Below are positions 1-64,000 of a DNA stretch of 64,000 nucleotides, piece by piece. This stretch comes from Novipirellula herctigrandis. Its GTDB lineage: Bacteria > Planctomycetota > Planctomycetia > Pirellulales > Pirellulaceae. Location: the NCBI GenBank assembly GCA_007859835.1, contig SJPJ01000001.1, positions 1,074,453 through 1,138,452 on the forward strand. Reading direction: 5' to 3'. The translations under genes were made by a program, and so were the position numbers. The notes under the pieces were generated by a model. It had not been told where the DNA came from, did no database searches, and was given only the letters and a program-made list of their open reading frames with translations. Positions within the stretch are counted from its first letter, which is position 1; each line of letters starts with the position of its first letter.

Positions 1-654
1 TTCGAGGGTGTACCGTTCTTGGATTTTGATCACTTTCACTTCGCCGTTCTCCAACCTTGCCTTTACTTCGTGAGGCACGTTCCATGATTCACCAATCGCA
101 ATTGGATTTTCAGGCAATTGAAGTGTCAACGATCCCATCCCTAACGACGCCTTGCTGCCACCGTGGTCTTCACGTGTGAGCTCGTTGCCCATTGGATTGA
201 TCGTCACGGTTGCTAATTTTTTACCCATTTGTTCGGCGACTAACGTAAACACGCTCGGTGGATCTTCGCCGCTCATGCTGTCCCAACGAATTTCTTCCGC
301 TTCACCTTGTTGCTGAGTCATTTCGACCGAATCAACGACATGATCAAACACCATCTCGCCTTCCGGTGTTGCCGGCAAAATATCCCAGTGTCGCTGACTA
401 ATCGTGTGCACCTGAGAGATCTCTTCGGCACCGCGGATCCGCGTTTTTGTTTTCGCTTGATGAGTGACTTCATACTGTAGTTTTTCGCCGGGATTAAGAT
501 GGTAACGGAGCGAAAATCGCTCCAATACGCTGTGCGACGCGTCCTTGGAAGCGGGGCTATCCGCTGGGTCGGCCAGCACGAACGTGGCAAAGTTGGCGAA
601 AAAAAGCATCGAACATGCTACGCAAAGAAAACGATTCACGGCAATCGACTCCAT
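1..654 (-). CDS. Secreted hypothetical protein, C-terminus beyond window
   Basis: The reading frame is open from an ATG at 652-654 to the window edge, giving 218 residues without a stop; the C-terminus is missing. The first 30 residues form a signal peptide: a short n-region with Arg, a hydrophobic core (FLCVACSMLFFANFATFV) and an LAD cleavage-like site. The mature part is soluble, rich in acidic residues and beta-prone stretches, with phrases such as NPGEKLQYEVTHQ and LPENPIAIGESW. These resemble planctomycete secreted proteins of the DUF6263 type, but this is a resemblance only and no function follows. It is divergent from the gene at 794, so the 655-793 gap should hold both promoters. No clear Shine-Dalgarno sequence precedes the ATG; an in-frame GTG five codons later is an alternative start. 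Confidence 0.75.
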   Translation of the reverse strand, partial: MESIAVNRFLCVACSMLFFANFATFVLADPADSPASKDASHSVLERFSLRYHLNPGEKLQYEVTHQAKTKTRIRGAEEISQVHTISQRHWDILPATPEGEMVFDHVVDSVEMTQQQGEAEEIRWDSMSGEDPPSVFTLVAEQMGKKLATVTINPMGNELTREDHGGSKASLGMGSLTLQLPENPIAIGESWNVPHEVKARLENGEVKVIKIQERYTLE

Positions 655-793
655 CCGAGAGGGAAACAAAACAACTTGGGCCAAAACGGTGTTTCACGCC
701 TAGTGCTGCCAGAGTCGCAAATCAGGGCAAACGCTGCAATAGAAATTCCCCAGAGACTTTTTGTGGTACGATTCGTTTACGTTTCCAAAAGGG

Positions 794-2050
794 ATGCCTA
801 TGCTTGAACCATCGCCTCACAACGGTCAAAAACGTCTATTACGGTTGGCGGCTTGCGAACCAATTCAATTGCAAGCAAAGCAAATCTCGCCCGCCGAAGT
901 TCTCGATACACCAGGGCCATTGGTCGGAATCGTCAGTAGCCGCCTGGGTCATGATCCGAATTTACATCGTCAAGTTTGCCAATTCCTGAGCCGCCGGATG
1001 ATGGATCTCCGTCAGCGTCACGCCCGGATTTTAGTGGCTGCCGGATCGGCCATCGAAAAGTTGGCCATTCGAGCCGCGGAGCTTTTCCATATTCCCGTCG
1101 TACGACTGATCGTCGGCAAAGAAGCCACTTCGTATGCAACCACGGAGACCGTTTTGGTTGACTGTGTGATCCAGTCAAATGATGCCCTACCGCGTGACGC
1201 AGTGCTCATTGGTTTGGCGGACCAAATCGATGCAGCCTACGTCCGCCGAGGAGGCAAGATCGACCAAGCACTCCGCCGACGATTGCTCGCCCTCCGCGAT
1301 TCCTCTTGCCGAGTCGCGGTGCTAAACGAATTGCCAACCGCTGGCCCCGAGCTGATCCAATCCGGTGCAATCGGGTGGTATTTGTCCGATACCGATCAGG
1401 CGATGGAATCATGCGTCAAAGGCAATACTTATCAACCGATCATTGACGGTGATACCCGATGGATGCAGAGCGACGGACAATGGTTGATCCATTGCACGCG
1501 ATCCTGTCTAGGACCTTGGCCAGGCCAGACACCAAAGCAGCACCAAGACGAACTTCTCCTCGGGCACTCCGATGGCTTTGCGAATCCAACGTCACGCGGA
1601 CCGCTTGAAACGCTAATGCGAATCGTCCGCTCCGGGCGACTGGTGGCCGGTGCAATCACGAGTGCTCAAAAGTACCCTGTGGTGTGCTTCTCGGAACGGT
1701 CGCTTGTGGAATGTCTAAAACAACGGTCGTTTCGCTCCCATGTCAGCCGCTGGGACGGCGAACCGTACGGGATCGCAGTTCAGATCGATGCGGCCAAACG
1801 ATTTGGGATCAAACCCGTCATCTACGGTGAAAAAGAGCATCGGAAACAACTCACCAGCGAGGACAAATTTCGTTTTCAAGCCAAAGGCAAGACGCACGAT
1901 TGGACTTTAGAGCGAGAATGGCGATACAATGCAACGATCGACCTGACACGCTTCGCCGAAAACGAAGTGCGCGTGTTTGTGCCGGAGAAAGTAGAAGCAA
2001 GCCAACTCTGCCCAATCCGCAATTGGCTAATCTCCGTCACAACAACCTGA
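794..2050 (+). CDS. SLOG-like Rossmann domain fused to a C-terminal EREWR-motif domain
   Basis: A 418-residue soluble protein from ATG 794, preceded by AAAAGGG; a TTG at 761 and an ATG at 800 are alternatives. The N-terminal half (about 30-190) reads like a DprA/LOG-type Rossmann fold: a glycine strand GPLVGIVSSRLG, then ARILVAAGSAIEKLAIRAAE, a small-residue loop followed by a helix, then IPVVRLIVGKEA. SLOG domains bind nucleotides or nucleotide signals. The C-terminal half (about 265-415) has VVCFSERSLVECL, then YGIAVQIDAAKRFG, then WTLEREWRY. The E-x-EWR signature near the end is characteristic of DUF2971-type proteins, several of which accompany defence genes. The domain names come from reading motifs, not from a profile search. 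No signal peptide or membrane segment. It stands alone in its transcription unit. Confidence 0.6.
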   Translation: MPMLEPSPHNGQKRLLRLAACEPIQLQAKQISPAEVLDTPGPLVGIVSSRLGHDPNLHRQVCQFLSRRMMDLRQRHARILVAAGSAIEKLAIRAAELFHIPVVRLIVGKEATSYATTETVLVDCVIQSNDALPRDAVLIGLADQIDAAYVRRGGKIDQALRRRLLALRDSSCRVAVLNELPTAGPELIQSGAIGWYLSDTDQAMESCVKGNTYQPIIDGDTRWMQSDGQWLIHCTRSCLGPWPGQTPKQHQDELLLGHSDGFANPTSRGPLETLMRIVRSGRLVAGAITSAQKYPVVCFSERSLVECLKQRSFRSHVSRWDGEPYGIAVQIDAAKRFGIKPVIYGEKEHRKQLTSEDKFRFQAKGKTHDWTLEREWRYNATIDLTRFAENEVRVFVPEKVEASQLCPIRNWLISVTTT

Positions 2051-2162
2051 ACCGTTGTTTCGTGAGAACTCCATAGCAGGCTAGTTTTTTCGGCCGGTCG
2101 AGCCCTGTACACTTACAATACCGACTATCTTTGAAACCGCTTGACTGACAAAGGAAACGCCG

Positions 2163-3206
2163 ATGAGTTCCGACAAGGTAAGGTTCCGCTGCCAGTGCGG
2201 CCAAGAATTATCCGCCGCAAAGTCTGCCGCGGGCGCAAAAGTCGTATGCCCAAAATGCTCAACGACACTTTTGGTTCCTGGTGCTGCCGCCACACCCGCT
2301 GCGTCGGCGACCGACGTCATCAAAATCCGATGTCCTTGCGGGCAGGTCCTGGCGGCTAAAAAATCGGCAGCCGGATCGACGGTCGCATGTCCGAAGTGCC
2401 AGCAACACCTTCGCGTCCCTGGGTCGGCTCAACCTGCCCCTTCGCAACCTGCCCCTTCGCAACCTGCCCCTTCGCAACCTGCCCCTTCGCAACCTGCCCC
2501 TTCGCAACAGGAATCACCGGACGCGTTTGGCGACGGCGGCTTTCCCTCGTTCTCCGAACCTCCGGCAGCCGCATTCTCAGCACCGCAACCGGCGGCGCAA
2601 ACGCCCGTCAATAATCCATATACCGCTGCGGCCGCAAATCCATACAGCCCGCCGTCCGGCGGTGGCATGGCCGGTCCGGTCGCCGCAGGAAACAACGATG
2701 CGGAACGGACTCGGAACCAATATTTGTCACACGAAGCTTCTATGAAGGGCATTGGACTTTTGTATTTGCTCGGCTCAGTGCTCTTGCTTTTTATGGGGGT
2801 ACTCACACTGATTGGTGGAATTGCGACGCTTGCAGCAGGCGGGAAAAACCCTGAAGCCGGTGTGATTATTATGGTTCTTTCGGTCTTCTATCTCGGTTTC
2901 GGTGCATTGCAACTCTTTGTCGGCCGTGGACTTCGTCGCATGCAAGAATGGGCTCGGATTACCGCTGGCGTCTTGACCATCCCCGGGCTTTTGGGAATCC
3001 CCATTGGGACACTAGTCAGCGCCTATTTCCTCTACATTTTCTTTTCCGAAAAAGGGAAATATGTCTGTAGCGATCATTACCGCCAAGTCGTCGCGGCGAC
3101 GCCCCATATCAAGTACAAAACGCATCCCGCAGTATGGGCCGTTCTGATTGTCTTGGTTCTCGTGATCGTGTTTGGAATTATCGCCTTAGTTTTTACCGGC
3201 AGTTGA
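2163..3206 (+). CDS. Double zinc-ribbon protein with PAPSQ linker and four membrane helices
   Basis: A 347-residue protein with an AAAGGAAA ribosome-binding site before ATG 2163. Two similar zinc ribbons open it: residues 7-37 (CQCGQELSAAKSAAGAKVVC plus PKC) and 57-87 (CPCGQVL then CPKC), each with a CxC...CxxC ligand set. A disordered Pro/Gln/Ala linker follows, containing five PAPSQ repeats. Four hydrophobic segments then form the membrane part (about 197-230, 237-262, 272-300 and 320-345), including LLYLLGSVLLLFMGVLTLIG. Planctomycetes carry many proteins pairing such ribbons with membrane domains; none of this architecture has a role I can name. The ribbons probably face the cytoplasm. 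The linker repeat is perfect at DNA level and so may vary in copy number. Confidence 0.8.
   Translation: MSSDKVRFRCQCGQELSAAKSAAGAKVVCPKCSTTLLVPGAAATPAASATDVIKIRCPCGQVLAAKKSAAGSTVACPKCQQHLRVPGSAQPAPSQPAPSQPAPSQPAPSQPAPSQQESPDAFGDGGFPSFSEPPAAAFSAPQPAAQTPVNNPYTAAAANPYSPPSGGGMAGPVAAGNNDAERTRNQYLSHEASMKGIGLLYLLGSVLLLFMGVLTLIGGIATLAAGGKNPEAGVIIMVLSVFYLGFGALQLFVGRGLRRMQEWARITAGVLTIPGLLGIPIGTLVSAYFLYIFFSEKGKYVCSDHYRQVVAATPHIKYKTHPAVWAVLIVLVLVIVFGIIALVFTGS
2430..2504 (+). repeat. 15-bp perfect tandem repeat, five copies
   Basis: The unit CAACCTGCCCCTTCG occurs five times head to tail without mismatch inside the zinc-ribbon membrane protein and encodes QPAPS. The period is a multiple of three, so gain or loss of units only changes linker length. 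A sixth partial CAAC unit follows. Confidence 0.95.
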
Positions 3207-3601
3207 GCGATCATGCGGAGCATCGGCTTTCCCGATTTGATAATCCGCGGTGCACGATAGCCACTCTCGCACCGCAGCATCCACTCTCGCACCGCAGCGT
3301 GCTATCACCGGATCGTGATTCACGAACAGGATCCGGTTATTTCGGTCGCATCTTTCGTAGTGGCCGGTGTCAAACCAGGATCACTTTTTCACTCGGCTAA
3401 ACTGTGGCGAACAGGTTGAGTTTGTCGACGCTCCTTCTACACGCCGTTTCGCTGCTGCGTTTTCTGCATCCGTATCGCAGGCCGCACGCGAAGAGATGAC
3501 GTGTAACGATGGACCGACTCATTCCAATTTATTGGATCGCAACGATCACGGCATGATCGCAGCGAGCCTACTGACCCATCCTGTTGGACCTCCCATTCGT
3601 G
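3207..3601. other. Intergenic region with a 20-bp tandem duplication
   Basis: I find no convincing gene in this 395-bp gap; the short open frames lack start signals and recognisable sequence. At 3261-3280 and 3281-3300 a unit starting CCACTCTCGCACCGCAGC is duplicated. GATAGC at 3256-3261 and GCTATC at 3301-3306 flank the pair as an inverted repeat, so the duplicated block sits in the loop of a potential hairpin. Confidence 0.6.
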
Positions 3602-4357
3602 ATGCTCTCTTCCTCAACCGACCTCGCTGGTGCAAACAGCGATGATGATGCGTTGCCATTTGGTGACCGCATGATCTCGGAATACTTATTGGTGTGCGAA
3701 GCTCGCGCGACATCGTTGACCGATGGCGTTTGGAACTTCTCACTCGAATCCGCTGACGGTACCCCCGTCTTTACCGCCGGAGACAGTGAACACGGTGACC
3801 TCAATCGCTTGACTCTTCTCGCAGCCGTGCGCGGCCTTGAAGCAATCGAAGGTCCATCGTCGGTCACGCTGTTGAGTAACAACCGCTACTTGATTCGTTC
3901 ACTCGCCGATTCCTTACCGCGATGGCGCGAGAACAATTTTGTGTGGGAACATTTCGGTCGTCGCATTGATGTCCAGCATGCGGATTTGTGGCGTCGCGTT
4001 GACCGAGCCCTTGGGATCCACCGTGTCGAAGCATGTTTGGTTTCATCTCGTTTGGTCAGCCCCGTGCAACGCCCCAAGATGATGGACGCTGGCTCAGGTC
4101 GTGAAGCCAAGCGTTCATTCGAGTCGAAACGCTGCGAATCGAAAAACGGCGTCACCGTGCGGATCGATGCGCCACATGAGGCCGTTCCTGCCAACCACAC
4201 AGCAGGCCCGGTTGCAGGTCACGATTCGGATCGCGATCCAATCAAACGACCAAGCGACCGGCTGCGACGGTGGCTACTCAGCGGAGCGACATCGGCTGCG
4301 GCTGCCGCCCCAGCACGTCGCCAACTGACCACCGCGGAATTGCTCGAAATGTCGTGA
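3602..4357 (+). CDS. RNase HI-like protein with degenerate active site
   Basis: From ATG 3602 this encodes 251 residues; a TTG at 3584 is the alternative start. Residues roughly 25-150 follow the ribonuclease HI fold order: strand pair NFSLESADGTPVFTAG, helix NRLTLLAAVRGLEAI, strand VTLLSNNRYLIRSL, then WRENNFVWEHFGRRI and HADLWRRVDRAL, then a VEACLV strand. In active RNase HI the helix reads NRMELMAAIVALEAL and the next strand TDSQYV; here the helix glutamate is Thr and the strand aspartate is Asn. The C-terminal gH-x-G-x-xxN-x-xD segment is also absent, replaced by a basic low-complexity tail. It is therefore probably not a nuclease; it could bind RNA-DNA hybrids or serve another role. It lies upstream of glgB in the same direction. 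Confidence 0.65.
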   Translation: MLSSSTDLAGANSDDDALPFGDRMISEYLLVCEARATSLTDGVWNFSLESADGTPVFTAGDSEHGDLNRLTLLAAVRGLEAIEGPSSVTLLSNNRYLIRSLADSLPRWRENNFVWEHFGRRIDVQHADLWRRVDRALGIHRVEACLVSSRLVSPVQRPKMMDAGSGREAKRSFESKRCESKNGVTVRIDAPHEAVPANHTAGPVAGHDSDRDPIKRPSDRLRRWLLSGATSAAAAAPARRQLTTAELLEMS

Positions 4358-4498
4358 GCAAAACCGCAAAACACATCTGAAAATTGATCAAGCCGCCTTC
4401 GGTTGCCCTTTCCGAGCGGCCAAACGGACTGCCCTTTGTGGCAAAACGGACTGAATTTCCACAACCCTTTCACGTATTTTTTGATTTCGGTATCTCAA

Positions 4499-6751
4499 AT
4501 GCACACTCAAGTTTCGCTCTCGTCGATCACCAAACTCATCGACGGAACCCACGAAAACCCTTCTAATCTGTTGGGACCGCATACGATCGATTATCGCGGC
4601 AATGCGGCAGTGGCCGTCCGCAGCTACCTTCCGGACGCGAAAGCCGCATGGGTGATCGACCGGGCAAGCGGCCAAAAACGGGCGATGCGGCGAATTCACC
4701 CGGCTGGATTTTTTGAGGCGATTTGTGATCCTATGGTCGACGGATCGCGCCCGAAACGCGATGCTAGTAGTAGCACCGCATTGGAAAAATCAAAGTACCA
4801 CATCCAGATGACTAACGAATCCGGAAAGCTAGTTGAAATGCAAGACCCTTACGCAATCCCTTCGATTTTGACCGACTTTGATCGCTATTTGATCGGCGAA
4901 GGCAAACACCACCAAATCTACGATCGACTCGGTGCCCAACTTCGCACGGTAGACGGACAATCGGGCGTCAACTTTTCCGTCTGGGCTCCGAACGCTCGCA
5001 GCGTCCAAATTGTTGGCGATTTCAATGGATGGGACGGTCGAAAACATGTCGCACGGGTCCAAGCGCATCTGGGGATTTGGGAACTGTTCGTTCCTGGAGC
5101 AAAAGTAGGCGACCGCTACAAATTCCGGATTCATAACGAACAAGGCGAATGGGTCGACAAAAGTGACCCCGTTGGCTTCGCCGCAGAATTGCCTCCACTG
5201 ACTGCATCGATCGTCACCGACCTAACGACCTTTCAGTGGTCCGATAGCGATTGGATCGACGGGCGGGCCGAGTGGAATCCAATGCACGAACCCATGAATG
5301 TCTACGAAGTCCATCTGGGAAGCTGGCAAAAAGGCCCCGGTCGAACGCACGGTTGGCTCGACTACCGCGACTTGGCCCGACGATTGGCTGAGTATTGCCA
5401 CCGTATGAATTTCACTCACGTCGAGTTGATGCCCGTTAACGAACATCCATTCAGCGGGTCATGGGGCTATCAAGCGGTTGGCTACTTTGCACCGACCAGC
5501 CGCCACGGCAACCCCGAAGACTTCATGTACTTCGTCGACTATATGCACCAACACGGTATTGGTGTGATCATTGATTGGGTCCCCGCTCACTTCCCCAAAG
5601 ACAGTCATGGATTGCGTCGCTTTGACGGTTCGGCGCTCTACGAGCATGAAGATCCACGCAAAGGCGAGCATCCCGATTGGGGCACAATGATCTTCAACTA
5701 TGGGCGCAACGAAGTTCGAAACTTCTTGGTCGCCAACGCACTGTTTTGGTTAGACAAATACCATATCGATGGTTTGCGGGTCGACGCGGTCGCTTCGATG
5801 TTGTACCTCGACTACAGCCGCGAAGATGGCGAATGGGTTCCCAATCAATATGGTGGCCGCGAAAATCTCGAAGCCCTCGATTTCCTTCGCGAATTCAATA
5901 TCGCCGTTCACGAAAAATTCCCGGGTGTGGTTACAGCCGCTGAAGAATCAACCGCTTGGCCCGGAGTATCCCGCCCAACGTACGATGGCGGCCTTGGGTT
6001 CACTTACAAGTGGAACATGGGATGGATGAATGACACGCTGACCTACATGCGAAACGAGCCGATTCATCGAAAATACCATCAAAACGAATTAACGTTTAGT
6101 TTGATCTACGCGTTCACCGAAAACTTCATGTTGCCTCTTTCGCACGACGAAGTGGTCCACGGCAAAGGATCACTTATCAGCCAAATGCCTGGTGACATGT
6201 GGCAGAAGTTCGCAAATCTGCGTTTGTTGTACTCTTACATGTGGACCCACCCAGGCAAAAAACTGTTGTTCATGGGTGGCGAATTCGCTCAGTGGAACGA
6301 GTGGAATGACGATGATGGACCGGATTGGATTCTGCTCGATTTCGCCACCCACCGTGGCGTGCAACAACTGGTTGCCGACTTGAACAAATTGGTAGTCGAG
6401 AACCCCGCGCTGCATCAACTCGACTTTAGTGGCGAAGGGTTCGAGTGGGTTGACTGCATGAATGCGGATGCCAGTATCTTGTCCTATCTTCGCAAAGGAC
6501 TTGACGGTGCTCCGCCAATCCTCGTCTGCAGCAACTTCACACCAGTCGTTCGCCAAGGTTACCGCGTCGGTGTTCCCGAAAGTGGTTATTGGAAAGAGAT
6601 TTTCAACAGCGACGGAGAAGCCTACGGCGGAAGTAATGTGGGAAACTATCCAGGACGAAAGACTTTTGGCGAAGGCCAACACGGTCGCCCCGATAGCATC
6701 TCCATCGACTTGCCACCGCTGGCAACCGTGATTTTCCGCCTTGAACAGTAG
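4499..6751 (+). CDS. glgB: 1,4-alpha-glucan branching enzyme (glycogen branching, GH13)
   Basis: Transfers alpha-1,4 glucan segments to alpha-1,6 branch points during glycogen synthesis in the cytoplasm. ATG 4499 gives 750 residues, a normal length for a GlgB with both N-terminal beta domains (N1 with LLGPHTIDYRGN; CBM48 with VNFSVWAPNARSVQIVGDFN). The catalytic barrel shows the GH13 set: VELMPVNEHPF and GYQAVGYFAPTSRHG, DWVPAHFP, nucleophile D429 in GLRVDAVASM, acid/base E482 in AEESTAWPGVSRP, and D550 in LSHDEVVHGKGS. A frame upstream to 4403 is open but its peptide has no GlgB similarity. Glycogen phosphorylase is 33 kb away at 39289, so the glycogen genes are not an operon here. Confidence 0.97.
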   Translation: MHTQVSLSSITKLIDGTHENPSNLLGPHTIDYRGNAAVAVRSYLPDAKAAWVIDRASGQKRAMRRIHPAGFFEAICDPMVDGSRPKRDASSSTALEKSKYHIQMTNESGKLVEMQDPYAIPSILTDFDRYLIGEGKHHQIYDRLGAQLRTVDGQSGVNFSVWAPNARSVQIVGDFNGWDGRKHVARVQAHLGIWELFVPGAKVGDRYKFRIHNEQGEWVDKSDPVGFAAELPPLTASIVTDLTTFQWSDSDWIDGRAEWNPMHEPMNVYEVHLGSWQKGPGRTHGWLDYRDLARRLAEYCHRMNFTHVELMPVNEHPFSGSWGYQAVGYFAPTSRHGNPEDFMYFVDYMHQHGIGVIIDWVPAHFPKDSHGLRRFDGSALYEHEDPRKGEHPDWGTMIFNYGRNEVRNFLVANALFWLDKYHIDGLRVDAVASMLYLDYSREDGEWVPNQYGGRENLEALDFLREFNIAVHEKFPGVVTAAEESTAWPGVSRPTYDGGLGFTYKWNMGWMNDTLTYMRNEPIHRKYHQNELTFSLIYAFTENFMLPLSHDEVVHGKGSLISQMPGDMWQKFANLRLLYSYMWTHPGKKLLFMGGEFAQWNEWNDDDGPDWILLDFATHRGVQQLVADLNKLVVENPALHQLDFSGEGFEWVDCMNADASILSYLRKGLDGAPPILVCSNFTPVVRQGYRVGVPESGYWKEIFNSDGEAYGGSNVGNYPGRKTFGEGQHGRPDSISIDLPPLATVIFRLEQ

Positions 6752-6784
6752 GCAGCTCGTGCTGTCGAAGTACCGACCACAGCG

Positions 6785-6820
6785 AACGGCGCAACGGAGA
6801 TTTCCGTGAAGAGCGCCGTT
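6785..6820. terminator. Nested inverted repeat between convergent genes
   Basis: AACGGCGC (6785-6792) pairs with GCGCCGTT (6813-6820), and inside it ACGGA (6794-6798) pairs with TCCGT (6803-6807). The element sits between the convergent ends of glgB and the Nif3 gene and touches the latter's stop codon. No U-tract follows on either strand, so it is a candidate bidirectional terminator or 3'-end stabiliser rather than a classical one. Confidence 0.5.
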
Positions 6821-7649
6821 AGTTTAAGCTGTCGCTGATCCCGATCGATATCGGATCGGACTCGCGACGGCTTGGCCAAACGTTTGACTCAGGAAACTCG
6901 GCTGCAAGCTGTTCCGCCAACCGCTGCATCGCAAAGCGTTCGCTTTGGTAGTGGCCAATCAGAATCAAACTGATTCCAAGCGACTCGGCTTCAAGGCAAG
7001 TGTGAAACGTCGCTTCGCCCGTGACCATGGTATCGCAACCTTTTCGATGGGCCGCTGCCAAGAAACTACCACCGCTACCGCACGCGAATGCACATCGGCG
7101 GACCGGCCTGTTGAACGAACCAACACATCGCCAATGATCGCCGGATACCAGCTTTGATACACGCGAAGCAAACTCCGACAACGACTCCTTCTCGACGAGA
7201 GTCCCGTAGCGACCGCTGCCCAAATTAGTCGGATCTGGGTTCGCTGGATTGCCGTCGAGCTCTAGATCGACCAACGGACGAACATCACAAAGTCCCAATT
7301 GGTCAGCCCATTGTTGGTTGATCCCTGCGGCTGCCGAATCGAATGCAGTGTGAGCGCTATAAATTGCAACGCCCGCTCGGATCAATCGCAGCAGCATTGA
7401 GCCCGCAATGGTATCGGACGTGATCCGGGAAAACGGCTTAAAGGGCAGCGGATGATGTGTGACAACCATATGGACGTTTTCGTCAACGGCTTCATCGACC
7501 ACCAAAGGAGAGATCGTCAGACACGTCATAATACGGCTAGCCTCGCATTTGCGATCACCGACTAGCAAACCGACGTTATCCCAGGACTCAGCCAATCGCA
7601 GAGGCGCGATCTCGGCCAAGCATTGACAAACCCGATCCACGCTTACCAT
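6819..7649 (-). CDS. Nif3-family dinuclear metal-centre protein (YbgI-like)
   Basis: A 276-residue member of the Nif3/DUF34 family (GTP cyclohydrolase I type 2-like), cytoplasmic hexameric proteins with a two-metal site of uncertain reaction. The start MVSVDRVCQCLAEIAPLRLAESWDNVGLLVGD matches the family's opening. Metal ligands are visible in VVTHHPLPF (paired His), the SAHTAFDSAAAGIN segment (His and Asp), and IGHYQSERFAM near the C-terminus (His, Glu). The glycine-rich GSGRYGTL and ACGSGGSFL match its middle part, and MVTGEATFHT is the usual DxxxTGE-like stretch. Its length equals the short family form without an inserted PII-like domain. It is convergent with glgB and upstream of, but not overlapping, infC. 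Confidence 0.9.
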   Translation of the reverse strand: MVSVDRVCQCLAEIAPLRLAESWDNVGLLVGDRKCEASRIMTCLTISPLVVDEAVDENVHMVVTHHPLPFKPFSRITSDTIAGSMLLRLIRAGVAIYSAHTAFDSAAAGINQQWADQLGLCDVRPLVDLELDGNPANPDPTNLGSGRYGTLVEKESLSEFASRVSKLVSGDHWRCVGSFNRPVRRCAFACGSGGSFLAAAHRKGCDTMVTGEATFHTCLEAESLGISLILIGHYQSERFAMQRLAEQLAAEFPESNVWPSRRESDPISIGISDSLN

Positions 7650-7789
7650 TGAATTTCCCCATTGTCGCCCCTTCGCTCGGCGCGTGGGCGTAGCCCGACC
7701 TTAAACGATCATTGCGACGCAAAGGCGACCGGACTAGCCGACCATCGGACCGATTCAAAACCTATCCGCGACTAAATCAACCTCGTCAC

Positions 7790-8320
7790 CTATTTTGGTG
7801 CGATCATGCAGATCATTCGTCGTCCGTGTTGTTGCGGTGGCGTTTCGACCTTGCCTACCTCACTTAGCATTTCGACGACCATCTCCATGACCTTTCGGCC
7901 TTCTTCGATGTGCGCCATTTCGCGGCCACGGAACAGAACGCTTACTTGGACTTTGTCCTTGTGCTCCAAGAATTTTTCCGCTTGGCGGATCTTGGTGCGT
8001 ACGTCCTCGTTACCGGTCTTGGGTCGAAGTCGAATTTCTTTGGTCTTCGTCTTGGTATGACTACTTTGTTGTTTCTTGTTCTTCTCGTACTTGAATTTGC
8101 CGTAATCCATGATTCGGCAAACTGGCGGTCGCTCGTTGGGAGCAACTTCCACTAAGTCGAGGCCAGCGTCACGTGCTCGATCGAGGGCTGCTTCGGTTGG
8201 GATTATCCCCAACTGTTCCCCCTCTTCACTGACGACTCGAACCGGACTGATTCGGATCTGGCTATTAATGCGTACGGTATCGCGAGATTCTTGCTGGTTG
8301 GTTTTTCGTGCCAATGCCAC
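7790..8320 (-). CDS. infC: Translation initiation factor IF-3
   Basis: IF-3 binds the 30S subunit and enforces correct start codon and initiator tRNA choice. The 176-residue product carries the N-terminal domain ([20 protein letters not shown], then [20 protein letters not shown] and MDYGKFKYE), the basic linker, and the C-terminal domain ([46 protein letters not shown]). The best start is GTG at 8318-8320, preceded by GGAGA about 12 nt upstream. Many bacteria start infC with a non-ATG codon so that IF-3 represses its own translation, so the GTG fits an autoregulated start, although the classical AUU is not in frame here. The usual partners rpmI and rplT are not found next to it in this window. 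Confidence 0.97.
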
Positions 8321-8856
8321 TAAATAAAACGTCTCCGGCCGGATGGCGGTTCCGGCACAATAGGTAAGTGTTCGATCCCGGATACCTTATTCGAAGGCGA
8401 CCAAAATCGAGTAAATCCAAAAGGTGTTTGGGGGGGACCAACGCAGTCCCATCCCGATCTGCAAACCACTTTACCTCATCATATAGGCGATAGGGGCGGT
8501 TTAAGGGGCCGTCAAGCCCAAATGCATTGCAAAAGTATCCATCTCAGCGGTGGTAAACGTCAACAGTGAAACCCCTGAAATCCGCATTTTGCACCAGAAC
8601 AGATAGCAAAACAGGCTCATTAAGGGTCGCCGGTTACAATAGTTAGCACTTTCAGGGGGATCAGGCGCTGGAATTCGGCTTGATTCGCTCCAAAAAAAAC
8701 CGGATTGAAACATACTTGACGAGTCGGCAAGTTCGGCACAGACTACCGAGGCTGAACGGGAGACCGCAAGTTCAAGGACGAGCGGGGTAACCGTCGAAAC
8801 GATACCTTGTCGAGGGTCATCAAGATTCGACATCTTGTTGAGTCCCGACTCAAAAA
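8321..8856. other. Region between infC and tRNA-Val, possible short ORF
   Basis: This 536-bp stretch holds the upstream region of infC and of tRNA-Val. A frame at 8501-8833 on the minus strand could encode 110 residues (start MSNLDDPRQGIVSTVTPLVL), but it has no ribosome-binding site I trust, no known motif, and overlaps the expected tRNA promoter. I regard it as unproven. Confidence 0.4.
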
Positions 8857-8930
8857 GGGCAATTAGCTCAGTTGGTTAGAGCGCCACGTTGACATCGTGG
8901 AGGTCACAGATTCGAGTTCTGTATTGCCCA
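8857..8930 (+). tRNA. tRNA-Val, anticodon GAC
   Basis: A full cloverleaf: acceptor stem GGGCAAT (8857-8863) with ATTGCCC (8923-8929) and discriminator A; D arm GCTC/GAGC; anticodon stem CCACG/CGTGG around loop TTGACAT, giving anticodon GAC (Val); T arm ACAGA/TCTGT around TTCGAGT. No CCA is encoded. The 3' end from 8919 is the attachment site of the integrative element that follows, so the original downstream terminator is now at 16566. The mature tRNA sequence is intact. Confidence 0.96.
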
Positions 8931-10296
8931 TTAGATAGTGGTTTCCCTTGCTATCCTGAACTATAAAAACACCGCTTTTCGCGGTGTTTTTTTCATTTCC
9001 AGCCGAATCACCCAGCCCCCCAATAGTGCCAAATAGACCCGAAATGCAACCGCCAGTGCAACCGCGGTTGCATCCCAAATCGTCGGTCTCCGGCTCGGGA
9101 TCGCTCACCAGTGGCGCGGCGGCCACGGTTTGCCCTTTTGGGTCCGATGCCGCTTGGAACGCTTCGTCCGTTGCCATCGCGTAGGACTTCATCGCCACGG
9201 GGACGGAATTGCCGATCCACGAAACCACGTCCTTGGCTGGATAGCGAGCCAACAATTCTGTTTCGCGACTCGCTCGCAAGTTTTGAAACAACTTCGGCCA
9301 CGGGGTGATTCCGGCCCGTTTCAGAATCAACAGAAAGGTGGATCGTAGATTTTGGGTCGATTGTCGGTAGCGGGTGACCACGAATTCCGCGCTTCCGTCA
9401 TCGGGGGCCGCGTCCCATGCTGCTTCCAAATACGGGCGCAACTCGGGAAAGATCGGGCAAACGCGAACACCGCCAGCCGCATGGTGCTCCGTCTTGCTAG
9501 CATGGATCGTCATGCGACCGGCCGGCAAATCGACGTCCGACCACCGCAACGCGACCAACTCACTCGGGCAACGCAAGCCACCGTAGCGAGCCAACGCAAG
9601 AATCGTCCGCCACTCGCTATCGGGGCAATGCGCCATGCAACTTTCGATGACGGGGGCAGGTACGAAATGTTGCCGCTTCGCATTTCCCTGAATCGAACTA
9701 GGCAACTTTGCGAAAGGGTCCGCCGGCATGTAGCCTCGTTCTACCGCTTCTAAGAAAAACTGTTTCGCGGTTGCCGTTCGACGTCTCACAGTATCTTCGG
9801 CCATCCACTTTCGATTCTTATCCCGGCGGTTGCCTTTCGTTTTTAGCCAAACTCGCCACCGCTTCGCCTCAGCCGGTGTAATGTCACGCAACAGTTTCTT
9901 GCGACCGAAAAACGTAAGCAAGTTTGCTTTTGCTTTTGTGAAACTCTCTTTCGTCGATGCCTTCACGTCTTGGCGCTCGCCAATGTATTCGTCGATCCAC
10001 TTTTCCAGCGTCAAAACTTTCGCAACACGTTTCGCGACCGATTCACACAAACCGCACCTTGCCAATTTATTTCGCAAGTCGTCATCGATACCACTAAGCC
10101 AATCGGCCGTTGCCATTTCCGGCGGACGTTTTTTCTTCACTTGATCTAGCAGGTGTTCGACGTGATCCTTCACTTCCTGCGCTCGCCACTCGGGAACGTC
10201 CCCAAGCCAGATTGTCCGGTTTCGCTTTTCCGCGTCCCGAAACTGTAAGCGGTAGCCCTTGCGGCCGCGGTCATTTTCTAAGCGTAGACTTGCCAT
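8863..10296 (-). CDS. Tyrosine recombinase (integrase) reading antisense into the tRNA
   Basis: Catalyses site-specific integration and excision at tRNA-Val. ATG 10296 has a good AAGGTGAT ribosome-binding site, so the open frame further upstream is not needed; the product is 477 residues. An N-terminal SAM-like DNA-binding domain (about 75-175) precedes the catalytic domain: R242 in YGGLRCPSELVALRW, Lys in ASKTEHH, RxxR-like QNLRASRETEL (the usual first His of box II is Asn), WIGNS, and nucleophile Y372 in MKSYAMATDE. This box pattern is common in planctomycete integrases. Beyond about 385 the sequence is a Gly/Cys-rich tail containing arm repeats and a terminator. The last 22 residues are the antisense of the tRNA (MGNTELESVTSTM), ending at a TAA inside the acceptor stem. 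Confidence 0.93.
   Translation of the reverse strand: MASLRLENDRGRKGYRLQFRDAEKRNRTIWLGDVPEWRAQEVKDHVEHLLDQVKKKRPPEMATADWLSGIDDDLRNKLARCGLCESVAKRVAKVLTLEKWIDEYIGERQDVKASTKESFTKAKANLLTFFGRKKLLRDITPAEAKRWRVWLKTKGNRRDKNRKWMAEDTVRRRTATAKQFFLEAVERGYMPADPFAKLPSSIQGNAKRQHFVPAPVIESCMAHCPDSEWRTILALARYGGLRCPSELVALRWSDVDLPAGRMTIHASKTEHHAAGGVRVCPIFPELRPYLEAAWDAAPDDGSAEFVVTRYRQSTQNLRSTFLLILKRAGITPWPKLFQNLRASRETELLARYPAKDVVSWIGNSVPVAMKSYAMATDEAFQAASDPKGQTVAAAPLVSDPEPETDDLGCNRGCTGGCISGLFGTIGGLGDSAGNEKNTAKSGVFIVQDSKGNHYLMGNTELESVTSTMSTWRSNQLS
8919..8931 (+). repeat. attL core (tRNA-Val 3' end)
   Basis: CTGTATTGCCCAT, identical to 16549-16561. Including flanking bases, 8911-8930 matches 16541-16560 at 18 of 20 positions; the two mismatches are in the T-loop part, consistent with one copy deriving from the host and the other from the element. 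Confidence 0.9.
8965..8993. terminator. Bidirectional hairpin terminator inside the integrase 3' end
   Basis: An AAAAACACCGC / GCGGTGTTTTTTT hairpin with a short loop, flanked by A and T runs so that it can act on both strands. It follows the tRNA by 34 bp and can end its transcript in place of the displaced native terminator. The integrase frame reads straight through it. Confidence 0.75.
9045..9072. repeat. Left arm-type repeats, candidate integrase sites
   Basis: TGCAACCGCC at 9045 and TGCAACCGCG at 9057 are spaced 12 bp apart, and an inverted GCGGTTGCA overlaps at 9064-9072. The same decamer pair with the same 12-bp spacing occurs near the right end (16466, 16478). Repeats flanking both att cores at about 80-125 bp are what arm-binding sites of a lambda-type integrase look like. 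Confidence 0.65.
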
Positions 10297-10409
10297 TGAA
10301 TCACCTTTCAACGTCACCAAAGGAGAGAAAGAGCAACGGCGGGCCGGTGGTGAAGCCGGTTTTCGTCTGTACGGGACTAGCCGTTGCGCTTTCGAGTGTA
10401 ACAAACTTT

Positions 10410-10832
10410 CTATTCGGATGCTCCGGCCGGCTCGGGCGAAACAATCGTCACCATTGGGGACCGGCCACGGCGCGATTCAACGCGGACCAAACCACGTTCG
10501 GCCATCTTTCGCAATATTCGCCTTGCTGTTTTGGGGTGGACGGACAATTCCGCAAGGACGGTGGGTGACAACTTTAGGGGGTTTCGACGTTGGTAGCCGG
10601 CCGCGTACCACAGCAACACCGCCACCGCTTCGGCTTGTCGGCCACAGCCGGGAACCAACTTGAACCAAGCCAGCGGGATCGGACCACGGATGAAGCGTTC
10701 ACCATGTCCGTGTCTCGGGAGTGGCACCGATGCCGGCTTAGCCTTGCCTTTCGCGTCGATCCGTCTTTCACCTTGAACGGTGAACAATGCCGCCACGTCA
10801 TCGGGGCCGGCCGTGTAGGTTTCCAAGTCCAT
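10410..10832 (-). CDS. Winged-helix DNA-binding protein, candidate initiator or regulator
   Basis: A 140-residue soluble protein starting at ATG 10832. After an N-terminal part with FIRGPIPLAWFKLVPG and AVAVLLWYAAG, a winged helix occupies about 85-135: LSPTVLAELSVHPKTARRIL (helix-turn-helix), then KMAERGLVRVESRRG and PMVTIV (wing). Such single-domain proteins next to the integrase recur in small planctomycete elements as far as I know, but its family has no name I can give. It stands beside the iteron array at 10903-10982, which makes it the natural candidate for the iteron-binding protein. A transcription repressor of the element would look the same. Confidence 0.75.
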   Translation of the reverse strand: MDLETYTAGPDDVAALFTVQGERRIDAKGKAKPASVPLPRHGHGERFIRGPIPLAWFKLVPGCGRQAEAVAVLLWYAAGYQRRNPLKLSPTVLAELSVHPKTARRILRKMAERGLVRVESRRGRSPMVTIVSPEPAGASE

Positions 10833-10837
10833 AGGGT

Positions 10838-10893
10838 TACTTACTTAATAATAAGATTCTTAAGGAGATACTTAATAAGACTCTAAGTAGATA
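10838..10893. other. AT-rich imperfect direct repeats, candidate unwinding element
   Basis: Within GC-rich surroundings this short tract is markedly A+T-rich and contains the related blocks ACTTAATAATAAGATTCT and ACTTAATAAGACTCTAAG, separated by AAGGAGAT. Next to iterons this is the usual form of a DNA-unwinding element. It also holds the promoter region of the polymerase-distal genes, so a promoter role is possible. Confidence 0.5.
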
Positions 10894-10902
10894 GGGTACG
10901 GG

Positions 10903-10982
10903 TGGGACACAACGAACCTTTCACGGGACACAGCGAACCCAATTTGGGACACAGCCGACCTTTCAACGGCTCGCTATGTCCC
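10903..10982. repeat. Iteron-like array: three direct copies and one inverted copy
   Basis: Copies of GGGACACAGCGAACC-type sequence start at 10903 (one change), 10925 (exact) and 10946 (one change, followed by TTTCAAC as copy one is followed by TTTCAC). Start spacing is 22 and 21 bp, about two helical turns. A fourth copy lies inverted at 10972-10982 (CGCTATGTCCC) and overlaps the polymerase stop codon. Regular phasing next to an AT-rich tract suggests a replication origin or an operator. Confidence 0.7.
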
Positions 10983-12713
10983 ATGTTTGCTTTCGGCTTC
11001 GGATGCTAAACGGAACACCTTGTCCCACATCTCCTGCCCTCGGTCGTCGTCCATGTATCGCGCCGGATAACTAACAATCTTCGCGTCTGATTCCAAATCG
11101 AAACCGTCCAGCACAATCCGGCCGGCTTCTCGCATGATCGTTTGGGCTTGGATCACCGCTTCGTCAATTTGTCCCGTGTCGGCTTCGATCAAAATTGCAT
11201 CGTGAACGGGACAACAAATGGTGATGCCGGCTTCACTCGCCATCGAACACGCCAGCCGCAACATTTCAGCGCCGTTCGCTTGCATCGGAAAATTGGCCAG
11301 TGAACGCGGATTGTCACCGCCGATGGTATGGATCGTCCAACCGAACACGGTTTGCAATTTCCCACCCAACATCGCCGCGTCAACTTGCGATTGGGACCAA
11401 CGCCAAAACACGGGGAACGTCTCACGATGCCTGCGCAACAAGTTTCGAGCGAAAGCCACGGGCTTGTTCAACTTTGCCGCCAAACCGTATTCGCTCATAC
11501 CGTACTGGGTGGCCAACATGCAAACCTTATACGCCGATCTTTCGGCCGGATGACTCTGTTTCGTTGCTGACGGTGGGACGGCTCCGGCCATCTTCGCGAA
11601 TTCCAAATAGGGATCACCGGAAGCGTACGCTTGCCCTAGTGCGGGATCGCTGGACAACGCGGCCGCTATGCCAAGTTCCTGTTGCGACCAATCGACATAG
11701 GCAATGGAACGTCCGACGGCCGGCTTGATAAGTCCTCGGAGCCATACCGACGGACCAAATATGAATTTATTGTTGCTCGGTTGATTGCGGCCGGATCGAC
11801 TAGCGAAAGGACTTAGCATCGCGCGGTTGCGACCGTCCGATCCGACGGCCAACTTCTCCAACTTCATTTCCGATAGCGAGTGACGAAGTTCACGTAGGGG
11901 CGAAACTTGCGGATATGCTTTCGCCTGTTGCCGAAACGTACCATCGTCCAACGCCAGTCGTCCGCTATCGGTGTTTGGCCACGGGATACGGTTTCGGATT
12001 AGATAGTCCGCGAATCGATCGTGCCTGAACGTCTCACCATCGAACACACCAAAGGATTCGTCTACCGATGCAATCAATTGCCGCTTGATCGTCAACCAGT
12101 GCCGACGGAACATAGCCAGCGTTTCCATATCGATGGGGACGCCTGCGGTTTCCATCGACGAAACCGCCCGCATGTACCGGCCCCGCAAGATCGCTCGGGG
12201 GTAGTCGATTGCCAAATTCATCACGGGCAACAGCCTATCCACTGCGTCAACATCACTTTGGCAGTAGTCCAGTAGCGCCGACATTTCGGCGGCCGTGTAC
12301 GGTCCGCCACGGATAGCCAAGTCCCGCATTTCCTGTTTCTCACTCGCCAACATCGAATCGAAACCAAAGTGAGACAAACAACCGAGTAGGCCCCGGCCTG
12401 CGGGTAAGGAAATGCCGTTCAACAAATTACGAAACTCGCAGTACAAATCGAGTACACGAATCGGAACGGGCCAACCAAGCGACAGAAAACAATTCCATTC
12501 GGCGGATGAAAAGTAAGCGACGAATAGCGAGCGCTCGCTAACATCAAACGGCGGCCGCTTCATCGTCGTTAATTCGTCCATCCCGATTCGGAGTAGCTTG
12601 CGAGAATGAAACTCACGGGCCACCAAGCAAGCGACAATGGGCCGCTCGCCAGGTGGTTGTGAGAATTCAAAGTCGATAAGCCAAACCGAATCAAATCGAT
12701 TTAGCCAATCCAT
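10974..12713 (-). CDS. Family A DNA polymerase with 3'-5' exonuclease-like domain
   Basis: A 579-residue PolA-type polymerase without the 5' nuclease domain, of the size found in phages and plasmids. The exonuclease-like domain has exo I WLIDFEF near the N-terminus and an exo III-like YCQSDVDAVDRLL around 168-180. The polymerase motifs are present: motif A YVDWSQQELGIAAALS, motif B with SAYKVCMLATQYGM, and motif C CCPVHDAILIEA, where the usual VHDE is VHDA. Motif A supplies one catalytic Asp and motif C the other, so it is probably active. Its ATG overlaps the upstream stop by one base (TAATG), indicating translational coupling. Its location beside an iteron array implies it replicates the excised element; repair is an alternative. 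Confidence 0.92.
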   Translation of the reverse strand: MDWLNRFDSVWLIDFEFSQPPGERPIVACLVAREFHSRKLLRIGMDELTTMKRPPFDVSERSLFVAYFSSAEWNCFLSLGWPVPIRVLDLYCEFRNLLNGISLPAGRGLLGCLSHFGFDSMLASEKQEMRDLAIRGGPYTAAEMSALLDYCQSDVDAVDRLLPVMNLAIDYPRAILRGRYMRAVSSMETAGVPIDMETLAMFRRHWLTIKRQLIASVDESFGVFDGETFRHDRFADYLIRNRIPWPNTDSGRLALDDGTFRQQAKAYPQVSPLRELRHSLSEMKLEKLAVGSDGRNRAMLSPFASRSGRNQPSNNKFIFGPSVWLRGLIKPAVGRSIAYVDWSQQELGIAAALSSDPALGQAYASGDPYLEFAKMAGAVPPSATKQSHPAERSAYKVCMLATQYGMSEYGLAAKLNKPVAFARNLLRRHRETFPVFWRWSQSQVDAAMLGGKLQTVFGWTIHTIGGDNPRSLANFPMQANGAEMLRLACSMASEAGITICCPVHDAILIEADTGQIDEAVIQAQTIMREAGRIVLDGFDLESDAKIVSYPARYMDDDRGQEMWDKVFRLASEAESKHGT

Positions 12714-13408
12714 TACGCTGCCCCAAACAACTCTTGCAAGTAGGGATGATTCATCGAATCAATAAACCGTGTCTTGAACGCAAGTTCCAAGATTTCACGC
12801 AAAGACAATTCCGGCCACTCGGGCTCTGGCAAGTTTCCTGTGGCTTCAAACACCGCGTAGGAGCCGGCGTTCATATCGGCTTGAACGCGGACCCAACTTT
12901 TCACCGCAAGTTCCTGCGCTTCCAACATCGACGTATGCCAATCCATTGGCCGGCCGTTTGGGTCCGGTAACTTTGCCTGCCATAGAAAAGTGGTGCCGTG
13001 TCGATTCACCGCCGTACACAAGCGAACCAGCGAAATGAAGTCCGGTAGCGATGACCACAACGCGGGCGCAACCAAATAGGTTTCGCGGTTCGTCTTATCT
13101 TCGATAATGGCTGTATCGATCCTATACGCCGGCTCGGGATGCACACGGCAAAATTCCATCTTATCGGGCTTACCACACTTCACTGTGACAAGTTTACGCT
13201 TGACGCCAATCGCGCCGGCGGCCGTGTTCGGATTCAGCCGCAACGCGGCCGGGTCGAATGGGTCCGTTGTCGCAGCATCCGAAACCATCGAGGACATTTT
13301 TGCCCCCGACGGTTCGTCGGTTTGCGCTTCGAGTCCAGGCAATTCGTTAGGCGCTTTCGCATTGACTTTCTTTCGTACACGGCGTTCAGGTTTGTTATCA
13401 TTGTTCAT
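12713..13408 (-). CDS. Unknown protein coupled to the element's DNA polymerase
   Basis: A 231-residue soluble protein from ATG 13408, with GAGGAAA as ribosome-binding site. The first 80 residues are basic and disordered (RRVRKKVNAK); the remainder is globular, with KRKLVTVKCGKPDKMEFCRV and RETYLVAPALW, and a C-terminal helix REILELAFKTRFIDSMNHPY. Two Cys are present but no metal motif. I do not recognise a family. Because it overlaps the polymerase start by one base and the upstream gene by 11 bases, it is probably part of the replication module, for instance as a DNA-binding or accessory factor, which is inference only. Confidence 0.75.
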   Translation of the reverse strand: MNNDNKPERRVRKKVNAKAPNELPGLEAQTDEPSGAKMSSMVSDAATTDPFDPAALRLNPNTAAGAIGVKRKLVTVKCGKPDKMEFCRVHPEPAYRIDTAIIEDKTNRETYLVAPALWSSLPDFISLVRLCTAVNRHGTTFLWQAKLPDPNGRPMDWHTSMLEAQELAVKSWVRVQADMNAGSYAVFEATGNLPEPEWPELSLREILELAFKTRFIDSMNHPYLQELFGAA

Positions 13409-13631
13409 AGTGAATTTCCTCTTGCGGCCGCGTATCGCTGAATCCGATGCCGGCCGCTTTTGTTTTGGTTTCTAGTTGGTGGCTACAACCCCTTGGGTTT
13501 CGAGCCTGTTTGCGTAACGGTGGCAAGCCAATGGTTGCCCGAAAACACGGATCGCAAACGCTAGCGAATCCGTAGGACGTCCGGTGTTGGTGGTGGACGG
13601 CCACGTTGCTGTGGCAGAATTCGCATAGCAT
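13398..13631 (-). CDS. Small zinc-ribbon protein
   Basis: A 77-residue protein with CEFCHSN and CDPCF (two CxxC pairs about 22 residues apart), a likely zinc ribbon, followed by a basic tail. ATG 13631 overlaps the preceding gene's TGA (TGATG), and the end overlaps the next gene by 11 bases. The arrangement suggests co-translation within the element's operon. Function unknown; nucleic-acid binding is likely from the fold. Confidence 0.65.
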   Translation of the reverse strand: MLCEFCHSNVAVHHQHRTSYGFASVCDPCFRATIGLPPLRKQARNPRGCSHQLETKTKAAGIGFSDTRPQEEIHYEQ

Positions 13632-13882
13632 CACGCACCCCGCGAATTCATAGCCAAGTGTGCAATCACCGCATGGGGATCAAACAACACCTTGCGACCA
13701 ACGCGGATGACGGGCAATTCACCGTCCCGCAACATCGTGTCCAGCTTCGGCACCGATACGCCGATCACTTGGGACAACTCGTGACGAGTGAGCAACCGAC
13801 GGCGGTTTGCCAGTCGATCCGCGACACGTTCCGCCACCGCGTCCGCAAGCGTTTCAAGTTCAACGGGAGTGAAACTATCCAC
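13631..13882 (-). CDS. Excisionase-like helix-turn-helix protein
   Basis: An 83-residue protein of the MerR/excisionase (HTH_17) type: LLTRHELSQVIGVSVPKLDT gives the helix-turn-helix, then MLRDGELPVIRVGRKVLFDP, the typical wing with a final helix. The start is chosen as GTG 13882 because AGGAGGG lies six bases upstream; the frame is open further up but without such a signal. In integrative elements these proteins act as recombination directionality factors or regulators. It overlaps the upstream small gene by 8 bases (GTGGATAG). Confidence 0.8.
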   Translation of the reverse strand: MDSFTPVELETLADAVAERVADRLANRRRLLTRHELSQVIGVSVPKLDTMLRDGELPVIRVGRKVLFDPHAVIAHLAMNSRGA

Positions 13883-14060
13883 GTTCGCCCTCCTGCCGAT
13901 CATCGACGGGGGAGTGAACGTTTTGTTCCGTTTCACGTCGGGCAGCTCGGGCGTCAAGGCTCAGCCGGTAAAGGCGTCGTAACAGTTCCCGCTCACGGCG
14001 GGCGTTGGCAATTTGCTGGGCCACCATTTCGGGTGGTGGCAGGGTTTCCGAAAGTTTCAT
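13875..14060 (-). CDS. Small helical protein of the element
   Basis: From ATG 14060, 61 residues: LPPPEMVAQQIANARRERELL and RRLYRLSLDARAARRETEQN form a continuous, highly charged amphipathic helix likely to be a coiled coil. The 8-base overlap with the HTH gene supports it being translated. No family or function recognised. Confidence 0.55.
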   Translation of the reverse strand: MKLSETLPPPEMVAQQIANARRERELLRRLYRLSLDARAARRETEQNVHSPVDDRQEGERG

Positions 14061-14137
14061 TTCGTCGGCTCCAATCGGGGAATGAATCAACACACCCACA
14101 ATTTGCCGCCCTCATTGAAAGAGCGAAAACAGGATTT

Positions 14138-15595
14138 CTATTTTCCTTTTATCCTTGTTTCCTTATTTGCTCTCTTGCCCTTGCCGCGACCATCAAACGG
14201 CCAAGGTAAACCGAAATTTCGCCTGCCCCACGCCCGCCGCAACGCATCACGCATCGAACTAGCTTCTATCGGTGTCCAATCATTTGTAGCTGATACGGTT
14301 TCGAGCCATTTTGCCAAATCGGGATAGCTCGGGTGTTTTTTACTGTCCACACCAAACCGATCAAGCAAAGCGTCGTCGCGTTCGTCGCGCAGTTCCTGAG
14401 GGCCTTTGGAATTTTTACTCCGGACCGCCTTCGGGGCGTGTGGGATACTCGCTTTCGCGGCGACTGGAATACTCGCCTCTGGGTTCTCACCTAGCCAGAA
14501 GCGAAAACAGCGAACAATTTCCTCTCGCAACTCCACATCGATCTGATCGAAAATATATGGGGTTGCTTCAAAGTTGGGAGGCTCCCCAATATCGTTCACG
14601 TCATATTCAATTGTTCTTTCATAGCCGTTGGCCAATTCAATCCGTGACTTAAAAAGTTCGGTTGCCCCAGTATCTATCGAAACAATTTGTAAGGGAGTAC
14701 CTGAAATATTAGCTATGCTACGGAGCAACTCGAATATTTTGGCTTGGTTTGGCGCTGTTGTCGTGCACTGATGAATTATTTCCTTAGCGATAATACTTGG
14801 TTCAACATTGTTGATTGTCTCGAGCGTTTCGTCCCCAAGCCGGCCAATTGCTTCATCAACCGGCCATTGCTCAACCTCTTTGTCATAAAGCCCGGTAGTT
14901 GCGATTCCCCATCGCACGACGCAACGGGCGGCATCATCCGATGTCGCCGTCAACGAACAAAGCCCGGCTTTGGACGCTGCGAAGATCAACCGCGCATTGG
15001 CAGATTCGATTGTGTCAATCAGTTCGAGATCATCTTGGTACTTTTCTCGTATAGTGTTTCGAGCGTGCCCCAGTCGGTAAACAAATCCCTCAATCCCTTC
15101 TCGGCGGTCCGTCGCGCCGCAACCTTCACGCAAACCGTGCAATGCCTGCTCGCGTTTGTCGATAAGCTGTTCGGTCTTTTCTATCTGCCAAAGTAGCTCT
15201 GACCGGACACACTGCATTGGAAAGCAAAGAGAATGCAAATCTTCGGGAACCACCGTTTGGTGAATACTCCACCACTCCTTCAGCTCTGGTTCCGTTAGCC
15301 AACGCAAAACGGGGCGATGACGTGAGTTCAGGGATGGAATCGCAGATTGCACGATCGCAGCAATACGACCACGAATCATAATTGCGAAGTGTTCTATAGA
15401 TCCTGATGCGTCCATAGTGGAATAGTCAGCGAATGAAAGGCCGCGACAATCTACTGGGTCTATTTCGACGTAGCCTTCGTTTGTTTGACAAACAAACTTA
15501 CGTTTGAAACGTGAATGAAACGTTTCATCAGGATCCTCTAAGAAGTCTAAATTTCGTCGCGTCAAACCCTCGATACTCTGCCAGTAATCTGACAT
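14138..15595 (-). CDS. Large unknown protein, first gene of the element's operon
   Basis: A 485-residue soluble protein starting at ATG 15595 with AAAGGA as ribosome-binding site. I recognise no family. The N-terminal half is alpha-helical with a charged stretch (LLWQIEKTEQLIDKREQALH) that may be coiled coil; around 190-330 are mixed strands and helices (SANARLIFAASKAGLCSLTA); the last 80 residues are very basic (DALRRAWGRRNFGLPWPFDG, ending KRANKETRIKGK), suggesting nucleic acid contact. It lies furthest from the integrase, a position often used for cargo. Codon use looks more AT-rich than in the polymerase gene, so it may have been acquired separately. Its role could be defence, replication or regulation; nothing in the sequence decides. 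Confidence 0.75.
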   Translation of the reverse strand: MSDYWQSIEGLTRRNLDFLEDPDETFHSRFKRKFVCQTNEGYVEIDPVDCRGLSFADYSTMDASGSIEHFAIMIRGRIAAIVQSAIPSLNSRHRPVLRWLTEPELKEWWSIHQTVVPEDLHSLCFPMQCVRSELLWQIEKTEQLIDKREQALHGLREGCGATDRREGIEGFVYRLGHARNTIREKYQDDLELIDTIESANARLIFAASKAGLCSLTATSDDAARCVVRWGIATTGLYDKEVEQWPVDEAIGRLGDETLETINNVEPSIIAKEIIHQCTTTAPNQAKIFELLRSIANISGTPLQIVSIDTGATELFKSRIELANGYERTIEYDVNDIGEPPNFEATPYIFDQIDVELREEIVRCFRFWLGENPEASIPVAAKASIPHAPKAVRSKNSKGPQELRDERDDALLDRFGVDSKKHPSYPDLAKWLETVSATNDWTPIEASSMRDALRRAWGRRNFGLPWPFDGRGKGKRANKETRIKGK

Positions 15596-16369
15596 TGCCG
15601 TTCCTTTCGTTCGTAGCGGGCCGATTCAACGGCCACGGCCGAAAGGTTACGCCAGTAGCCAGTTGAATCGCACGACGTTTGCAGAACGCCTACCCAAAAC
15701 CATCGGGGTCAGCCGATGGGGTTAGATTCGCGAGTGACTAGCCCGCGGCGTTCATTGTCTACACTGCATAACTCCAGTGCAACCACTATCCTTGCAGCTT
15801 CATTTTGCCGCACTAGTAGACGGAATCGGCTAAAGGGCAGTCGTGGCGTGTCGGTCACCAGATTTTTCCGCCCCCCCTGCTATGTCGATCCGATCGCTCA
15901 TTTTGCGGATTCTTGCGGGCGCGGTCGCACGGTCTACGCAGGCACCCGCCCCCAGAAAACAACCACCTCGGGGTTAGACGTGTCGTCGTCGTAGTCTAGT
16001 TTTTTCTGGTTCGAGCCAGTGGGAGGACTTCGGAAAGCCACCCGCAACGAGCGCCACAGCCGCCCGGGAGGACCCGCCAAAGGTAGGGTATACCGATCTG
16101 TCAATTTTGCGGAAGCGTAACCAGGCGGGCATGCGGTCATGGTGTCGACCCCGCCCCCACATTCTCACGCCCCCCCCCCACCGTTCGTGTGCGTCAATAC
16201 TACATTTTGTGACTTTTCCACTTGGAGCTCCGGACCCTTTCGGTAGAAAGTAGTACCTACACCCTACCACGCTATCCCCAGTCGTAACTTGATTAGACGG
16301 CCCCAGCTTGCCGTGTAACACCGTTTCCGACCGATGCGATTGATCGTGCGGAAACGCTTAGACAACGCC
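15596..16369. other. Gene-free right segment of the element
   Basis: About 770 bp without a credible gene. Open frames here are short and have no start signals. The stretch has C-runs (at 15871-15877 and 16168-16181 approximately), several CCGCCC-type patches and an ACAACCAC-type motif. It probably contains the operon promoter upstream of 15595 and the attP-side regulatory DNA; I see no defined hairpin or structured RNA. Confidence 0.5.
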
Positions 16370-16465
16370 TCAGCGATTGCGTACCGCGGTCCCATCATCG
16401 CGGCTACCATGTTCCGTTTCCCATTGACGAATGACGCCCAACAACTCGGGTGAAACGGGGTGCAA

Positions 16466-16487
16466 TGCAACCGCCGATGCAACCGCC
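16466..16487. repeat. Right arm-type repeats
   Basis: TGCAACCGCC at 16466-16475 and 16478-16487, spaced by 12 bp exactly as at the left end (9045, 9057). They lie about 62-83 bp inside the attR core. Confidence 0.65.
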
Positions 16488-16548
16488 GAAACATCACCTT
16501 GCGGTTTCGCCCCGCAATTCACAGTGTTTTCACCGCTTGTTTCGATTC

Positions 16549-16561
16549 CTGTATTGCCCAT
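16549..16561 (+). repeat. attR core
   Basis: CTGTATTGCCCAT, the second copy of the tRNA-Val 3' end sequence. The bases left of it differ from the tRNA at two positions, and the bases right of it continue into the original tRNA terminator. Confidence 0.9.
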
Positions 16562-16565
16562 CACT

Positions 16566-16600
16566 AAAGCCCTTAGCCGTAACGGTTTAGGGCTTTTTTT
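16566..16600 (+). terminator. Displaced native terminator of tRNA-Val
   Basis: AAAGCCCTTA pairs with TTTAGGGCTTTTTTT across a loop of about ten bases, followed by a T-run: a rho-independent terminator. It begins 5 bp after attR, the position it would have behind an uninterrupted tRNA-Val, so it marks the pre-integration sequence. Confidence 0.85.
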
Positions 16601-16832
16601 GTGCGTGTGCTTGAGGGATATCTACGCCCTTTTGGTGATCCATGCTCCGCTTGCTCCTATGTCGAAATGTCGTAGGACGGTTGTGCCTACTCAGCTCTCC
16701 CATGCCGTGAAGTGGCCGTGAAAGACAAAGGGGATGTCCAGGACACGTCAAAATGGAACCATCAATTCCCAATTGATCGATATGTGCCGTTATCGATATG
16801 TGCCCGTGAAGCTCCGATAGTAGAATGGCACC

Positions 16833-18293
16833 ATGAATCTGTTATCCACACACCGACAAGGATGGACTCTGGTCCTAAAACGCCTGCATCCGTTATTGCG
16901 GAAATTGCCATTCTTTGGGCACGATTCCAACAACCCGCTGAACTGGGACATCGCGACAACGAGTGGTAGCTCGCTGCGTTGCGTCCGTGACACGCTGTGT
17001 TTCATCGCCTCCACCGTAACAGTGCTGCTAGTCCTTGGAACCGCACCGAGTTGTGCTCAGGATTTAGTGGAGTTTACAAATGGGACGACGGTCCAGGGAG
17101 AAATGCTTGAGATTCGCAAGGATGCCAAGGAATTCAACTTCAAGTTGCATTTCGGGGGTCAACAGGTTTCTCGCACCTTTCCGTACAGCGACGTGCATGC
17201 AGTGACTCTCAACGGCAAGCGTTTCGTGCTAACTCCCAAGATCGTTTCCGAACCCAACACTTCGGACACGCAGGCCTCGGGATTAGCAACGAAAAAGCAA
17301 GGAAACCGAACCAAGGCAGAGGTGCTTCAAATCATTGAAAAGGCAGGCAACACTCCTCCCGATTGGCTCGCCTCCACTGCGATGAATCATCCAGCTTCGC
17401 TCGACCTTGACTGGCCTCTCCGGTCGCCCGGCCCATGGAATGAGTCTAAGAATGTCGGACAATATATTTGGGGACGCATTAACCCTAACGTCTCGCGATG
17501 GAAGTCTGGTATCAAGCTGGTCCATCAATGCATGAAGCGTCATCAGCAAGATCCGCTGCGACTCACTCGCGACATGGAAAAGCTTGGCGACATGTATTTC
17601 ACTCTCCTACAAGACTACCCAAGGGCAGCATATTGGCTGCAGAAATCCAATTCGCCGATTGACAAAGAGACCGGCGTTTTTCTGGCAGAGTGCTATTGGC
17701 GGCTAGGCAACGACCCAATGGCGCTGGAAAAATTGCAGGGTAAGCGGTTGCACTTTAACACCATCAAGCTGCTCGGTGACATGGGCGAAATCGACATGGC
17801 ATTACGTGTTACCGACACCTACGCGAAAACAAATTTCTTTAACGAGGCGTTTTTGAATGCAGGCGACGCGTTGCGGGGCGCGGGGCGATATGACGAAGCG
17901 ATTGAGTATTACCAGAAAGTGATTGATCGGAATACCGCTCGAAACGCAGAGTACCTAAAACGATTCCAAGCGAGAGCGAATGGTGCAATCGAGGCGATTG
18001 AGTTGTTTGATCGAGCCGACGTCAGTCGTGTTGGAGATGGAACGTACACTGCCAGCAGCGTCGGATACAACGGGCAACTAGAAGTAGAAGTAAAAATCTC
18101 CGACTCGCAAATCCAAAGCGTCCGAGTGACCAAGCACACCGAGAAGCAGTTCTTTGCCGCTCTTACGGACACTCCCAATCAAATCATCGCCAACCAAAGT
18201 TTCCGAAGTGTCGACGGCACGTCGGGGGCCACCGTCACTTCACAAGCGATCATTCATGCAACGGCCCGCGCGATGGCCAAGGGAGTGAAATAG
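16833..18293 (+). CDS. Secreted TPR protein with C-terminal FMN-binding domain
   Basis: A 486-residue product with an unusually long N-terminal region ahead of a hydrophobic segment (TLCFIASTVTVLLVLGTAP), so it is exported or membrane-anchored. A short domain LVEFTNGTTVQGEMLEIRKD follows, then tetratricopeptide-like helices (about 230-390; AGDALRGAGRYDEAIEYYQK is typical). Residues 400-486 are an FMN_bind domain: DGTYTASSVGYNGQLEVEVK and VDGTSGATVTSQAI. The SGATVTS stretch is the covalent flavinylation motif, with Thr linked to FMN by an ApbE transferase in known cases. Extracytoplasmic electron transfer is therefore likely, with an unknown partner. The following gene begins at the base after its stop. 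A later start at 16980-17010 would give a shorter signal peptide. Confidence 0.8.
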   Translation: MNLLSTHRQGWTLVLKRLHPLLRKLPFFGHDSNNPLNWDIATTSGSSLRCVRDTLCFIASTVTVLLVLGTAPSCAQDLVEFTNGTTVQGEMLEIRKDAKEFNFKLHFGGQQVSRTFPYSDVHAVTLNGKRFVLTPKIVSEPNTSDTQASGLATKKQGNRTKAEVLQIIEKAGNTPPDWLASTAMNHPASLDLDWPLRSPGPWNESKNVGQYIWGRINPNVSRWKSGIKLVHQCMKRHQQDPLRLTRDMEKLGDMYFTLLQDYPRAAYWLQKSNSPIDKETGVFLAECYWRLGNDPMALEKLQGKRLHFNTIKLLGDMGEIDMALRVTDTYAKTNFFNEAFLNAGDALRGAGRYDEAIEYYQKVIDRNTARNAEYLKRFQARANGAIEAIELFDRADVSRVGDGTYTASSVGYNGQLEVEVKISDSQIQSVRVTKHTEKQFFAALTDTPNQIIANQSFRSVDGTSGATVTSQAIIHATARAMAKGVK

Positions 18294-19490
18294 ATGTGGA
18301 CAATGCAGGTCATTCCGATTTGCTGCGGAATCCGTTCAATTTGCCGCAGAATCCGTTCAATTTGCCGCAGAATCCGTTCAATTTGCCGCAGAATCCATTC
18401 AACGGCGCCGATGGTTATTGCCCTGTTCTTCGGCACCGCTTGCGGGATCAGTGCTTGCGGGATCACCGCTTTCGGGCAAACCACAGGTTTCGGGCAAACC
18501 ACGAACCACGAACCGGTTGCTACTGGGATATGGCAGAGCGGAATGTTTCGCTGGCAGGTCAGCCCGCCACTTTTGGCGATAGACCAGGATCGACTTCCCC
18601 AATCCACTGAACATCCATGGTTGGCAATCAAAGACCCAAGCATTGTTCGTTTCGATGGGCGATGGCACCTGTTCTGCACATTGCGTAAAGCAAAGCAAGG
18701 AGACGGACGAATCCGAATTGGCTATCTGTCATTTGAGCAGTGGTCGGACGCCAAAGATGCCGATTGGACCGTTCTAAGTTTGACGATGGGATATCACGGG
18801 GCTCCGCAAATTTTCTATTTCGAGCCTGATAAGAAGTGGTATCTCGTTTATCAAGCCGAAGATGCGACACGAGATTTAAAGTACGGCCCCTGTTTTTCGA
18901 CGAACGACGATATTTCGGATCCGCACAAATGGACGTTACCCGAACCACTTTATGTCGTGAAGGAAGGTACGAAAGCGGGACTTGATTTTTGGGTTATCTG
19001 TGATCACTCAAAGGCACACCTGTTCTTCACTACGCTCAATGGACAAATGTGGCGTGCAGAAACGTCGATCAATCAGTTTCCCAATAAAGGATGGACGGAC
19101 CCGCAAATAGTGTTGCGAGCAGATATTTTCGAGGCGAGCCATACATATGCGTTGCGCGGTCACGATAAATTCCTGACGGTCGTCGAAGCTCAAGCAGGCA
19201 AGCGACGTTACTTCAAAGGCTTTGTCGCCAATAGGCTTGACGGCACATGGAGTCCGTTAGCAGCGAGTCAGGAAAAACCACTGGTTTCGACCAAGAACGT
19301 CGTCAACCAGCGCACGTCGTGGGCAACGTCATACAGCCACGGTGAATTAATTCGCACCGGATACAACCAAAAGCTTGAGGTCGATCCCGATGATCTTACG
19401 TTGCTGTTCCAAGGCGCCAACGACGAAGAGTATCAACGTGGGAACTACGGCCAAATTCCATGGCGACTCGGCATGCTGAAACTGAAATAG
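18294..19490 (+). CDS. Secreted GH62/GH43-like propeller glycosidase
   Basis: A 398-residue frame whose ATG directly follows the stop of the FMN-binding gene. A signal peptide beginning at Met40 (ATG 18411; MVIALFFGTACGISACGITA) indicates the true start may be there; residues 1-39 consist mostly of an IRSICRR heptad encoded by tandem repeats. The mature enzyme looks like a five-bladed beta propeller: AIKDPSIVRFDGRWHLFCT (catalytic base Asp in KDPS), YHGAPQIFYFEPDKKWYLVY, GLDFWVICDHSKAHLFFTTL, and FEASHTYAL. The KDP-GRWH and AP-Q-WYL-YQ pattern is that of family GH62 alpha-L-arabinofuranosidases. Arabinose removal from side chains is the likely activity, although related families share the fold. 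Confidence 0.75.
   Translation: MWTMQVIPICCGIRSICRRIRSICRRIRSICRRIHSTAPMVIALFFGTACGISACGITAFGQTTGFGQTTNHEPVATGIWQSGMFRWQVSPPLLAIDQDRLPQSTEHPWLAIKDPSIVRFDGRWHLFCTLRKAKQGDGRIRIGYLSFEQWSDAKDADWTVLSLTMGYHGAPQIFYFEPDKKWYLVYQAEDATRDLKYGPCFSTNDDISDPHKWTLPEPLYVVKEGTKAGLDFWVICDHSKAHLFFTTLNGQMWRAETSINQFPNKGWTDPQIVLRADIFEASHTYALRGHDKFLTVVEAQAGKRRYFKGFVANRLDGTWSPLAASQEKPLVSTKNVVNQRTSWATSYSHGELIRTGYNQKLEVDPDDLTLLFQGANDEEYQRGNYGQIPWRLGMLKLK
18322..18405 (+). repeat. 21-bp tandem repeat, four copies
   Basis: Four 21-bp units (18322, 18343, 18364, 18385) containing GCAGAATCCGTTCAATTT; the two central units are identical and the outer ones have one to a few changes. They encode the heptad IRSICRR just ahead of the signal peptide. 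Smaller duplications follow at once: GCTTGCGGGATCA twice and TTCGGGCAAACCAC twice (18439-18500). Confidence 0.9.
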
Positions 19491-19625
19491 CCGTTTTTGC
19501 ACTCAAAGACGCCGGCGAAGACCAACATCCATATCGTCGACCCGGCTTCTTGAGCCCTCTATGTAAACCGCTTGTCAGCGCCGATTGTATGGTCCTCCAT
19601 GGCTAACTAATCCGACGAACGGGTC

Positions 19626-22600
19626 TCATCGCCCGGTTGCCTTAGCGGTCGTGATTGCAAACACTGCGGGCGCCCCCCATTTTTGACCGTCGGGACTCGA
19701 TGCAATATCGATGCTCTCGATCGGCACGTCGGGACGTGGGTTATTCCACTGCATCGAGTAGACAACCGCTTTGTTGTCATCGTCGAGTTGTCCGGTCCAG
19801 GCGACTGCGGCGTTCGGCAAGGCGATCGGTGTGTTGCTGACCCAGTTCCCCACTCCTGTCTGCCATGAGACCGGTACAATGCGCTGTTCACCGTCGGTGT
19901 AATGGATCACGTACTGGAACACGACGGGCGCCTCGGGCAACGATCGGTTGCGCCGGATCGCTTCGCTGGTCTGACGCTGCCACCCTTCAATCGAACCGCT
20001 TGGATTGAATGCATGCAGAAAAAACACCGCATCCGCCGTACGGTCCACTCGAATGCCTTCAATTTCCGTTTCTTGAACTTCGCTGCCGCTGCCCTTTAGC
20101 ATCATGACGGTTGGCACAGGCGACGTCGAAAAATCGGACAAATGATAATCGACATTCGCGTACATCTGGTCGCCAACTGGCATTTTGCTTACGTCCCCAG
20201 GGCCTGAGAACCATCTTGGTCGGCCTTGCCGATTGACGAAAGCATTGAAGCGTGCATCGGGGATCAGAACCGGTTCATATTGCAATTCCGCGCCGGCCAC
20301 GATCGTCTTGGTGCCAGCGAAAACGGCGCCCAGGTTGGCCAGCAATACCTTTGTGATGGTAGCTTTTTTGATCTTGTTTAGCGGCAGTTTTTCCTGGTCG
20401 AGGATATTTAACTGATTTAAAACGATCCCGCCTTTCCCGCGGTGGTAACGCATCAACCCACCGATATTTAACAACGATCGCGTGTTTTTGAGATACGCTT
20501 CGTCCCGCTGTACGTACAGCCAAAAGTTGTCGATACCAACGACGTTTTGGTTACCAGTTTCTTCCCAATCCGCAATTTCAAAGGTGATGCGTTTGCCGCG
20601 TTTCCCAACAAGAGGAACTTCCTGGATCTCCCCATCGGGGCGGAGCTCAGCCACGATCGGATCCGGGTCGTCGTCGACATACAAATTGATCTTGGTGATC
20701 TTGTGATAGATTTGGTTGGTCTTGATTTTCAGGCTGACTAGCTTTTCTTCCTTAGGCAAATCCATGGTCCATTTTGTCTTGTGGCCTGCGTCTAGGATGA
20801 TCGAATAGGTGAACCGCCAAGTATCATCGGCTGTGAATCCGTTGGTCAAGTTCGCGGGCCAATGATCGCTGCCTTTGGCTGCCCGACCGGACTCTTTCCC
20901 CAACGCTTCGGGGGTCGGCAACTTGGCAAAGGGCGCGATGTCGGTGTGATCAACGATGTATCGAAACGCTTGCTCATCGGGCCACTTTAGCGCCATCCAA
21001 CCGTAGACCTTTTCGCCCGTGTCCATCACGACATCTCGGAGCGTTAATCCAGCGGTTAGCGAATCGCGTGGTACGTTCAACAACACACGTTCCATTTGGA
21101 ACGGGCGAATGACGTGTTCGTGTTCGACAATGCGGTTGTAGTCGGCTAAACCTTCCGGAGTCAGGCCCCACAGCATCAACCAACCGCCACGCCCACAGAA
21201 TTCTTGAACCTGAGGATTCTCGTCGGCTAGGATGCGTAGGTTCGATGGTGTTGCCTTGACAACGGCGATCGCATCCGCTTGCAGCGCATCCAAGGGCGAG
21301 CGGACAAGTTGGTACTTCAAATTCAATGAATCGAGCAGTTTCGCTTCGGGACCGTCCTTTTCGATTACTGCGTAGGTTTCCTTACGGACCGGGACGTAGT
21401 CAGTAGCGTAATTCAACAGGTTGTTGAACATCGCTTGGGCAACCCCAAGAGATTCCAGTCTTTCGCCAATGGCCAACTGGCTCAGCAGCAGCAGGCCATC
21501 GCCTACGGAGGATTCGACCAGTGCAGTACAACTGAGCTGGTCATCGCATTGCAGCAAACTTCGACCACCCTTGGATCCCTTGCGGTAAGCGCTACGATAC
21601 AGCACGTGGTCATTGCCCCAAGTGAAAAAGTCGGACTGTTCAAGTCCTAAGAACAGGGGATGGCTCAGGTCTTCCGAGAAACCGAAGCGTCCTACGTAGT
21701 CCGTTGGAACAACATCCGCCGGGATCGCTTGGTAGCGCAGTGGATGCGTCTGGTCAAGAACGATCACGCGGCGGCCCTGCATCGCGTAGCGGTAACAGAA
21801 CGGGTCGGCTGCCAATTCCGCCGATACGGCATCAGGCCCCAATACAATCACTTTTGCCGTTGGCGGTGCTACGTCCGGTTGGGTCATCTCGGTGAAAGGA
21901 ATTCCTCGTTTCGCCAGATACGCCTTCACGGTTCCTTGTGGATCGAAGACGGCCAATTCCGCTTTGGATAGCTGCGGTTTCAACATTCGATCTGGTGCAA
22001 TGACGACAAGCGGCTTTTCATCTCGGAAGACTTCCGTTCCATTGCGAGTTGCTGTGAGCAGAAACCGCCCAGCGGTACGTGTATCCACAGCGGGCAGCTG
22101 AAATTTGATTTGAAACTCTTCCGCCTCGCCCGCAGGCACATGGAATTTTCGAGAATCTTCCGCGATCCGTTGACCATCGAGCACGACCTCCCAGCGAACG
22201 TCAATGGGATCCGAATGCCGAGTGCTGTTGAAAACCTTCAATGTTCGTTCGACACTCTCTGACTCTGCGAAAGTCCAATTCCATTGTCGACAAAGAACCG
22301 CCACGGGGCTCCAACTGTTGTAGTATTGCCGTTGGCTACTGGTCATCCAAAAGTGCCAACTAGCAACCTCGGCCCAGCGATAGCCTTCCGAGAGCATTTT
22401 TGCCCACAAACCGCGAGCCTCCATTGTCTCGCCTACTCCGATGAAACAGCGGTCGCCTCCGATCGTGGCGAAGCGTTCGGTCGAATAGCCGTTGGCAAAG
22501 TAGACTTCGCCTTTCATGATTGGACGGTCGGGAACCATCCGCCATGCATCGCGTTGCACCGTGTTGTAAAAAGGATCTCGCGTATACGCAGCGTCGGGAA

Positions 22601-24845
22601 AATCGCGAAAAGAGGTACCCATAAATTCCGTATAATGGGCTCCGTTAACCGCCAGCGACTCATCACGCAATGCGTTGCCACCGTCGACCATTGCCGGACG
22701 CGTGGGATCGATCCCCATCACGTGCTCAACAGCATCGCGAAGTGCCGGTTCCACCTCTCGCCATTGGCCCAAGTTGTTGGAATTGATGTAGGCGATTTCG
22801 TTTTCGACCGACCAGATGTAAATGCACGGATGGTTCCTTTCCTCGCGGAGCCACGCGGTCATCTGATGTTTCCAGTTGTCGAATAATTCCGGCTTCGCCT
22901 TCAATGGATAGCGGCCGCGATCATCCTTGGGCTGCGAAGTATCCGGCACGCGTAGACCACCGCCATAATTGGCTCCTTGGCCGTCGAAAACACCACTACT
23001 ACGGACGATCATTCCCTTTTCGTCAAAGTAGTCGAGCACTTGTCGACGAGTCATTCCACCCCACATTCCTTGACGCCAATAACGCATTTGGTTCATGTTG
23101 CTGGTCTGGCATAGCTTTATGAATTCTTGTGGGCTGACGGTGTAGTTTGTGTCAGCCCACATCGACCATTTCACACCGTTGAGCGTGAACATATGGCTGT
23201 CCCATTTCCATTGGCGGAATCCGAACCGAGTGCGTTTTACGTCCACGACCTTGCCATCTTTCTTCAGCGTGGTGACGACCCAGTACAAGTGTGGGCGATC
23301 AGGCCACCACAATGTTGGCTTGGCCCAAGGCTCCTCCGTCTGCAGCGTCTTGGCCGCCCCGCCTTCGATCGTCACTGTTTGCACAGAAAAAGTCTTCTCG
23401 ACCTCTCCACCTTTGCCGCCGTTCCATGGCACGACTTGGTTTTCGACCTGGAGTGTCACGTCGTCGTCATCAGGATTCAGTAGCGTGATGGCCAACGTCA
23501 GCTTCTTTTCATCGACCGAAGGTTTGCAGAACACGTCGGTGGTGTAGGCGGGCCCCGCCACGACTAGCGTGACAGGTTCAAGCATCCCGGTGCGGGTATC
23601 CCAGGCGGTCGGCATGTCAAGGTGCTGGCCCCCCGACATATGGGTGATCATGCTCCGTGGCAGATTCCAAAACCGTCGCGGACCAATCGCATACTCGTTT
23701 TTGTCGGCGTACTTCGTACTCAATCCGTAATAGGCGTCCTTAAAGACAACAACCAAATCGTTGATCTCGCCCGGTTTAACGGCCGGCGTGATGTCACATT
23801 GCCAAGCCGTACTGTGCGCTTTCGAAAAACCACAGAACCGACCGTTAACGAACACGCTAGCCGTAAGATTAAAGTTTTGGAAATCAAGGAAGAACCCACG
23901 ACCCTCAAGCGGCGCAGGCACATCCAACCGTGTTCGGACGAGGTAGCGATGAGAGAAGCTCATCTCAGGCCGGTCAACGTCGCGGTCGTTGGGAACCCGA
24001 TAACCATACCAGGCTAACTTATCGAGATCGGGTAATTCTTCGGTCGCCTGTAAGCGGCTCTGATCCGTGACGTCGTTCTCATCCCATGGGGCGATCGCCC
24101 AAAGACCGTTTAGAACCGTCTCGAACCGTTCGGCAGGTGCGTTGTCGGCAGGTGTTTCGTCGGCACGAATGTCGTACACCTGTTCCACCGCCTGCCGGTC
24201 ACTGTCCTCTTGATACTTATCATCCGGTTTCCATTTGCCGTTCGGTAAAAAGACGTTGGGCGTAATACAAATGGCATCGAGCATGTGAAGGATACGAGCG
24301 GTTCGCTGCTCGCCGCGCGAGTCCGTTTCCTTGGCAACGCTATGCCGCGTCTCGATGCGATGTTTGCCAGCCTGTAAGTCAATCTTGCCTAGCTGAATCC
24401 AAGCCAATTCGTTCCATGTTTGCAGCGGTTGAACATTGGTCGTCGGGGTCCGGCGCGAACACATCTGCCAAGAACCATCGTCGATTCGCCACTGGAAATC
24501 ACTTCGAACCCATTCGTAGCCAATTCTCGCCCAAATGTTCTGCTCACCGGTACGATCAAGCACAAAGTCATATCCGAATACCATTCCTTCTTCGGGCACA
24601 TATTTCTCAACGTTGCTGCTGGAGACAGTCACATGTAGCAAAACTTCGTTCGAAATGATCGATGTTCGTCCCCAACCGTTAAATTCGAATCCGTTGCGGG
24701 GCGAAACTTGCTCAACGCCTTCGACTTGTTTCAAGGCAGGCGTTGTCGCCGGTTGCTCCCCTTCGATCCACACGTAATCGGCTGCGGAAAGCGACGTCGC
24801 CAGCGACATCCAGCAGACAAACACAAAGCAAGTAGGGATCCTCAT
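19626..24845 (-). CDS. Giant secreted GH2-family glycosidase, 1739 residues
   Basis: Signal peptide MRIPTCFVFVCWMSLATSLS then AADY. Domains in order: carbohydrate-binding-like beta domain (25-200; EGEQP, DFQWRIDDGSWQ), GH2 jelly roll (about 280-440; ASVFVNGRFCGFSKAHSTAW), GH2 immunoglobulin-like domain (450-570), TIM barrel (570-880) with acid/base E683 in IWSVENEIAY and nucleophile E780 in PIMKGEVYFANG. Both catalytic Glu are present. The 850 residues after the barrel contain two Rossmann-like domains (VIVLGPDAV; GGWLMLWGLTPEGLADYNRI) and beta-sandwich modules (TWRFTYSIILDAGHKTKW), far longer than ordinary beta-galactosidases of about 1000 residues. Substrate could be a beta-galactoside, glucuronide or mannoside. 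Convergent with the GH62-like gene. Confidence 0.88.
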   Translation of the reverse strand: MRIPTCFVFVCWMSLATSLSAADYVWIEGEQPATTPALKQVEGVEQVSPRNGFEFNGWGRTSIISNEVLLHVTVSSSNVEKYVPEEGMVFGYDFVLDRTGEQNIWARIGYEWVRSDFQWRIDDGSWQMCSRRTPTTNVQPLQTWNELAWIQLGKIDLQAGKHRIETRHSVAKETDSRGEQRTARILHMLDAICITPNVFLPNGKWKPDDKYQEDSDRQAVEQVYDIRADETPADNAPAERFETVLNGLWAIAPWDENDVTDQSRLQATEELPDLDKLAWYGYRVPNDRDVDRPEMSFSHRYLVRTRLDVPAPLEGRGFFLDFQNFNLTASVFVNGRFCGFSKAHSTAWQCDITPAVKPGEINDLVVVFKDAYYGLSTKYADKNEYAIGPRRFWNLPRSMITHMSGGQHLDMPTAWDTRTGMLEPVTLVVAGPAYTTDVFCKPSVDEKKLTLAITLLNPDDDDVTLQVENQVVPWNGGKGGEVEKTFSVQTVTIEGGAAKTLQTEEPWAKPTLWWPDRPHLYWVVTTLKKDGKVVDVKRTRFGFRQWKWDSHMFTLNGVKWSMWADTNYTVSPQEFIKLCQTSNMNQMRYWRQGMWGGMTRRQVLDYFDEKGMIVRSSGVFDGQGANYGGGLRVPDTSQPKDDRGRYPLKAKPELFDNWKHQMTAWLREERNHPCIYIWSVENEIAYINSNNLGQWREVEPALRDAVEHVMGIDPTRPAMVDGGNALRDESLAVNGAHYTEFMGTSFRDFPDAAYTRDPFYNTVQRDAWRMVPDRPIMKGEVYFANGYSTERFATIGGDRCFIGVGETMEARGLWAKMLSEGYRWAEVASWHFWMTSSQRQYYNSWSPVAVLCRQWNWTFAESESVERTLKVFNSTRHSDPIDVRWEVVLDGQRIAEDSRKFHVPAGEAEEFQIKFQLPAVDTRTAGRFLLTATRNGTEVFRDEKPLVVIAPDRMLKPQLSKAELAVFDPQGTVKAYLAKRGIPFTEMTQPDVAPPTAKVIVLGPDAVSAELAADPFCYRYAMQGRRVIVLDQTHPLRYQAIPADVVPTDYVGRFGFSEDLSHPLFLGLEQSDFFTWGNDHVLYRSAYRKGSKGGRSLLQCDDQLSCTALVESSVGDGLLLLSQLAIGERLESLGVAQAMFNNLLNYATDYVPVRKETYAVIEKDGPEAKLLDSLNLKYQLVRSPLDALQADAIAVVKATPSNLRILADENPQVQEFCGRGGWLMLWGLTPEGLADYNRIVEHEHVIRPFQMERVLLNVPRDSLTAGLTLRDVVMDTGEKVYGWMALKWPDEQAFRYIVDHTDIAPFAKLPTPEALGKESGRAAKGSDHWPANLTNGFTADDTWRFTYSIILDAGHKTKWTMDLPKEEKLVSLKIKTNQIYHKITKINLYVDDDPDPIVAELRPDGEIQEVPLVGKRGKRITFEIADWEETGNQNVVGIDNFWLYVQRDEAYLKNTRSLLNIGGLMRYHRGKGGIVLNQLNILDQEKLPLNKIKKATITKVLLANLGAVFAGTKTIVAGAELQYEPVLIPDARFNAFVNRQGRPRWFSGPGDVSKMPVGDQMYANVDYHLSDFSTSPVPTVMMLKGSGSEVQETEIEGIRVDRTADAVFFLHAFNPSGSIEGWQRQTSEAIRRNRSLPEAPVVFQYVIHYTDGEQRIVPVSWQTGVGNWVSNTPIALPNAAVAWTGQLDDDNKAVVYSMQWNNPRPDVPIESIDIASSPDGQKWGAPAVFAITTAKATGR

Positions 24846-25168
24846 CGGATGATCTCGGCAAAAAGAGGGAAGGAAGTGTCGGCGGGAGGGGAGGGGCGGA
24901 AAACCAACGGTGGGCGATTGCTCGGTTCGTCAGGTCAAGCCACGGTTCGTGGCCAAGGCTTTGCGAACCGATTTAGTCCCAAGTATATCGAATTTTCGAC
25001 AATGCGTGGTTAAATATGGCAAACGTCGTGTCGGACGAATTCTTGACTTGTCGATTTCCTTAGACGGTCACTACGAATCGACGCACAGGATCAAAGCGGA
25101 CCATTCGTTTTGCGTGTGACCGTGTTGAATGTGACAATAAACTCGATCACCATCGCGGATGGCGGTGC
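24846..25168. other. Intergenic region upstream of the GH2 gene
   Basis: 323 bp between two minus-strand genes. It holds the GH2 promoter region with a purine-rich leader (GAGGGAAGGAAG-like on the + strand near 24867). I see no gene, repeat or clear terminator here. Confidence 0.4.
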
Positions 25169-26554
25169 TTACTGCTTGGCGTTTAGAGGATTTGATGAGA
25201 CGGTAAAACATCGGACGCTTCCGTCTCGATCACGACAAAAAAGCCGGCCACCCGACAGCACAACATGTGGCCATGCATCGGTCGATGCAAACACCGTCTT
25301 GCTGGCGAGCTCCGAATACTTTGTAGGCGATTGCTTTGCAGTGTTAACAAGCGATAGTTGACCTCGGTTGGCGTAGACGATCAAACGCTCATCGCTAGTC
25401 AAAATACAGGAACCTTGTGAGCCAACTTGGCCACCGGTCCACAATTCGACGCCGCTATTGAAGTCAACGCAGTGAACACCTCGCCACGCCCAATAGACTC
25501 GATCCTTGTGGATGATCGGAGTGCAGACTCCCGACGCGATTCCATCGGTTTCCCAAACCTTTGTCGCACCACGAAGTGAAATCCTAAGTCGGCACATCGC
25601 CGAATGGTTGTAAGCCGAAGTAATAATGACCGAATCACCAAAGACTGCGGCTGTGACAATGTTGTTTCCAAAGTCAGTCGTCCAGGGATAGACCGCGACC
25701 GTCTTGCCCTCGTTGCCGCGATCGATTCGAGTGACGACCAAATTTCGCAGTGTCAGCACGGCCAAACAGGGGACTCCTTCGACCTTGATCGGCACCGGGC
25801 CGCCGGTATGCCCCGCCTCGTCGCGGTTTTCGCTATGCCACACTTCGATCCCGTCACGTTTATTGAATGCGACGAGGTTGCCGCTCTTTCCACCGACCTC
25901 AACAATCAATTGATCGCCGACGACCAGTGGCGAACTTGTATAACCGTAGTCACGGCGAGTCTTTTTGCGTTTGGCGACCTCAGGACGTTGCGACGCTTGG
26001 TAACGCTCGTACAGATTCAAGGACCAAACGCGTTTCCCTTGCTTGCGAGTATCCCAAGCGTTGAGGTCCCCGTCGGCACTGAGTGTAAACAACAAGCCGG
26101 TTTCCGAATCAAATTCCGGTGTTGAACAGGCCCCCGAATAGAGAGATTGGTCGCCTACAGCAACGCGACCATAGCGAGGCGTCTTGTAGGATTGACGCCA
26201 TAATTCCTTGCCGCTATCCGCGTCCAAACAAAAAAGCGTGTCGCGGCCATTCGACCAACCGGTCAAATAGACTTGCTTTTCAATGACAAGAGGCGACGAG
26301 CTTCCTTCGCCAACGGACGCTTGCCATAGTTCGCCCTTGATCCAACGGTTGCCGTCCCAGCCCGATGTTTCCGTCGAAATATCATTCCGCGTCGGACCGC
26401 GCCAATGTTCCCAGTCCTGTTCCCAGTCCTCGCTTTTTGCTGGCACGCACAACATCGCTGCAAGCGTCAAGAAACAAATCGCGATCAACTCGCGACTTAC
26501 AACGATGTAGCCACCGTCCGTATTTCGACTCAAGTGAATAGGATTCAAAAGCAT
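25169..26554 (-). CDS. Secreted PQQ-type beta-propeller protein
   Basis: A 461-residue protein with TTGGAGC before ATG 26554 and an export signal around 20-42 (LIAICFLTLAAMLCVPAKS). The rest is a series of PQQ-like blades: QVYLTGWSNGRDTLFCLDAD followed by SGKELWRQSY, TLSADGDLNAWDTRKQGKRVW, LVAFNKRDGIEVWHSEN, HCVDFNSGVELWTGG. The xLDADSGKELW pattern is the blade signature of BamB-like and quinoprotein-like propellers, but the catalytic residues of true quinoprotein dehydrogenases are not seen. Planctomycetes have large paralogous sets of such proteins, usually binding or scaffold proteins. Separate promoter from the GH2 gene is likely given the 323-bp gap. Confidence 0.85.
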   Translation of the reverse strand: MLLNPIHLSRNTDGGYIVVSRELIAICFLTLAAMLCVPAKSEDWEQDWEHWRGPTRNDISTETSGWDGNRWIKGELWQASVGEGSSSPLVIEKQVYLTGWSNGRDTLFCLDADSGKELWRQSYKTPRYGRVAVGDQSLYSGACSTPEFDSETGLLFTLSADGDLNAWDTRKQGKRVWSLNLYERYQASQRPEVAKRKKTRRDYGYTSSPLVVGDQLIVEVGGKSGNLVAFNKRDGIEVWHSENRDEAGHTGGPVPIKVEGVPCLAVLTLRNLVVTRIDRGNEGKTVAVYPWTTDFGNNIVTAAVFGDSVIITSAYNHSAMCRLRISLRGATKVWETDGIASGVCTPIIHKDRVYWAWRGVHCVDFNSGVELWTGGQVGSQGSCILTSDERLIVYANRGQLSLVNTAKQSPTKYSELASKTVFASTDAWPHVVLSGGRLFCRDRDGSVRCFTVSSNPLNAKQ

Positions 26555-26727
26555 GCTCCAAGATTCTCAAGTTCAATCCATTCACAATAACGGTTTCATT
26601 TAGCGTGTAAAGCCGAGCGAAATTTGCTACACTCCGATGCTCCCCTCCGGCAATGTTTTGAAGCTGCCATCGTGCACTACGATCGGCATTTGGGCGTTGC
26701 CAATCCCACCTCCCGCTGAGACATGCA

Positions 26728-28566
26728 ATGAATCTGTTGTTATTGATGCAAAAAAACTGTCCCCGTTCCGCACGCTGGTGCTTGCTATTGTCTTGTTCGA
26801 TGTTGGCTTCGCCCGCCGTCGCAAAAGAGACTCACGTGGGCCCTTCGCCACGCATGAAACGTGCGGATGCTTTTCTAGGTATCCATTTTGATTTTCATGC
26901 GGGCGACGATTGCAACAGCATTGGCAAACGAACCACGCCACAGATGGTTGAGATGGTGATCGACAAGGTCAACCCCGACTACATTCAAATCGACTGCAAA
27001 GGGCATCGCGGCTATTCAAGTTATCCAACCAAGGTGGGAAATCCTGCGCCCGGATTCATTGGCGATCCATTGCGGATCTGGCGTGAGGTTACACGGAAGC
27101 GGGGAATTCCACTCTTCATGCACTACTCGGGGGTATGGGACTATAAGGCCGTCGCCGACCACCCCGATTGGGCTGCGGTGGATGGCAACGGAAAACCCAA
27201 CGCGAAAGCGACCTCCGTGTTCGGGCCATACGCCGATCGACTGATGATTCCCCAACTCCGTGAACTGGCGGGGGAATATGGTGTGGACGGTGCCTGGGTG
27301 GATGGCGATTGTTGGGGAACGACGCCGGACTACAGCGAGGCGACCGTGCAAAAATTCTGCGCCCAAACGGGTGCAAAATCCGCTCCCTATAAACAGAGTG
27401 ATCCCTATTGGAACGAGTGGATGGATTTTCATCGCGAAGGCTTTCGCAATTACTTGCGTCATTACGTGGATGAACTGAAGGCGTCCCACCCGGACTTTCA
27501 AGTGATCAGCAATTGGGCGTTCAGTGATCATATGCCCGAACCTGTGTTTGCAAATGTCGCTGGTTTGTCGGGTGATTTCGCACCGGACAACAGTGTCAAC
27601 TCCGCTCGCTTTGCCGGTCGTTGTCTTGAAAATCAGGGCGTCCCCTGGGACTTGATGTCATGGTCATTCAGTCGCAAAAACAACAAACAAAAACCTGCGG
27701 TGCAACTGATGCAAGAAGCCTCGCAAGTACTTGCCATCGGCGGTGGGTATCAAGCCTACTTCAAACAGGATCGGGACGGCGCGATTCGCTCCCCAGCCGA
27801 GATGGACGTCATGGCCGAGGTTGCAAAGTTCTGTCGTGACCGTCAAGCCTACTGTCACCGCTCCGTTGCCGTGCCGCAAATCGCACTGCTTTACTCGACC
27901 GCTGGACATTATCGAGCATCGCCAAGCCTATTCCATTGGAACGGCACCAACGGCGTCAAAGTGCTGCGAATGGCTCTCACGGAAATGCTGCAAAACCAAT
28001 ATGGCGTGCAAATACTTAGCGAGCATCACCTGCGCGGGCACTTGTCCGAGTGGCCTGTCGTCGTCATCCCGGGATGGACTTTTCTTGAAGCCGACTTTCG
28101 CGACGAATTGGCTGCCTATGCGCAATCGGGTGGTCGTCTAATACTAATCGGGACCGGCCCGAAAAAGCTTTTTGATAAGGAACTGGCTCAAATCGCCGAT
28201 TCCTCGATCGTCGTCGTTGATCAGGTCGACGCCGCATTTCCAGACGCACTGAGACATGGACTCCCCAATCCGATTGTGGAAGTGGTGGGTTCAAAAGATG
28301 TCGATGTGAGTCCACGCATGTTGAATGGAAACCTTACGGTTCATCTCGTCAACTCGTCCGGTCCGCACGCGAACGCGCCGGACGAAGGAATCAAAGAGAT
28401 CAAACCCGTTGGCCCACTAACCGTGTCAATCCGTTTGGATCAACCTCCGAAATCCATTGTGATGCAACCGGAAGGCAAGTCGCTGGAAATCGAGTGGCAA
28501 AACGGTCGCGCAATAGTCACGATGCCACATTTAGACCTGTATTCGATCCTCGTCGTGGAACCGTAA
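26728..28566 (+). CDS. Secreted alpha-L-fucosidase-like glycoside hydrolase
   Basis: 612 residues, with a signal peptide ending around SPAVAKE. The barrel begins ADAFLGIHFDFHAGDDCNS and PDYIQIDCKGHRGYSSYP, then GIPLFMHYSGVWD, and GVDGAWVDGDCWG. This pattern of a catalytic region with HFDFH, a Cys-Lys-Gly-His motif and an Asp after the WVDGD strand is that of GH29-related families (including GH151). The C-terminal third contains a glutamine-amidotransferase-like trimerisation domain (WPVVVIPGWTFLEADFRDEL and GGRLILIG), typical of GH42/GH151-like enzymes. Fucose release fits marine polysaccharides. Family number is uncertain. Confidence 0.65.
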   Translation: MNLLLLMQKNCPRSARWCLLLSCSMLASPAVAKETHVGPSPRMKRADAFLGIHFDFHAGDDCNSIGKRTTPQMVEMVIDKVNPDYIQIDCKGHRGYSSYPTKVGNPAPGFIGDPLRIWREVTRKRGIPLFMHYSGVWDYKAVADHPDWAAVDGNGKPNAKATSVFGPYADRLMIPQLRELAGEYGVDGAWVDGDCWGTTPDYSEATVQKFCAQTGAKSAPYKQSDPYWNEWMDFHREGFRNYLRHYVDELKASHPDFQVISNWAFSDHMPEPVFANVAGLSGDFAPDNSVNSARFAGRCLENQGVPWDLMSWSFSRKNNKQKPAVQLMQEASQVLAIGGGYQAYFKQDRDGAIRSPAEMDVMAEVAKFCRDRQAYCHRSVAVPQIALLYSTAGHYRASPSLFHWNGTNGVKVLRMALTEMLQNQYGVQILSEHHLRGHLSEWPVVVIPGWTFLEADFRDELAAYAQSGGRLILIGTGPKKLFDKELAQIADSSIVVVDQVDAAFPDALRHGLPNPIVEVVGSKDVDVSPRMLNGNLTVHLVNSSGPHANAPDEGIKEIKPVGPLTVSIRLDQPPKSIVMQPEGKSLEIEWQNGRAIVTMPHLDLYSILVVEP

Positions 28567-28630
28567 ACCGAAATCACTTTCGGTTTGACCAAAAAACACG
28601 ACCGAGCAGATCACCACCCGGCAATGCACC

Positions 28631-30151
28631 CTATTCCTTAGTGCGAAACGGCGACGCAGGCAATCCGGCACCATTGTAAAGGTTACAGTCCGGATTAGGC
28701 GCCCACGCATATCGCACTGCGATGGGCTTGGCCACGGACGGGCTCGAAACGGAGACTTTGCTGCCTTCAATTCGGGCGTCAGCGGCAACCCACTTGTTGT
28801 CTTCACCGACAATCTCGAAGCCTTTCAAGTCGCCCCCCTTCGCTTTCAAACCACCGTTAGTATGCGAGAAAGAGAGGATGACGTTCGATCCACGAATTTG
28901 ATGGCCCGTCGGCAGTGGCCCACTGGTTGCTTCGACCTCGTTACCGTAGACATCCCCCAACGCCCACAACGATAGTCGGCGTCCGACTTCTTGTTTGTTC
29001 TTGGGATGAATGTTCGTTGGTTCACCGATATCGACAGTGATCGCCATACCTGTCTTCGGAAGCCGGAGCGTTCTTAGCATCGCCTCTTGTACCAGCGACC
29101 AATCTTCTCCGGGGCGATTGTAATTTGGAAGCTGTACCCAAGCGAACGGAAACTCGTCGCCCCAACGTGCACGCCAATCAGAAACGAGCAGCGGCAATTG
29201 GTATTGATATGCGAATCCCTTACCTGGATGCGAATTGGCTTCGCCTTGGTACCAAAGGGCACCTCGGACGGCATAGGGAACCAACGGCGAGATTTTTCCA
29301 TTGAACAACTGTCCTGCTTTCCCTTTACGCGCCAAGGTTACCAGAGGATCCTTCGGTTTTTTCGGAGCCTTTTTGCCCTCTGCCTTTGCTTTGGCCAATC
29401 TCTTCTCCCAATTCTGTAGTGCCTTTGCGTAATTCGCCTTCAGTTGCTCCTCCGTCGGAGCAACGGCGCGAGTCGGTTCGAGTGTGGATCGCAATTGGGG
29501 ATGTTGTCGTTGCGATTCTGCGGCAATCCACGACTCAATCGGCGTACCACCAACGGAAGAATTAATTAGCCCAACAGGAACATTCAATTCACGATGAAGT
29601 TCACGACCAAAAAAGAACAGCGTCGCTGAAAAGCTTCCGACTGTCTTCGGTGAACAGACCAACCATTCACCGCTGGCGTCTAAATTCGGCTCTTTCTCGG
29701 CTTTTGACACTTCTTTGAACATACGAATCAGTGGCAACGCCGCAGCCGCTTGTTCGGTCTCAAAATCCTTTGCGGCGCTGACCGTCATTTGCATATTGGA
29801 TTGCCCAGACCCAAGCCAAACTTCACCAACAAGCACGTCATGAATCGTCACTGCCGCCCCGTCGGGAAACGTCACGACCAACTCGCTCGGCTCTGCATTG
29901 GCAGGCAGCGGATCGAGCTCTACCATCCACTTGCCATGGGTATCAACAGTGGTACCCTTTTTTTGTTCGGCAAACTCAACGTTGACGTGATCCCCTTTGC
30001 CACCCCATCCCCATACAGGAATCGGTTTCTCTCGCTGCAAGACCATGTGATCCGAGAAAACCTGTGCAAGCTTGGCCTCCTCTGCACCGATTGCAAATAG
30101 AGGCACGATTAGTACAAGGCCGATCGAAAACATCGCGTTCTTCATTGCCAT
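28631..30151 (-). CDS. Secreted sialate O-acetylesterase-like SGNH esterase
   Basis: 506 residues with a signal peptide (FSIGLVLIVPLFAIGAEE). It follows the SASA family: QVFSDHMVLQREKPIPVWGW at the start, nucleophile S118 in GSGQSNMQ, GLINSSVGGTPIESW, GALWYQGEANS, and the His of NIHPKNK, which closes the Ser-His(-Asp) triad. Removes acetyl groups from sugars; substrate may be plant or algal polysaccharide rather than sialic acid. A Lys/Ala-rich insertion (about 240-265; AKAEGKKAPKKPKD) lies mid-protein. It converges with the fucosidase-like gene 64 bp away, consistent with a shared catabolic role. Confidence 0.9.
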   Translation of the reverse strand: MAMKNAMFSIGLVLIVPLFAIGAEEAKLAQVFSDHMVLQREKPIPVWGWGGKGDHVNVEFAEQKKGTTVDTHGKWMVELDPLPANAEPSELVVTFPDGAAVTIHDVLVGEVWLGSGQSNMQMTVSAAKDFETEQAAAALPLIRMFKEVSKAEKEPNLDASGEWLVCSPKTVGSFSATLFFFGRELHRELNVPVGLINSSVGGTPIESWIAAESQRQHPQLRSTLEPTRAVAPTEEQLKANYAKALQNWEKRLAKAKAEGKKAPKKPKDPLVTLARKGKAGQLFNGKISPLVPYAVRGALWYQGEANSHPGKGFAYQYQLPLLVSDWRARWGDEFPFAWVQLPNYNRPGEDWSLVQEAMLRTLRLPKTGMAITVDIGEPTNIHPKNKQEVGRRLSLWALGDVYGNEVEATSGPLPTGHQIRGSNVILSFSHTNGGLKAKGGDLKGFEIVGEDNKWVAADARIEGSKVSVSSPSVAKPIAVRYAWAPNPDCNLYNGAGLPASPFRTKE

Positions 30152-30228
30152 TTCCTATACATTTCTAGCCGTGTGTGCCATATCGTCAGCACACACGTTG
30201 ACCTGATCCAATTCCAAACGAGTCTTCG

Positions 30229-31197
30229 CTACTTACCGACGTCTAGCATCATCCTTCGTATCATGCGCTGCATTTCAGGATGGTCAGCGTGTTGCTCCAA
30301 CATCTTGCGCAATTGACTCTGCATCATTTCCTTCGCATCAAGATGTTCATTGGGAATCGGCACTGAAAACCTATTGTTCCCGGCGCGGCTCGTCGCGTTG
30401 CCACCGTTAGGACCAACAGTCGCAGACGCAAATCCAGCCATCTTTTCGTAGCGTTCGATGTTGCGAACCAATTCAGGAGCTTGCTCTTTCAACTCGTCAC
30501 GCGATACCGCAGAATAAACCTTTTCGGTGATACTTCCATCGGCGTTCTTTTTGAGACTACGTACTCGGATTTCAATCGCCCCATCACTGATTTCGCGAAC
30601 CGCGATCTCTTGTGTTTTGTCAACCACATTGAGCTTCGACACCTTCTGGTCCTCATCTGCGTGAACCGATCGCGTAATTCGGATACCGTTCTTAATGACT
30701 GTTGACGTTGACGAGGAAGCGTTGGATGCCATGGGCTGATTCTTCGAGTGGCTATTTCGCCTTGAGAACCTGTTGGTGCCGCCAAATCTTGCACTCGCTG
30801 AACTTGATGCATCACTTGACCGAGCCTGCCCGCCATCTCGCAACCTCTCCGATCTAGCGTTGCTATTGGCCGAGCCAACACCCGAGGCATTCCCGGACGT
30901 ACGCCCTGTGACAGCGCTCTTGCTACGGGTTCTTCCATTGGACAGGCCTTCCGAGAACGACGAACTCGATACACTGGCCGATGATTCACTGGCCGATGAT
31001 ACACTGGCCGATGACGACTGAGTATCGCTGTCGTCATCACTCTTTTGGTGGTAACGATCCGCATCGGTTGCGGCTCTGTTCGGCTGCTCATTTTCGTCGC
31101 CTGCACTCGTCCATGGAACTAGTACGCAAAAGACCAAGCCAATGACCATGGTTCGAATGATCGGTGCATTACGTGATAGAACTTCGTAACGTTTCAT
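30229..31197 (-). CDS. Secreted Ser-rich low-complexity protein, unknown
   Basis: From ATG 31197, 322 residues: signal peptide about 14-34 (TMVIGLVFCVLVPWTSAG), then 120 residues of Ser/Ala/Asp low complexity, then a short globular part (VVDKTQEIAVREISDGAIEI) and a helical C-terminus rich in Met and Gln (KEMMQSQLRKMLEQH). A frame from 31266 is open but the peptide before Met24 is not signal-like. The Ser-rich part is encoded in places by a 15-bp duplication (around 30965-31015). I recognise no family. It belongs to the secreted set of this region. Confidence 0.65.
   Translation of the reverse strand: MKRYEVLSRNAPIIRTMVIGLVFCVLVPWTSAGDENEQPNRAATDADRYHQKSDDDSDTQSSSASVSSASESSASVSSSSFSEGLSNGRTRSKSAVTGRTSGNASGVGSANSNARSERLRDGGQARSSDASSSASARFGGTNRFSRRNSHSKNQPMASNASSSTSTVIKNGIRITRSVHADEDQKVSKLNVVDKTQEIAVREISDGAIEIRVRSLKKNADGSITEKVYSAVSRDELKEQAPELVRNIERYEKMAGFASATVGPNGGNATSRAGNNRFSVPIPNEHLDAKEMMQSQLRKMLEQHADHPEMQRMIRRMMLDVGK
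30972..31016. repeat. 15-bp tandem duplication in the Ser-rich gene
   Basis: Three units of ACTGGCCGATGAT plus two variable bases follow one another (read on + strand), giving a Ser-Ala-Ser-Val-Ser pattern on the minus strand. The period is a multiple of three, so reading frame is kept. Confidence 0.8.
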
Positions 31198-31648
31198 TGC
31201 ACTAGCCTTATCGATAGGGGGTCGAGAGGAGTCGGAAGCAACGCCGTGTAGAATAGCACATCGCATGACGTTGCGGGATTAAAAGTCAAGATGACCGTTT
31301 GACTTGATTTGGCGCCGTTCGATTGACGTTTCCCTCCTTCCTTCCTCTTTCTTTAATGGCAATGCCATGAACATTGTAGTCTACTAAACGAAATGACAGT
31401 CACGGATGTAAATACGCAACGAGATGGACATTGTTATCGGTACCAAATTTCTCACCAGCGGTTTTCCGAGAAAACCGGGCAATCAAAATTTCTACCATCC
31501 GGAACTCGTTTACTGAACGAGAGCTGCCGAATGCAACGGATTGTATACACCGGATTGAATAGACCGGATTGAATAGACCGGATTGAATAGACGAGGCACT
31601 TGATTTCCGGTCCAGTTCTCACCCACTATCGCGAACAAGAACTCTCAC
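31198..31648. other. Divergent intergenic region with a 14-bp tandem repeat
   Basis: 451 bp between the divergent Ser-rich and GH39-like genes; it should hold both promoters. Near the GH39-like end the unit ACCGGATTGAATAG is repeated three times exactly (31549-31590) and truncated copies flank it. The rest has no feature I can name. Confidence 0.6.
31549..31590. repeat. 14-bp perfect tandem repeat, three copies
   Basis: ACCGGATTGAATAG at 31549, 31563 and 31577, 59 bp upstream of the GH39-like start. The period is not a multiple of three, in accord with its intergenic place, so copy-number change would alter promoter or leader spacing. Confidence 0.95.
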
Positions 31649-33877
31649 ATGATTAAAACCCGATTCTTCGACAAAGCTTGTCTGTTGTCTTTCGTCGCTC
31701 TCATCTGCGGATCGTCGTTTAGCTCTGCGAATGCGGATGTCACGATCGACGCCACTTCGATTGCGCAATCACCTGAGGGAGTTCAAATCGGCGATGCCCA
31801 GCGGGTTCAATCCGCCGACGGTCATGCAGAAATCCGATTGAGCCATAAGGGCATATCGGTTTCGCTTGCCGATTCACTTTCCGCAGAATCAGGAACGATC
31901 CGTATAAGTTTTCGACTCTCGTCAAATTGGCCATCAGAAGCTCGCCAAACGCTCTTTCATGTGGGAGACCGTTCACATACTCACGTGACATTGTTTGCAG
32001 AGAAAGGTCGTTTGACGGCAGTCTACAAATCCGACCGGGATCATCATGCATCGATTCAGTATCGCGAATCCGAGTCATGGATTGCCCTCACCAATCATGA
32101 AGCCATTTTTGGTTGGCATACAAAGGACGATACGATTCGGTTTTACCTGGAACTTGACGGCAAGTTGGTCGGCCAAGAAACGGGCAAGTTGATTGAAGAT
32201 TGGCCGAACGTTGGATATTTAGGTGCTCGCCGAAGTCAACAAATTTGGTTGGGCACCCTTCATTCTGCGACGCTTTCGAGCCTGTATTCCACACCGGCGG
32301 AGTTGCTGCCCGGTCGCCGAACCGTCGTCGTCGACGGAGACCGCGCCGTGGGCGAGTGTTACAACTTTTGGTCGATCAATAATTTCACAAGCCAGCACAT
32401 GTTTGCCGATCCTCATTATGCCCAAAGGGTCAAGCAGGAAAAGCCGTTCATGAAGGAAGTCAATTGCGTGCGACTGCTGGGTGGTCGTGTTGACGGCCGA
32501 AACAAATGGTTCCAAGGCGTCACTGAGCAGCATACAAGGCAGAAGATCGTCAGCTCGAATTTCACTGATATGACAGTCTATTTGAAAGGCATTCTCGACG
32601 CCGGGTACACGCCGCGAATCGTGCTCGACAATATCCCTTTCGCAATGAGCGAATCGGGTGAGAACGCGAAATACGGCAATACGCGACCGGCCACCGATTT
32701 GGACGTTTGGCATCAATACGTTCAACAAGCCGTCACTGCAATGACCAATTCGTTTGGAATAGAAACCGTTGCAAAGTGGCGATTTCGAGTTGGTACCGAA
32801 CCTGATTTGTATCCTGGGCATTGGCAAGGAACCAAACAGGAATACTTGCGTCACTATGACTGTACCGTCGATGCGGTTTGTTCAGTGATTCCTAATGCTC
32901 AGATCGGTCCTGGAAACGTATTGAATCCCTCGGATTCTAACAAAGTAAACTTACACGGTCAGACGAAATGGGGCTTGGACATTGTCGATCACTGCGGCGC
33001 GGGAACGAATACTTGGACAGGAATGACAAGTACGGCAACGGAACCCTGTACGCGAATTTCCTTTTTGCAATGTTCGTGGTATGGTCGCGTCGGAGGATCC
33101 ATAGACTCGATCAACATTGCCATACAACGGATGAAAGACCGATTGGATCGCTATCCGTCGTTGCAGGGAACTCCGATATCGATTGCTGAATTTGGCGTAT
33201 TAGCCGATGAATACGGAAACCGCTTGTACGGCGGTGAAGGAACCGAGTGGAGTGCCAGTTGGTATGCGGCGATAGCGGATCGCATTTACGATTTAAATGT
33301 CGAGCAAGTTCACGAATGGTCACAAACAACCTCTGGGATCCTGCGTCCGAGAGCCAATGTGATTGGGATGCTACAGCAGATGCACAATGGCCAGCGATTG
33401 CCGGTCGCGGTGGAAGGCGAATCGGCCGCTCAAGCCGGTGCATTGGCTTGTTTGAAGAACGACACGTTTTTCATCTTGCTCTATAACCATCGCCCTCAGC
33501 GAGATGCAAATATCCCCGAACAGATCGATCTGACATTGAAGTCACAACAATTGGACAACGACGACCAATGGACCATTTCCGAGTGGGCTATTGATAAGGA
33601 ACACGGCGTGTTCATGCACAAATTGTACGAAGATTGCCAACGTGCGGGACTCGAACCTCTACCCAAATCGCCCATTTTCGGAGGCCAGCCGTCGAGACGT
33701 TTTGGTCCAGCAGTGTTTAAACTGTTAGCAGAAAACCGAAAACTCTACAATCAACTTGCTCAGCCCAGTCGCTTACAGGATGAACAATCGCTAACGATTG
33801 TTGATGGGATGGCAACGATGAACATCTCGATGCCAGGGCATAGCGTACGCTTTTTAAAGATTGCTCGTAGGCACTAA
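31649..33877 (+). CDS. Secreted GH39-like glycoside hydrolase
   Basis: 742 residues with a signal peptide (ACLLSFVALICGSSFSSANA). Residues 30-220 are a LamG/concanavalin-like beta sandwich (TIRISFRLSSN, YLELDGKLVGQE), followed by a clan GH-A TIM barrel: NCVRLLGGRVDGR, TPRIVLDNIPF, acid/base E384 in FRVGTEPDLY, and nucleophile E514 in PISIAEFGV. The order strand-4 N/T-E and strand-7 E is that of GH39 (xylosidases, iduronidases and others). A C-terminal beta domain follows (about 600-742). Substrate cannot be fixed; the sandwich may target it to insoluble polysaccharide. The in-frame start ATG 31649 fits the signal. Confidence 0.75.
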   Translation: MIKTRFFDKACLLSFVALICGSSFSSANADVTIDATSIAQSPEGVQIGDAQRVQSADGHAEIRLSHKGISVSLADSLSAESGTIRISFRLSSNWPSEARQTLFHVGDRSHTHVTLFAEKGRLTAVYKSDRDHHASIQYRESESWIALTNHEAIFGWHTKDDTIRFYLELDGKLVGQETGKLIEDWPNVGYLGARRSQQIWLGTLHSATLSSLYSTPAELLPGRRTVVVDGDRAVGECYNFWSINNFTSQHMFADPHYAQRVKQEKPFMKEVNCVRLLGGRVDGRNKWFQGVTEQHTRQKIVSSNFTDMTVYLKGILDAGYTPRIVLDNIPFAMSESGENAKYGNTRPATDLDVWHQYVQQAVTAMTNSFGIETVAKWRFRVGTEPDLYPGHWQGTKQEYLRHYDCTVDAVCSVIPNAQIGPGNVLNPSDSNKVNLHGQTKWGLDIVDHCGAGTNTWTGMTSTATEPCTRISFLQCSWYGRVGGSIDSINIAIQRMKDRLDRYPSLQGTPISIAEFGVLADEYGNRLYGGEGTEWSASWYAAIADRIYDLNVEQVHEWSQTTSGILRPRANVIGMLQQMHNGQRLPVAVEGESAAQAGALACLKNDTFFILLYNHRPQRDANIPEQIDLTLKSQQLDNDDQWTISEWAIDKEHGVFMHKLYEDCQRAGLEPLPKSPIFGGQPSRRFGPAVFKLLAENRKLYNQLAQPSRLQDEQSLTIVDGMATMNISMPGHSVRFLKIARRH

Positions 33878-33947
33878 CCCATCTCCACAATGGATCACCA
33901 AAGATCAAGCAACGCGTTGCCGCATGATGATTGGTCTCAACCTCAAC

Positions 33948-34512
33948 TCAATCACCTCTAGGCGATCTGAACTCTGCTTGCCTTTCTTCTTCGGTGCAAT
34001 CCAATTGATTGGTTACCGCCAACACATGGATCACGTCGTTTCGACCAACTCGCAGCAGACGTGTGTAGTCGTGGACTTCCCTATTTGCAAATCGCCGCAG
34101 GCCCCACTTGTTTATAGCCCACATGATTCGTTCAATCGATCGGCTGCTCGCAAATAACAGGAGCAGGAGCAGGAGCAAACCAGCGATCAAGACGCCAATC
34201 CATTCCGTCAATTGCCCCGTCCAATCCCCACTTCCGCCCGTGTTTTGAAAAGCCAGCACCGCCGAGGGGATCGTTACCACAACACCAATCTACTCAAGAA
34301 GCATCAAGTACATCATGATCCGTCGCCGTAACGGATGATTGACGATGTCCTCGGATTCATTCGTGGTGAAGCCTGCACCGGTGAACGCCGAAAGCGTTTG
34401 AAACTGAGCAAGGTCTTTCGACACGCCCTGTCATCATCACCGACACAGTCGCGATACGAAGCACAGTCAGGGATACGGCTAACACAATCAGCGTACTGAA
34501 GACTGCGAGCAT
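33948..34512 (-). pseudogene. Decayed TrkA-type/potassium-channel-like membrane gene
   Basis: Translating leftward from ATG 34512 gives MLAVFSTLIVLAVSLTVLRI then a frameshift around 34420-34425; the second frame continues KDLAQFQTLSAFTGAGFTTN and reaches an in-frame TAG after MYLMLLE near 34292, and then a long frame VTIPSAVLAFQNTGG, hydrophobic LIAGLLLLLLLLFASS and VGRNDVIHVLAV, ending at 33948. Together this spells one protein with two disruptions and no full C-terminus. Proteins with GAGFTT-xE and LLRVGRxDVI are membrane proteins with a TrkA-like module. The poly-Leu tract reflects a CAGGAG-type repeat in the DNA. The gene is broken or was damaged recently. Confidence 0.75.
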
Positions 34513-34768
34513 GATCGTGCCCTATCGTGCCTACGACCTAGTTGCCTACACCACACGAAAAACAACGCGGGGTTAAAACGGACACTTTTTGTGTACAGCC
34601 ATCGCATCTCGCACCCAACAATGAGTAGCAGAACCAATCTGATTCCGCTTATCAGTCGCGATGACAACGGTTACACCGGAGCCCACTCGGTCGCTTGCAA
34701 ATGCCATTACCGCCGGTCGCCCCGAAGCCACCCGCTCAGAACGCGTCACCCGAAAATGGATGTACGTT

Positions 34769-35293
34769 TCAGCCCGGATGTTTCTTTGCATTGGGTATCA
34801 ATTCCCAGCATTCAGGTTGCCCTAATTGGGAAACGATTCCATCGATTGCCCTCGATAGCGTCACCAAATTCGATCGGAGAAAATCACCCGCAATGACGTC
34901 AAATTTAGCCTCATGCCCGACATTGAATGCGGACGGTGTCATCAGGAAAGCAACCGGCGGATTTATCATCCACTCGACAAAATGCTCCGCCAACTGTTTG
35001 GTGACGCCTTCGGCACTATTGGGAAAGGGGCCATCCGAAATCAGCAAGATGTGACTGGCCTTTTTCCCTCTTGCATAGAATCGATCAAACCCTCGCTGCA
35101 GCACACCTGACAAGCGATGCCTTAGAAACGAGACTTGGTCATCCGCTGCCAATTCTTTGTATTCATCAAGATTTCCCGCTTCGCTTTGAATCAATGGAAA
35201 CGCCTGACCACGACTGTCAATGCCGACGGCGGACCAACGCAGCAATTCGGTGTCAATCAAAACGACTAGCCACGCGGGCTCGCGATCGCTCAT
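34769..35293 (-). CDS. Unknown protein, last gene of signalling operon
   Basis: 174 residues, start ATG 35293 overlapping the response regulator stop by four bases (ATGA). Features: REPAWLVVLIDTELLRWSAV, GKKASHILLISDGPFPNSAE, FVEWMINPPVAFLMTPSAF. The parts with VVLIDTELL and ILLISDGP resemble a von Willebrand A or hydrolase-like alternate strand/helix fold; no metal motif is complete. I cannot name the family. Strict coupling to the kinase genes implies a role as an input or output partner. Confidence 0.7.
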   Translation of the reverse strand: MSDREPAWLVVLIDTELLRWSAVGIDSRGQAFPLIQSEAGNLDEYKELAADDQVSFLRHRLSGVLQRGFDRFYARGKKASHILLISDGPFPNSAEGVTKQLAEHFVEWMINPPVAFLMTPSAFNVGHEAKFDVIAGDFLRSNLVTLSRAIDGIVSQLGQPECWELIPNAKKHPG

Positions 35294-35835
35294 TGGGCCT
35301 CTCCGATGAGTTCCAATTGGCGGCGAAGTTTTAGCGTACGAGCTTGGAATTCTTGCAGAAACTCTGAATCCCTTGCCGCAGCGTCATTGGTCACACGCAA
35401 GGCATCCTCAAAGTAGCTACCCAATTCATTGAGCAGTTCCACCTTTGCCGCCATTGCATCGTGTTGCGATGCCGCATCACGCAGCAAATCAACGAGATCA
35501 TCAGGATCCCACGGTTTGGTGATATAGCGATAGAGGTCTCCGCTGTTGATCGCATCGACCACTGCGCGCGTGTCGGCATAGCCGGTAAAAACAATCCGAA
35601 CCGCTTGAGGGTATTCCGCGCACACACGTTGCATCAACTCGACACCCGTCATCGCTGGCATCCGTTGGTCCGTCATGATGACGTGGACCGGATGTTCGGC
35701 CATGACCTCCAACGCCTCTGAGCCACTGGCCGCAGTGTACACCTGGAAATCGCGACGCAGCAACGCAGCCAGCGAGAACAACACGTCAGGCTCATCATCA
35801 ACGATTAAGATTGCGTGTTTGGTTGTCGCTGGCAT
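35290..35835 (-). CDS. Response regulator with REC domain and C-terminal helices
   Basis: 181 residues. REC domain at 1-125: acidic pair D13-D14 in LIVDDEP, phosphoacceptor D56 in IMTDQRMP, Thr in VFTGYAD, and Lys in YITKPWD. YRYITKPWD is typical of the RpfG/HD-GYP-linked receivers, but here no output domain follows, only a helical tail (about 135-181) that may dimerise. It should be phosphorylated by the kinase encoded upstream (35877-37124). Followed by a four-base overlap to the next gene. Confidence 0.92.
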   Translation of the reverse strand: MPATTKHAILIVDDEPDVLFSLAALLRRDFQVYTAASGSEALEVMAEHPVHVIMTDQRMPAMTGVELMQRVCAEYPQAVRIVFTGYADTRAVVDAINSGDLYRYITKPWDPDDLVDLLRDAASQHDAMAAKVELLNELGSYFEDALRVTNDAAARDSEFLQEFQARTLKLRRQLELIGEAQ

Positions 35836-35876
35836 CGATTAACTCCGAGTGTGGCTATGGACAAAGTCATTGGCAT

Positions 35877-37124
35877 CTAAGTCGATTTGGACAGGGACGC
35901 CGTCATCGAGTCGTCAGACGGTTTGATTGGCAAGACAACTCGCACGGTTGTTCCCTGGTTCGGTTGACTATCGATCGTAATCGCCCCACCATGGTCACCA
36001 ACAACCCCATAACTAACCGCCATCCCCAATCCGGTCCCCGTTCCGACGGGCTTGGTGGTAAAGAACGGTTCGAATACGCGAGAAAGTGTTTCCTTCTCCA
36101 TTCCGCAACCGTTATCTTCAACTTCGATAATCACTGATTCATCATTCGACATCAAGCGAACCATCACTTCCGCACCCAACTCACTGGCCTGAACCGCATT
36201 GAGAATCACATTGTAGATGACCTGAAGAATCTTGTCAGGACGACACAACACGGTTGGCACCGACCCTGCGTCCAATTCCACTCGGATACGTTTTTCATCG
36301 ATTTGGGTTTTGAGGATTTGCAGTGTCGACATGACGGCTTGGCCCAAGTCCAAATCATCACAGCCGGCTTGATCCAAACGTGCAAAGTCACGAAGGTTCT
36401 TGATGATGTCGCGGACACGCGTAAGCCCCTGAGTTGACGACTGTAGCAATTGCGGCAAGTGTTCGCCAACCCAATCAAGATCACATTCTGCTTCGATCCG
36501 ATGCAAGTCTTCAAGCAGTTCCGCAGGCGCATCATCAAGGAAATCACGCGTCTGTTCGTACTTCCTGACCAACTCGATAATAGGGCCGAGTTCACGTCGA
36601 AGCACGGCTAAATTGTTCGTTACAAATGCGATGGGATTGTTAATCTCGTGCGCCATGCCCGCCGCCAATTGGCCCAGACTCGCTAACTTTTCACTTTCGA
36701 CCAACGCGGCCTGGGTTTCGCGAAGCTGTTGGTTTTGTTGGGCCAACTCTTGCTGCAATCGAATGATACGTTCGCCTTCGCGAAGCCGAACTCGCAACTC
36801 CTCGCGATCACAAGGCTTAACCAGGAAGTCGTCGGCTCCAACCTCCATCGCCGTGATCAGATCCTCTTTATCCGATTTCGCAGTCAGCAAAATCAAATAG
36901 CAATAACCTGGTCGCGTCGAAGTTCGGATCCGTCGGATGAGTTCTAAGCCATCGATCTCTGGCATGATCCAATCCGTCAATATCAGCGAGAAGTCTTCAC
37001 TTTGGAAGAGCTCCCAAGCCTCTTTGCCGTCTCGCGCCTCAAAGACCTCGTAGTCCCACTCTTGGAGGTGTGAGACCAAGACCGTACGCATGACGATGCT
37101 ATCTTCGGCAACGAGTACTTTCAT
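35877..37124 (-). CDS. Hybrid receiver-histidine kinase
   Basis: 415 residues, cytoplasmic. N-terminal REC domain with D51 in LILTDWIMP and K103 in DDFLVKPCD, a coiled-coil (about 115-145; RLQQELAQQNQQLRETQAAL), then a HisKA segment with H159 in AGMAHEINNPI and the ATPase domain: N box VIYNVILNAVQAS, G1 VEDNGCGM, F box FEPFFTTK, G2 GTGTGLGMAVSYG. The layout (receiver first, no membrane part) suggests its own phosphorylation tunes kinase activity. The start overlaps the GltB-like gene's stop by four bases, so it is translated with it. Confidence 0.93.
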   Translation of the reverse strand: MKVLVAEDSIVMRTVLVSHLQEWDYEVFEARDGKEAWELFQSEDFSLILTDWIMPEIDGLELIRRIRTSTRPGYCYLILLTAKSDKEDLITAMEVGADDFLVKPCDREELRVRLREGERIIRLQQELAQQNQQLRETQAALVESEKLASLGQLAAGMAHEINNPIAFVTNNLAVLRRELGPIIELVRKYEQTRDFLDDAPAELLEDLHRIEAECDLDWVGEHLPQLLQSSTQGLTRVRDIIKNLRDFARLDQAGCDDLDLGQAVMSTLQILKTQIDEKRIRVELDAGSVPTVLCRPDKILQVIYNVILNAVQASELGAEVMVRLMSNDESVIIEVEDNGCGMEKETLSRVFEPFFTTKPVGTGTGLGMAVSYGVVGDHGGAITIDSQPNQGTTVRVVLPIKPSDDSMTASLSKST

Positions 37125-38689
37125 AGCGATGTCGATTCTATTGGGGCCAAGCCATTTTCTTGATGCGCTAACATGATTGATTCAATGGATTGTCGATCGG
37201 TTATCCCTGGCATTCCAAAATCGTCTCGGTATCCGAACAATTCCGAAAGAGTACTCGAACCAAATGTGCCGTTAAGAATCTCAAGATGCTGGCCGCTGAT
37301 AAGTCCCGGGTGCAGTGCGCCACATGTCCGACTGAGCATCAAAATTTTCTTTCTCAAATTCACGATATAGTTTGCCAATCGAGCAGCCTTGTCGGTGGGG
37401 TCAAGCCCATGCATCAGCCAACGATTTTGCGTTGCCACTCCCGTTGGACAATGACCGGTATGACAACGTTGGGCCTGAATACATCCGATCGCCATCATCG
37501 GCTCGCGAGCAATCGCAATCATGTCACATCCCAGTGCAAACGCAAACATAGCAGATTCCGGGAACCCTAATTTTGCTGCCCCAATGAACACGACGTTCTC
37601 ATGCAAACCCAGCTCAGCAAATTGGCGGTACACACGTGCGAACCCCAACTTAAATGGTAGCGCGACGTGATCCGAAAAAGCAAGTGGAGCCGCCCCGGAA
37701 CCTCCTTCGCCGCCATCGATACTAATAAAATCGACCGCTCGATCGGAAGACGACATTAAGTCTGCCAACTCGGACCAAAAACTAATTTGCCCAACAGCCG
37801 ATTTGATGCCGACGGGAAGCCCCGTCTCCTGGGCAAGCCTTTCAACGAAATCCAACATCGAATCCGGTCCGTCAAACGCAGAATGCGTCGATGGGCTGAC
37901 ACAGTCTTTTCCAACTGGAACCCCTCGAATCTGACTCACCTCTTTGGACACCTTCGAAGCAGGCACGATACCACCAACACCCGCTTTGGCACCTTGGCTA
38001 AGTTTAATTTCGATTGCGCGGATGGGATACTTGGAAACACAGTCCTTCAGCTTCTCGAGATTAAAAGTGCCATTTGCATCGCGACAACCGAAATAGCCGG
38101 TTCCGATTTGCCAGATCAACTCACCGCCATGAAGATGATAGGGTGCAATCCCTCCTTCGCCAGAATTATGTAGACAACCTGCTAGCTTACAACCGCGATT
38201 CATCGCCTCCACCGCGGGACCACTTAACGAGCCAAAGCTCATGGCCGAAATATTGACGACCGAAGCAGGGCGAAACGCCTTGGTTCGCTGACGATGACCT
38301 CCAAGAATTTTGGCACAGGGAATTCGATACCCGGGATCGTACCCCGGCTCACCCGCCTTAGGCGAAGGTAATGGAAACGCAGCGTGCTTCAGAATCAAAT
38401 AGTTGCCCGTCTGCTCCATCTCATTGTCCGATCCAAAGCCAAAGTAACTATTCTGCTTCTTCGCCGACGCATAGACCCATCGACGCTGATCACGACTAAA
38501 TGGTCGCTCCTCGTCGTTGCTGGTGACAATATATTGCCTCAATTCTGGCCCCACCATTTCCAGTAGATACCGGAAATGACCGATTATTGGAAAGTTCCGT
38601 AGAATTGCGTGCTTCCGCTGGACAAGGTCATAGACGACAACGACCAAAAAAAACACGCCAACGGCAAGGCCTGTCCACCAATACCACAT
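37121..38689 (-). CDS. Membrane-anchored glutamate-synthase-like FMN protein
   Basis: From ATG 38689, 522 residues: N-terminal membrane anchor (WWTGLAVGVFFLVVVVYDLV), then the FMN-binding barrel of the glutamate synthase large subunit: AMSFGSLSGPAVEAMNRGCK, NSGEGGIAPYH, IEIKLSQGAKAGVGG, DFISIDGGEGGSGAAP, and the 3Fe-4S-type cysteines in CIQAQRCHTGHCPTGVATQ. It lacks the glutaminase domain and the GXGXG domain of GltB. Such stand-alone proteins are widespread but have not been shown to make glutamate; an oxidoreductase role is probable. Being at the head of a kinase/regulator operon suggests it supplies a redox or amino-acid signal. Confidence 0.9.
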   Translation of the reverse strand: MWYWWTGLAVGVFFLVVVVYDLVQRKHAILRNFPIIGHFRYLLEMVGPELRQYIVTSNDEERPFSRDQRRWVYASAKKQNSYFGFGSDNEMEQTGNYLILKHAAFPLPSPKAGEPGYDPGYRIPCAKILGGHRQRTKAFRPASVVNISAMSFGSLSGPAVEAMNRGCKLAGCLHNSGEGGIAPYHLHGGELIWQIGTGYFGCRDANGTFNLEKLKDCVSKYPIRAIEIKLSQGAKAGVGGIVPASKVSKEVSQIRGVPVGKDCVSPSTHSAFDGPDSMLDFVERLAQETGLPVGIKSAVGQISFWSELADLMSSSDRAVDFISIDGGEGGSGAAPLAFSDHVALPFKLGFARVYRQFAELGLHENVVFIGAAKLGFPESAMFAFALGCDMIAIAREPMMAIGCIQAQRCHTGHCPTGVATQNRWLMHGLDPTDKAARLANYIVNLRKKILMLSRTCGALHPGLISGQHLEILNGTFGSSTLSELFGYRDDFGMPGITDRQSIESIMLAHQENGLAPIESTSL

Positions 38690-39288
38690 TTCTAACTCTC
38701 TCCTGTGCGGGGCTTCGTACGTGCAGTGCGTTGTATGTGCAGTGATGCTTAGTAGAGCTTTTGCCACAAGCCCATGGAAGCCAACAAGATATCAGAGTTT
38801 TTCATGGGCGACGAACGCGGCGTGTTCCGTCCACAACGGTCGAAATGGAATCTTGGGCAACCGCACTTTGCAACAAAAGCGACGTTTTTCGCGACCAAAT
38901 GCACCGATTTCCATTCGCGGAGGCTCTCAACCGCACAAGGTATAGTCCCGTAAAATTCAGCCGCAACGGGTTAGCGTTTGGTTTCCTTCGCAAAACGACC
39001 AAGAGCTTCTGGGGCTTCTTTCCATTCCGATTCCGCGTGGTGACTCTCAACGCAGGAAATAATCCCAGGGCAAACAAGCCCCAATCGACTCCTTGGCCCG
39101 AAGCATGATGCTATAAACGATATTGTTGAGAACGCACGACTGAGAAGAGGAAAGAGACCCGCGTCACTTTGTCTACTCAAAAACATTCGTTCACGACGTC
39201 AAACGGAACATGTGAACGAAGGCTCGATAATTACCAAGGATTGGAAATCACTCAACTTAACCTTTCTACCCAACAAGTTGGTCGATCC
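38690..39288. other. Divergent promoter region between the GltB-like operon and glgP
   Basis: About 600 bp. The open frames here have no likely start or family. It contains the promoters for both directions; a possible TTG start for glgP at 39169 lies within it. Nothing else stands out. Confidence 0.45.
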
Positions 39289-41769
39289 ATGAACTCCTCA
39301 AATCCGAACCCGCTTAAGCAATACGAATGCGGTGAGTTCCAATTTCCGCACGATGCAAAACATGAATACTATGACCGTCACGTCGTCTTTGATCATGTCG
39401 TGTCCATGGATGCGGCGAGCCAACGCGAACGGTTCGAGGCGGTCGCCAGATCACTGCGTGACTTGTTGACTCAGCGGTGGCTTTTAACCAAGGAAACGCA
39501 CGACAAGGAAAACCCTAAACGCGTCTATTACCTTTCCATGGAATACTTAATGGGTCGCACCTTGGTGAACAATATCATCAACCTCGGTGTCGACAAGTTT
39601 GTTCGCGACGATTTGCGTTCGGATCCACGACAAGATTGGACCGACGTCATCGAAACAGAACCCGATGCGGGACTCGGCAATGGCGGGCTGGGGCGTCTTG
39701 CTGCCTGTTTTGTCGATTCGCTTGCTACGCTTCAGATTCCCGCGATCGGTTATGGCTTGCGGTATGAGTATGGCATCTTCAAACAAACCATTAACTATGG
39801 TTTTCAAATAGAACAACCGGACCACTGGTTGGCTCGGCCTGATCCTTGGGAAGTAACTCGGCGTAGTGAAACGGTTCAAGTGCCGGTGGGGTGTCGCTTT
39901 GGCATGGAGAAGGGAGTCCTCGTTACGATCCCAGGACACGAATCAAAACTACTCGGTGTCCCTTATGATCGCCCCGTCGTTGGTTATGGAGGTCGAACGA
40001 TCAATACACTGCGTCTGTGGGGCGCTGCAACACCCGATTTTTTTGACTTCGGCGAATTCAGCTCAGGTGATTTTGTTGGTGCAATCGTCGATCGACTGCT
40101 TGCCGAAACCGTGACGCGCGTACTGTATCCAAGTGACACGACCTTAGCGGGGCAGGTATTGCGGTTCGTTCAAGAGTATTTCCTCGTATGCTGTTCGCTC
40201 GCCGACATTGTTGCGCGTTATGAGAAGTCCAATAAGGATTGGCAGCATTTGCCAGACAAAGTAGCAATCCAATTGAATGATACGCATCCTGCAATGGCCG
40301 TCGCAGAAATGATGCGAATTTTGTTGGATCATGCCAACTTAAGCTGGGACGAAGCATGGGATTTGTCGCTTCGCACGCTGGCGTATACGAATCATACGCT
40401 ACTGCCCGAGGCACTCGAAAAATGGCCCGTTCGATTTTTTGAATTGATTTGCCCACGATTGCTGGAGATCATTTACGAAATCAATCGCCGGTTTCTCGAC
40501 GATGTAGAAAAGTCGCACCCGAGTGACGAAAACCGTGCAACGCGAATGAGCATTGTCGAAGAGGGACCCGCTCGCCAAATCCGGATGGCTAACCTCGCGA
40601 TCATTGGCACGCACAGCACCAACGGTGTCGCCAAAATTCATTCGGATCTCTTGCGCAGTCGAGTCGTTCATGATTTTGCCGAAATGTACCCCGAGCGATT
40701 CAATAACAAGACCAACGGAGTCACGCCGAGACGCTGGATCAAGCTAGCCAACCCAGACCAATCCGCCCTCATCAGTGAAGCGATCGGTGACAAATGGGTA
40801 ACCGACCTCACGGAGTTCCGCCGCCTTTTGCCATTGGTCAATGACTCCGATTTCATCGCTCGTTTTCGCAAGACGAAGCAAGTCTCGAAAGAACGATTTG
40901 CCTCGTGGTTGAAGTCAGCCCTGGGGCATGAGGTTGACCCAAAGTCGATTTTCGATAGCCAAATCAAACGAATCCACGAGTACAAGCGTCAACTTCTCAA
41001 TGCGATTCACATCGTCGTTTTGTACAACCGCCTTCGCTCGAATCCGGAAACGAAGATGCCACCGCGTACGTTTTTCTTCGCCGGCAAAGCGGCTCCCTCG
41101 TATCGCTTAGCGAAACTTACCATCAAGCTGATCAACAATATCGCTCGAAAGATCGACGCCGATCCTGTTTGCCACGGACGAATCAAGGTGGTCTTTCTGC
41201 CGAACTACAACGTGTCACTCGCCGAGCGGTTGATCCCTGCCAGCGATCTTTCTGAACAAATATCGACAGCGGGCTATGAAGCCAGTGGAACCGGCAACAT
41301 CAAATTCATGATGAATGGGGCTCTGACGATCGGTACGCGTGATGGAGCGACGATTGAAATGGCAGAGGAAGCTGGCGAAGAAAACTTTTTCTTGTTCGGT
41401 TTGACGGCGGAACAAGTTGTTTCAACGCGTGGTTGGTACAAACCAATCTGGCATTACGAGAACGAACCAGAAACACGAGCCGCACTTGACGCCATCTTCA
41501 ATGATCACTTTAGCAAAGATGAGCCTGGAATATTCGAACCGATTCGCGAATCGCTTCTGCTGAAAGGCGATTTCTTCATGCACCTTGCTGATTTGAGCTC
41601 TTATACACAAACTCAGCAGCAAGTTGGCCAGTTGTATGCGGACTCCGATGCTTGGACTCGCAGAGCACTCATCAATGTTGCTACGTCAGGAAAGTTCTCG
41701 AGCGATAGAACGATTTCCGAATACGCCGCCGACATCTGGGACGCCAAACCATGCCCCATAAGTCATTAG
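39289..41769 (+). CDS. glgP: Glycogen/starch phosphorylase
   Basis: Releases glucose 1-phosphate from alpha-1,4 glucans. ATG 39289 gives 826 residues, a usual length for this family. Family signatures are continuous: VYYLSMEYLMGRTLVNN, EPDAGLGNGGLGRLAACF, YGLRYEYGIFKQ, KVAIQLNDTHPAMAVAE, YTNHTLLPEALEKW, FNNKTNGVTPRRW, and EASGTGNIKFMMNGALTIGT with the PLP lysine K672; in the following segment GAN is GAT. An in-frame TTG at 39169 would add 40 residues of no family similarity. No AMP-site residues can be inferred with confidence. Partner of glgB at 4499. Confidence 0.97.
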   Translation: MNSSNPNPLKQYECGEFQFPHDAKHEYYDRHVVFDHVVSMDAASQRERFEAVARSLRDLLTQRWLLTKETHDKENPKRVYYLSMEYLMGRTLVNNIINLGVDKFVRDDLRSDPRQDWTDVIETEPDAGLGNGGLGRLAACFVDSLATLQIPAIGYGLRYEYGIFKQTINYGFQIEQPDHWLARPDPWEVTRRSETVQVPVGCRFGMEKGVLVTIPGHESKLLGVPYDRPVVGYGGRTINTLRLWGAATPDFFDFGEFSSGDFVGAIVDRLLAETVTRVLYPSDTTLAGQVLRFVQEYFLVCCSLADIVARYEKSNKDWQHLPDKVAIQLNDTHPAMAVAEMMRILLDHANLSWDEAWDLSLRTLAYTNHTLLPEALEKWPVRFFELICPRLLEIIYEINRRFLDDVEKSHPSDENRATRMSIVEEGPARQIRMANLAIIGTHSTNGVAKIHSDLLRSRVVHDFAEMYPERFNNKTNGVTPRRWIKLANPDQSALISEAIGDKWVTDLTEFRRLLPLVNDSDFIARFRKTKQVSKERFASWLKSALGHEVDPKSIFDSQIKRIHEYKRQLLNAIHIVVLYNRLRSNPETKMPPRTFFFAGKAAPSYRLAKLTIKLINNIARKIDADPVCHGRIKVVFLPNYNVSLAERLIPASDLSEQISTAGYEASGTGNIKFMMNGALTIGTRDGATIEMAEEAGEENFFLFGLTAEQVVSTRGWYKPIWHYENEPETRAALDAIFNDHFSKDEPGIFEPIRESLLLKGDFFMHLADLSSYTQTQQQVGQLYADSDAWTRRALINVATSGKFSSDRTISEYAADIWDAKPCPISH

Positions 41770-41818
41770 ACATAAGGCATAGGCAGCCATGCTGCGACGA
41801 GAGCAAATCGCGACAAGA

Positions 41819-42187
41819 CTACTTGTCCTTCTGCATACGCTCGAGCTCTTCCCAACGGTGGGCCGTCGCATCCGCTAAGGCACGCGTCGCAATCGCAACA
41901 ACTAAACCGGTGAAGACAACCCCAATCAATCCAACCAACACACTCAGAATGCGTCCTCCGAGTGTCACAGGAACGATATCCCCATAGCCAACGGACAAAC
42001 CGGTCACGAACGCAAAGTAAATCGCCTCCCCCAAATCCATCCGTTCGATGTAGGAGATAGCAATGCCACACAGCATGATGATCAACAGCAAACCAAACAA
42101 GACTTCGCGTACGTAGACGGTATAGCGAAACAGATACCGACTAAAAATCACAAAGTTCTTCAGACGAGGCTTCTTACGTTCAGGCAT
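41819..42187 (-). CDS. Small two-helix potassium channel
   Basis: 122 residues: two transmembrane helices (EVLFGLLLIIMLCGIAISYI and ILSVLVGLIGVVFTGLVVAI) around a pore loop with TGLSVGYGDIVP. The VGYGD filter is that of potassium channels (Ion_trans_2 type); the first position is Ser instead of Thr. A short basic N-terminus and charged C-terminus are cytoplasmic; no RCK domain. Four subunits would form a pore. Convergent with glgP, whose stop is 50 bp away. Confidence 0.9.
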   Translation of the reverse strand: MPERKKPRLKNFVIFSRYLFRYTVYVREVLFGLLLIIMLCGIAISYIERMDLGEAIYFAFVTGLSVGYGDIVPVTLGGRILSVLVGLIGVVFTGLVVAIATRALADATAHRWEELERMQKDK

Positions 42188-42365
42188 AACTCAAACACGA
42201 AGTGGACAATAATGTTAGGGTCAGACATTCGACACCGCATTGTACAGTCTTACGGTGATTCGAAATCGGTACAATGCGATTCAAGATGCCTCGTCGCCAT
42301 ACAAAACCGTGATGCAACCACTCAGGTTGTCGAAAACAATGGCGTAGCCCAACTCGGATAACGCA

Positions 42366-43481
42366 ATGGAATCCCAAAAATCTTACCCAAGTATCGAGAC
42401 GGTTTGTTTGGCTGTGATTGCCACCGCAGTTTCGACTTACATGATCTATTGGCTACGGCCCGTGTTGGTGCCGTTTGTGGTCGCGTTGTTTGTGGTCAGC
42501 GGGATCACCCCACTGCTGGAAACACTTGAAAAACGACTGGGCGTGAATCGTCTGATCGCTGCTGCGATTACGTTTCTTTTAGGTCTTGCGATGATGGTAG
42601 TACTAGGCCTGTGCTTGTGGCTCTCTGTTGTTCAAATGGCTGATAAGGGAGACGCGTACCGAAATCGGGTTAACGAACTGATTGTTTCGATTGAAAAGCA
42701 GATCGAACTGACCTTTGCCAAACCCAATTGGGCCGAAATCGAAGAGACAGGCTCGGAAGCTAACAGCGAACGTTTGCCAAACCAAACGTCGGTGCACATC
42801 GAAAAACCAAAAGGACGACCTATCGGTCAGTCGCTTGAAAATCTGCAGCAGACCGTTGATGAGTTCCTGCGAAATGGATTAGCTCGGTTGTCGTCTGAGT
42901 TATTCAACTTGGCGACGACCAGTGTGGTCGTGCTGATCTACGTTTTCTTTCTGTTACTCGGATCTGCGGATGTGCATCGAACGAGTGCTCCGATCCATCG
43001 AATCAATACACAAGTGCGTTCGTACCTGTCTCTTAAAACCATCATCTCGATCATTACCGGTGGCGTTTTTGGGATAACACTCTGGCTATTCGGCGTTCCT
43101 ATGTCGCTAACGTTCGGCGTGTTGGCGTTCCTGTTGAATTACATCCCGAACGTGGGACCGATTGTTGCCACGTTGCTGCCCATTCCGTTTATTCTGCTGC
43201 ATCCCGACGGAACCTTCGGCTGGATGTTCGCGGCTATTGGAACGACTTCCGCGATACAAATCCTTAGTGGCAATCTAATCGAGCCAAAACTAATGGGTAA
43301 ATCCTCTGACCTGCACCCTGTGGTGATTTTGTTCGCGTTGATGTTTTGGGGAATGATGTGGGGCATTACCGGTATGTTTTTAGCAACACCGATCACCGCC
43401 GGAATCAAAATCGCGTTGGAAAGCTTTCAAGCCACTAAACCGATTTCCAGCATGCTCGCCGGACGATGGGGTGACACTTAA
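42366..43481 (+). CDS. AI-2E family (PerM/TqsA-like) permease
   Basis: 371 residues, about eight hydrophobic segments: an N-terminal pair (VCLAVIATAVSTYMIYWLRP, VLVPFVVALFVVSGITPLLE), a long cytoplasmic/helical segment (about 100-185), then LSLKTIISIITGGVFGITLW and LTFGVLAFLLNYIPNVGPIV, FILLHPDGTFGWMF, LMFWGMMWGITGMFLATPIT. The NYIPNVGPIVATLLPI and LWGxxWGxxGxxLAxP stretches identify the AI-2E transporter family. Substrate is unknown; members export diverse small molecules. Lone gene with its own start. A promoter is expected upstream, in the divergent gap from the potassium channel. Confidence 0.92.
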   Translation: MESQKSYPSIETVCLAVIATAVSTYMIYWLRPVLVPFVVALFVVSGITPLLETLEKRLGVNRLIAAAITFLLGLAMMVVLGLCLWLSVVQMADKGDAYRNRVNELIVSIEKQIELTFAKPNWAEIEETGSEANSERLPNQTSVHIEKPKGRPIGQSLENLQQTVDEFLRNGLARLSSELFNLATTSVVVLIYVFFLLLGSADVHRTSAPIHRINTQVRSYLSLKTIISIITGGVFGITLWLFGVPMSLTFGVLAFLLNYIPNVGPIVATLLPIPFILLHPDGTFGWMFAAIGTTSAIQILSGNLIEPKLMGKSSDLHPVVILFALMFWGMMWGITGMFLATPITAGIKIALESFQATKPISSMLAGRWGDT

Positions 43482-43998
43482 CGGAACGCACGACTTAGGC
43501 TCAGGAGGTCTCGAGCATAGGAAGGTCGATCGTGGATTGCCATAATCTCGCCCCCCCTTTCAGCGAATTCACGCCACCCCTGCGGAGCGTTAACGCTGTT
43601 CGTGCTTTTTCAAACACTTCGCCTGAGCTCCACTATTCCAGTCAGGACGTGACCTACACCGGTGTAGAGAAATCACTACAGCCCTGACAGTCGTTAGCGA
43701 TGCCCGGAAACCGTTCACCATCTGCCAAAAAGTGGGGCTCAATCAGCGGCACGGATAGATTGCGACCAAGTATTTACTGAATTGGTAGCTTTCTCCAATT
43801 CCTCACACAGCGGAGCGAGCAAGTCAAAAGTTGGCCCAAGCCAAGGTGGAAGCCTTTCGATCCGCAGAAAGCTCACGATCCATACAATCCCAAACGAACG
43901 ATGCGGCCCCCAAAATCAGATTGCACCGTAAACCAATAGCGGTCACTTGGGCAATTGAACGACCAACCGCCTCACGGGCGGCAAAGAACTACGACAAC
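43482..43998. other. Intergenic region upstream of the GGDEF/EAL gene
   Basis: 517 bp. An in-frame TTG at 43831 leads into the next gene but the 56 residues it would add show no domain. A C-run occurs at 43551-43557. I see no terminator, repeat or separate gene. Confidence 0.4.
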
Positions 43999-46692
43999 AT
44001 GATCCAAAACGACGAAGCCATACACAGCGATCCGACGGACCCTGAAGGGCCGCACGGGACTGCTGCGTCTGCTCCGTTAACGGTGCCGAACTCACTTCTG
44101 ACACTTGACGAGCCTTCATGCCGAACACAGTTACATTCGATTGCTGAGTTTGTACCGATCGGAATCTTCAAGTGTGATGCGAGCGGTGCGAACGTCTATA
44201 CGAATCACGCTTGGCAACAAATTTCCGGCATGACGTCGCAGCAGACGCTTGGCAGCGGTTGGCTAGAGTGCATACATCCTGAGGATCTTTCCAAAGTGAT
44301 GGATCAATGGAACCGCTACTTTTTAGCCGGTTCTGAGTATCAAATGGAGTTTCGCATCCGGCGACCCGATGGCGAGATTCGCCATCTCAGCGCCCGCGCA
44401 CGACCGGTTACGACCGATCAATTCCACGATGGCGGATACATTGGCTATATCGAGGACGTCACGGAACGTCGAGCATTGGAGTTGGAACGCAATGAACACA
44501 GCGTGATCCTCGAACGCAGCCTCAATGAAATCTTCATTTTTGATGCCGAGACGTTGCTGTTCCAATTCGTAAACGAGGGCGCTCGACGCAATCTCGGTTA
44601 TGCCATGAGCGAACTGCGTCAAATGACGCCCGTCGATATCAAACCAACATTCGACTTGTTGGATTTCGAAAAGTCGATCGAACCTCTGCGCAATAAAACC
44701 AAGGACTTCCTCGTTTTTCAAACCGTTCACCGTCGAGCAAACGGGACCGACTACGACGTCGAAGTACGATTGCAAATGTCGATGATGGCGGATCGCCCAG
44801 TCTTCTTGGCGATCATCATGGATATCACCGAACGGCTTGCCAAAGAAGCGGAAGCCGCAAAGGCAAACGCATTGCAGCGAGCAATTTTTGATTCTGCGGC
44901 ATACGCCATCATCGCTACGACACCTTCTGGGACCATCACGAACTTCAACCCAGCCGCTGAACGTTTGCTCGGATACACTTCGGAGGAATTGGTCGACCAG
45001 CACACGCCTGCGATTTTCCACCTTGAATCCGAAGTCGCGGCTCGGGCAAAAACTTTCAGCAACGATTTGCAAATCGACCTAGAGCCAGGTTTCGATGTTT
45101 TCGTTTGCAAAACCAATTTGGGTTTGCCTAACGAACTTGAATGGACGTACGTCCGAAAAGATGGCTCCCATGTGTTAGTGATGTTGGGAGTCACAGCCCT
45201 CCGAGACAATAACGGCGAAATCACGGGCTACCTTGGGATCGCTAAAGACATCACGCGACAAAAGCACTACGAAGAGAAACTCGCTGCAGCGGCAGTCACC
45301 GATTCTTTGACAGGCCTTCCTAATCGCGTCCTGCTACTGGACCATTTGCGGGGGGCAATCATTCGATCAAAAAAACGCGGAACAAAGTTCTCTTGCCTAT
45401 TTTTAGATTTCGACCGTTTCAAGTCAGTTAACGACAGTTGGGGCCATGATGTCGGCGACGAACTACTTCGACAAATAGCAGATCGGTTGCGTACCGAGGG
45501 CGAGGTGAATGATCCCGCTGCATCGTACTACGTAAGCGTCATCGCACGCCTTGGTGGCGATGAATTTGTCGTGGTACTTGAGGACTTGGATCAAGCGGAA
45601 GACTCCGCCACTTTCGCGGAAAAGCTGCAACAGAGATTCGCTGAGCCGTATCAATTGGGAGCTCAACAGTTTTTCTCGACAGCCAGTATCGGAATCGTCA
45701 ACGGACCTTCGACTTATGATCGCGGTGAAGACATTTTGCGGGATGCTGATACCGCGATGTACGAAGCCAAACGTGCGGGTAGGGCACAGCATGTCATCTT
45801 TGATGACAAAATGCATACCCAAGTCCATCGTCGCATGCAGTTGGAGAATGAACTGCGTGACGCGATCGGAACCGACCAACTGTCACTACACTATCAACCT
45901 ATCGTTTCGTTGGTCACCGGCGAAATAACCGCAGTCGAAGCGTTACTGCGATGGCAGCATCCGAAATTTGGATCGATCAGTCCAGCTGAATTCATTCCAA
46001 TCGCCCAAGAATCGGACATGATCCTACGTCTTGGTGAGTGGGTGCTATCGACGGGATGCCAACAGTGTGCTGATTGGCAGAAAACACTAGGCAGTGTCGC
46101 ACCGCGGCAAATCAACATCAATCTGGCTCGCAAACAATTCGAAGACCCGAATCTCCCGAACGACATTTCGAGTGTACTCCGAAAGACCGGTTTACCAGCC
46201 GAATTCCTTCAACTGGAAGTGACTGAAGAATCATTTGCATTGAACGTCAATGAAGCAGCTCGCACAATGAGATCGATACGAGAGTTGGGAGTCACACTTG
46301 CCATCGACGATTTTGGCTCAGGCACAGCTTCTTTTGCCGCACTCAATCAATTTCCTGTCGATGTATTGAAGGTGGATCGCTCTCTAATCGATAACATCGA
46401 AGACTCGACCGGCGAAGCCGCCCTACTGCATGGGTTAGTAGTGATGGTCCGCAACCTTGGTATTAAATTAGTTGCCGAGGGAGTGGAAACCTTCGAGCAG
46501 CTAAAGGCATTGCAGGAACTCGGCTGCGAATCAATGCAGGGTTATTATTTTGCTCGACCAATGCCTGTCGAAAACCTGGAACACTTCCTAAAAACAAATA
46601 TGGGATTACAGGCCTGCACGACGGGCGCGATGGCCTTTGCTAATGGCTGGGCGCAGAAGATGACCTACATGGTTCCTTTCTCATCGATGTAA
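43999..46692 (+). CDS. PAS-GGDEF-EAL cyclic-di-GMP enzyme
   Basis: 897 residues, cytoplasmic, no membrane helix. Three PAS domains (about 40-160, 165-285, 290-425; NHAWQQISGM, NEGARRNLGY, NPAAERLLGY), then GGDEF (430-610) with an intact active site in RLGGDEFVVV and LFLDFDRFKSVND, and EAL (620-880) with AVEALLRWQHP, QININLARKQF, EVTEES, IDDFGSG, LKVDRSLID and VAEGVET, all needed residues present. Both cyclase and phosphodiesterase could therefore work; no inhibitory RxxD site precedes GGDEF. The start at 43999 is chosen because the PAS structure begins shortly after. It ends with an additional 30-residue tail. Confidence 0.95.
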   Translation: MIQNDEAIHSDPTDPEGPHGTAASAPLTVPNSLLTLDEPSCRTQLHSIAEFVPIGIFKCDASGANVYTNHAWQQISGMTSQQTLGSGWLECIHPEDLSKVMDQWNRYFLAGSEYQMEFRIRRPDGEIRHLSARARPVTTDQFHDGGYIGYIEDVTERRALELERNEHSVILERSLNEIFIFDAETLLFQFVNEGARRNLGYAMSELRQMTPVDIKPTFDLLDFEKSIEPLRNKTKDFLVFQTVHRRANGTDYDVEVRLQMSMMADRPVFLAIIMDITERLAKEAEAAKANALQRAIFDSAAYAIIATTPSGTITNFNPAAERLLGYTSEELVDQHTPAIFHLESEVAARAKTFSNDLQIDLEPGFDVFVCKTNLGLPNELEWTYVRKDGSHVLVMLGVTALRDNNGEITGYLGIAKDITRQKHYEEKLAAAAVTDSLTGLPNRVLLLDHLRGAIIRSKKRGTKFSCLFLDFDRFKSVNDSWGHDVGDELLRQIADRLRTEGEVNDPAASYYVSVIARLGGDEFVVVLEDLDQAEDSATFAEKLQQRFAEPYQLGAQQFFSTASIGIVNGPSTYDRGEDILRDADTAMYEAKRAGRAQHVIFDDKMHTQVHRRMQLENELRDAIGTDQLSLHYQPIVSLVTGEITAVEALLRWQHPKFGSISPAEFIPIAQESDMILRLGEWVLSTGCQQCADWQKTLGSVAPRQININLARKQFEDPNLPNDISSVLRKTGLPAEFLQLEVTEESFALNVNEAARTMRSIRELGVTLAIDDFGSGTASFAALNQFPVDVLKVDRSLIDNIEDSTGEAALLHGLVVMVRNLGIKLVAEGVETFEQLKALQELGCESMQGYYFARPMPVENLEHFLKTNMGLQACTTGAMAFANGWAQKMTYMVPFSSM

Positions 46693-47453
46693 GTAACCAT
46701 AGAAAATCCCGGCGACTCAGCGTAGCGTCGGACTTTCCATAAGGATCTCGGAAACAGCGAGTTGCACCGAGCCCAACAATCGCCCGTGCACCGCATGCCC
46801 CAAGCATCTGGGCTAGGCCTAACACGCTTCACCGACAATTGTCGCCAGCTGACCAATTCGACTCCGATGCAACATCTTAATCGATTGCGGATTGAAGCTG
46901 CCGCCGAGATCATCTTGTCCGATCAATGACTCTCCAACACGGAGCTATCACGCTCTTGTGGATTCCGCTTTGCTCAGTATCGTGCGACTGCGTTTCGAAA
47001 ACAGATGGCTGTGCGCCTCATCCGTTCCGCAATAGAAATCGCGACGGAAATGAGAAGGCATAGCCAAGCAATACCTACCTATCCGTATTGAAAATCACCG
47101 GCCCCACATTCACCGGCCCCACATTCACCGGCCCCACATTCACCGGCGTTCTTGACCGGCGTTCTTGACCGGCCATTTAGAGATTCACCTAGCAGCCACG
47201 ACAATTGGCACCGGCGCAACCCGCCAAAACGCAAGTTGCCAATCCGTGGGGGCCGACACCCGATTTCAAAGTCGTCTCGCTAGGAAACCTTCCGCTACGA
47301 ACGCGATGTCGTGACAGGAAAGCACACTCGCGGGACATTTCCATCGACAACGAAGAATTGTCGGGCTCGTGTCAGTACATGGCCTCGGCCGAAGTGTTTA
47401 AGATAGAGAATGCTTCCAGATTGATTAACGAATTGTGGAGATTGGATGCTGTG
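46693..47453. other. Long intergenic region with tandem repeats upstream of sulfur transporter
   Basis: About 760 bp with no credible gene (reading frames from 47205 upstream of the transporter do not look like protein of that family). It contains the CACCGGCCCCACATT array at 47096-47172. Otherwise I see nothing. Confidence 0.45.
47096..47172. repeat. 15-bp tandem repeat plus 13-bp pair
   Basis: CACCGGCCCCACATT three times exactly (47096, 47111, 47126), then a changed unit, and CGGCGTTCTTGAC twice (47144 and 47157). The array is 280 bp upstream of the transporter start. Confidence 0.9.
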
Positions 47454-47993
47454 ATGAAATACTTGAAGATGTCCCGCTGGTCACCCTACGTTGTAGGAAC
47501 CGGACTTGGGATTTTAAGTTGGATTACTTTCGGATTCATGGGAAAGGCTCTCGGAACAAGCACGACTTTTGTGCGTTGGGCTGGACTGATCGAATCGATC
47601 TTTTCCATAGAACACGTTACCGGCAACCCCTATTACGTTAAGTACCTGGTGGACAAACCGGCATTGGATTGGCAAATGATGCTGGTGATTGGGTTGCCAA
47701 TTGGAGCATTGATTTCAGCACTACTGAGTCGCTCCTATCAACCCGAGGATGTGCCCAGTTTGTGGAAGTGGCGATTTGGGGCAAGCCGGTTGGTACGTTA
47801 TGCCGGCGCATTCGTTGGCGGTTTTTTGGTGCTGTTTGGATCTCGCATGGCAGGCGGTTGTACGTCGGGGCATGGCATCAGCGGCGGACTTCAATTCAGT
47901 GTTAGCAGCTGGGTCTTCTTCATCTCCTTCTTTGCCTCCGGGATTGTGACCGCGTTTGTACTATTTGGAAAGGAAGGACAACGCCATGTTTAG
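47454..47993 (+). CDS. YeeE/YedE-type sulfur transport protein, first half
   Basis: 179 residues and about five membrane helices. The motif FGSRMAGGCTSGHGISGGLQ with its Cys is the core of YeeE/YedE (thiosulfate uptake TsuA family). The upstream frame (from 47205) is not similar to this family, so ATG 47454 is preferred, GTG 47451 an alternative. It overlaps the next gene by eight bases. Together the pair equals one full-length transporter, split into two proteins as is common in bacteria. Confidence 0.85.
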   Translation: MKYLKMSRWSPYVVGTGLGILSWITFGFMGKALGTSTTFVRWAGLIESIFSIEHVTGNPYYVKYLVDKPALDWQMMLVIGLPIGALISALLSRSYQPEDVPSLWKWRFGASRLVRYAGAFVGGFLVLFGSRMAGGCTSGHGISGGLQFSVSSWVFFISFFASGIVTAFVLFGKEGQRHV

Positions 47994-48567
47994 TATTGAT
48001 ACGCCAACAAACTTGATCCTTGGATTGGCAACCGGCATCGTGTTTGGCATGCTTCTACAGCGCGGAGCCGTGACTCGTTACCGTGTAATCGTCGGCCAAT
48101 TTCTATGGGTTGATCACACCGTTTTACGAACCATGTTAACGGCCGTCGTCGTCGGCTCAGTCGGTGTTTATGCAATGCACCAATTGGGTGATGTCGCATT
48201 GCATGTCAAAGCTGCGACGCTTTTGGCGAATGCTCTTGGAGGCATCCTATTTGGAATTGGCATGTTGGTACTTGGTTATTGCCCAGGCACGGGGGTGGCC
48301 GCACTCGGTGATGGATCGCGGCACGCCATTGCCGGCATAGTGGGCATGCTCGTCGGAGCTGCGGCGTATGCCGAAGTGTATGCGATGCTCAAAGCAAACC
48401 TGCTTTCCGTGTGGGACTATGGCAAGGTAACCTTGCCGGATATCACAGGACTGTCACCGTGGATTTTCATTTCAGCGTTGGCCATCATCGCAGTCCTCTT
48501 GTTCCGTTTTCTGAATCGGACGGAACGTAAAGCGGAGGATTCCAATCCGCAAGCCGACAACACCTAG
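47986..48567 (+). CDS. YeeE/YedE-type sulfur transport protein, second half (DUF6691)
   Basis: 193 residues and about five membrane helices; start ATG 47986 lies within the last codons of the first half (CATGTTTAG). Family marks: GMLLQRGAVTRYRVIVGQFL and GYCPGTGVAALGDGSRHAIA with conserved Cys. The pair most likely takes up thiosulfate or a related sulfur compound through the membrane. This may supply sulfur or balance sulfate metabolism around the sulfatase 8 kb away, which is only inference. Confidence 0.88.
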   Translation: MFSIDTPTNLILGLATGIVFGMLLQRGAVTRYRVIVGQFLWVDHTVLRTMLTAVVVGSVGVYAMHQLGDVALHVKAATLLANALGGILFGIGMLVLGYCPGTGVAALGDGSRHAIAGIVGMLVGAAAYAEVYAMLKANLLSVWDYGKVTLPDITGLSPWIFISALAIIAVLLFRFLNRTERKAEDSNPQADNT

Positions 48568-48699
48568 TTGTCATCGCAAAGCTTTTTTGAGAATGGAAAA
48601 AGCCGTTGATTGAGAGCTACGATGGCAAACCACGTAGCAAGCGTGCATCGAAAAAACAGGAGCCAAAAAGCAGAACCGGAAAAACAATTCAGTAGACAC

Positions 48700-51600
48700 C
48701 TAACGATACCACTGATCGACTCTCCATTGTTCCGCGACATCATCAGCAAACATGCGAAGACTACTCTCTAATCCATCTGTTACCGATTCGCCTGTCGTTG
48801 ACTTACTGGCTTGGATCATCGGCCGAAGTTGACTTGTTTCCGATTCGTCAAATTCAAAGGAATCTTGAGAGGCAAATTGTTGGTCAATTGCAGTCATCCC
48901 CGGTTCGCCCCAAGGCGAACCGAAGGGATCGTTATCGCTGTCCGAATCGTCGACCAAATCACCCAGCCAATCGACAGAAAATGGAATCGGCTCGATGGTA
49001 TCCTGAGCAAATTCACCCGCGACCAAGTCAGGGATTAGCAGGACATTGATGACTCGCAGTGCATCGAGCGCCGTTAACATCCCGTCTGCTTCCACGTCAA
49101 AGAAGCGGTCTTCGTAGCCCGTGGGTTGAAGTGGCGTTAAGCGGCTTGTTTCCGAGTCATGCACCAATTGATCCGTTAATTCGTTGATGACTAGCAAGGC
49201 ATCAAACGCAGTCACGTCACCGCTTTTGTCCACGTCATAGATATTGTCGTTGTTGACCCATGCGCCAATGATGACGAGCGTTGTCGTTTCGGCGACGAGC
49301 GTCTTTGTTTCCCTCACGCCAACTTGATCTACCGCCGTACTGACGAATGAGTATGTGTTGCCCGATTCGCCGGTGAATTCGTGACTCGTTGCGGGAGTGT
49401 CAGCGAGTGCCAATTGAAACGAACCATCATTGATTGACATATAGACGTCATAAGCGGCAACCCCTGAGCCGATGGCGCCGTCGGTACCTGACCATTCAAC
49501 CATGAAGGCGGTCGTACTAAACGCTTCGGGCAGTTGCGATACACTACTGGTCGGTGCCAGTTCGTCAATGGTGTTAAGAGCGGTGTTGGTGACAATCGGA
49601 TCATTGATGTCAAAAACGATCGACGCTTGGTTTTCAATGGCATCACCGGTAACAACATCCGCCTTGGATCGGATTGTATAGGTCACGAATCCTTCGCCGC
49701 TGCCTGATTCATCATTGACGGGCAAAAACCCTGCAAACGGATCTGCTGGCAACAAGCCTGTTAGCGGATCCACGGAACGGATGGACCAAGTGACAGTTCC
49801 GGTTTCGTGATCAAACACAACGTCCACCATCGCATCAAGAGGTGTGCCGTCGACATTGGTCGTCTGCATAATGGTCGAGAACTCTTGACGCCCGGCGGGA
49901 ACTTGAACCGCTTGGCTACCGAACCCGATACCAGTAAGTTCGAGTGTCTCCCAATCCATGTTATCACTAAGCGGATTCGAGACGATCACCTCTTGTGCCG
50001 CTGCGGTGGCCTGCTCGGGATCATTCTCAAATCGGATTGTATAGGGCAGTAGTTCCGATTGCCGAATCCACCCCTCTTCTCCTACACCGGCGGGTCCCCG
50101 AATGTCATTGGGATCACGCGGACGAACGGTAGGTACATCGTCAGGCGGGTCACCGGGGTCACACTCAGGATGTTCACCTGGCACATTCTCTCCGGTGCAA
50201 GTCGTTGGCGGTTCTGGTTCCGGCTCGGGCTCGGGAGGCGGTTCCGGATCATCCGGATCCTTGTCAAAATCTCGTGGGATTCGGATGCTACCGTTCATCA
50301 CTTCGCTGGCAAATTCAACTTGAAATCCAACATCATAGGCCCAGCCATTGGCTTCGAGGTTTGCCAGGGGGACGGTAGCTGCTTTGACCGTCAACCCGTC
50401 GCCAAGATCACCAGGACAGAAATCGATCGTGTCCTTGATAAATACACGCAAATCGCTTTTTGCTTCGATCCTGATCGTCTTATCGTTTTCGTCGACGATC
50501 CGTTTGAGGATAATGTTGCCAAAAATCCGCCGCTCGTCATCACCAAAAACGTCACTGCCATAGGTGCGCTGCAACTCTTCAGGAAGTGATTTATCCGTTT
50601 TTCCGACACCGCCGGCGATTGCGTTTGGAATCGAAAAGGTATCGCCACTTCCACCGTAATGCAACGCATCGGCGAAGTAAACACTCTCGTTGTCACCACC
50701 ACGTTTTGTACTCCACGGACTCAATCGGCTGTCCAGTTGTCCGACTTGGCTAAAGAAACTTTCAACTGGAAACGAGACGGACTCAAATGGTGGTAACTGC
50801 TCCGCGGTGATTGGTGATCCGGCCGCCAGTCTAGGATCAAGTCGTCGACCAATTTCATGCGTCGCATCATTGAAAACCGTTTGCAGAACTCTCCGCGTGA
50901 CGGAACTGTTTCGGAATCCGGCGTGTGCAAGGGTACCATCAACGACTTCGTGACTCTCACTAAACGTATGGTAAGACGGAGCGTCGTTATTGAGAAACTC
51001 GACAAACAGGCTTGACGCGAGCGTGCCGTTTCGCCCCGATAGCGCAGCAATCACGGAGGTTTGCGCCCACGCTTCCATCGACGCCAAAATCACGGGATTC
51101 CGAGGTCGGAAGTACGCACAACCATCCTCATTCTCATCGACATCTTCCCCGCTAGCGCCCCGTTCCGCGGCTGCAAATGAGCATGCAAGGATCGGCTCTT
51201 CCAGAGCTGTCAATCGCTCGCCTAAAGCAGCCGATTCGTCCGCCCCCCCAATCCCAAATGGGTCAGGATCGAGCATGCCGTTTGGGAACGTCAAAAATTG
51301 ACTAGTGTCTTGTTCCCCAAAGGAGGCACGAATCATAAGATCACGAATCAATTCGGCCCCCGCCACAAACGTCGTCTGTGGCTGAAGCATGACGCGCTCG
51401 GTTGCCGCCATTCGCATCACATCATGAAGTTCGCCCCAACTGTCACCAACAAGACTCTTGAAATTGGCCCATGTTTCGGCCCATTGAGCATCGGTTGTCT
51501 GGTCACGGTAATACGCTTCGACATCATCCCAAGCAAGTGCTGTTGAAGGAACCGTCAGATCCTGGACGACAAAGGTTGAATCCGGTTCCGTTATTGCCGA

Positions 51601-54600
51601 TGCATACACCGGGATCAAGACTCGGTCACCGGGTTTCATTACCGTCGGTAATCCACGATCACTGAGCGGCATCACTTGAACTTGGCTCGGTGTATTGGCA
51701 TTGAAATCCGGCGTTAGCGAAAGCGGCGTTCCCGATGGGCTATGAACCAATAGCAGCGGTGAAGTAACGTCGTTCATTCCTTCGTTAATGACTTCTAGAT
51801 GGATTGGGAACACTCGACCGAATCGTGCTGCCGATGGTAGAAGTAATCGTGTGGTCAATGGCGTCGGTTCCTCATCCACCACTTCAAATGCGTCAACCAA
51901 GGTCGCATCGCCATCAATGACTTCGCCCGTGGTTTGATTTCCCTCTTCATCGAATTCGACTACCGGAACCGACGAGACAACTCGTACATCGTAGCTACCC
52001 GCAGCCACCCCTTGTAAGTCAAACGTGACCGACAGACTTGTTGGATCGGTAAACCGCGTTTGCATAGGCGTGACAACCGTGTTGTCTTCGCTGACCAACG
52101 TCACTCTTGCGATGCGTGTCAAATCCGTTCCCACCACATCAAGTGTCAATTCACCCGAGTTGCCGCCGACCGCTGGTGAGACAGCACTGAGTTTGAATCC
52201 CGGCAGGGTGGCATTAAGCGTGAACGGGCTCGATGCCGCAGCACCCGAGTCCGCGCGAACAGTAAGGTAATAGGTGGTTTGGTCCGTTTCAGCCAACTCA
52301 AGCTGCTGGTCGGGCGAAAAAACACTTGGGCTGGCTGCATCAAAAGTAACCGACGACGCAATGTCCTGCTGACGCAAGAACATCGATGTCGATCCGCTGG
52401 TCGCCTCACTGTCGAGCGAAATGGTGAGCGTCCGGTTGCCGGGAACGTCGATACGATAGTACTGCAATTCGCCTGAGCCCAAGAACGATGAATCAAGCGG
52501 CGTATCAAGGACCAATTCAGGAACGTCCAACTCGGTCGAAGTGAAGGCTTGATTATCACTTTCCACCGATTCACGAACTTGCTGGCGCGCATCGGTGCGA
52601 ACAATAAAGAACAAATCACCTTGGCGACTAGGAGGCGCATTGATGTTGGTTTGTTGATTGTAAGATTCACCTGGTGCAAGCACGTCGGTTCGCATGATCT
52701 CTGCAATCGGCACATCGCCAATGTCCCAAATCTCATCCGAGGATGCGAAAACGACATCAATCCAACCACCGTCGATGGGCAACACTTCGTCATTTCGCAC
52801 GGTCCAACTTATGCTGATCGGATCGCCGATTCCGACCTGCATTTTGTCGACCGCCACATTTTCAATGACGAGGTTCTTCGGGTCCGAGCCTTCTTGGCGT
52901 TCAAAGGCTCCAAGGTCATACCACGGCTCAGCACCGATACCAATGTTCGCAATACCGGGATCATCGAATCGCAAATTGCCATCGTAATCAGTCGCTGGCG
53001 CAAGATCTCCGTTGGCTGCATCAATCACTGCCGAACCACTTAGAAGTTGGTAGCGGGCATTGATGGCATCGATATATTTTGGATCCGCGGAAATATTTCC
53101 GTCAGTTCCCGTTGGGTCATCTACGCCAACAAAGTTGGTTCCGTCCGGGTTGAACACATCATTGAACTGCATGGTGACCGTGCCACCGGATTCGCTGACG
53201 ACTCCCTGGGTATTAAACGACACAACGCTGTTGACCAAATTCACATTTGACGTAGTTCCCCTCGAAAGAATCCCACGCGAATTCCTATCAATCGTATTGT
53301 TGACCACCGTAACGAATGCACCGGAGGCAGCAACAACCCCCGAGCCGACATTATCAAACACGAGACAACTCGTAGCATCGACTGACGCGTTGTTTGAACC
53401 AACAATCGCATTGGTCTCCGAATTTCGAAATAGACTATTTTCAATCGTCACCACACTCGCATCCGCTTGAACCATCGCGCCAAAATAGTGGCCGCCATAG
53501 TGAAACTCGGCATGTTCAATGTGACTGTCGACGGAACCGTCCAGCAACAGAATCCGCGCCCATTGCCCCGGTGAGGGCATCGATGCGTCACCATCTCCAA
53601 GGGTGTCGCCACCATGGGTGTCATCGTAGATCGAAGTGAACACGACCGGATCCGATGCGGTGCCGGTGATGTCCAAGATGCCACGAACATAGAATTGCAG
53701 GTTCGTCCCAAAAGGCTTCACGATCTGGCCCGCATCGACCGTTAGCATCAACCCCGCTGGAACGGTGATATCGCCATCGGGTCGGTAAACCACTTCGGGG
53801 TTATTCCAAGTCAGGTCCTTTTGCAACGGACCCGCATCCACCTGCATGCCGTTGATCCCATTGCCCAACCAAGTGAAGCCGTTGATGTCGGGATTGGAAT
53901 TCAAGTCCATGCTGATCGCGGCATTGGCATTGTTTTCGAAGAAGTTGTTCGTAATGACCGCATCGGTATCATCGAGTCGTAAACCATCGGTTTCCGAGCT
54001 AACGAATTTGCTGTTGGATACCGACAAGTCCGTAGCGATCGCTTGCACCATATGCCCGAAGTAGTGACCACCAAAGTGAAACTCCGCATAATCAATGCGG
54101 TTGTTGATGCTGTCGTCCCGCATTTGGATCCGCGCCCAGTGACCGGGTGAAGGCGACGTTGCGTCGGCATCACCGTTGGTGTCACCTCCATGGGTGTCAT
54201 CATGAATCGACGTAAACACAACGGGATCCTCAACCGTTCCCGTGATGTCCAAAGTACCATTGACGAACAAGTGTGTGTTGGCGCCGAACGGTTTGACGAT
54301 CTGGCCCGCATCGATCGCGAGTGTCGTTCCGGTGGGAACCGTGATGTCGCCATCGGGTCGATAGACCACTTCGGGGTTGTTCCAAGTCAAGTCCTTTTGC
54401 AACGGACCCGCATCCACCTGCATGCCATTGATCCCATTGCCCGACCAAGTGAAGCCGTTGATGTCGGGATTGGAATTCAAGTCCATGCTGATCGCGGCAT
54501 TGGCGTTGTTTTCGAAGAAGTTTTCCGTGATGATCGCATCGGACCCATCGAGCCGTAGACCATCGGTTTCCGAATTAACGAATTTGCTGTTGGAAACCGC

Positions 54601-56262
54601 CAAGTCCGTAGCGATCGCTTGCACCATATGCCCGAAGTAGTGGCCACCAAAGTGAAACTCCGCGTAATCAATGCGGTTGTTGATGCTGTCGTCCCGCATT
54701 TGGATCCGCGCCCAGTGACCGGGTAAGGGCGACGTTGCGTCGGCATCACCGTTGGTGTCGCCACCATGGGTGTCATCATGAATCGACGTGAATACAACGG
54801 GATCCTCAACCGTTCCCGTGATGTCCAAAGTGCCATTGACGAACAAGTGTGTGTTGGCGCCGAACGGTTTGACGATCTGGCCCGCATCGATCGCGAGTGT
54901 CGTTCCGGTGGGAACCGTGATGTCGCCATCGGGTCGATAGACCACTTCGGGGTTGTTCCAAGTCAAGTCCTTTTGCAACGGACCCGCATCCACCTGCATG
55001 CCATTGATCCCATTGCCCGACCAAGTGAAGCCGTTGATGTCGGGATTGGAATTCAAGTCCATGCTGATTGCGGCGTTAGCGTTGTTTTCGAAGAAGTTGT
55101 CCGTGATGATCGCATCGGACCCATCGAGCCGTAAACCATCGGTTTCCGAGTTAACGAATTTGCTGTTGGATACTGTCAAATCCGTGGCTACCGCTTGCAC
55201 CATTGCGCCGAAGTAGTGTCCACCATAGTGAAACTCAGCGTGGTCGATGCGATTATTCGTACTCTCATCCCGCATCAGAATCCGTGCCCAGTGACCGGAT
55301 ATTGGCGTCGACGCGTCGCCGTCACCATTGGTATCACCGCCATGGGTGTCATCCGAAACAGAAGTAAACACAACGGGATCCTCAGCCGTTCCCGCGATGT
55401 CCAAAGCGCCGTCGACGAACAAGTGCGTATTGCTGCCGAACGGTTTGACGATCTGGCCCGCATTAATCGTCAACGTGACTCCGTTTGGAACGGTGATATC
55501 GCCATCCGGCCGGTAGACGATTCCTGGGTTATCCCAAGTGAGATCCCTTGTTAGCGTCCCCGGGTCAACCTGCATGGCATTGATTCCATTCCCCACCATA
55601 GTGGATCCAGTAATCGATGGATTTGAATTCAAATCCATACTGATCGCTGCGTTACTGTTGCTGTTGAAGGCAATATTGGTAAGAACCGAATCGCTGCCGA
55701 TCACTCTTACACCGTCGGTCTCCGAATCGCGCACGGTACTGTCGCTTAACGTCAGATCGCCACCATTGACTTCGAGCATCGAACCAAAGTAGTGGCCGCC
55801 ATAGCGAATTTCGGCATTGGAGATCGCTGCGGTTCCATTCACCTGGATTCTTGCCCAGTTGCCTCTTCCGGGTGTGGTTGCATTCCCGTCGCCATTGGTG
55901 TCGCCCCCGATGTCATCTCGGATCGACGTGAAGATAATTTTCTCTGCGGTGGTGCCGTGCGCATTCAAAGAGCCATTGACATACAAATGAGCGTTCGCCG
56001 ATGGGAGCTTGACGATCGTACCAGGCTCGACCGTTAACGTGACGCCGCTGGCGACCGTCAAGTCTCCGGAGATTTCTTGGACTTCGGCGTTTGTCCAAGT
56101 CGTATCGGCGTTCAATGTCCCGGACCACACGGCTAACAATCGTCGGTCCTCTAACTGCTCGATTGGCAAGATGTGGCGACGACTCCGTTTCTGGCGAATC
56201 GGTTCCAAGCTCTTGGTGCGTCGACGTCTTCGAAGTTTGCTGAGCAAAGTAGACTTTCGCAT
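48700..56262 (-). CDS. Giant secreted beta-helix protein with CARDB and dockerin domains
   Basis: 2520 residues from ATG 56262. The start is rich in Arg and followed by LPIEQLEDRRLLAVWSG, the planctomycete LEPR-XLL type export motif, in place of a usual signal peptide. Residues 50-1080 are a right-handed parallel beta helix built of five 192-residue repeats, e.g. DGDITVPTGTTLAIDAGQIV and HYFGHMVQAIATDLSVSNSK; a CARDB domain with RQQVRESVESDNQAFTS follows, then a PPC-like and an IPT-like domain, a long helical region, a Pro/Glu spacer PPEPEPEPEPPT, two fibronectin-like domains and a dockerin pair: DVDKSGDVTAFDALLVINEL and DVEADGMLTALDALRVINVL, each a calcium loop. It should be an adhesive or surface-layer protein. 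Four repeats begin with an NNPEVVYRPDGD-type line and are near-identical at DNA level. Confidence 0.85.
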   Translation of the reverse strand: MRKSTLLSKLRRRRRTKSLEPIRQKRSRRHILPIEQLEDRRLLAVWSGTLNADTTWTNAEVQEISGDLTVASGVTLTVEPGTIVKLPSANAHLYVNGSLNAHGTTAEKIIFTSIRDDIGGDTNGDGNATTPGRGNWARIQVNGTAAISNAEIRYGGHYFGSMLEVNGGDLTLSDSTVRDSETDGVRVIGSDSVLTNIAFNSNSNAAISMDLNSNPSITGSTMVGNGINAMQVDPGTLTRDLTWDNPGIVYRPDGDITVPNGVTLTINAGQIVKPFGSNTHLFVDGALDIAGTAEDPVVFTSVSDDTHGGDTNGDGDASTPISGHWARILMRDESTNNRIDHAEFHYGGHYFGAMVQAVATDLTVSNSKFVNSETDGLRLDGSDAIITDNFFENNANAAISMDLNSNPDINGFTWSGNGINGMQVDAGPLQKDLTWNNPEVVYRPDGDITVPTGTTLAIDAGQIVKPFGANTHLFVNGTLDITGTVEDPVVFTSIHDDTHGGDTNGDADATSPLPGHWARIQMRDDSINNRIDYAEFHFGGHYFGHMVQAIATDLAVSNSKFVNSETDGLRLDGSDAIITENFFENNANAAISMDLNSNPDINGFTWSGNGINGMQVDAGPLQKDLTWNNPEVVYRPDGDITVPTGTTLAIDAGQIVKPFGANTHLFVNGTLDITGTVEDPVVFTSIHDDTHGGDTNGDADATSPSPGHWARIQMRDDSINNRIDYAEFHFGGHYFGHMVQAIATDLSVSNSKFVSSETDGLRLDDTDAVITNNFFENNANAAISMDLNSNPDINGFTWLGNGINGMQVDAGPLQKDLTWNNPEVVYRPDGDITVPAGLMLTVDAGQIVKPFGTNLQFYVRGILDITGTASDPVVFTSIYDDTHGGDTLGDGDASMPSPGQWARILLLDGSVDSHIEHAEFHYGGHYFGAMVQADASVVTIENSLFRNSETNAIVGSNNASVDATSCLVFDNVGSGVVAASGAFVTVVNNTIDRNSRGILSRGTTSNVNLVNSVVSFNTQGVVSESGGTVTMQFNDVFNPDGTNFVGVDDPTGTDGNISADPKYIDAINARYQLLSGSAVIDAANGDLAPATDYDGNLRFDDPGIANIGIGAEPWYDLGAFERQEGSDPKNLVIENVAVDKMQVGIGDPISISWTVRNDEVLPIDGGWIDVVFASSDEIWDIGDVPIAEIMRTDVLAPGESYNQQTNINAPPSRQGDLFFIVRTDARQQVRESVESDNQAFTSTELDVPELVLDTPLDSSFLGSGELQYYRIDVPGNRTLTISLDSEATSGSTSMFLRQQDIASSVTFDAASPSVFSPDQQLELAETDQTTYYLTVRADSGAAASSPFTLNATLPGFKLSAVSPAVGGNSGELTLDVVGTDLTRIARVTLVSEDNTVVTPMQTRFTDPTSLSVTFDLQGVAAGSYDVRVVSSVPVVEFDEEGNQTTGEVIDGDATLVDAFEVVDEEPTPLTTRLLLPSAARFGRVFPIHLEVINEGMNDVTSPLLLVHSPSGTPLSLTPDFNANTPSQVQVMPLSDRGLPTVMKPGDRVLIPVYASAITEPDSTFVVQDLTVPSTALAWDDVEAYYRDQTTDAQWAETWANFKSLVGDSWGELHDVMRMAATERVMLQPQTTFVAGAELIRDLMIRASFGEQDTSQFLTFPNGMLDPDPFGIGGADESAALGERLTALEEPILACSFAAAERGASGEDVDENEDGCAYFRPRNPVILASMEAWAQTSVIAALSGRNGTLASSLFVEFLNNDAPSYHTFSESHEVVDGTLAHAGFRNSSVTRRVLQTVFNDATHEIGRRLDPRLAAGSPITAEQLPPFESVSFPVESFFSQVGQLDSRLSPWSTKRGGDNESVYFADALHYGGSGDTFSIPNAIAGGVGKTDKSLPEELQRTYGSDVFGDDERRIFGNIILKRIVDENDKTIRIEAKSDLRVFIKDTIDFCPGDLGDGLTVKAATVPLANLEANGWAYDVGFQVEFASEVMNGSIRIPRDFDKDPDDPEPPPEPEPEPEPPTTCTGENVPGEHPECDPGDPPDDVPTVRPRDPNDIRGPAGVGEEGWIRQSELLPYTIRFENDPEQATAAAQEVIVSNPLSDNMDWETLELTGIGFGSQAVQVPAGRQEFSTIMQTTNVDGTPLDAMVDVVFDHETGTVTWSIRSVDPLTGLLPADPFAGFLPVNDESGSGEGFVTYTIRSKADVVTGDAIENQASIVFDINDPIVTNTALNTIDELAPTSSVSQLPEAFSTTAFMVEWSGTDGAIGSGVAAYDVYMSINDGSFQLALADTPATSHEFTGESGNTYSFVSTAVDQVGVRETKTLVAETTTLVIIGAWVNNDNIYDVDKSGDVTAFDALLVINELTDQLVHDSETSRLTPLQPTGYEDRFFDVEADGMLTALDALRVINVLLIPDLVAGEFAQDTIEPIPFSVDWLGDLVDDSDSDNDPFGSPWGEPGMTAIDQQFASQDSFEFDESETSQLRPMIQASKSTTGESVTDGLESSLRMFADDVAEQWRVDQWYR
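53233..56090. repeat. 576-bp internal tandem repeats, five units
   Basis: Units of 576 bp (192 codons) follow each other; starts near 53233, 53809, 54385, 54961 and 55537. The two at 54301-54560 and 54877-55136 are almost base-for-base equal, and 53809-54384 differs little; the first and last are diverged. Near identity of the central units implies recent duplication or ongoing gene conversion. Confidence 0.85.
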
Positions 56263-56837
56263 TGTACTTCTCGCTGTAAACGGTTTGCACATGTGCACAG
56301 AAGCACGACTGCTGAATTTCCGCACACAATGGTCTATTCGAATTGTTGTTTATTCACTCTCTGCAAATTGAATTGCACATCAATTCTCCGTATGTTGCCT
56401 CACATTCCTTCGCTTCATTTCGCGTTCCGCAGCCTCTTTACCAAAAAGCGGGTAGCAACGCATTCAGTGGATCAAGTCATGTGCCAAACGGCCCGAAAGG
56501 ACACACGTTTGCGTGATTGCGCACCTCCCCGGCGAACACGTGTACAATGTGGGACTGTGCAAGAACCCCAATGACCAATGCCATGCCCCGCGTCGCGACC
56601 GGTACGGCACAATTCGTAGCGAGATTACTTTCACCCGTCCGAGCATTGCCGAAGGCCCCAAAACATCGAAAGTTATCGCACAAAGGGACAAGAATTCGTT
56701 TTCACTGAGAACAAATTCCCTCGATGGTGATTTTGCTCTCTCGACTTGCGAATGACGGTCATGGAAAGTAGTTTTTTTAGAACTGACCTAGTCCAATATC
56801 TTCACTCGACCTTCCGAATTACTCTTGGCAATGAACC
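56263..56837. other. Divergent promoter region between the giant protein and sulfatase
   Basis: About 575 bp with no gene I accept. It should contain both promoters. I find no repeat or hairpin worth naming. Confidence 0.45.
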
Positions 56838-58355
56838 ATGAATCAAAAATCCTGCCCAACGATCTCATTCTTGGCTGCGGTCGTCGCACTCACTCTGCTC
56901 GTGCCGGCTGCGACCGTTTGTAACGCAGCAGAGAAGCCGAACATCATTTTCATCCTGGCGGACGACCAATGTTGGGAAACGTTGGGGTGTGAAGGCGGCG
57001 AAGTCCAAACACCCAACCTGGACGCACTTGCCAAAAGTGGCGTGCGGTTCACTCGAGCCTACAACATGGGTTCCTACTCCGGAGCAGTCTGCCTAGCCAG
57101 TCGCGCCATGTTTAACACAGGGCGCACGGTTTGGCACTGCGGATCGGTTAACCAACAAATCGGCAAATGGAACTCGAGGAACCGCGATAAATCGATGCCC
57201 AATCCTTATCCAGATACGAGCACCTCGTGGAGCAAGCGGATGAAGTCGGCCGGCTACACCACTTATTTTGCCGGCAAGTGGCATGTTCCCTTCTTCAAAA
57301 CGAACGAGGTATTCGATGTCGTGGGAACCGAACGTCCCGGCATGCCGAAGGATACCCAAGAAGGTTACCTTCGCCCGAAAGACAAGAACGACAAGACCTG
57401 GCTCCCCTGGGACACGTCCAAGGGAGGTTTCTGGGAAGGCGGACAACACTGGAGCGAAGTGCTGCGAGACGAAGCGATTGGATTTATTGATCAGGCCGCT
57501 GAAAAGAAAGACGAACCTTTCTTTATGTACCTCGCTTTTAACGCACCCCACGATCCAAGGCAGGCACCCAAGAGTTATGTGGATCGCTATCCCGTCGATA
57601 GCATCAAGGTCCCAGAAAACTTTCTGCCCAAATATCCGTATCAAGACGAAATCAAATGCGGCAAAGCATTGCGTGACGCTCGCCTCGCTCCATTCCCGAG
57701 AACGGAATATGCTATCCAGGTCAATCGCCAAGAGTACTACGCATTGATCACGCATCTCGACGACCAACTTGGAATCATCCTCAACGAACTCAAGAAGCGG
57801 GGCATGTACGAGAACACCTATATCTTCTACACGGCCGACCATGGACTAGCCGTCGGACACCATGGCTTAATGGGAAAACAAAATGTCTATGAACATAGCC
57901 TTGGCGCACCCTTGATCGTCAAAGGCCCAAGCATTGAAGCAGGCCGAACGGTTGATGCGAATGTTTACATCCAAGACATTGTTCCGACCACGATGGAATT
58001 GGCTGGTTTGGAAGTGCCAAAACCAGAAATTGAATTCGAGAGTTTTCTTCCCATTGTCGAAGGAGAATCCGACAAAGGACGTGATTTGATCTACGGCGGT
58101 TACCTTCATGTCTCGCGCAGTATTCGCAAAGGCGATTGGAAACTGATCTATTACCCCGACGTTCCTGTCTACCGACTCTTTAATCTCAAGAACGATCAAA
58201 ACGAGATGAACGACCTTGCCGACGACCCTCAATACGCGGGTAAGATCAAAGAGCTAAAACAAGCACTAACAGCGGAAATGGAGCGGTTGGACGATACCGA
58301 AATTGAAAAAATGCGTCTCAAACGTGACAAAGCCAGCAAGAAGAAGGCGGGATAG
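56838..58355 (+). CDS. Secreted type I sulfatase
   Basis: 505 residues with a signal peptide (AVVALTLLVPAATVCNA then AEKPNIIFILADDQCWE, the metal-binding start of sulfatases). The formylglycine site is C85 in SGAVCLASRAMFNTGR, a CxAxR variant instead of the classical CxPSR; FGE or anSME maturation of the CxAxR variant is possible. The other metal ligands are in YTADHGLAVGHHGLMGKQNVY. Lys after GKQNVYEHS fits the family. Removes sulfate from polysaccharide; a sulfatase beside a beta-helix enzyme points to a carrageenan- or ulvan-like substrate. Not assigned to a subfamily. Confidence 0.92.
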   Translation: MNQKSCPTISFLAAVVALTLLVPAATVCNAAEKPNIIFILADDQCWETLGCEGGEVQTPNLDALAKSGVRFTRAYNMGSYSGAVCLASRAMFNTGRTVWHCGSVNQQIGKWNSRNRDKSMPNPYPDTSTSWSKRMKSAGYTTYFAGKWHVPFFKTNEVFDVVGTERPGMPKDTQEGYLRPKDKNDKTWLPWDTSKGGFWEGGQHWSEVLRDEAIGFIDQAAEKKDEPFFMYLAFNAPHDPRQAPKSYVDRYPVDSIKVPENFLPKYPYQDEIKCGKALRDARLAPFPRTEYAIQVNRQEYYALITHLDDQLGIILNELKKRGMYENTYIFYTADHGLAVGHHGLMGKQNVYEHSLGAPLIVKGPSIEAGRTVDANVYIQDIVPTTMELAGLEVPKPEIEFESFLPIVEGESDKGRDLIYGGYLHVSRSIRKGDWKLIYYPDVPVYRLFNLKNDQNEMNDLADDPQYAGKIKELKQALTAEMERLDDTEIEKMRLKRDKASKKKAG

Positions 58356-58837
58356 TACGAGATGCACCTGGCATCAGCAAAGCCGATCGAATGATGCAAA
58401 TTTGGATTCGTCTGTCAGGGCAGTCTCGCGGGCGTCGCTTCGCGAGATTCATTCTGCGGTAAGTTTGCATCGTCCTTTTTCGGACGCCGTTCAAGAATCC
58501 ATCAATGCCGAACAGTCACTTACCGAGAAAAGTCGGTAATAGAGAACTCTCTTTTGCCATCCACCGCCACCTTGGTCGATTCCGTCTCGCCTTTGATATC
58601 GGGTGTAGAGTGGTAGCCCAACTCGTCGAGATGTTTGGCGTTTTCTCGTTCTCAGTCAAAACAATTTTTTCTCGTTTTCAGTCAAAACAATTGACGAGTC
58701 TCGCCACCGGAAACATCAACGGCAACGCAAACCGAGTTCAGGAGAAAACGGACCTCGCCAATCGGGTGGAAACACCAGGGTCATAAACGGACCCATCCCA
58801 TTACAAACGCAAACATCCCATTACGCAAATTAGAGAC
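58356..58837. other. Intergenic region with 26-bp duplication
   Basis: 482 bp. A block starting TTTTCTCGTTCTCAGTCAAA is found at 58641 and again, with one change, at 58667. Further down CATCCCATTAC occurs twice (around 58794 and 58813). No gene is supported; the upstream region of the beta-helix gene is here. Confidence 0.6.
58641..58691. repeat. 26-bp tandem duplication
   Basis: Two copies of a TTTTCTCGTTYTCAGTCAAA-type unit, 26 bp apart, separated by T-tract; they differ at one base. Confidence 0.9.
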
Positions 58838-60070
58838 ATGAACATCAACAAATTTATCTTGGCGTTGTTATTTGCAATCCCGTTTCTAGATGCGACTGGT
58901 TCAAATGCGGCTTATATCGCTTCGGATAGCTACCAAAATCCCAAGCTCACCGTAGCGATTGGATCCGCACACTACCCCGTAAAGTCGCAAGATAACAGCA
59001 AAACATTTCAAAAAGCGATTGACGATGTTCACGCTGGCGGCGGAGGACACGTTGTTGTTCCCGCAGGCGAGTACCGACTGATGGACATCCAAATGAAAAG
59101 CAATGTTCATGTGATTTTCAAAAGCGGGGTTGTCCTTCGGCCTCGAAATGAGGAGGACGGAAACCTGTTCAATTTTGGCATGAAAGAGGCCGTTCAAAAC
59201 ACATCATTGATCGGGTCTGATGACCGAACCGTATTTGACTTTACAGGAATGACGTCGAACCTAAGGGCAGTCTGTGTGAATGACTGTAACAATTTCCGCG
59301 TTGCGAATTTCACGGTGAACGACAATCGGACGGTCTACAGTTCGTTCACCTTCGGATGGGGTGGTGTCCGTGATGGTGTTGCAGAAATCGCCCGGAACGG
59401 CCTGATCGAGAACCTCACTGCGAACGATGCGCATTACGGTTACGGCGCGATTCAAGCGCACTCAGGCGAAAACATGATCTTTCGGAACATCAAGAGTGTC
59501 GGCGGCGTCGGCGTGCGTCTAGAAACGGGCTACAAGAAGATGAACCTGTCCGGCGTTGGTGGCCTGTTCAATATTCTTGTCGAAAACGTGTCGAGCAAGA
59601 ACGGGCAAGCGGCGTTGATGTTTCAGCCGCACACGATGAAACATGGCGATGTGGTCGCACGCAACATCCGCTCCGACGGCAGCGAGTTTTGCGTTTACAT
59701 CGCCAACCCGTTCGTCTCGAAGAAGAAGTATGGGCCCGAAACGGAGAAGGTTGCTGGCAGCTTCAAGTCAATCACAGTTGAGGGCGTACAGGCGGTCTAT
59801 CGGGATGGTCCCATCGTCACTCGATACCCACATTTGGAGTACTATCCAAAAGAGCTCCACGCTTCCATTGTCCGTATTGAAGAGGGTTCGGAGCCGGGGT
59901 ACCGCGGTCCCTCCATCGCGGCAGTCGCCAACATGCAACCGGAGGAGGAAACCATTTCCATCACGAATGTGGAAGCGACGGGATTCCAATACCGCCGGGA
60001 CATCATGACGCCGGACGATCTTTTCCGAGGTAGCATCAAACATTTGGTCAATCCGCAAAGCAAAAAGTAG
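58838..60070 (+). CDS. Secreted right-handed beta-helix polysaccharide enzyme
   Basis: 410 residues with signal peptide (FILALLFAIPFLDATGSNA). Like pectate-lyase-superfamily and GH28-type proteins it starts with a DNSKTFQKAIDDVHAGGGGH segment and HVVVPAGEYRLMDIQMKSNV, then parallel beta-helix coils (VCVNDCNNFRVANFTVNDNR, NGLIENLTANDAHYGYGAIQ, GVRLETGYKKMN). The coil order and the catalytic-looking AHYGYG and RLETG regions fit polysaccharide lyases or hydrolases, possibly of the iota-carrageenase type (GH82), but the key acids cannot be confirmed by eye. Its place behind a sulfatase supports a sulfated substrate. Confidence 0.7.
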   Translation: MNINKFILALLFAIPFLDATGSNAAYIASDSYQNPKLTVAIGSAHYPVKSQDNSKTFQKAIDDVHAGGGGHVVVPAGEYRLMDIQMKSNVHVIFKSGVVLRPRNEEDGNLFNFGMKEAVQNTSLIGSDDRTVFDFTGMTSNLRAVCVNDCNNFRVANFTVNDNRTVYSSFTFGWGGVRDGVAEIARNGLIENLTANDAHYGYGAIQAHSGENMIFRNIKSVGGVGVRLETGYKKMNLSGVGGLFNILVENVSSKNGQAALMFQPHTMKHGDVVARNIRSDGSEFCVYIANPFVSKKKYGPETEKVAGSFKSITVEGVQAVYRDGPIVTRYPHLEYYPKELHASIVRIEEGSEPGYRGPSIAAVANMQPEEETISITNVEATGFQYRRDIMTPDDLFRGSIKHLVNPQSKK

Positions 60071-60406
60071 TTGCCCGAAGGGGACCACAATGAATCGCGG
60101 AAGGTTGATTGGCGGGCGTACTGCGACAACTTGTCAATTTCGAGACGCCTTTTGCACGCCAACCGTCAACCGCGGGGGGTGGCGTAATTGTCGCACAGGC
60201 GGAACGAATGTGTGAATTCCGTCCCTTCTACCCTCCTTAACCCCTTCAACCCGACAGTGAGATCCAGAGGAAGGGCGAGTCTGGACCGGATACCACTCCA
60301 GAGGGTTTCCTTCACCGAAAAACCCTTATAATCTTTGTTTGACAAACTGAGATCGTGCAGCGAAACCCGAGTCCATTCCGATTCTCTCTACCCCAATTCA
60401 TTGCTT
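60071..60406. other. Intergenic region upstream of the oxidoreductase operon
   Basis: 336 bp with no gene. CCGCGGGGGG-type sequence around 60169-60180 and a T-rich stretch just before 60340 may belong to the promoter; I would not call a site. Confidence 0.4.
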
Positions 60407-62314
60407 ATGAGCGGCCCGAGCATCGTCAAACTCCCTGAACACATTGTTGAAATCGTCAGCGACGCCGGCGAAGGTGCCCAAAAGGCGGCATTGGCGTTCG
60501 CACAGTTGTGTGCCAAATCTGGCAACGGCTTGTGGACTGTGGAGATCATTCCCTCGGAGATCCAGCCCCCACCTCACACGACCGGCAGCGCCAGCGGAAA
60601 CCGCATTCGACTTGCCTCGCGAAGCCGCGTGACGAACTCCGGTAACCGCGCAAATATGGTATTGGCCTTCAATGAAATGGCCCTTCTGTCGCGGCTTGAA
60701 ACCGGCGGCCTTGCCGATGATGTGCTTGTCGTCATCGATGACCACTGGGCCACCCATCCGAACACGGCATACCAACAGAGCTACCGCGAAGTTCTGAGTC
60801 AGGCGAAGTCGCAAGGCGCGACGATCATTGAGATCCCTCTTGAGAGTGAAACGGCGAAGTATGTCGACGACACCGGTCGCGGTAAGAACATGTTTGCCGT
60901 CGGGCTTCTGTGTGCACTTTACAGCAAAGAATTGCCGGTACTCAAGAAAGTCATTCAAGGCATTTTCAAAAAGAAATCCGGAGAGGTCATCGCTACGGCA
61001 GTGACGCTTGCCGAGGCAGGCTACCAATATGGCATCGAGAATCTCGAGACCTGCTACGAGATCGAAGCGATTCCGGCGGGCACGACGAAAGTCGCGATGA
61101 ATGGAAACACGGCCCTTGCCCTTGGTGCCGTCGCGGCCGGATTTGAACTCTGTTCGATGTATCCGATCACTCCCGCCACGTCGGCCTCGCATATGTTGTC
61201 GGAGATCTTTGAGGAGTTCGGCGGATTTGTACATCAAGCCGAGGACGAGATCGCGGCAATCGGTGTAGCCGTCGGTGCTTCCTGGTCAGGAAAAACCGCC
61301 CTGACAATTACGTCCGGTCCCGGCATGGCGTTGAAAACCGAATTTCAGGGCCTTGCGGTGATGACCGAGACGCCGCTTGTGATTGTCGATGTGCAACGCG
61401 GTGGCCCTAGTACGGGATTGCCGACCAAGGTTGAACAATCGGACTTGCTACACGCGATCTATGGGGCACCGGGCGATGCACCGAAAGTGGTCATGGCCGC
61501 CAGCTCGATCGAGGAGTGCTACTACATTCTATCACTCGCTAGAAAAATCGCCGAAGAGTTTCGGATGCTTGTGATCGTGCTCTCGGATGCGAATCTGGCC
61601 ACCGGTCAGCAGATCTTTGACCGTCCCGATGTGAGCATGACTCCACGCCGGCCGCCATTGGATTTGAGCCCCGTGGAACCGGGTGCTCTGCCCTATGATT
61701 GGGATTCGGAGACCGGACTTTCACAGCGTCTGATCCCTGGCCAAGCAGGCGGGATGGGTGTCACCACGTCGCTCAACCATGATCGCAATGGCAAGGCCTG
61801 TTACGATTCGGTTCGCAATCAGACCGGACACACGATGCGAAGCCGGAAACTCGCGGCACTGCAAAAAGGATTAAAAAGACCGCCGGTCTATGGTGCGGAC
61901 GAGGGCGATTTACTGATTGTGGGTTGGGGCAGTACACGTGGTGCGATCGAAGAAGCGGTCGACTCGGCCCGCGCCGATGGCATCTCGGTTTCCTCTCTTC
62001 ATATCCAATTCCTCAGTCCACTGCCGCCAGGCCTGAAAGCGATCTTTTCACGCTTCAAAAAGATCATGACCGTCGAGATCAACTACAGCGATGACAAGAA
62101 CGATCCGTTCATCACCGACGAAAATCGGCGCTACGGACAACTGGCGTGGATCCTTCGCGCGGCGACGCTGATCGATATCGATTGCTACGCTCAAGTCCCA
62201 GGTCGTCCTTTCATGCCTGTCGAAATCACTGACGAGATTCGCCAAACTCTCGACCTTGAACCCGAAAACGTCTCTAACGCCGTTTCCATGAATACTACTG
62301 AAAAAGGAAACTGA
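60407..62314 (+). CDS. korA: 2-oxoacid:ferredoxin oxidoreductase, alpha subunit with fused gamma domain
   Basis: 635 residues from ATG 60407 (a frame from 60335 is open but the peptide lacks similarity). The N-terminal 190 residues are the gamma-type domain (VEIVSDAGEGAQKAALAFAQ, then IEIPLESETAKYV-like). From about 225 follows the pyrimidine-binding alpha domain: GNTALALGAVAAGFELCSMY, PITPATSASHMLSEIF, AEDEIAAIGVAVGASWSGKT, TSGPGMALKTEF. This matches two-subunit KorAB enzymes that oxidise 2-oxoglutarate (or pyruvate) to acyl-CoA while reducing ferredoxin, as in the oxygen-tolerant TCA-cycle variant. Four bases separate its stop from korB. Substrate preference is not readable. Confidence 0.92.
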   Translation: MSGPSIVKLPEHIVEIVSDAGEGAQKAALAFAQLCAKSGNGLWTVEIIPSEIQPPPHTTGSASGNRIRLASRSRVTNSGNRANMVLAFNEMALLSRLETGGLADDVLVVIDDHWATHPNTAYQQSYREVLSQAKSQGATIIEIPLESETAKYVDDTGRGKNMFAVGLLCALYSKELPVLKKVIQGIFKKKSGEVIATAVTLAEAGYQYGIENLETCYEIEAIPAGTTKVAMNGNTALALGAVAAGFELCSMYPITPATSASHMLSEIFEEFGGFVHQAEDEIAAIGVAVGASWSGKTALTITSGPGMALKTEFQGLAVMTETPLVIVDVQRGGPSTGLPTKVEQSDLLHAIYGAPGDAPKVVMAASSIEECYYILSLARKIAEEFRMLVIVLSDANLATGQQIFDRPDVSMTPRRPPLDLSPVEPGALPYDWDSETGLSQRLIPGQAGGMGVTTSLNHDRNGKACYDSVRNQTGHTMRSRKLAALQKGLKRPPVYGADEGDLLIVGWGSTRGAIEEAVDSARADGISVSSLHIQFLSPLPPGLKAIFSRFKKIMTVEINYSDDKNDPFITDENRRYGQLAWILRAATLIDIDCYAQVPGRPFMPVEITDEIRQTLDLEPENVSNAVSMNTTEKGN

Positions 62315-62318
62315 AGCC

Positions 62319-63272
62319 ATGTCAACGATCGCTGAAGAGTGCCTCGACGAGTGCAATGCTGTCCAAGCACACTCCCTCGAAGACTACGGATCTGAAAATC
62401 CTCGCTGGTGCAAAGGCTGTGGAGACCACGGAGTTCTCGCCTCCTTGCAACGTGTTTTGCAAAAGAACAACGTCGAGCCTGAAAATGCCGTCGCGGTGTC
62501 GGGGATCGGCTGCTCGAGTCGTCTGCCGCATTACCTTCGGACCTACGGATTTCACGGCATCCACGGACGCGCGCTGCCGATCGCGACCGGCGTGCGATTG
62601 GCACGACCTGAGTTGCCGGTGATCGTGACCATGGGTGACGGCGATTGCTTTAGCATCGGTGGTAACCACTGGCTTCACGCGATTCGCTACAACATCAACG
62701 CAGTCGTCCTTGTGCTCGACAACGCGATCTACGCACTGACCAAGAACCAAGTCTCGCCCACATCGCCCGACGGCACTCACAGCAATACGACGCCACGAGG
62801 AACCTACCTGCAGCCGATGAACCCACTGAGTGTCGTCGTCGGAATGACGAATGTCTCCTTCGTCGCGCAAACGGCAACTTGGCTACCCACTCACCTCGAC
62901 CAAACGATCGAGAAAGCATGGGAGCATCGCGGGCTGTCCTTTGTCCGTATTTTGCAGCGTTGTCCGGTCTTCATGCCACAAGCCTTCGGTGAAGGCGGAC
63001 GCAATTTCCCCGTGGTATTCCTTGAAAACAATGAAGGCGTCCCGATCGACCCGTGGCTGCTGAAACGCGGTCCGGCGCAAGCACACGATCAACGTAACAT
63101 CAACGCAGCACAAAAAGTTGCTGTGACGGTCGACCCCGCTCCCATGGGGCTGATTTACCACAATCCCGAGCTCCCCGTCTACGAGGACGTCCGTCACGAA
63201 AGGCATGAACGTCCCGATCATGCGACCTTTGTGGATCTACTCGATAAGACTCTGGATCGTTTCACCGTTTGA
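62319..63272 (+). CDS. korB: 2-oxoacid:ferredoxin oxidoreductase, beta subunit
   Basis: 317 residues. Binds thiamine diphosphate and an iron-sulfur cluster. Signature Cys: RWCKGCGDHGVLASL and GIGCSSRLPHYL; ThDP motif GDGDCFSIGGNHWLHAIRYN; then NAIYALTKNQVSPTSP. The C-terminal region has VRILQRCPVF with the next cluster Cys. It forms the active enzyme with the korA product. Start ATG 62319 is four bases after the korA stop, so the two are co-transcribed. Confidence 0.94.
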   Translation: MSTIAEECLDECNAVQAHSLEDYGSENPRWCKGCGDHGVLASLQRVLQKNNVEPENAVAVSGIGCSSRLPHYLRTYGFHGIHGRALPIATGVRLARPELPVIVTMGDGDCFSIGGNHWLHAIRYNINAVVLVLDNAIYALTKNQVSPTSPDGTHSNTTPRGTYLQPMNPLSVVVGMTNVSFVAQTATWLPTHLDQTIEKAWEHRGLSFVRILQRCPVFMPQAFGEGGRNFPVVFLENNEGVPIDPWLLKRGPAQAHDQRNINAAQKVAVTVDPAPMGLIYHNPELPVYEDVRHERHERPDHATFVDLLDKTLDRFTV

Positions 63273-63286
63273 TAGCAGGATGGATC

Positions 63287-64000
63287 ATGCAAACCAAGAT
63301 TCTTCAACCCGTCCAAGAGGTTTGGCAGCATCACTGTGCCGCGCTCGGAGAAGCGATCACGCACACGATTCACGAGTTGAACAATCTTGTGCGACTCGAC
63401 GATTATCACCGCCATGGACACAACACCGAAAAACTTGAAGAGGCCCTTGGTCCCTACGCAACGGCTAGTTTGGATGTGTCGTCGCTTTCCTCGGTACTCG
63501 GCCCCAGCGCCCGTGCATTGGCGATGGACTCGGTTCGTCTCGACCGGATCAACGAACTTCTGAAATCGTTGGAATCGATGAAGGACGATGGCAGCCTGAC
63601 GGTTTCCGGCTGTGAATCGGTTGACATTGAAGAGGACGAACTTCGCATTCATCAAGCAGCCGAGAAGCATCTCCATCACATGGCCAGCGTGTTCCGCGCG
63701 TTGCGGATTGCCCAACTAGAAATTCGATCCAAGTATCAACCGGAAATCCATGATGTTGCCTTCGCCAATTTTGACTGGCAAGAGTTAAGCCCTGCGGAAC
63801 TGCGGCTGTGTCCGCCATTTATCGTTGTCGCACGTATCAACGCGAACCAGAGTGCACAACTGCGAAAAGCAATGTCGCTGCTTGAGAGCCGGCAACCGAT
63901 CAAGATTGTTACCGTGCGGTCCGATCTACGTACCCAATACGCATCAGTACACGATCCAAGCGTGCCCGTATCGATGGCCGTTGAAATGATTCCGCTGGCG
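63287..64000 (+). CDS. Third gene of the oxidoreductase operon, unknown, cut by window edge
   Basis: ATG 63287 is preceded by AGCAGGA and lies 14 bases after the korB stop; the frame is open for 238 codons to the window edge. The N-terminal 130 residues are helical (LQPVQEVWQHHCAALGEAIT, RIHQAAEKHLHHMASVFRAL), then a mixed part with FANFDWQELSPAELRLC and IVTVRSDLRTQYASVHDPSV. No iron-sulfur or flavin motif is seen so far and I cannot name it. Its position implies a function tied to the oxidoreductase, for example as an assembly or electron-partner protein. The remainder needs the sequence beyond 64000. Confidence 0.7.
   Translation, partial: MQTKILQPVQEVWQHHCAALGEAITHTIHELNNLVRLDDYHRHGHNTEKLEEALGPYATASLDVSSLSSVLGPSARALAMDSVRLDRINELLKSLESMKDDGSLTVSGCESVDIEEDELRIHQAAEKHLHHMASVFRALRIAQLEIRSKYQPEIHDVAFANFDWQELSPAELRLCPPFIVVARINANQSAQLRKAMSLLESRQPIKIVTVRSDLRTQYASVHDPSVPVSMAVEMIPLA

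Follow-up and report, generated by a model that had tools for sequence, protein, structure and literature searches.

The window, a 64,000-nucleotide stretch of the Novipirellula herctigrandis genome (contig SJPJ01000001.1), contains a single tRNA gene detectable by ARAGORN, tRNA-Val(gac), whose 3' end is repeated some kilobases downstream. The features of the island between these repeats, and of its target, are as follows.

8857..8930, plus strand: tRNA-Val(gac), host target gene (ARAGORN)
8911..8931, plus strand: attachment core, left copy (last 20 bases of the tRNA 3' end plus one base), 19/21 identical to the right copy
8863..10404, minus strand: tyrosine integrase (PF00589, 5.7e-7; phrog_1, 1.4e-31), the frame ending inside the tRNA antisense
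10410..10832, minus strand: winged-helix protein (wH), predicted initiator (structure model and winged-helix matches)
10835..10896, minus strand: AT-rich stretch containing repeats that resemble TCTTATTA, which may act as an unwinding element
10897..10905, minus strand: CACCCGTAC motif between the 21-bp repeats and the AT-rich stretch
about 10904..10966, minus strand: three 21-bp direct repeats, iteron-like, adjoining the AT-rich DNA
10974..12713, minus strand: family A DNA polymerase (PolA) with predicted N-terminal 3'-5' exonuclease (PF00476, 6.9e-21)
12713..13408, minus strand: u231, predicted to have an OB-like fold and to bind ssDNA as the partner of PolA (structure comparison)
13398..13634, minus strand: small protein with two CxxC pairs (translation; relatives present)
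13631..13957, minus strand: HTH_17 / AlpA- or Xis-like regulator (Pfam and PHROGs matches)
14138..15595, minus strand: u485, function unassigned; other genes at this place in relatives
16370..16561, minus strand: open frame, prospective C-terminal tail of the integrase in the circle (frame read across the core)
16541..16561, plus strand: attachment core, right copy, repeating 8911-8931

The two copies of the attachment core are spaced 7,630 bp apart, and their match scores 15 compared with 12 for the runner-up in the stretch scanned. An integrative block of ∼7.6 kb at tRNA-Val is confirmed. The initial annotation had described two tRNA-Val repeats; the repeat pair is borne out, but its right member is a 21-bp fragment and not a second tRNA. 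In a search for the pre-insertion junction, the right flank of the window was found beside the tRNA in none of the relatives. A congener (G001) has a decayed copy at the same tRNA, with a broken integrase, a scrap of wH and no PolA.

All seven genes of the element lie on the minus strand and all are open. Pfam and PHROGs searches of ten ORFs in the window matched no capsid, relaxase or conjugation family, the absence of the latter two placing the element outside the ICEs and IMEs, while for packaging-type families there is just a weak match, that of the HTH protein with the small-terminase family phrog_57 (E 0.0017), which ranks under the matches of the same protein to HTH_17 (PF12728, 1.3e-5, just below the Pfam cut-off) and to the excisionase family phrog_66 (3e-4). 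The gene content proposed initially (integrase, winged helix, PolA, HTH/excisionase-like protein and repeat array, with no capsid, terminase, relaxase or conjugation gene) therefore holds, except that the absence of a terminase has to be qualified by this weak match. No function was obtained for u231 or u485 from Pfam, PHROGs or PADLOC.

The ATG of the integrase (MASLRLEN) is at 10296, and its PF00589 match (residues 256-385) lies wholly ahead of the attachment core. Among 35 loci with a downstream integrase, tails were examined in the seven elements with repeats; the integrase frame crosses the core in 7/7, and the predicted C-terminal tails of five of the seven are related. A search of locus L031 with the window's own tail gave a best E of 0.039. 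The free and integrated forms of the integrase would differ because a tail of 50-90 residues would be swapped for tRNA antisense upon integration. This arrangement recalls archaeal suicidal integrases of the SSV1 type, described in PMC8371274 as having the attachment site within the integrase gene, so that integration alters the enzyme; here, in contrast, integration leaves the catalytic domain whole to one side of the core, and only the C-terminal tail would be exchanged.

Residues D341, R392/K396 and D505 of PolA, which we take to be its catalytic residues, are invariant in 18 of 18 sequences. Intact family A catalytic residues, a hallmark of the PolA-SSB primases (Rice 2023), are present, as are the RxxxK motif and palm aspartates of the TV-Pols, and the N-terminal domain looks exonuclease-like. 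The best structural matches of u231 are to T4/RB69 gp32 and are weak; on the model, the protein is predicted to be OB-like. Neither u231 nor the PolA N-terminal domain gave anything usable when solved structures were searched by sequence, and no Pfam domain is present among the 120 listed of 213 u231 homologues. Toxin B subunits and polymerase epsilon also appear among the VIA and Foldseek matches of u231; we read these as a shared barrel or chance.

The wH protein has only sub-threshold Pfam matches and no PHROG, and its structure model (from A5) has a pLDDT of 87.8. Tandem repeats occur in the PolA-wH region of 45/98 loci and the motif CCCGTAC in 28/98, each compared with 2/98 in the control, and the similarity of the repeats tracks that of the winged helices across loci. 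Tandem repeats, AT-rich DNA and an initiator-type gene together constitute, in anatomy alone, an iteron replicon, and the repeats and AT-rich DNA beside wH are likely to be an origin. The unit conserved over 101 loci consists of u231, PolA, the repeats with AT-rich DNA, and wH, independent of the position of the integrase; frames overlapping these core genes aside, no further gene cluster occurs in more than 11 of these loci. The earlier proposal that the element replicates with its own PolA gains support in that this origin-like anatomy recurs, but the unit is the four-part cassette and not PolA alone.

Ten loci exceeded the attachment-repeat threshold, of which L122 (14-bp repeat, spacing 13.7 kb) and L126 (17 bp, 15.5 kb) were dropped as doubtful, and L033 and L057, like L037 and L082, are the same and were each counted once. 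L031 and L056 have no attachment repeat above threshold. Seven loci besides the window have this polymerase flanked by tRNA-end repeats, the recurrence that the initial annotation had asked for, and the gene association is therefore not a chance cluster. Several tRNAs are used, and seven of the eight tRNA-bounded elements measure 7.4-9.8 kb.

Several described systems resemble this element in part. The PolA-SSB primases of SCCmec and SCC-like elements (CcPol-MP) likewise pair a PolA gene with a small predicted OB-like gene in an integrative element having no classical primase, and the 17 published pairs (PMC10061031, PMC7581432) all come from Bacillota; each of them has a helicase next to it, and most are accompanied by large serine recombinases. 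In the window, by contrast, the SSB-like gene precedes PolA, no helicase family was found in the ten ORFs scanned, the integrase is a tyrosine recombinase with tRNA genes as its sites, and the repeats and wH follow PolA. TV-Pols, as described in PMC2579912, are family A polymerases of mobile elements that have RxxxK as well as two aspartates in the palm, and some of them are encoded near integrases; they are standalone, or carry either an all-helical domain at the N-terminus or a D5 helicase at the C-terminus, and the set includes a Rhodopirellula baltica entry. The polymerase studied here has instead an exonuclease-like N-terminal domain and u231 as its neighbour, a distinction drawn from the published descriptions. 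Pipolins (PMC7385651) are also integrative elements with their own DNA polymerase, but theirs is a primer-independent family B enzyme (PolB).

The element is best read as a minimal integrative replicon, satellite-like or plasmid-like in character and equipped with a module of the PolA-SSB type, for which we infer replication, priming and transfer. The interpretation given in the initial annotation is supported, and we consider it reasonably probable that the element at tRNA-Val combines PolA, a predicted ssDNA-binding partner, a likely origin and a wH protein predicted to be the initiator, and that the excised circle would be copied by this machinery. The integrase, likely with the HTH protein, would excise the element, and in the circle its frame would read over the rejoined core into the tail of 50-90 residues. 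The wH protein may then bind the 21-bp repeats and open the AT-rich stretch; with u231 holding the template, PolA would elongate, and perhaps also start, new strands. The circle could reach new cells in the particles of a helper phage or as a plasmid-like passenger.

The principal competitor is a phage satellite proper, silent until helper infection, which would trigger its excision, amplification and packaging into the particles of the helper; we rate this only slightly below an even prospect. Site-specific integration at tRNA or core-gene attachment sites is a satellite trait, seen here at tRNAs, and the gene plan of integrase, AlpA-like regulator and priming enzyme is that of the few-gene PICMI satellites as outlined in PMC10803314, although the DUF3987/DUF5906 primase and Fis of PICMIs are absent from the window (no Pfam match), with PolA and u231 in their stead. 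Some relatives carry genes for a large or small terminase, a portal, a head protease or a capsid protein: L044 is an integrated, tRNA-bounded element with a capsid gene, and two of three related metagenomic contigs that are closed circles of 8.3-10.7 kb (L144 and L186, the two sizes being 8.3 and 10.7 kb) have packaging genes. Structural genes in tRNA-bounded relatives had been named in advance as evidence against the family; L044 supplies them, but the structural and packaging genes of these three loci pull the family towards phage satellites and do not refute it. Against a satellite proper, the window's own copy offers only the weak phrog_57 match, although packaging genes are absent from some satellite families as well; among the other complete elements (L032, L033, L037, L046, L058 and L059), scans covered parts of the first four and gave a single weak match of small-terminase type, in L037 (E 0.0057); and packaging genes are over-represented among IMG/VR relatives because IMG/VR selects for virus hallmarks.

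It is also conceivable, if rather unlikely, that the repeats are operators, that wH is an autorepressor or excision factor, and that PolA-u231 repairs or fills in DNA without replication from the site. The winged-helix fold is common to many regulators (CRP, LexA, MarR and CodY are among the matches), the repeats are directly upstream of the wH start, and PMC11963761 describes excision factors with a winged helix that form oligomers on DNA. Nevertheless, wH keeps next to PolA and not to the integrase where the integrase sits on the opposite side, and TCTTATT-containing AT-rich DNA together with the CACCCGTAC motif exceeds the needs of an operator. That a larger prophage lost its structural genes and left a dead remnant here would fit the decayed copy in the congener, but is very unlikely: searches of 50,697 phage records and 72,556 plasmid records gave no u231 match at E 0.01, PolA is less than 30% identical to all matches listed from these collections (23-26% for the phage matches listed), the window's seven genes are intact frames, and compact elements of similar size recur at several tRNAs.

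Most tRNA islands and satellites are usually regarded as dependent on polymerases of the host or a helper, and on primases of the AEP or DnaG type. Under the preferred reading of an integrative replicon, the island is probably a member of a widespread and little-noticed class of phage hitchhikers that copy themselves, because relatives with the matching cassette span bare islands to small circles with packaging genes. More tentatively, and short of an even chance, these may form an unnamed cross-phylum class in which PolA and its OB-fold partner, unaided, initiate as well as extend DNA at an iteron origin controlled by a wH initiator, comprising bare tRNA islands, terminase circles and capsid-forming satellites, with an integrase tail present only in the free form serving as a sensor of the integrated state. 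The recurring set of PolA, SSB-like protein, wH and origin-like DNA would extend the PolA-SSB idea past SCC elements, the cassette gives a small testable replisome, and tail exchange would be a simple switch by which the integrase could distinguish free from integrated DNA. A search of the CC-licensed PMC literature, with subscription papers outside its scope, returned no paper on this gene set. Records not marked as MAGs contain the cassette set in Planctomycetota, Pseudomonadota, Actinomycetota and Bacillota.

An intact tRNA-Val(gac) gene lies at 8857-8930 of the window (G000:C1:1074453-1138452, from a 9.5-Mb genome), and its last 20 bases plus the next one are repeated at 16541-16561 with 19/21 identities, which gives an element of 7,630 bp. 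The initial annotation described a block bounded by two tRNA-Val repeats; both repeats are present, but the right copy is a fragment and there is no second tRNA gene. It also reported the absence of capsid, relaxase and conjugation genes, and indeed no such family was matched in the ten window ORFs scanned. The HTH protein also weakly resembles a small-terminase-type family (phrog_57, E 0.0017), a match ranked under its HTH and excisionase matches. The element is real and bounded, carries a conserved cassette around its family A DNA polymerase (PolA), and has relatives among satellite-like circles. From u485, a protein of the element without assigned function, to the integrase-tail frame extends ~0.8 kb without a convincing gene (15596-16369), which may hold promoters or further sites; outside the element, direct repeats with 21-bp spacing occupy 18318-18401, where the ORF at 18294 begins.

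A PolA search of 147 genomes, the window's own included, gave any match in 79. Full or near-full copies of the element-type PolA occur at 18 places in 16 genomes, those outside the window at 51-87% identity, and shorter pieces are found in six further genomes; the remaining matches, at 22-35% identity, are attributed to other polymerases, host Pol I among them. Of the regions retrieved around 24 places other than the window, 17 hold PolA together with u231, its predicted OB-fold-like partner, and wH, a winged-helix protein and predicted initiator (at one of them, L051, PolA is in pieces); the other seven are contig ends, fragments or regions without a wH match. A scan of the genome contig collection gave 193 relatives, 80 of which were kept. 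Records not labelled as MAGs include Rhodopirellula, Paludisphaera, Limnohabitans, Hydrogenophaga, Dechloromonas, Rhodoferax, Caenispirillum, Neobacillus mesonae and Mycobacterium asiaticum (two loci); many other relatives are MAG contigs, for which misbinning is possible. Across the class, u231 is present in 37/397 genomes (E 1e-8), a patchy distribution consistent with a mobile element.

ORF clustering over 101 loci, made up of the window and 100 further loci with a few near-duplicates among them, recovered PolA in 101, u231 in 95 and wH in 92; 59 loci have a tyrosine integrase and 6 a serine recombinase. Setting aside frames that positionally overlap core genes, every other cluster was limited to 11 of these loci or fewer. 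The conserved unit takes in u231 and wH besides PolA. The wH gene always lies downstream of PolA, at most about 300 bp away except at L122 (+2.3 kb), and the integrase varies in position (24 ORFs upstream, 36 downstream); because wH is downstream of PolA on either integrase placement, it is grouped with the polymerase and not with the integrase. Two u231-like genes stand in tandem upstream of PolA at L040, L072 and L079. At L044, L045, L046, L047 and L049 PolA has an insertion of ~110-160 residues between residues 224 and 227 (window's PolA numbering), apparently in the thumb tip, the place of the thioredoxin-binding loop in T7 polymerase; in L044, the one scanned, the insertion gave no additional Pfam match. 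Both M. asiaticum loci (L116, L127) have a serine recombinase in place of the tyrosine integrase, and L127 has a small-terminase gene downstream of PolA. An ERCC4-type nuclease gene (phrog_3490 4e-17) immediately follows wH at L061:12277-12789.

Many of the 17 PolA-wH gaps inspected contain 2-4 direct repeats of 20-23 bp followed by an AT-rich stretch, the repeat sequence varying from element to element. Regions beginning 70 bases ahead of the PolA stop and ending 150 bases past it were compared with 100 dinucleotide shuffles each, with stretches inside PolA as control. Tandem repeats reached p<=0.02 in 45/98 regions versus 2/98 control stretches (53 regions lie above the threshold), with a period of 21-23 in 42 of the 45. 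Dyads with arms of at least 6 average 0.82 versus 0.24 in the control, the AT-richest 40-nt window is above its control in 91/100, and the motifs CCCGTAC and TCTTATT occur at 28/98 and 23/98 loci versus 2 and 1 in the control. Among 38 elements selected for having repeats, repeat similarity follows wH identity with PolA identity held (partial r 0.21, p 0.0005), does not track u231 (0.07, p 0.10), and retains a relation to PolA given wH (0.16, p 0.0025). From these sequence features the repeats and AT-rich stretch are read as a candidate iteron-type origin bound by wH. Alternatively, the repeats could be an operator; the candidate origin is the reading adopted here.

Seven elements have identified repeats and an integrase adjoining the tRNA: the window's, L032, L057, L058, L059, L082 and L046. 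In 7/7 the integrase frame enters the attachment core and stops 10-22 codons later in tRNA antisense, the tail of the integrated state; when the circle is joined in silico, the frame has no stop within 50-90 codons of the core in 7/7, giving the free-type tail expected after excision. Five free-type tails are related (7/10 pairs match, with E 2e-4 to 2e-41, the search covering only seven sequences); the window's tail matches that of L032 alone (E 4e-9), and those of L082 and L046 gave weak matches only. The L058-L059 pair has a third-position excess (15, 9, 22), with dN 0.20 and dS 0.45; the excess is not clear in three more distant pairs. Since the tail is conserved although it lies 7-12 kb from the integrase gene when integrated, its conservation points to existence as a circle. 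Among the best 120 of 2,514 integrase homologues, 70 were flagged by a permissive regular expression as ending in tRNA-antisense-like sequence and 12 have at least 485 residues, with a free-type tail recognized by eye in five (P0149, P0177, P0186, P0196 and P0213); a profile of the five related tails matched one of the 120 below E 0.01, namely P0149 (0.0015). Integrases disrupting their own gene are, according to a review (PMC8371274), exclusively archaeal; in contrast to those, the exchange here is limited to the tail.

In the congener G002 no integrase match adjoins tRNA-Val(gac), and its own copy is located at tRNA-Val(cac), a gene with no adjoining integrase match in the window's genome. 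The copy in the congener G001, located at tRNA-Val(gac), is decayed: its integrase is broken (92% DNA identity), wH is reduced to a scrap and PolA is missing. Integrase matches are absent beside tRNA-Val(gac) in the genomes G013, G015 and G056, and the window's right flank adjoining the tRNA was not found in G001, G002 or these three. One locus carries, near an intact element, an additional, incomplete u231 and another integrase-tail fragment (L033:5098-5379 and L057:6490-6549), which look like an older tandem copy that decayed.

Exact terminal overlaps were found in 1/45 whole contigs and, in an overlapping set, in 3/23 whole IMG/VR contigs. These three circles and an integrated relative are as follows.

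Circular relatives and an integrated relative with a capsid gene
L144, 8,291 bp circle: integrase, u231, PolA, HNH and both terminase subunits; the gene at the wH position is outside the wH cluster
L186, 10,743 bp circle: integrase, u231, PolA, large terminase, capsid and portal; no wH match
L195, 9,078 bp circle: integrase, u231, wH and a distant PolA (28% to L144 PolA); two ORFs scanned
L044, integrated element flanked by 47-bp tRNA-Gln repeats: capsid gene (PF05065 4e-26)

The earlier view that structural genes are missing holds for the ten window ORFs scanned, the phrog_57 match being weak; the relatives L044 and L186 do have such genes. Large terminases of the relatives are assigned to phrog_15, phrog_38 and phrog_9, suggesting that they were acquired more than once; the share of contigs with packaging genes is biased because IMG/VR favours such contigs.

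As described in PMC10061031, a family A polymerase and an OB-fold partner of SCCmec start DNA primer-free, and the 17 polymerase-partner pairs analysed there are all from Bacillota and all have a helicase. The window's pair is similar in combining a family A polymerase with a predicted OB-like partner, but the helicase feature does not extend to it, and the claim is therefore limited to PolA and u231 functioning, by analogy, like an SCCmec pair, not being one. The TV-Pol family (PMC2579912) is the wider setting for this PolA. A minimal plan is shared with PICMIs, whose primase differs (PMC10803314). It is inferred that the element copies itself with its own PolA, primes this synthesis and moves between cells. 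Among the relatives, a RelE/ParE-type toxin gene lies within the L046 element (L046:7471-7761, phrog_1213 2.7e-12), and the tRNA-Arg element L037, the same locus as L082, has cargo encoding a SIR2-like protein (PADLOC 1.5e-7) and a protein ankyrin-like by eye, which may serve in phage defence.
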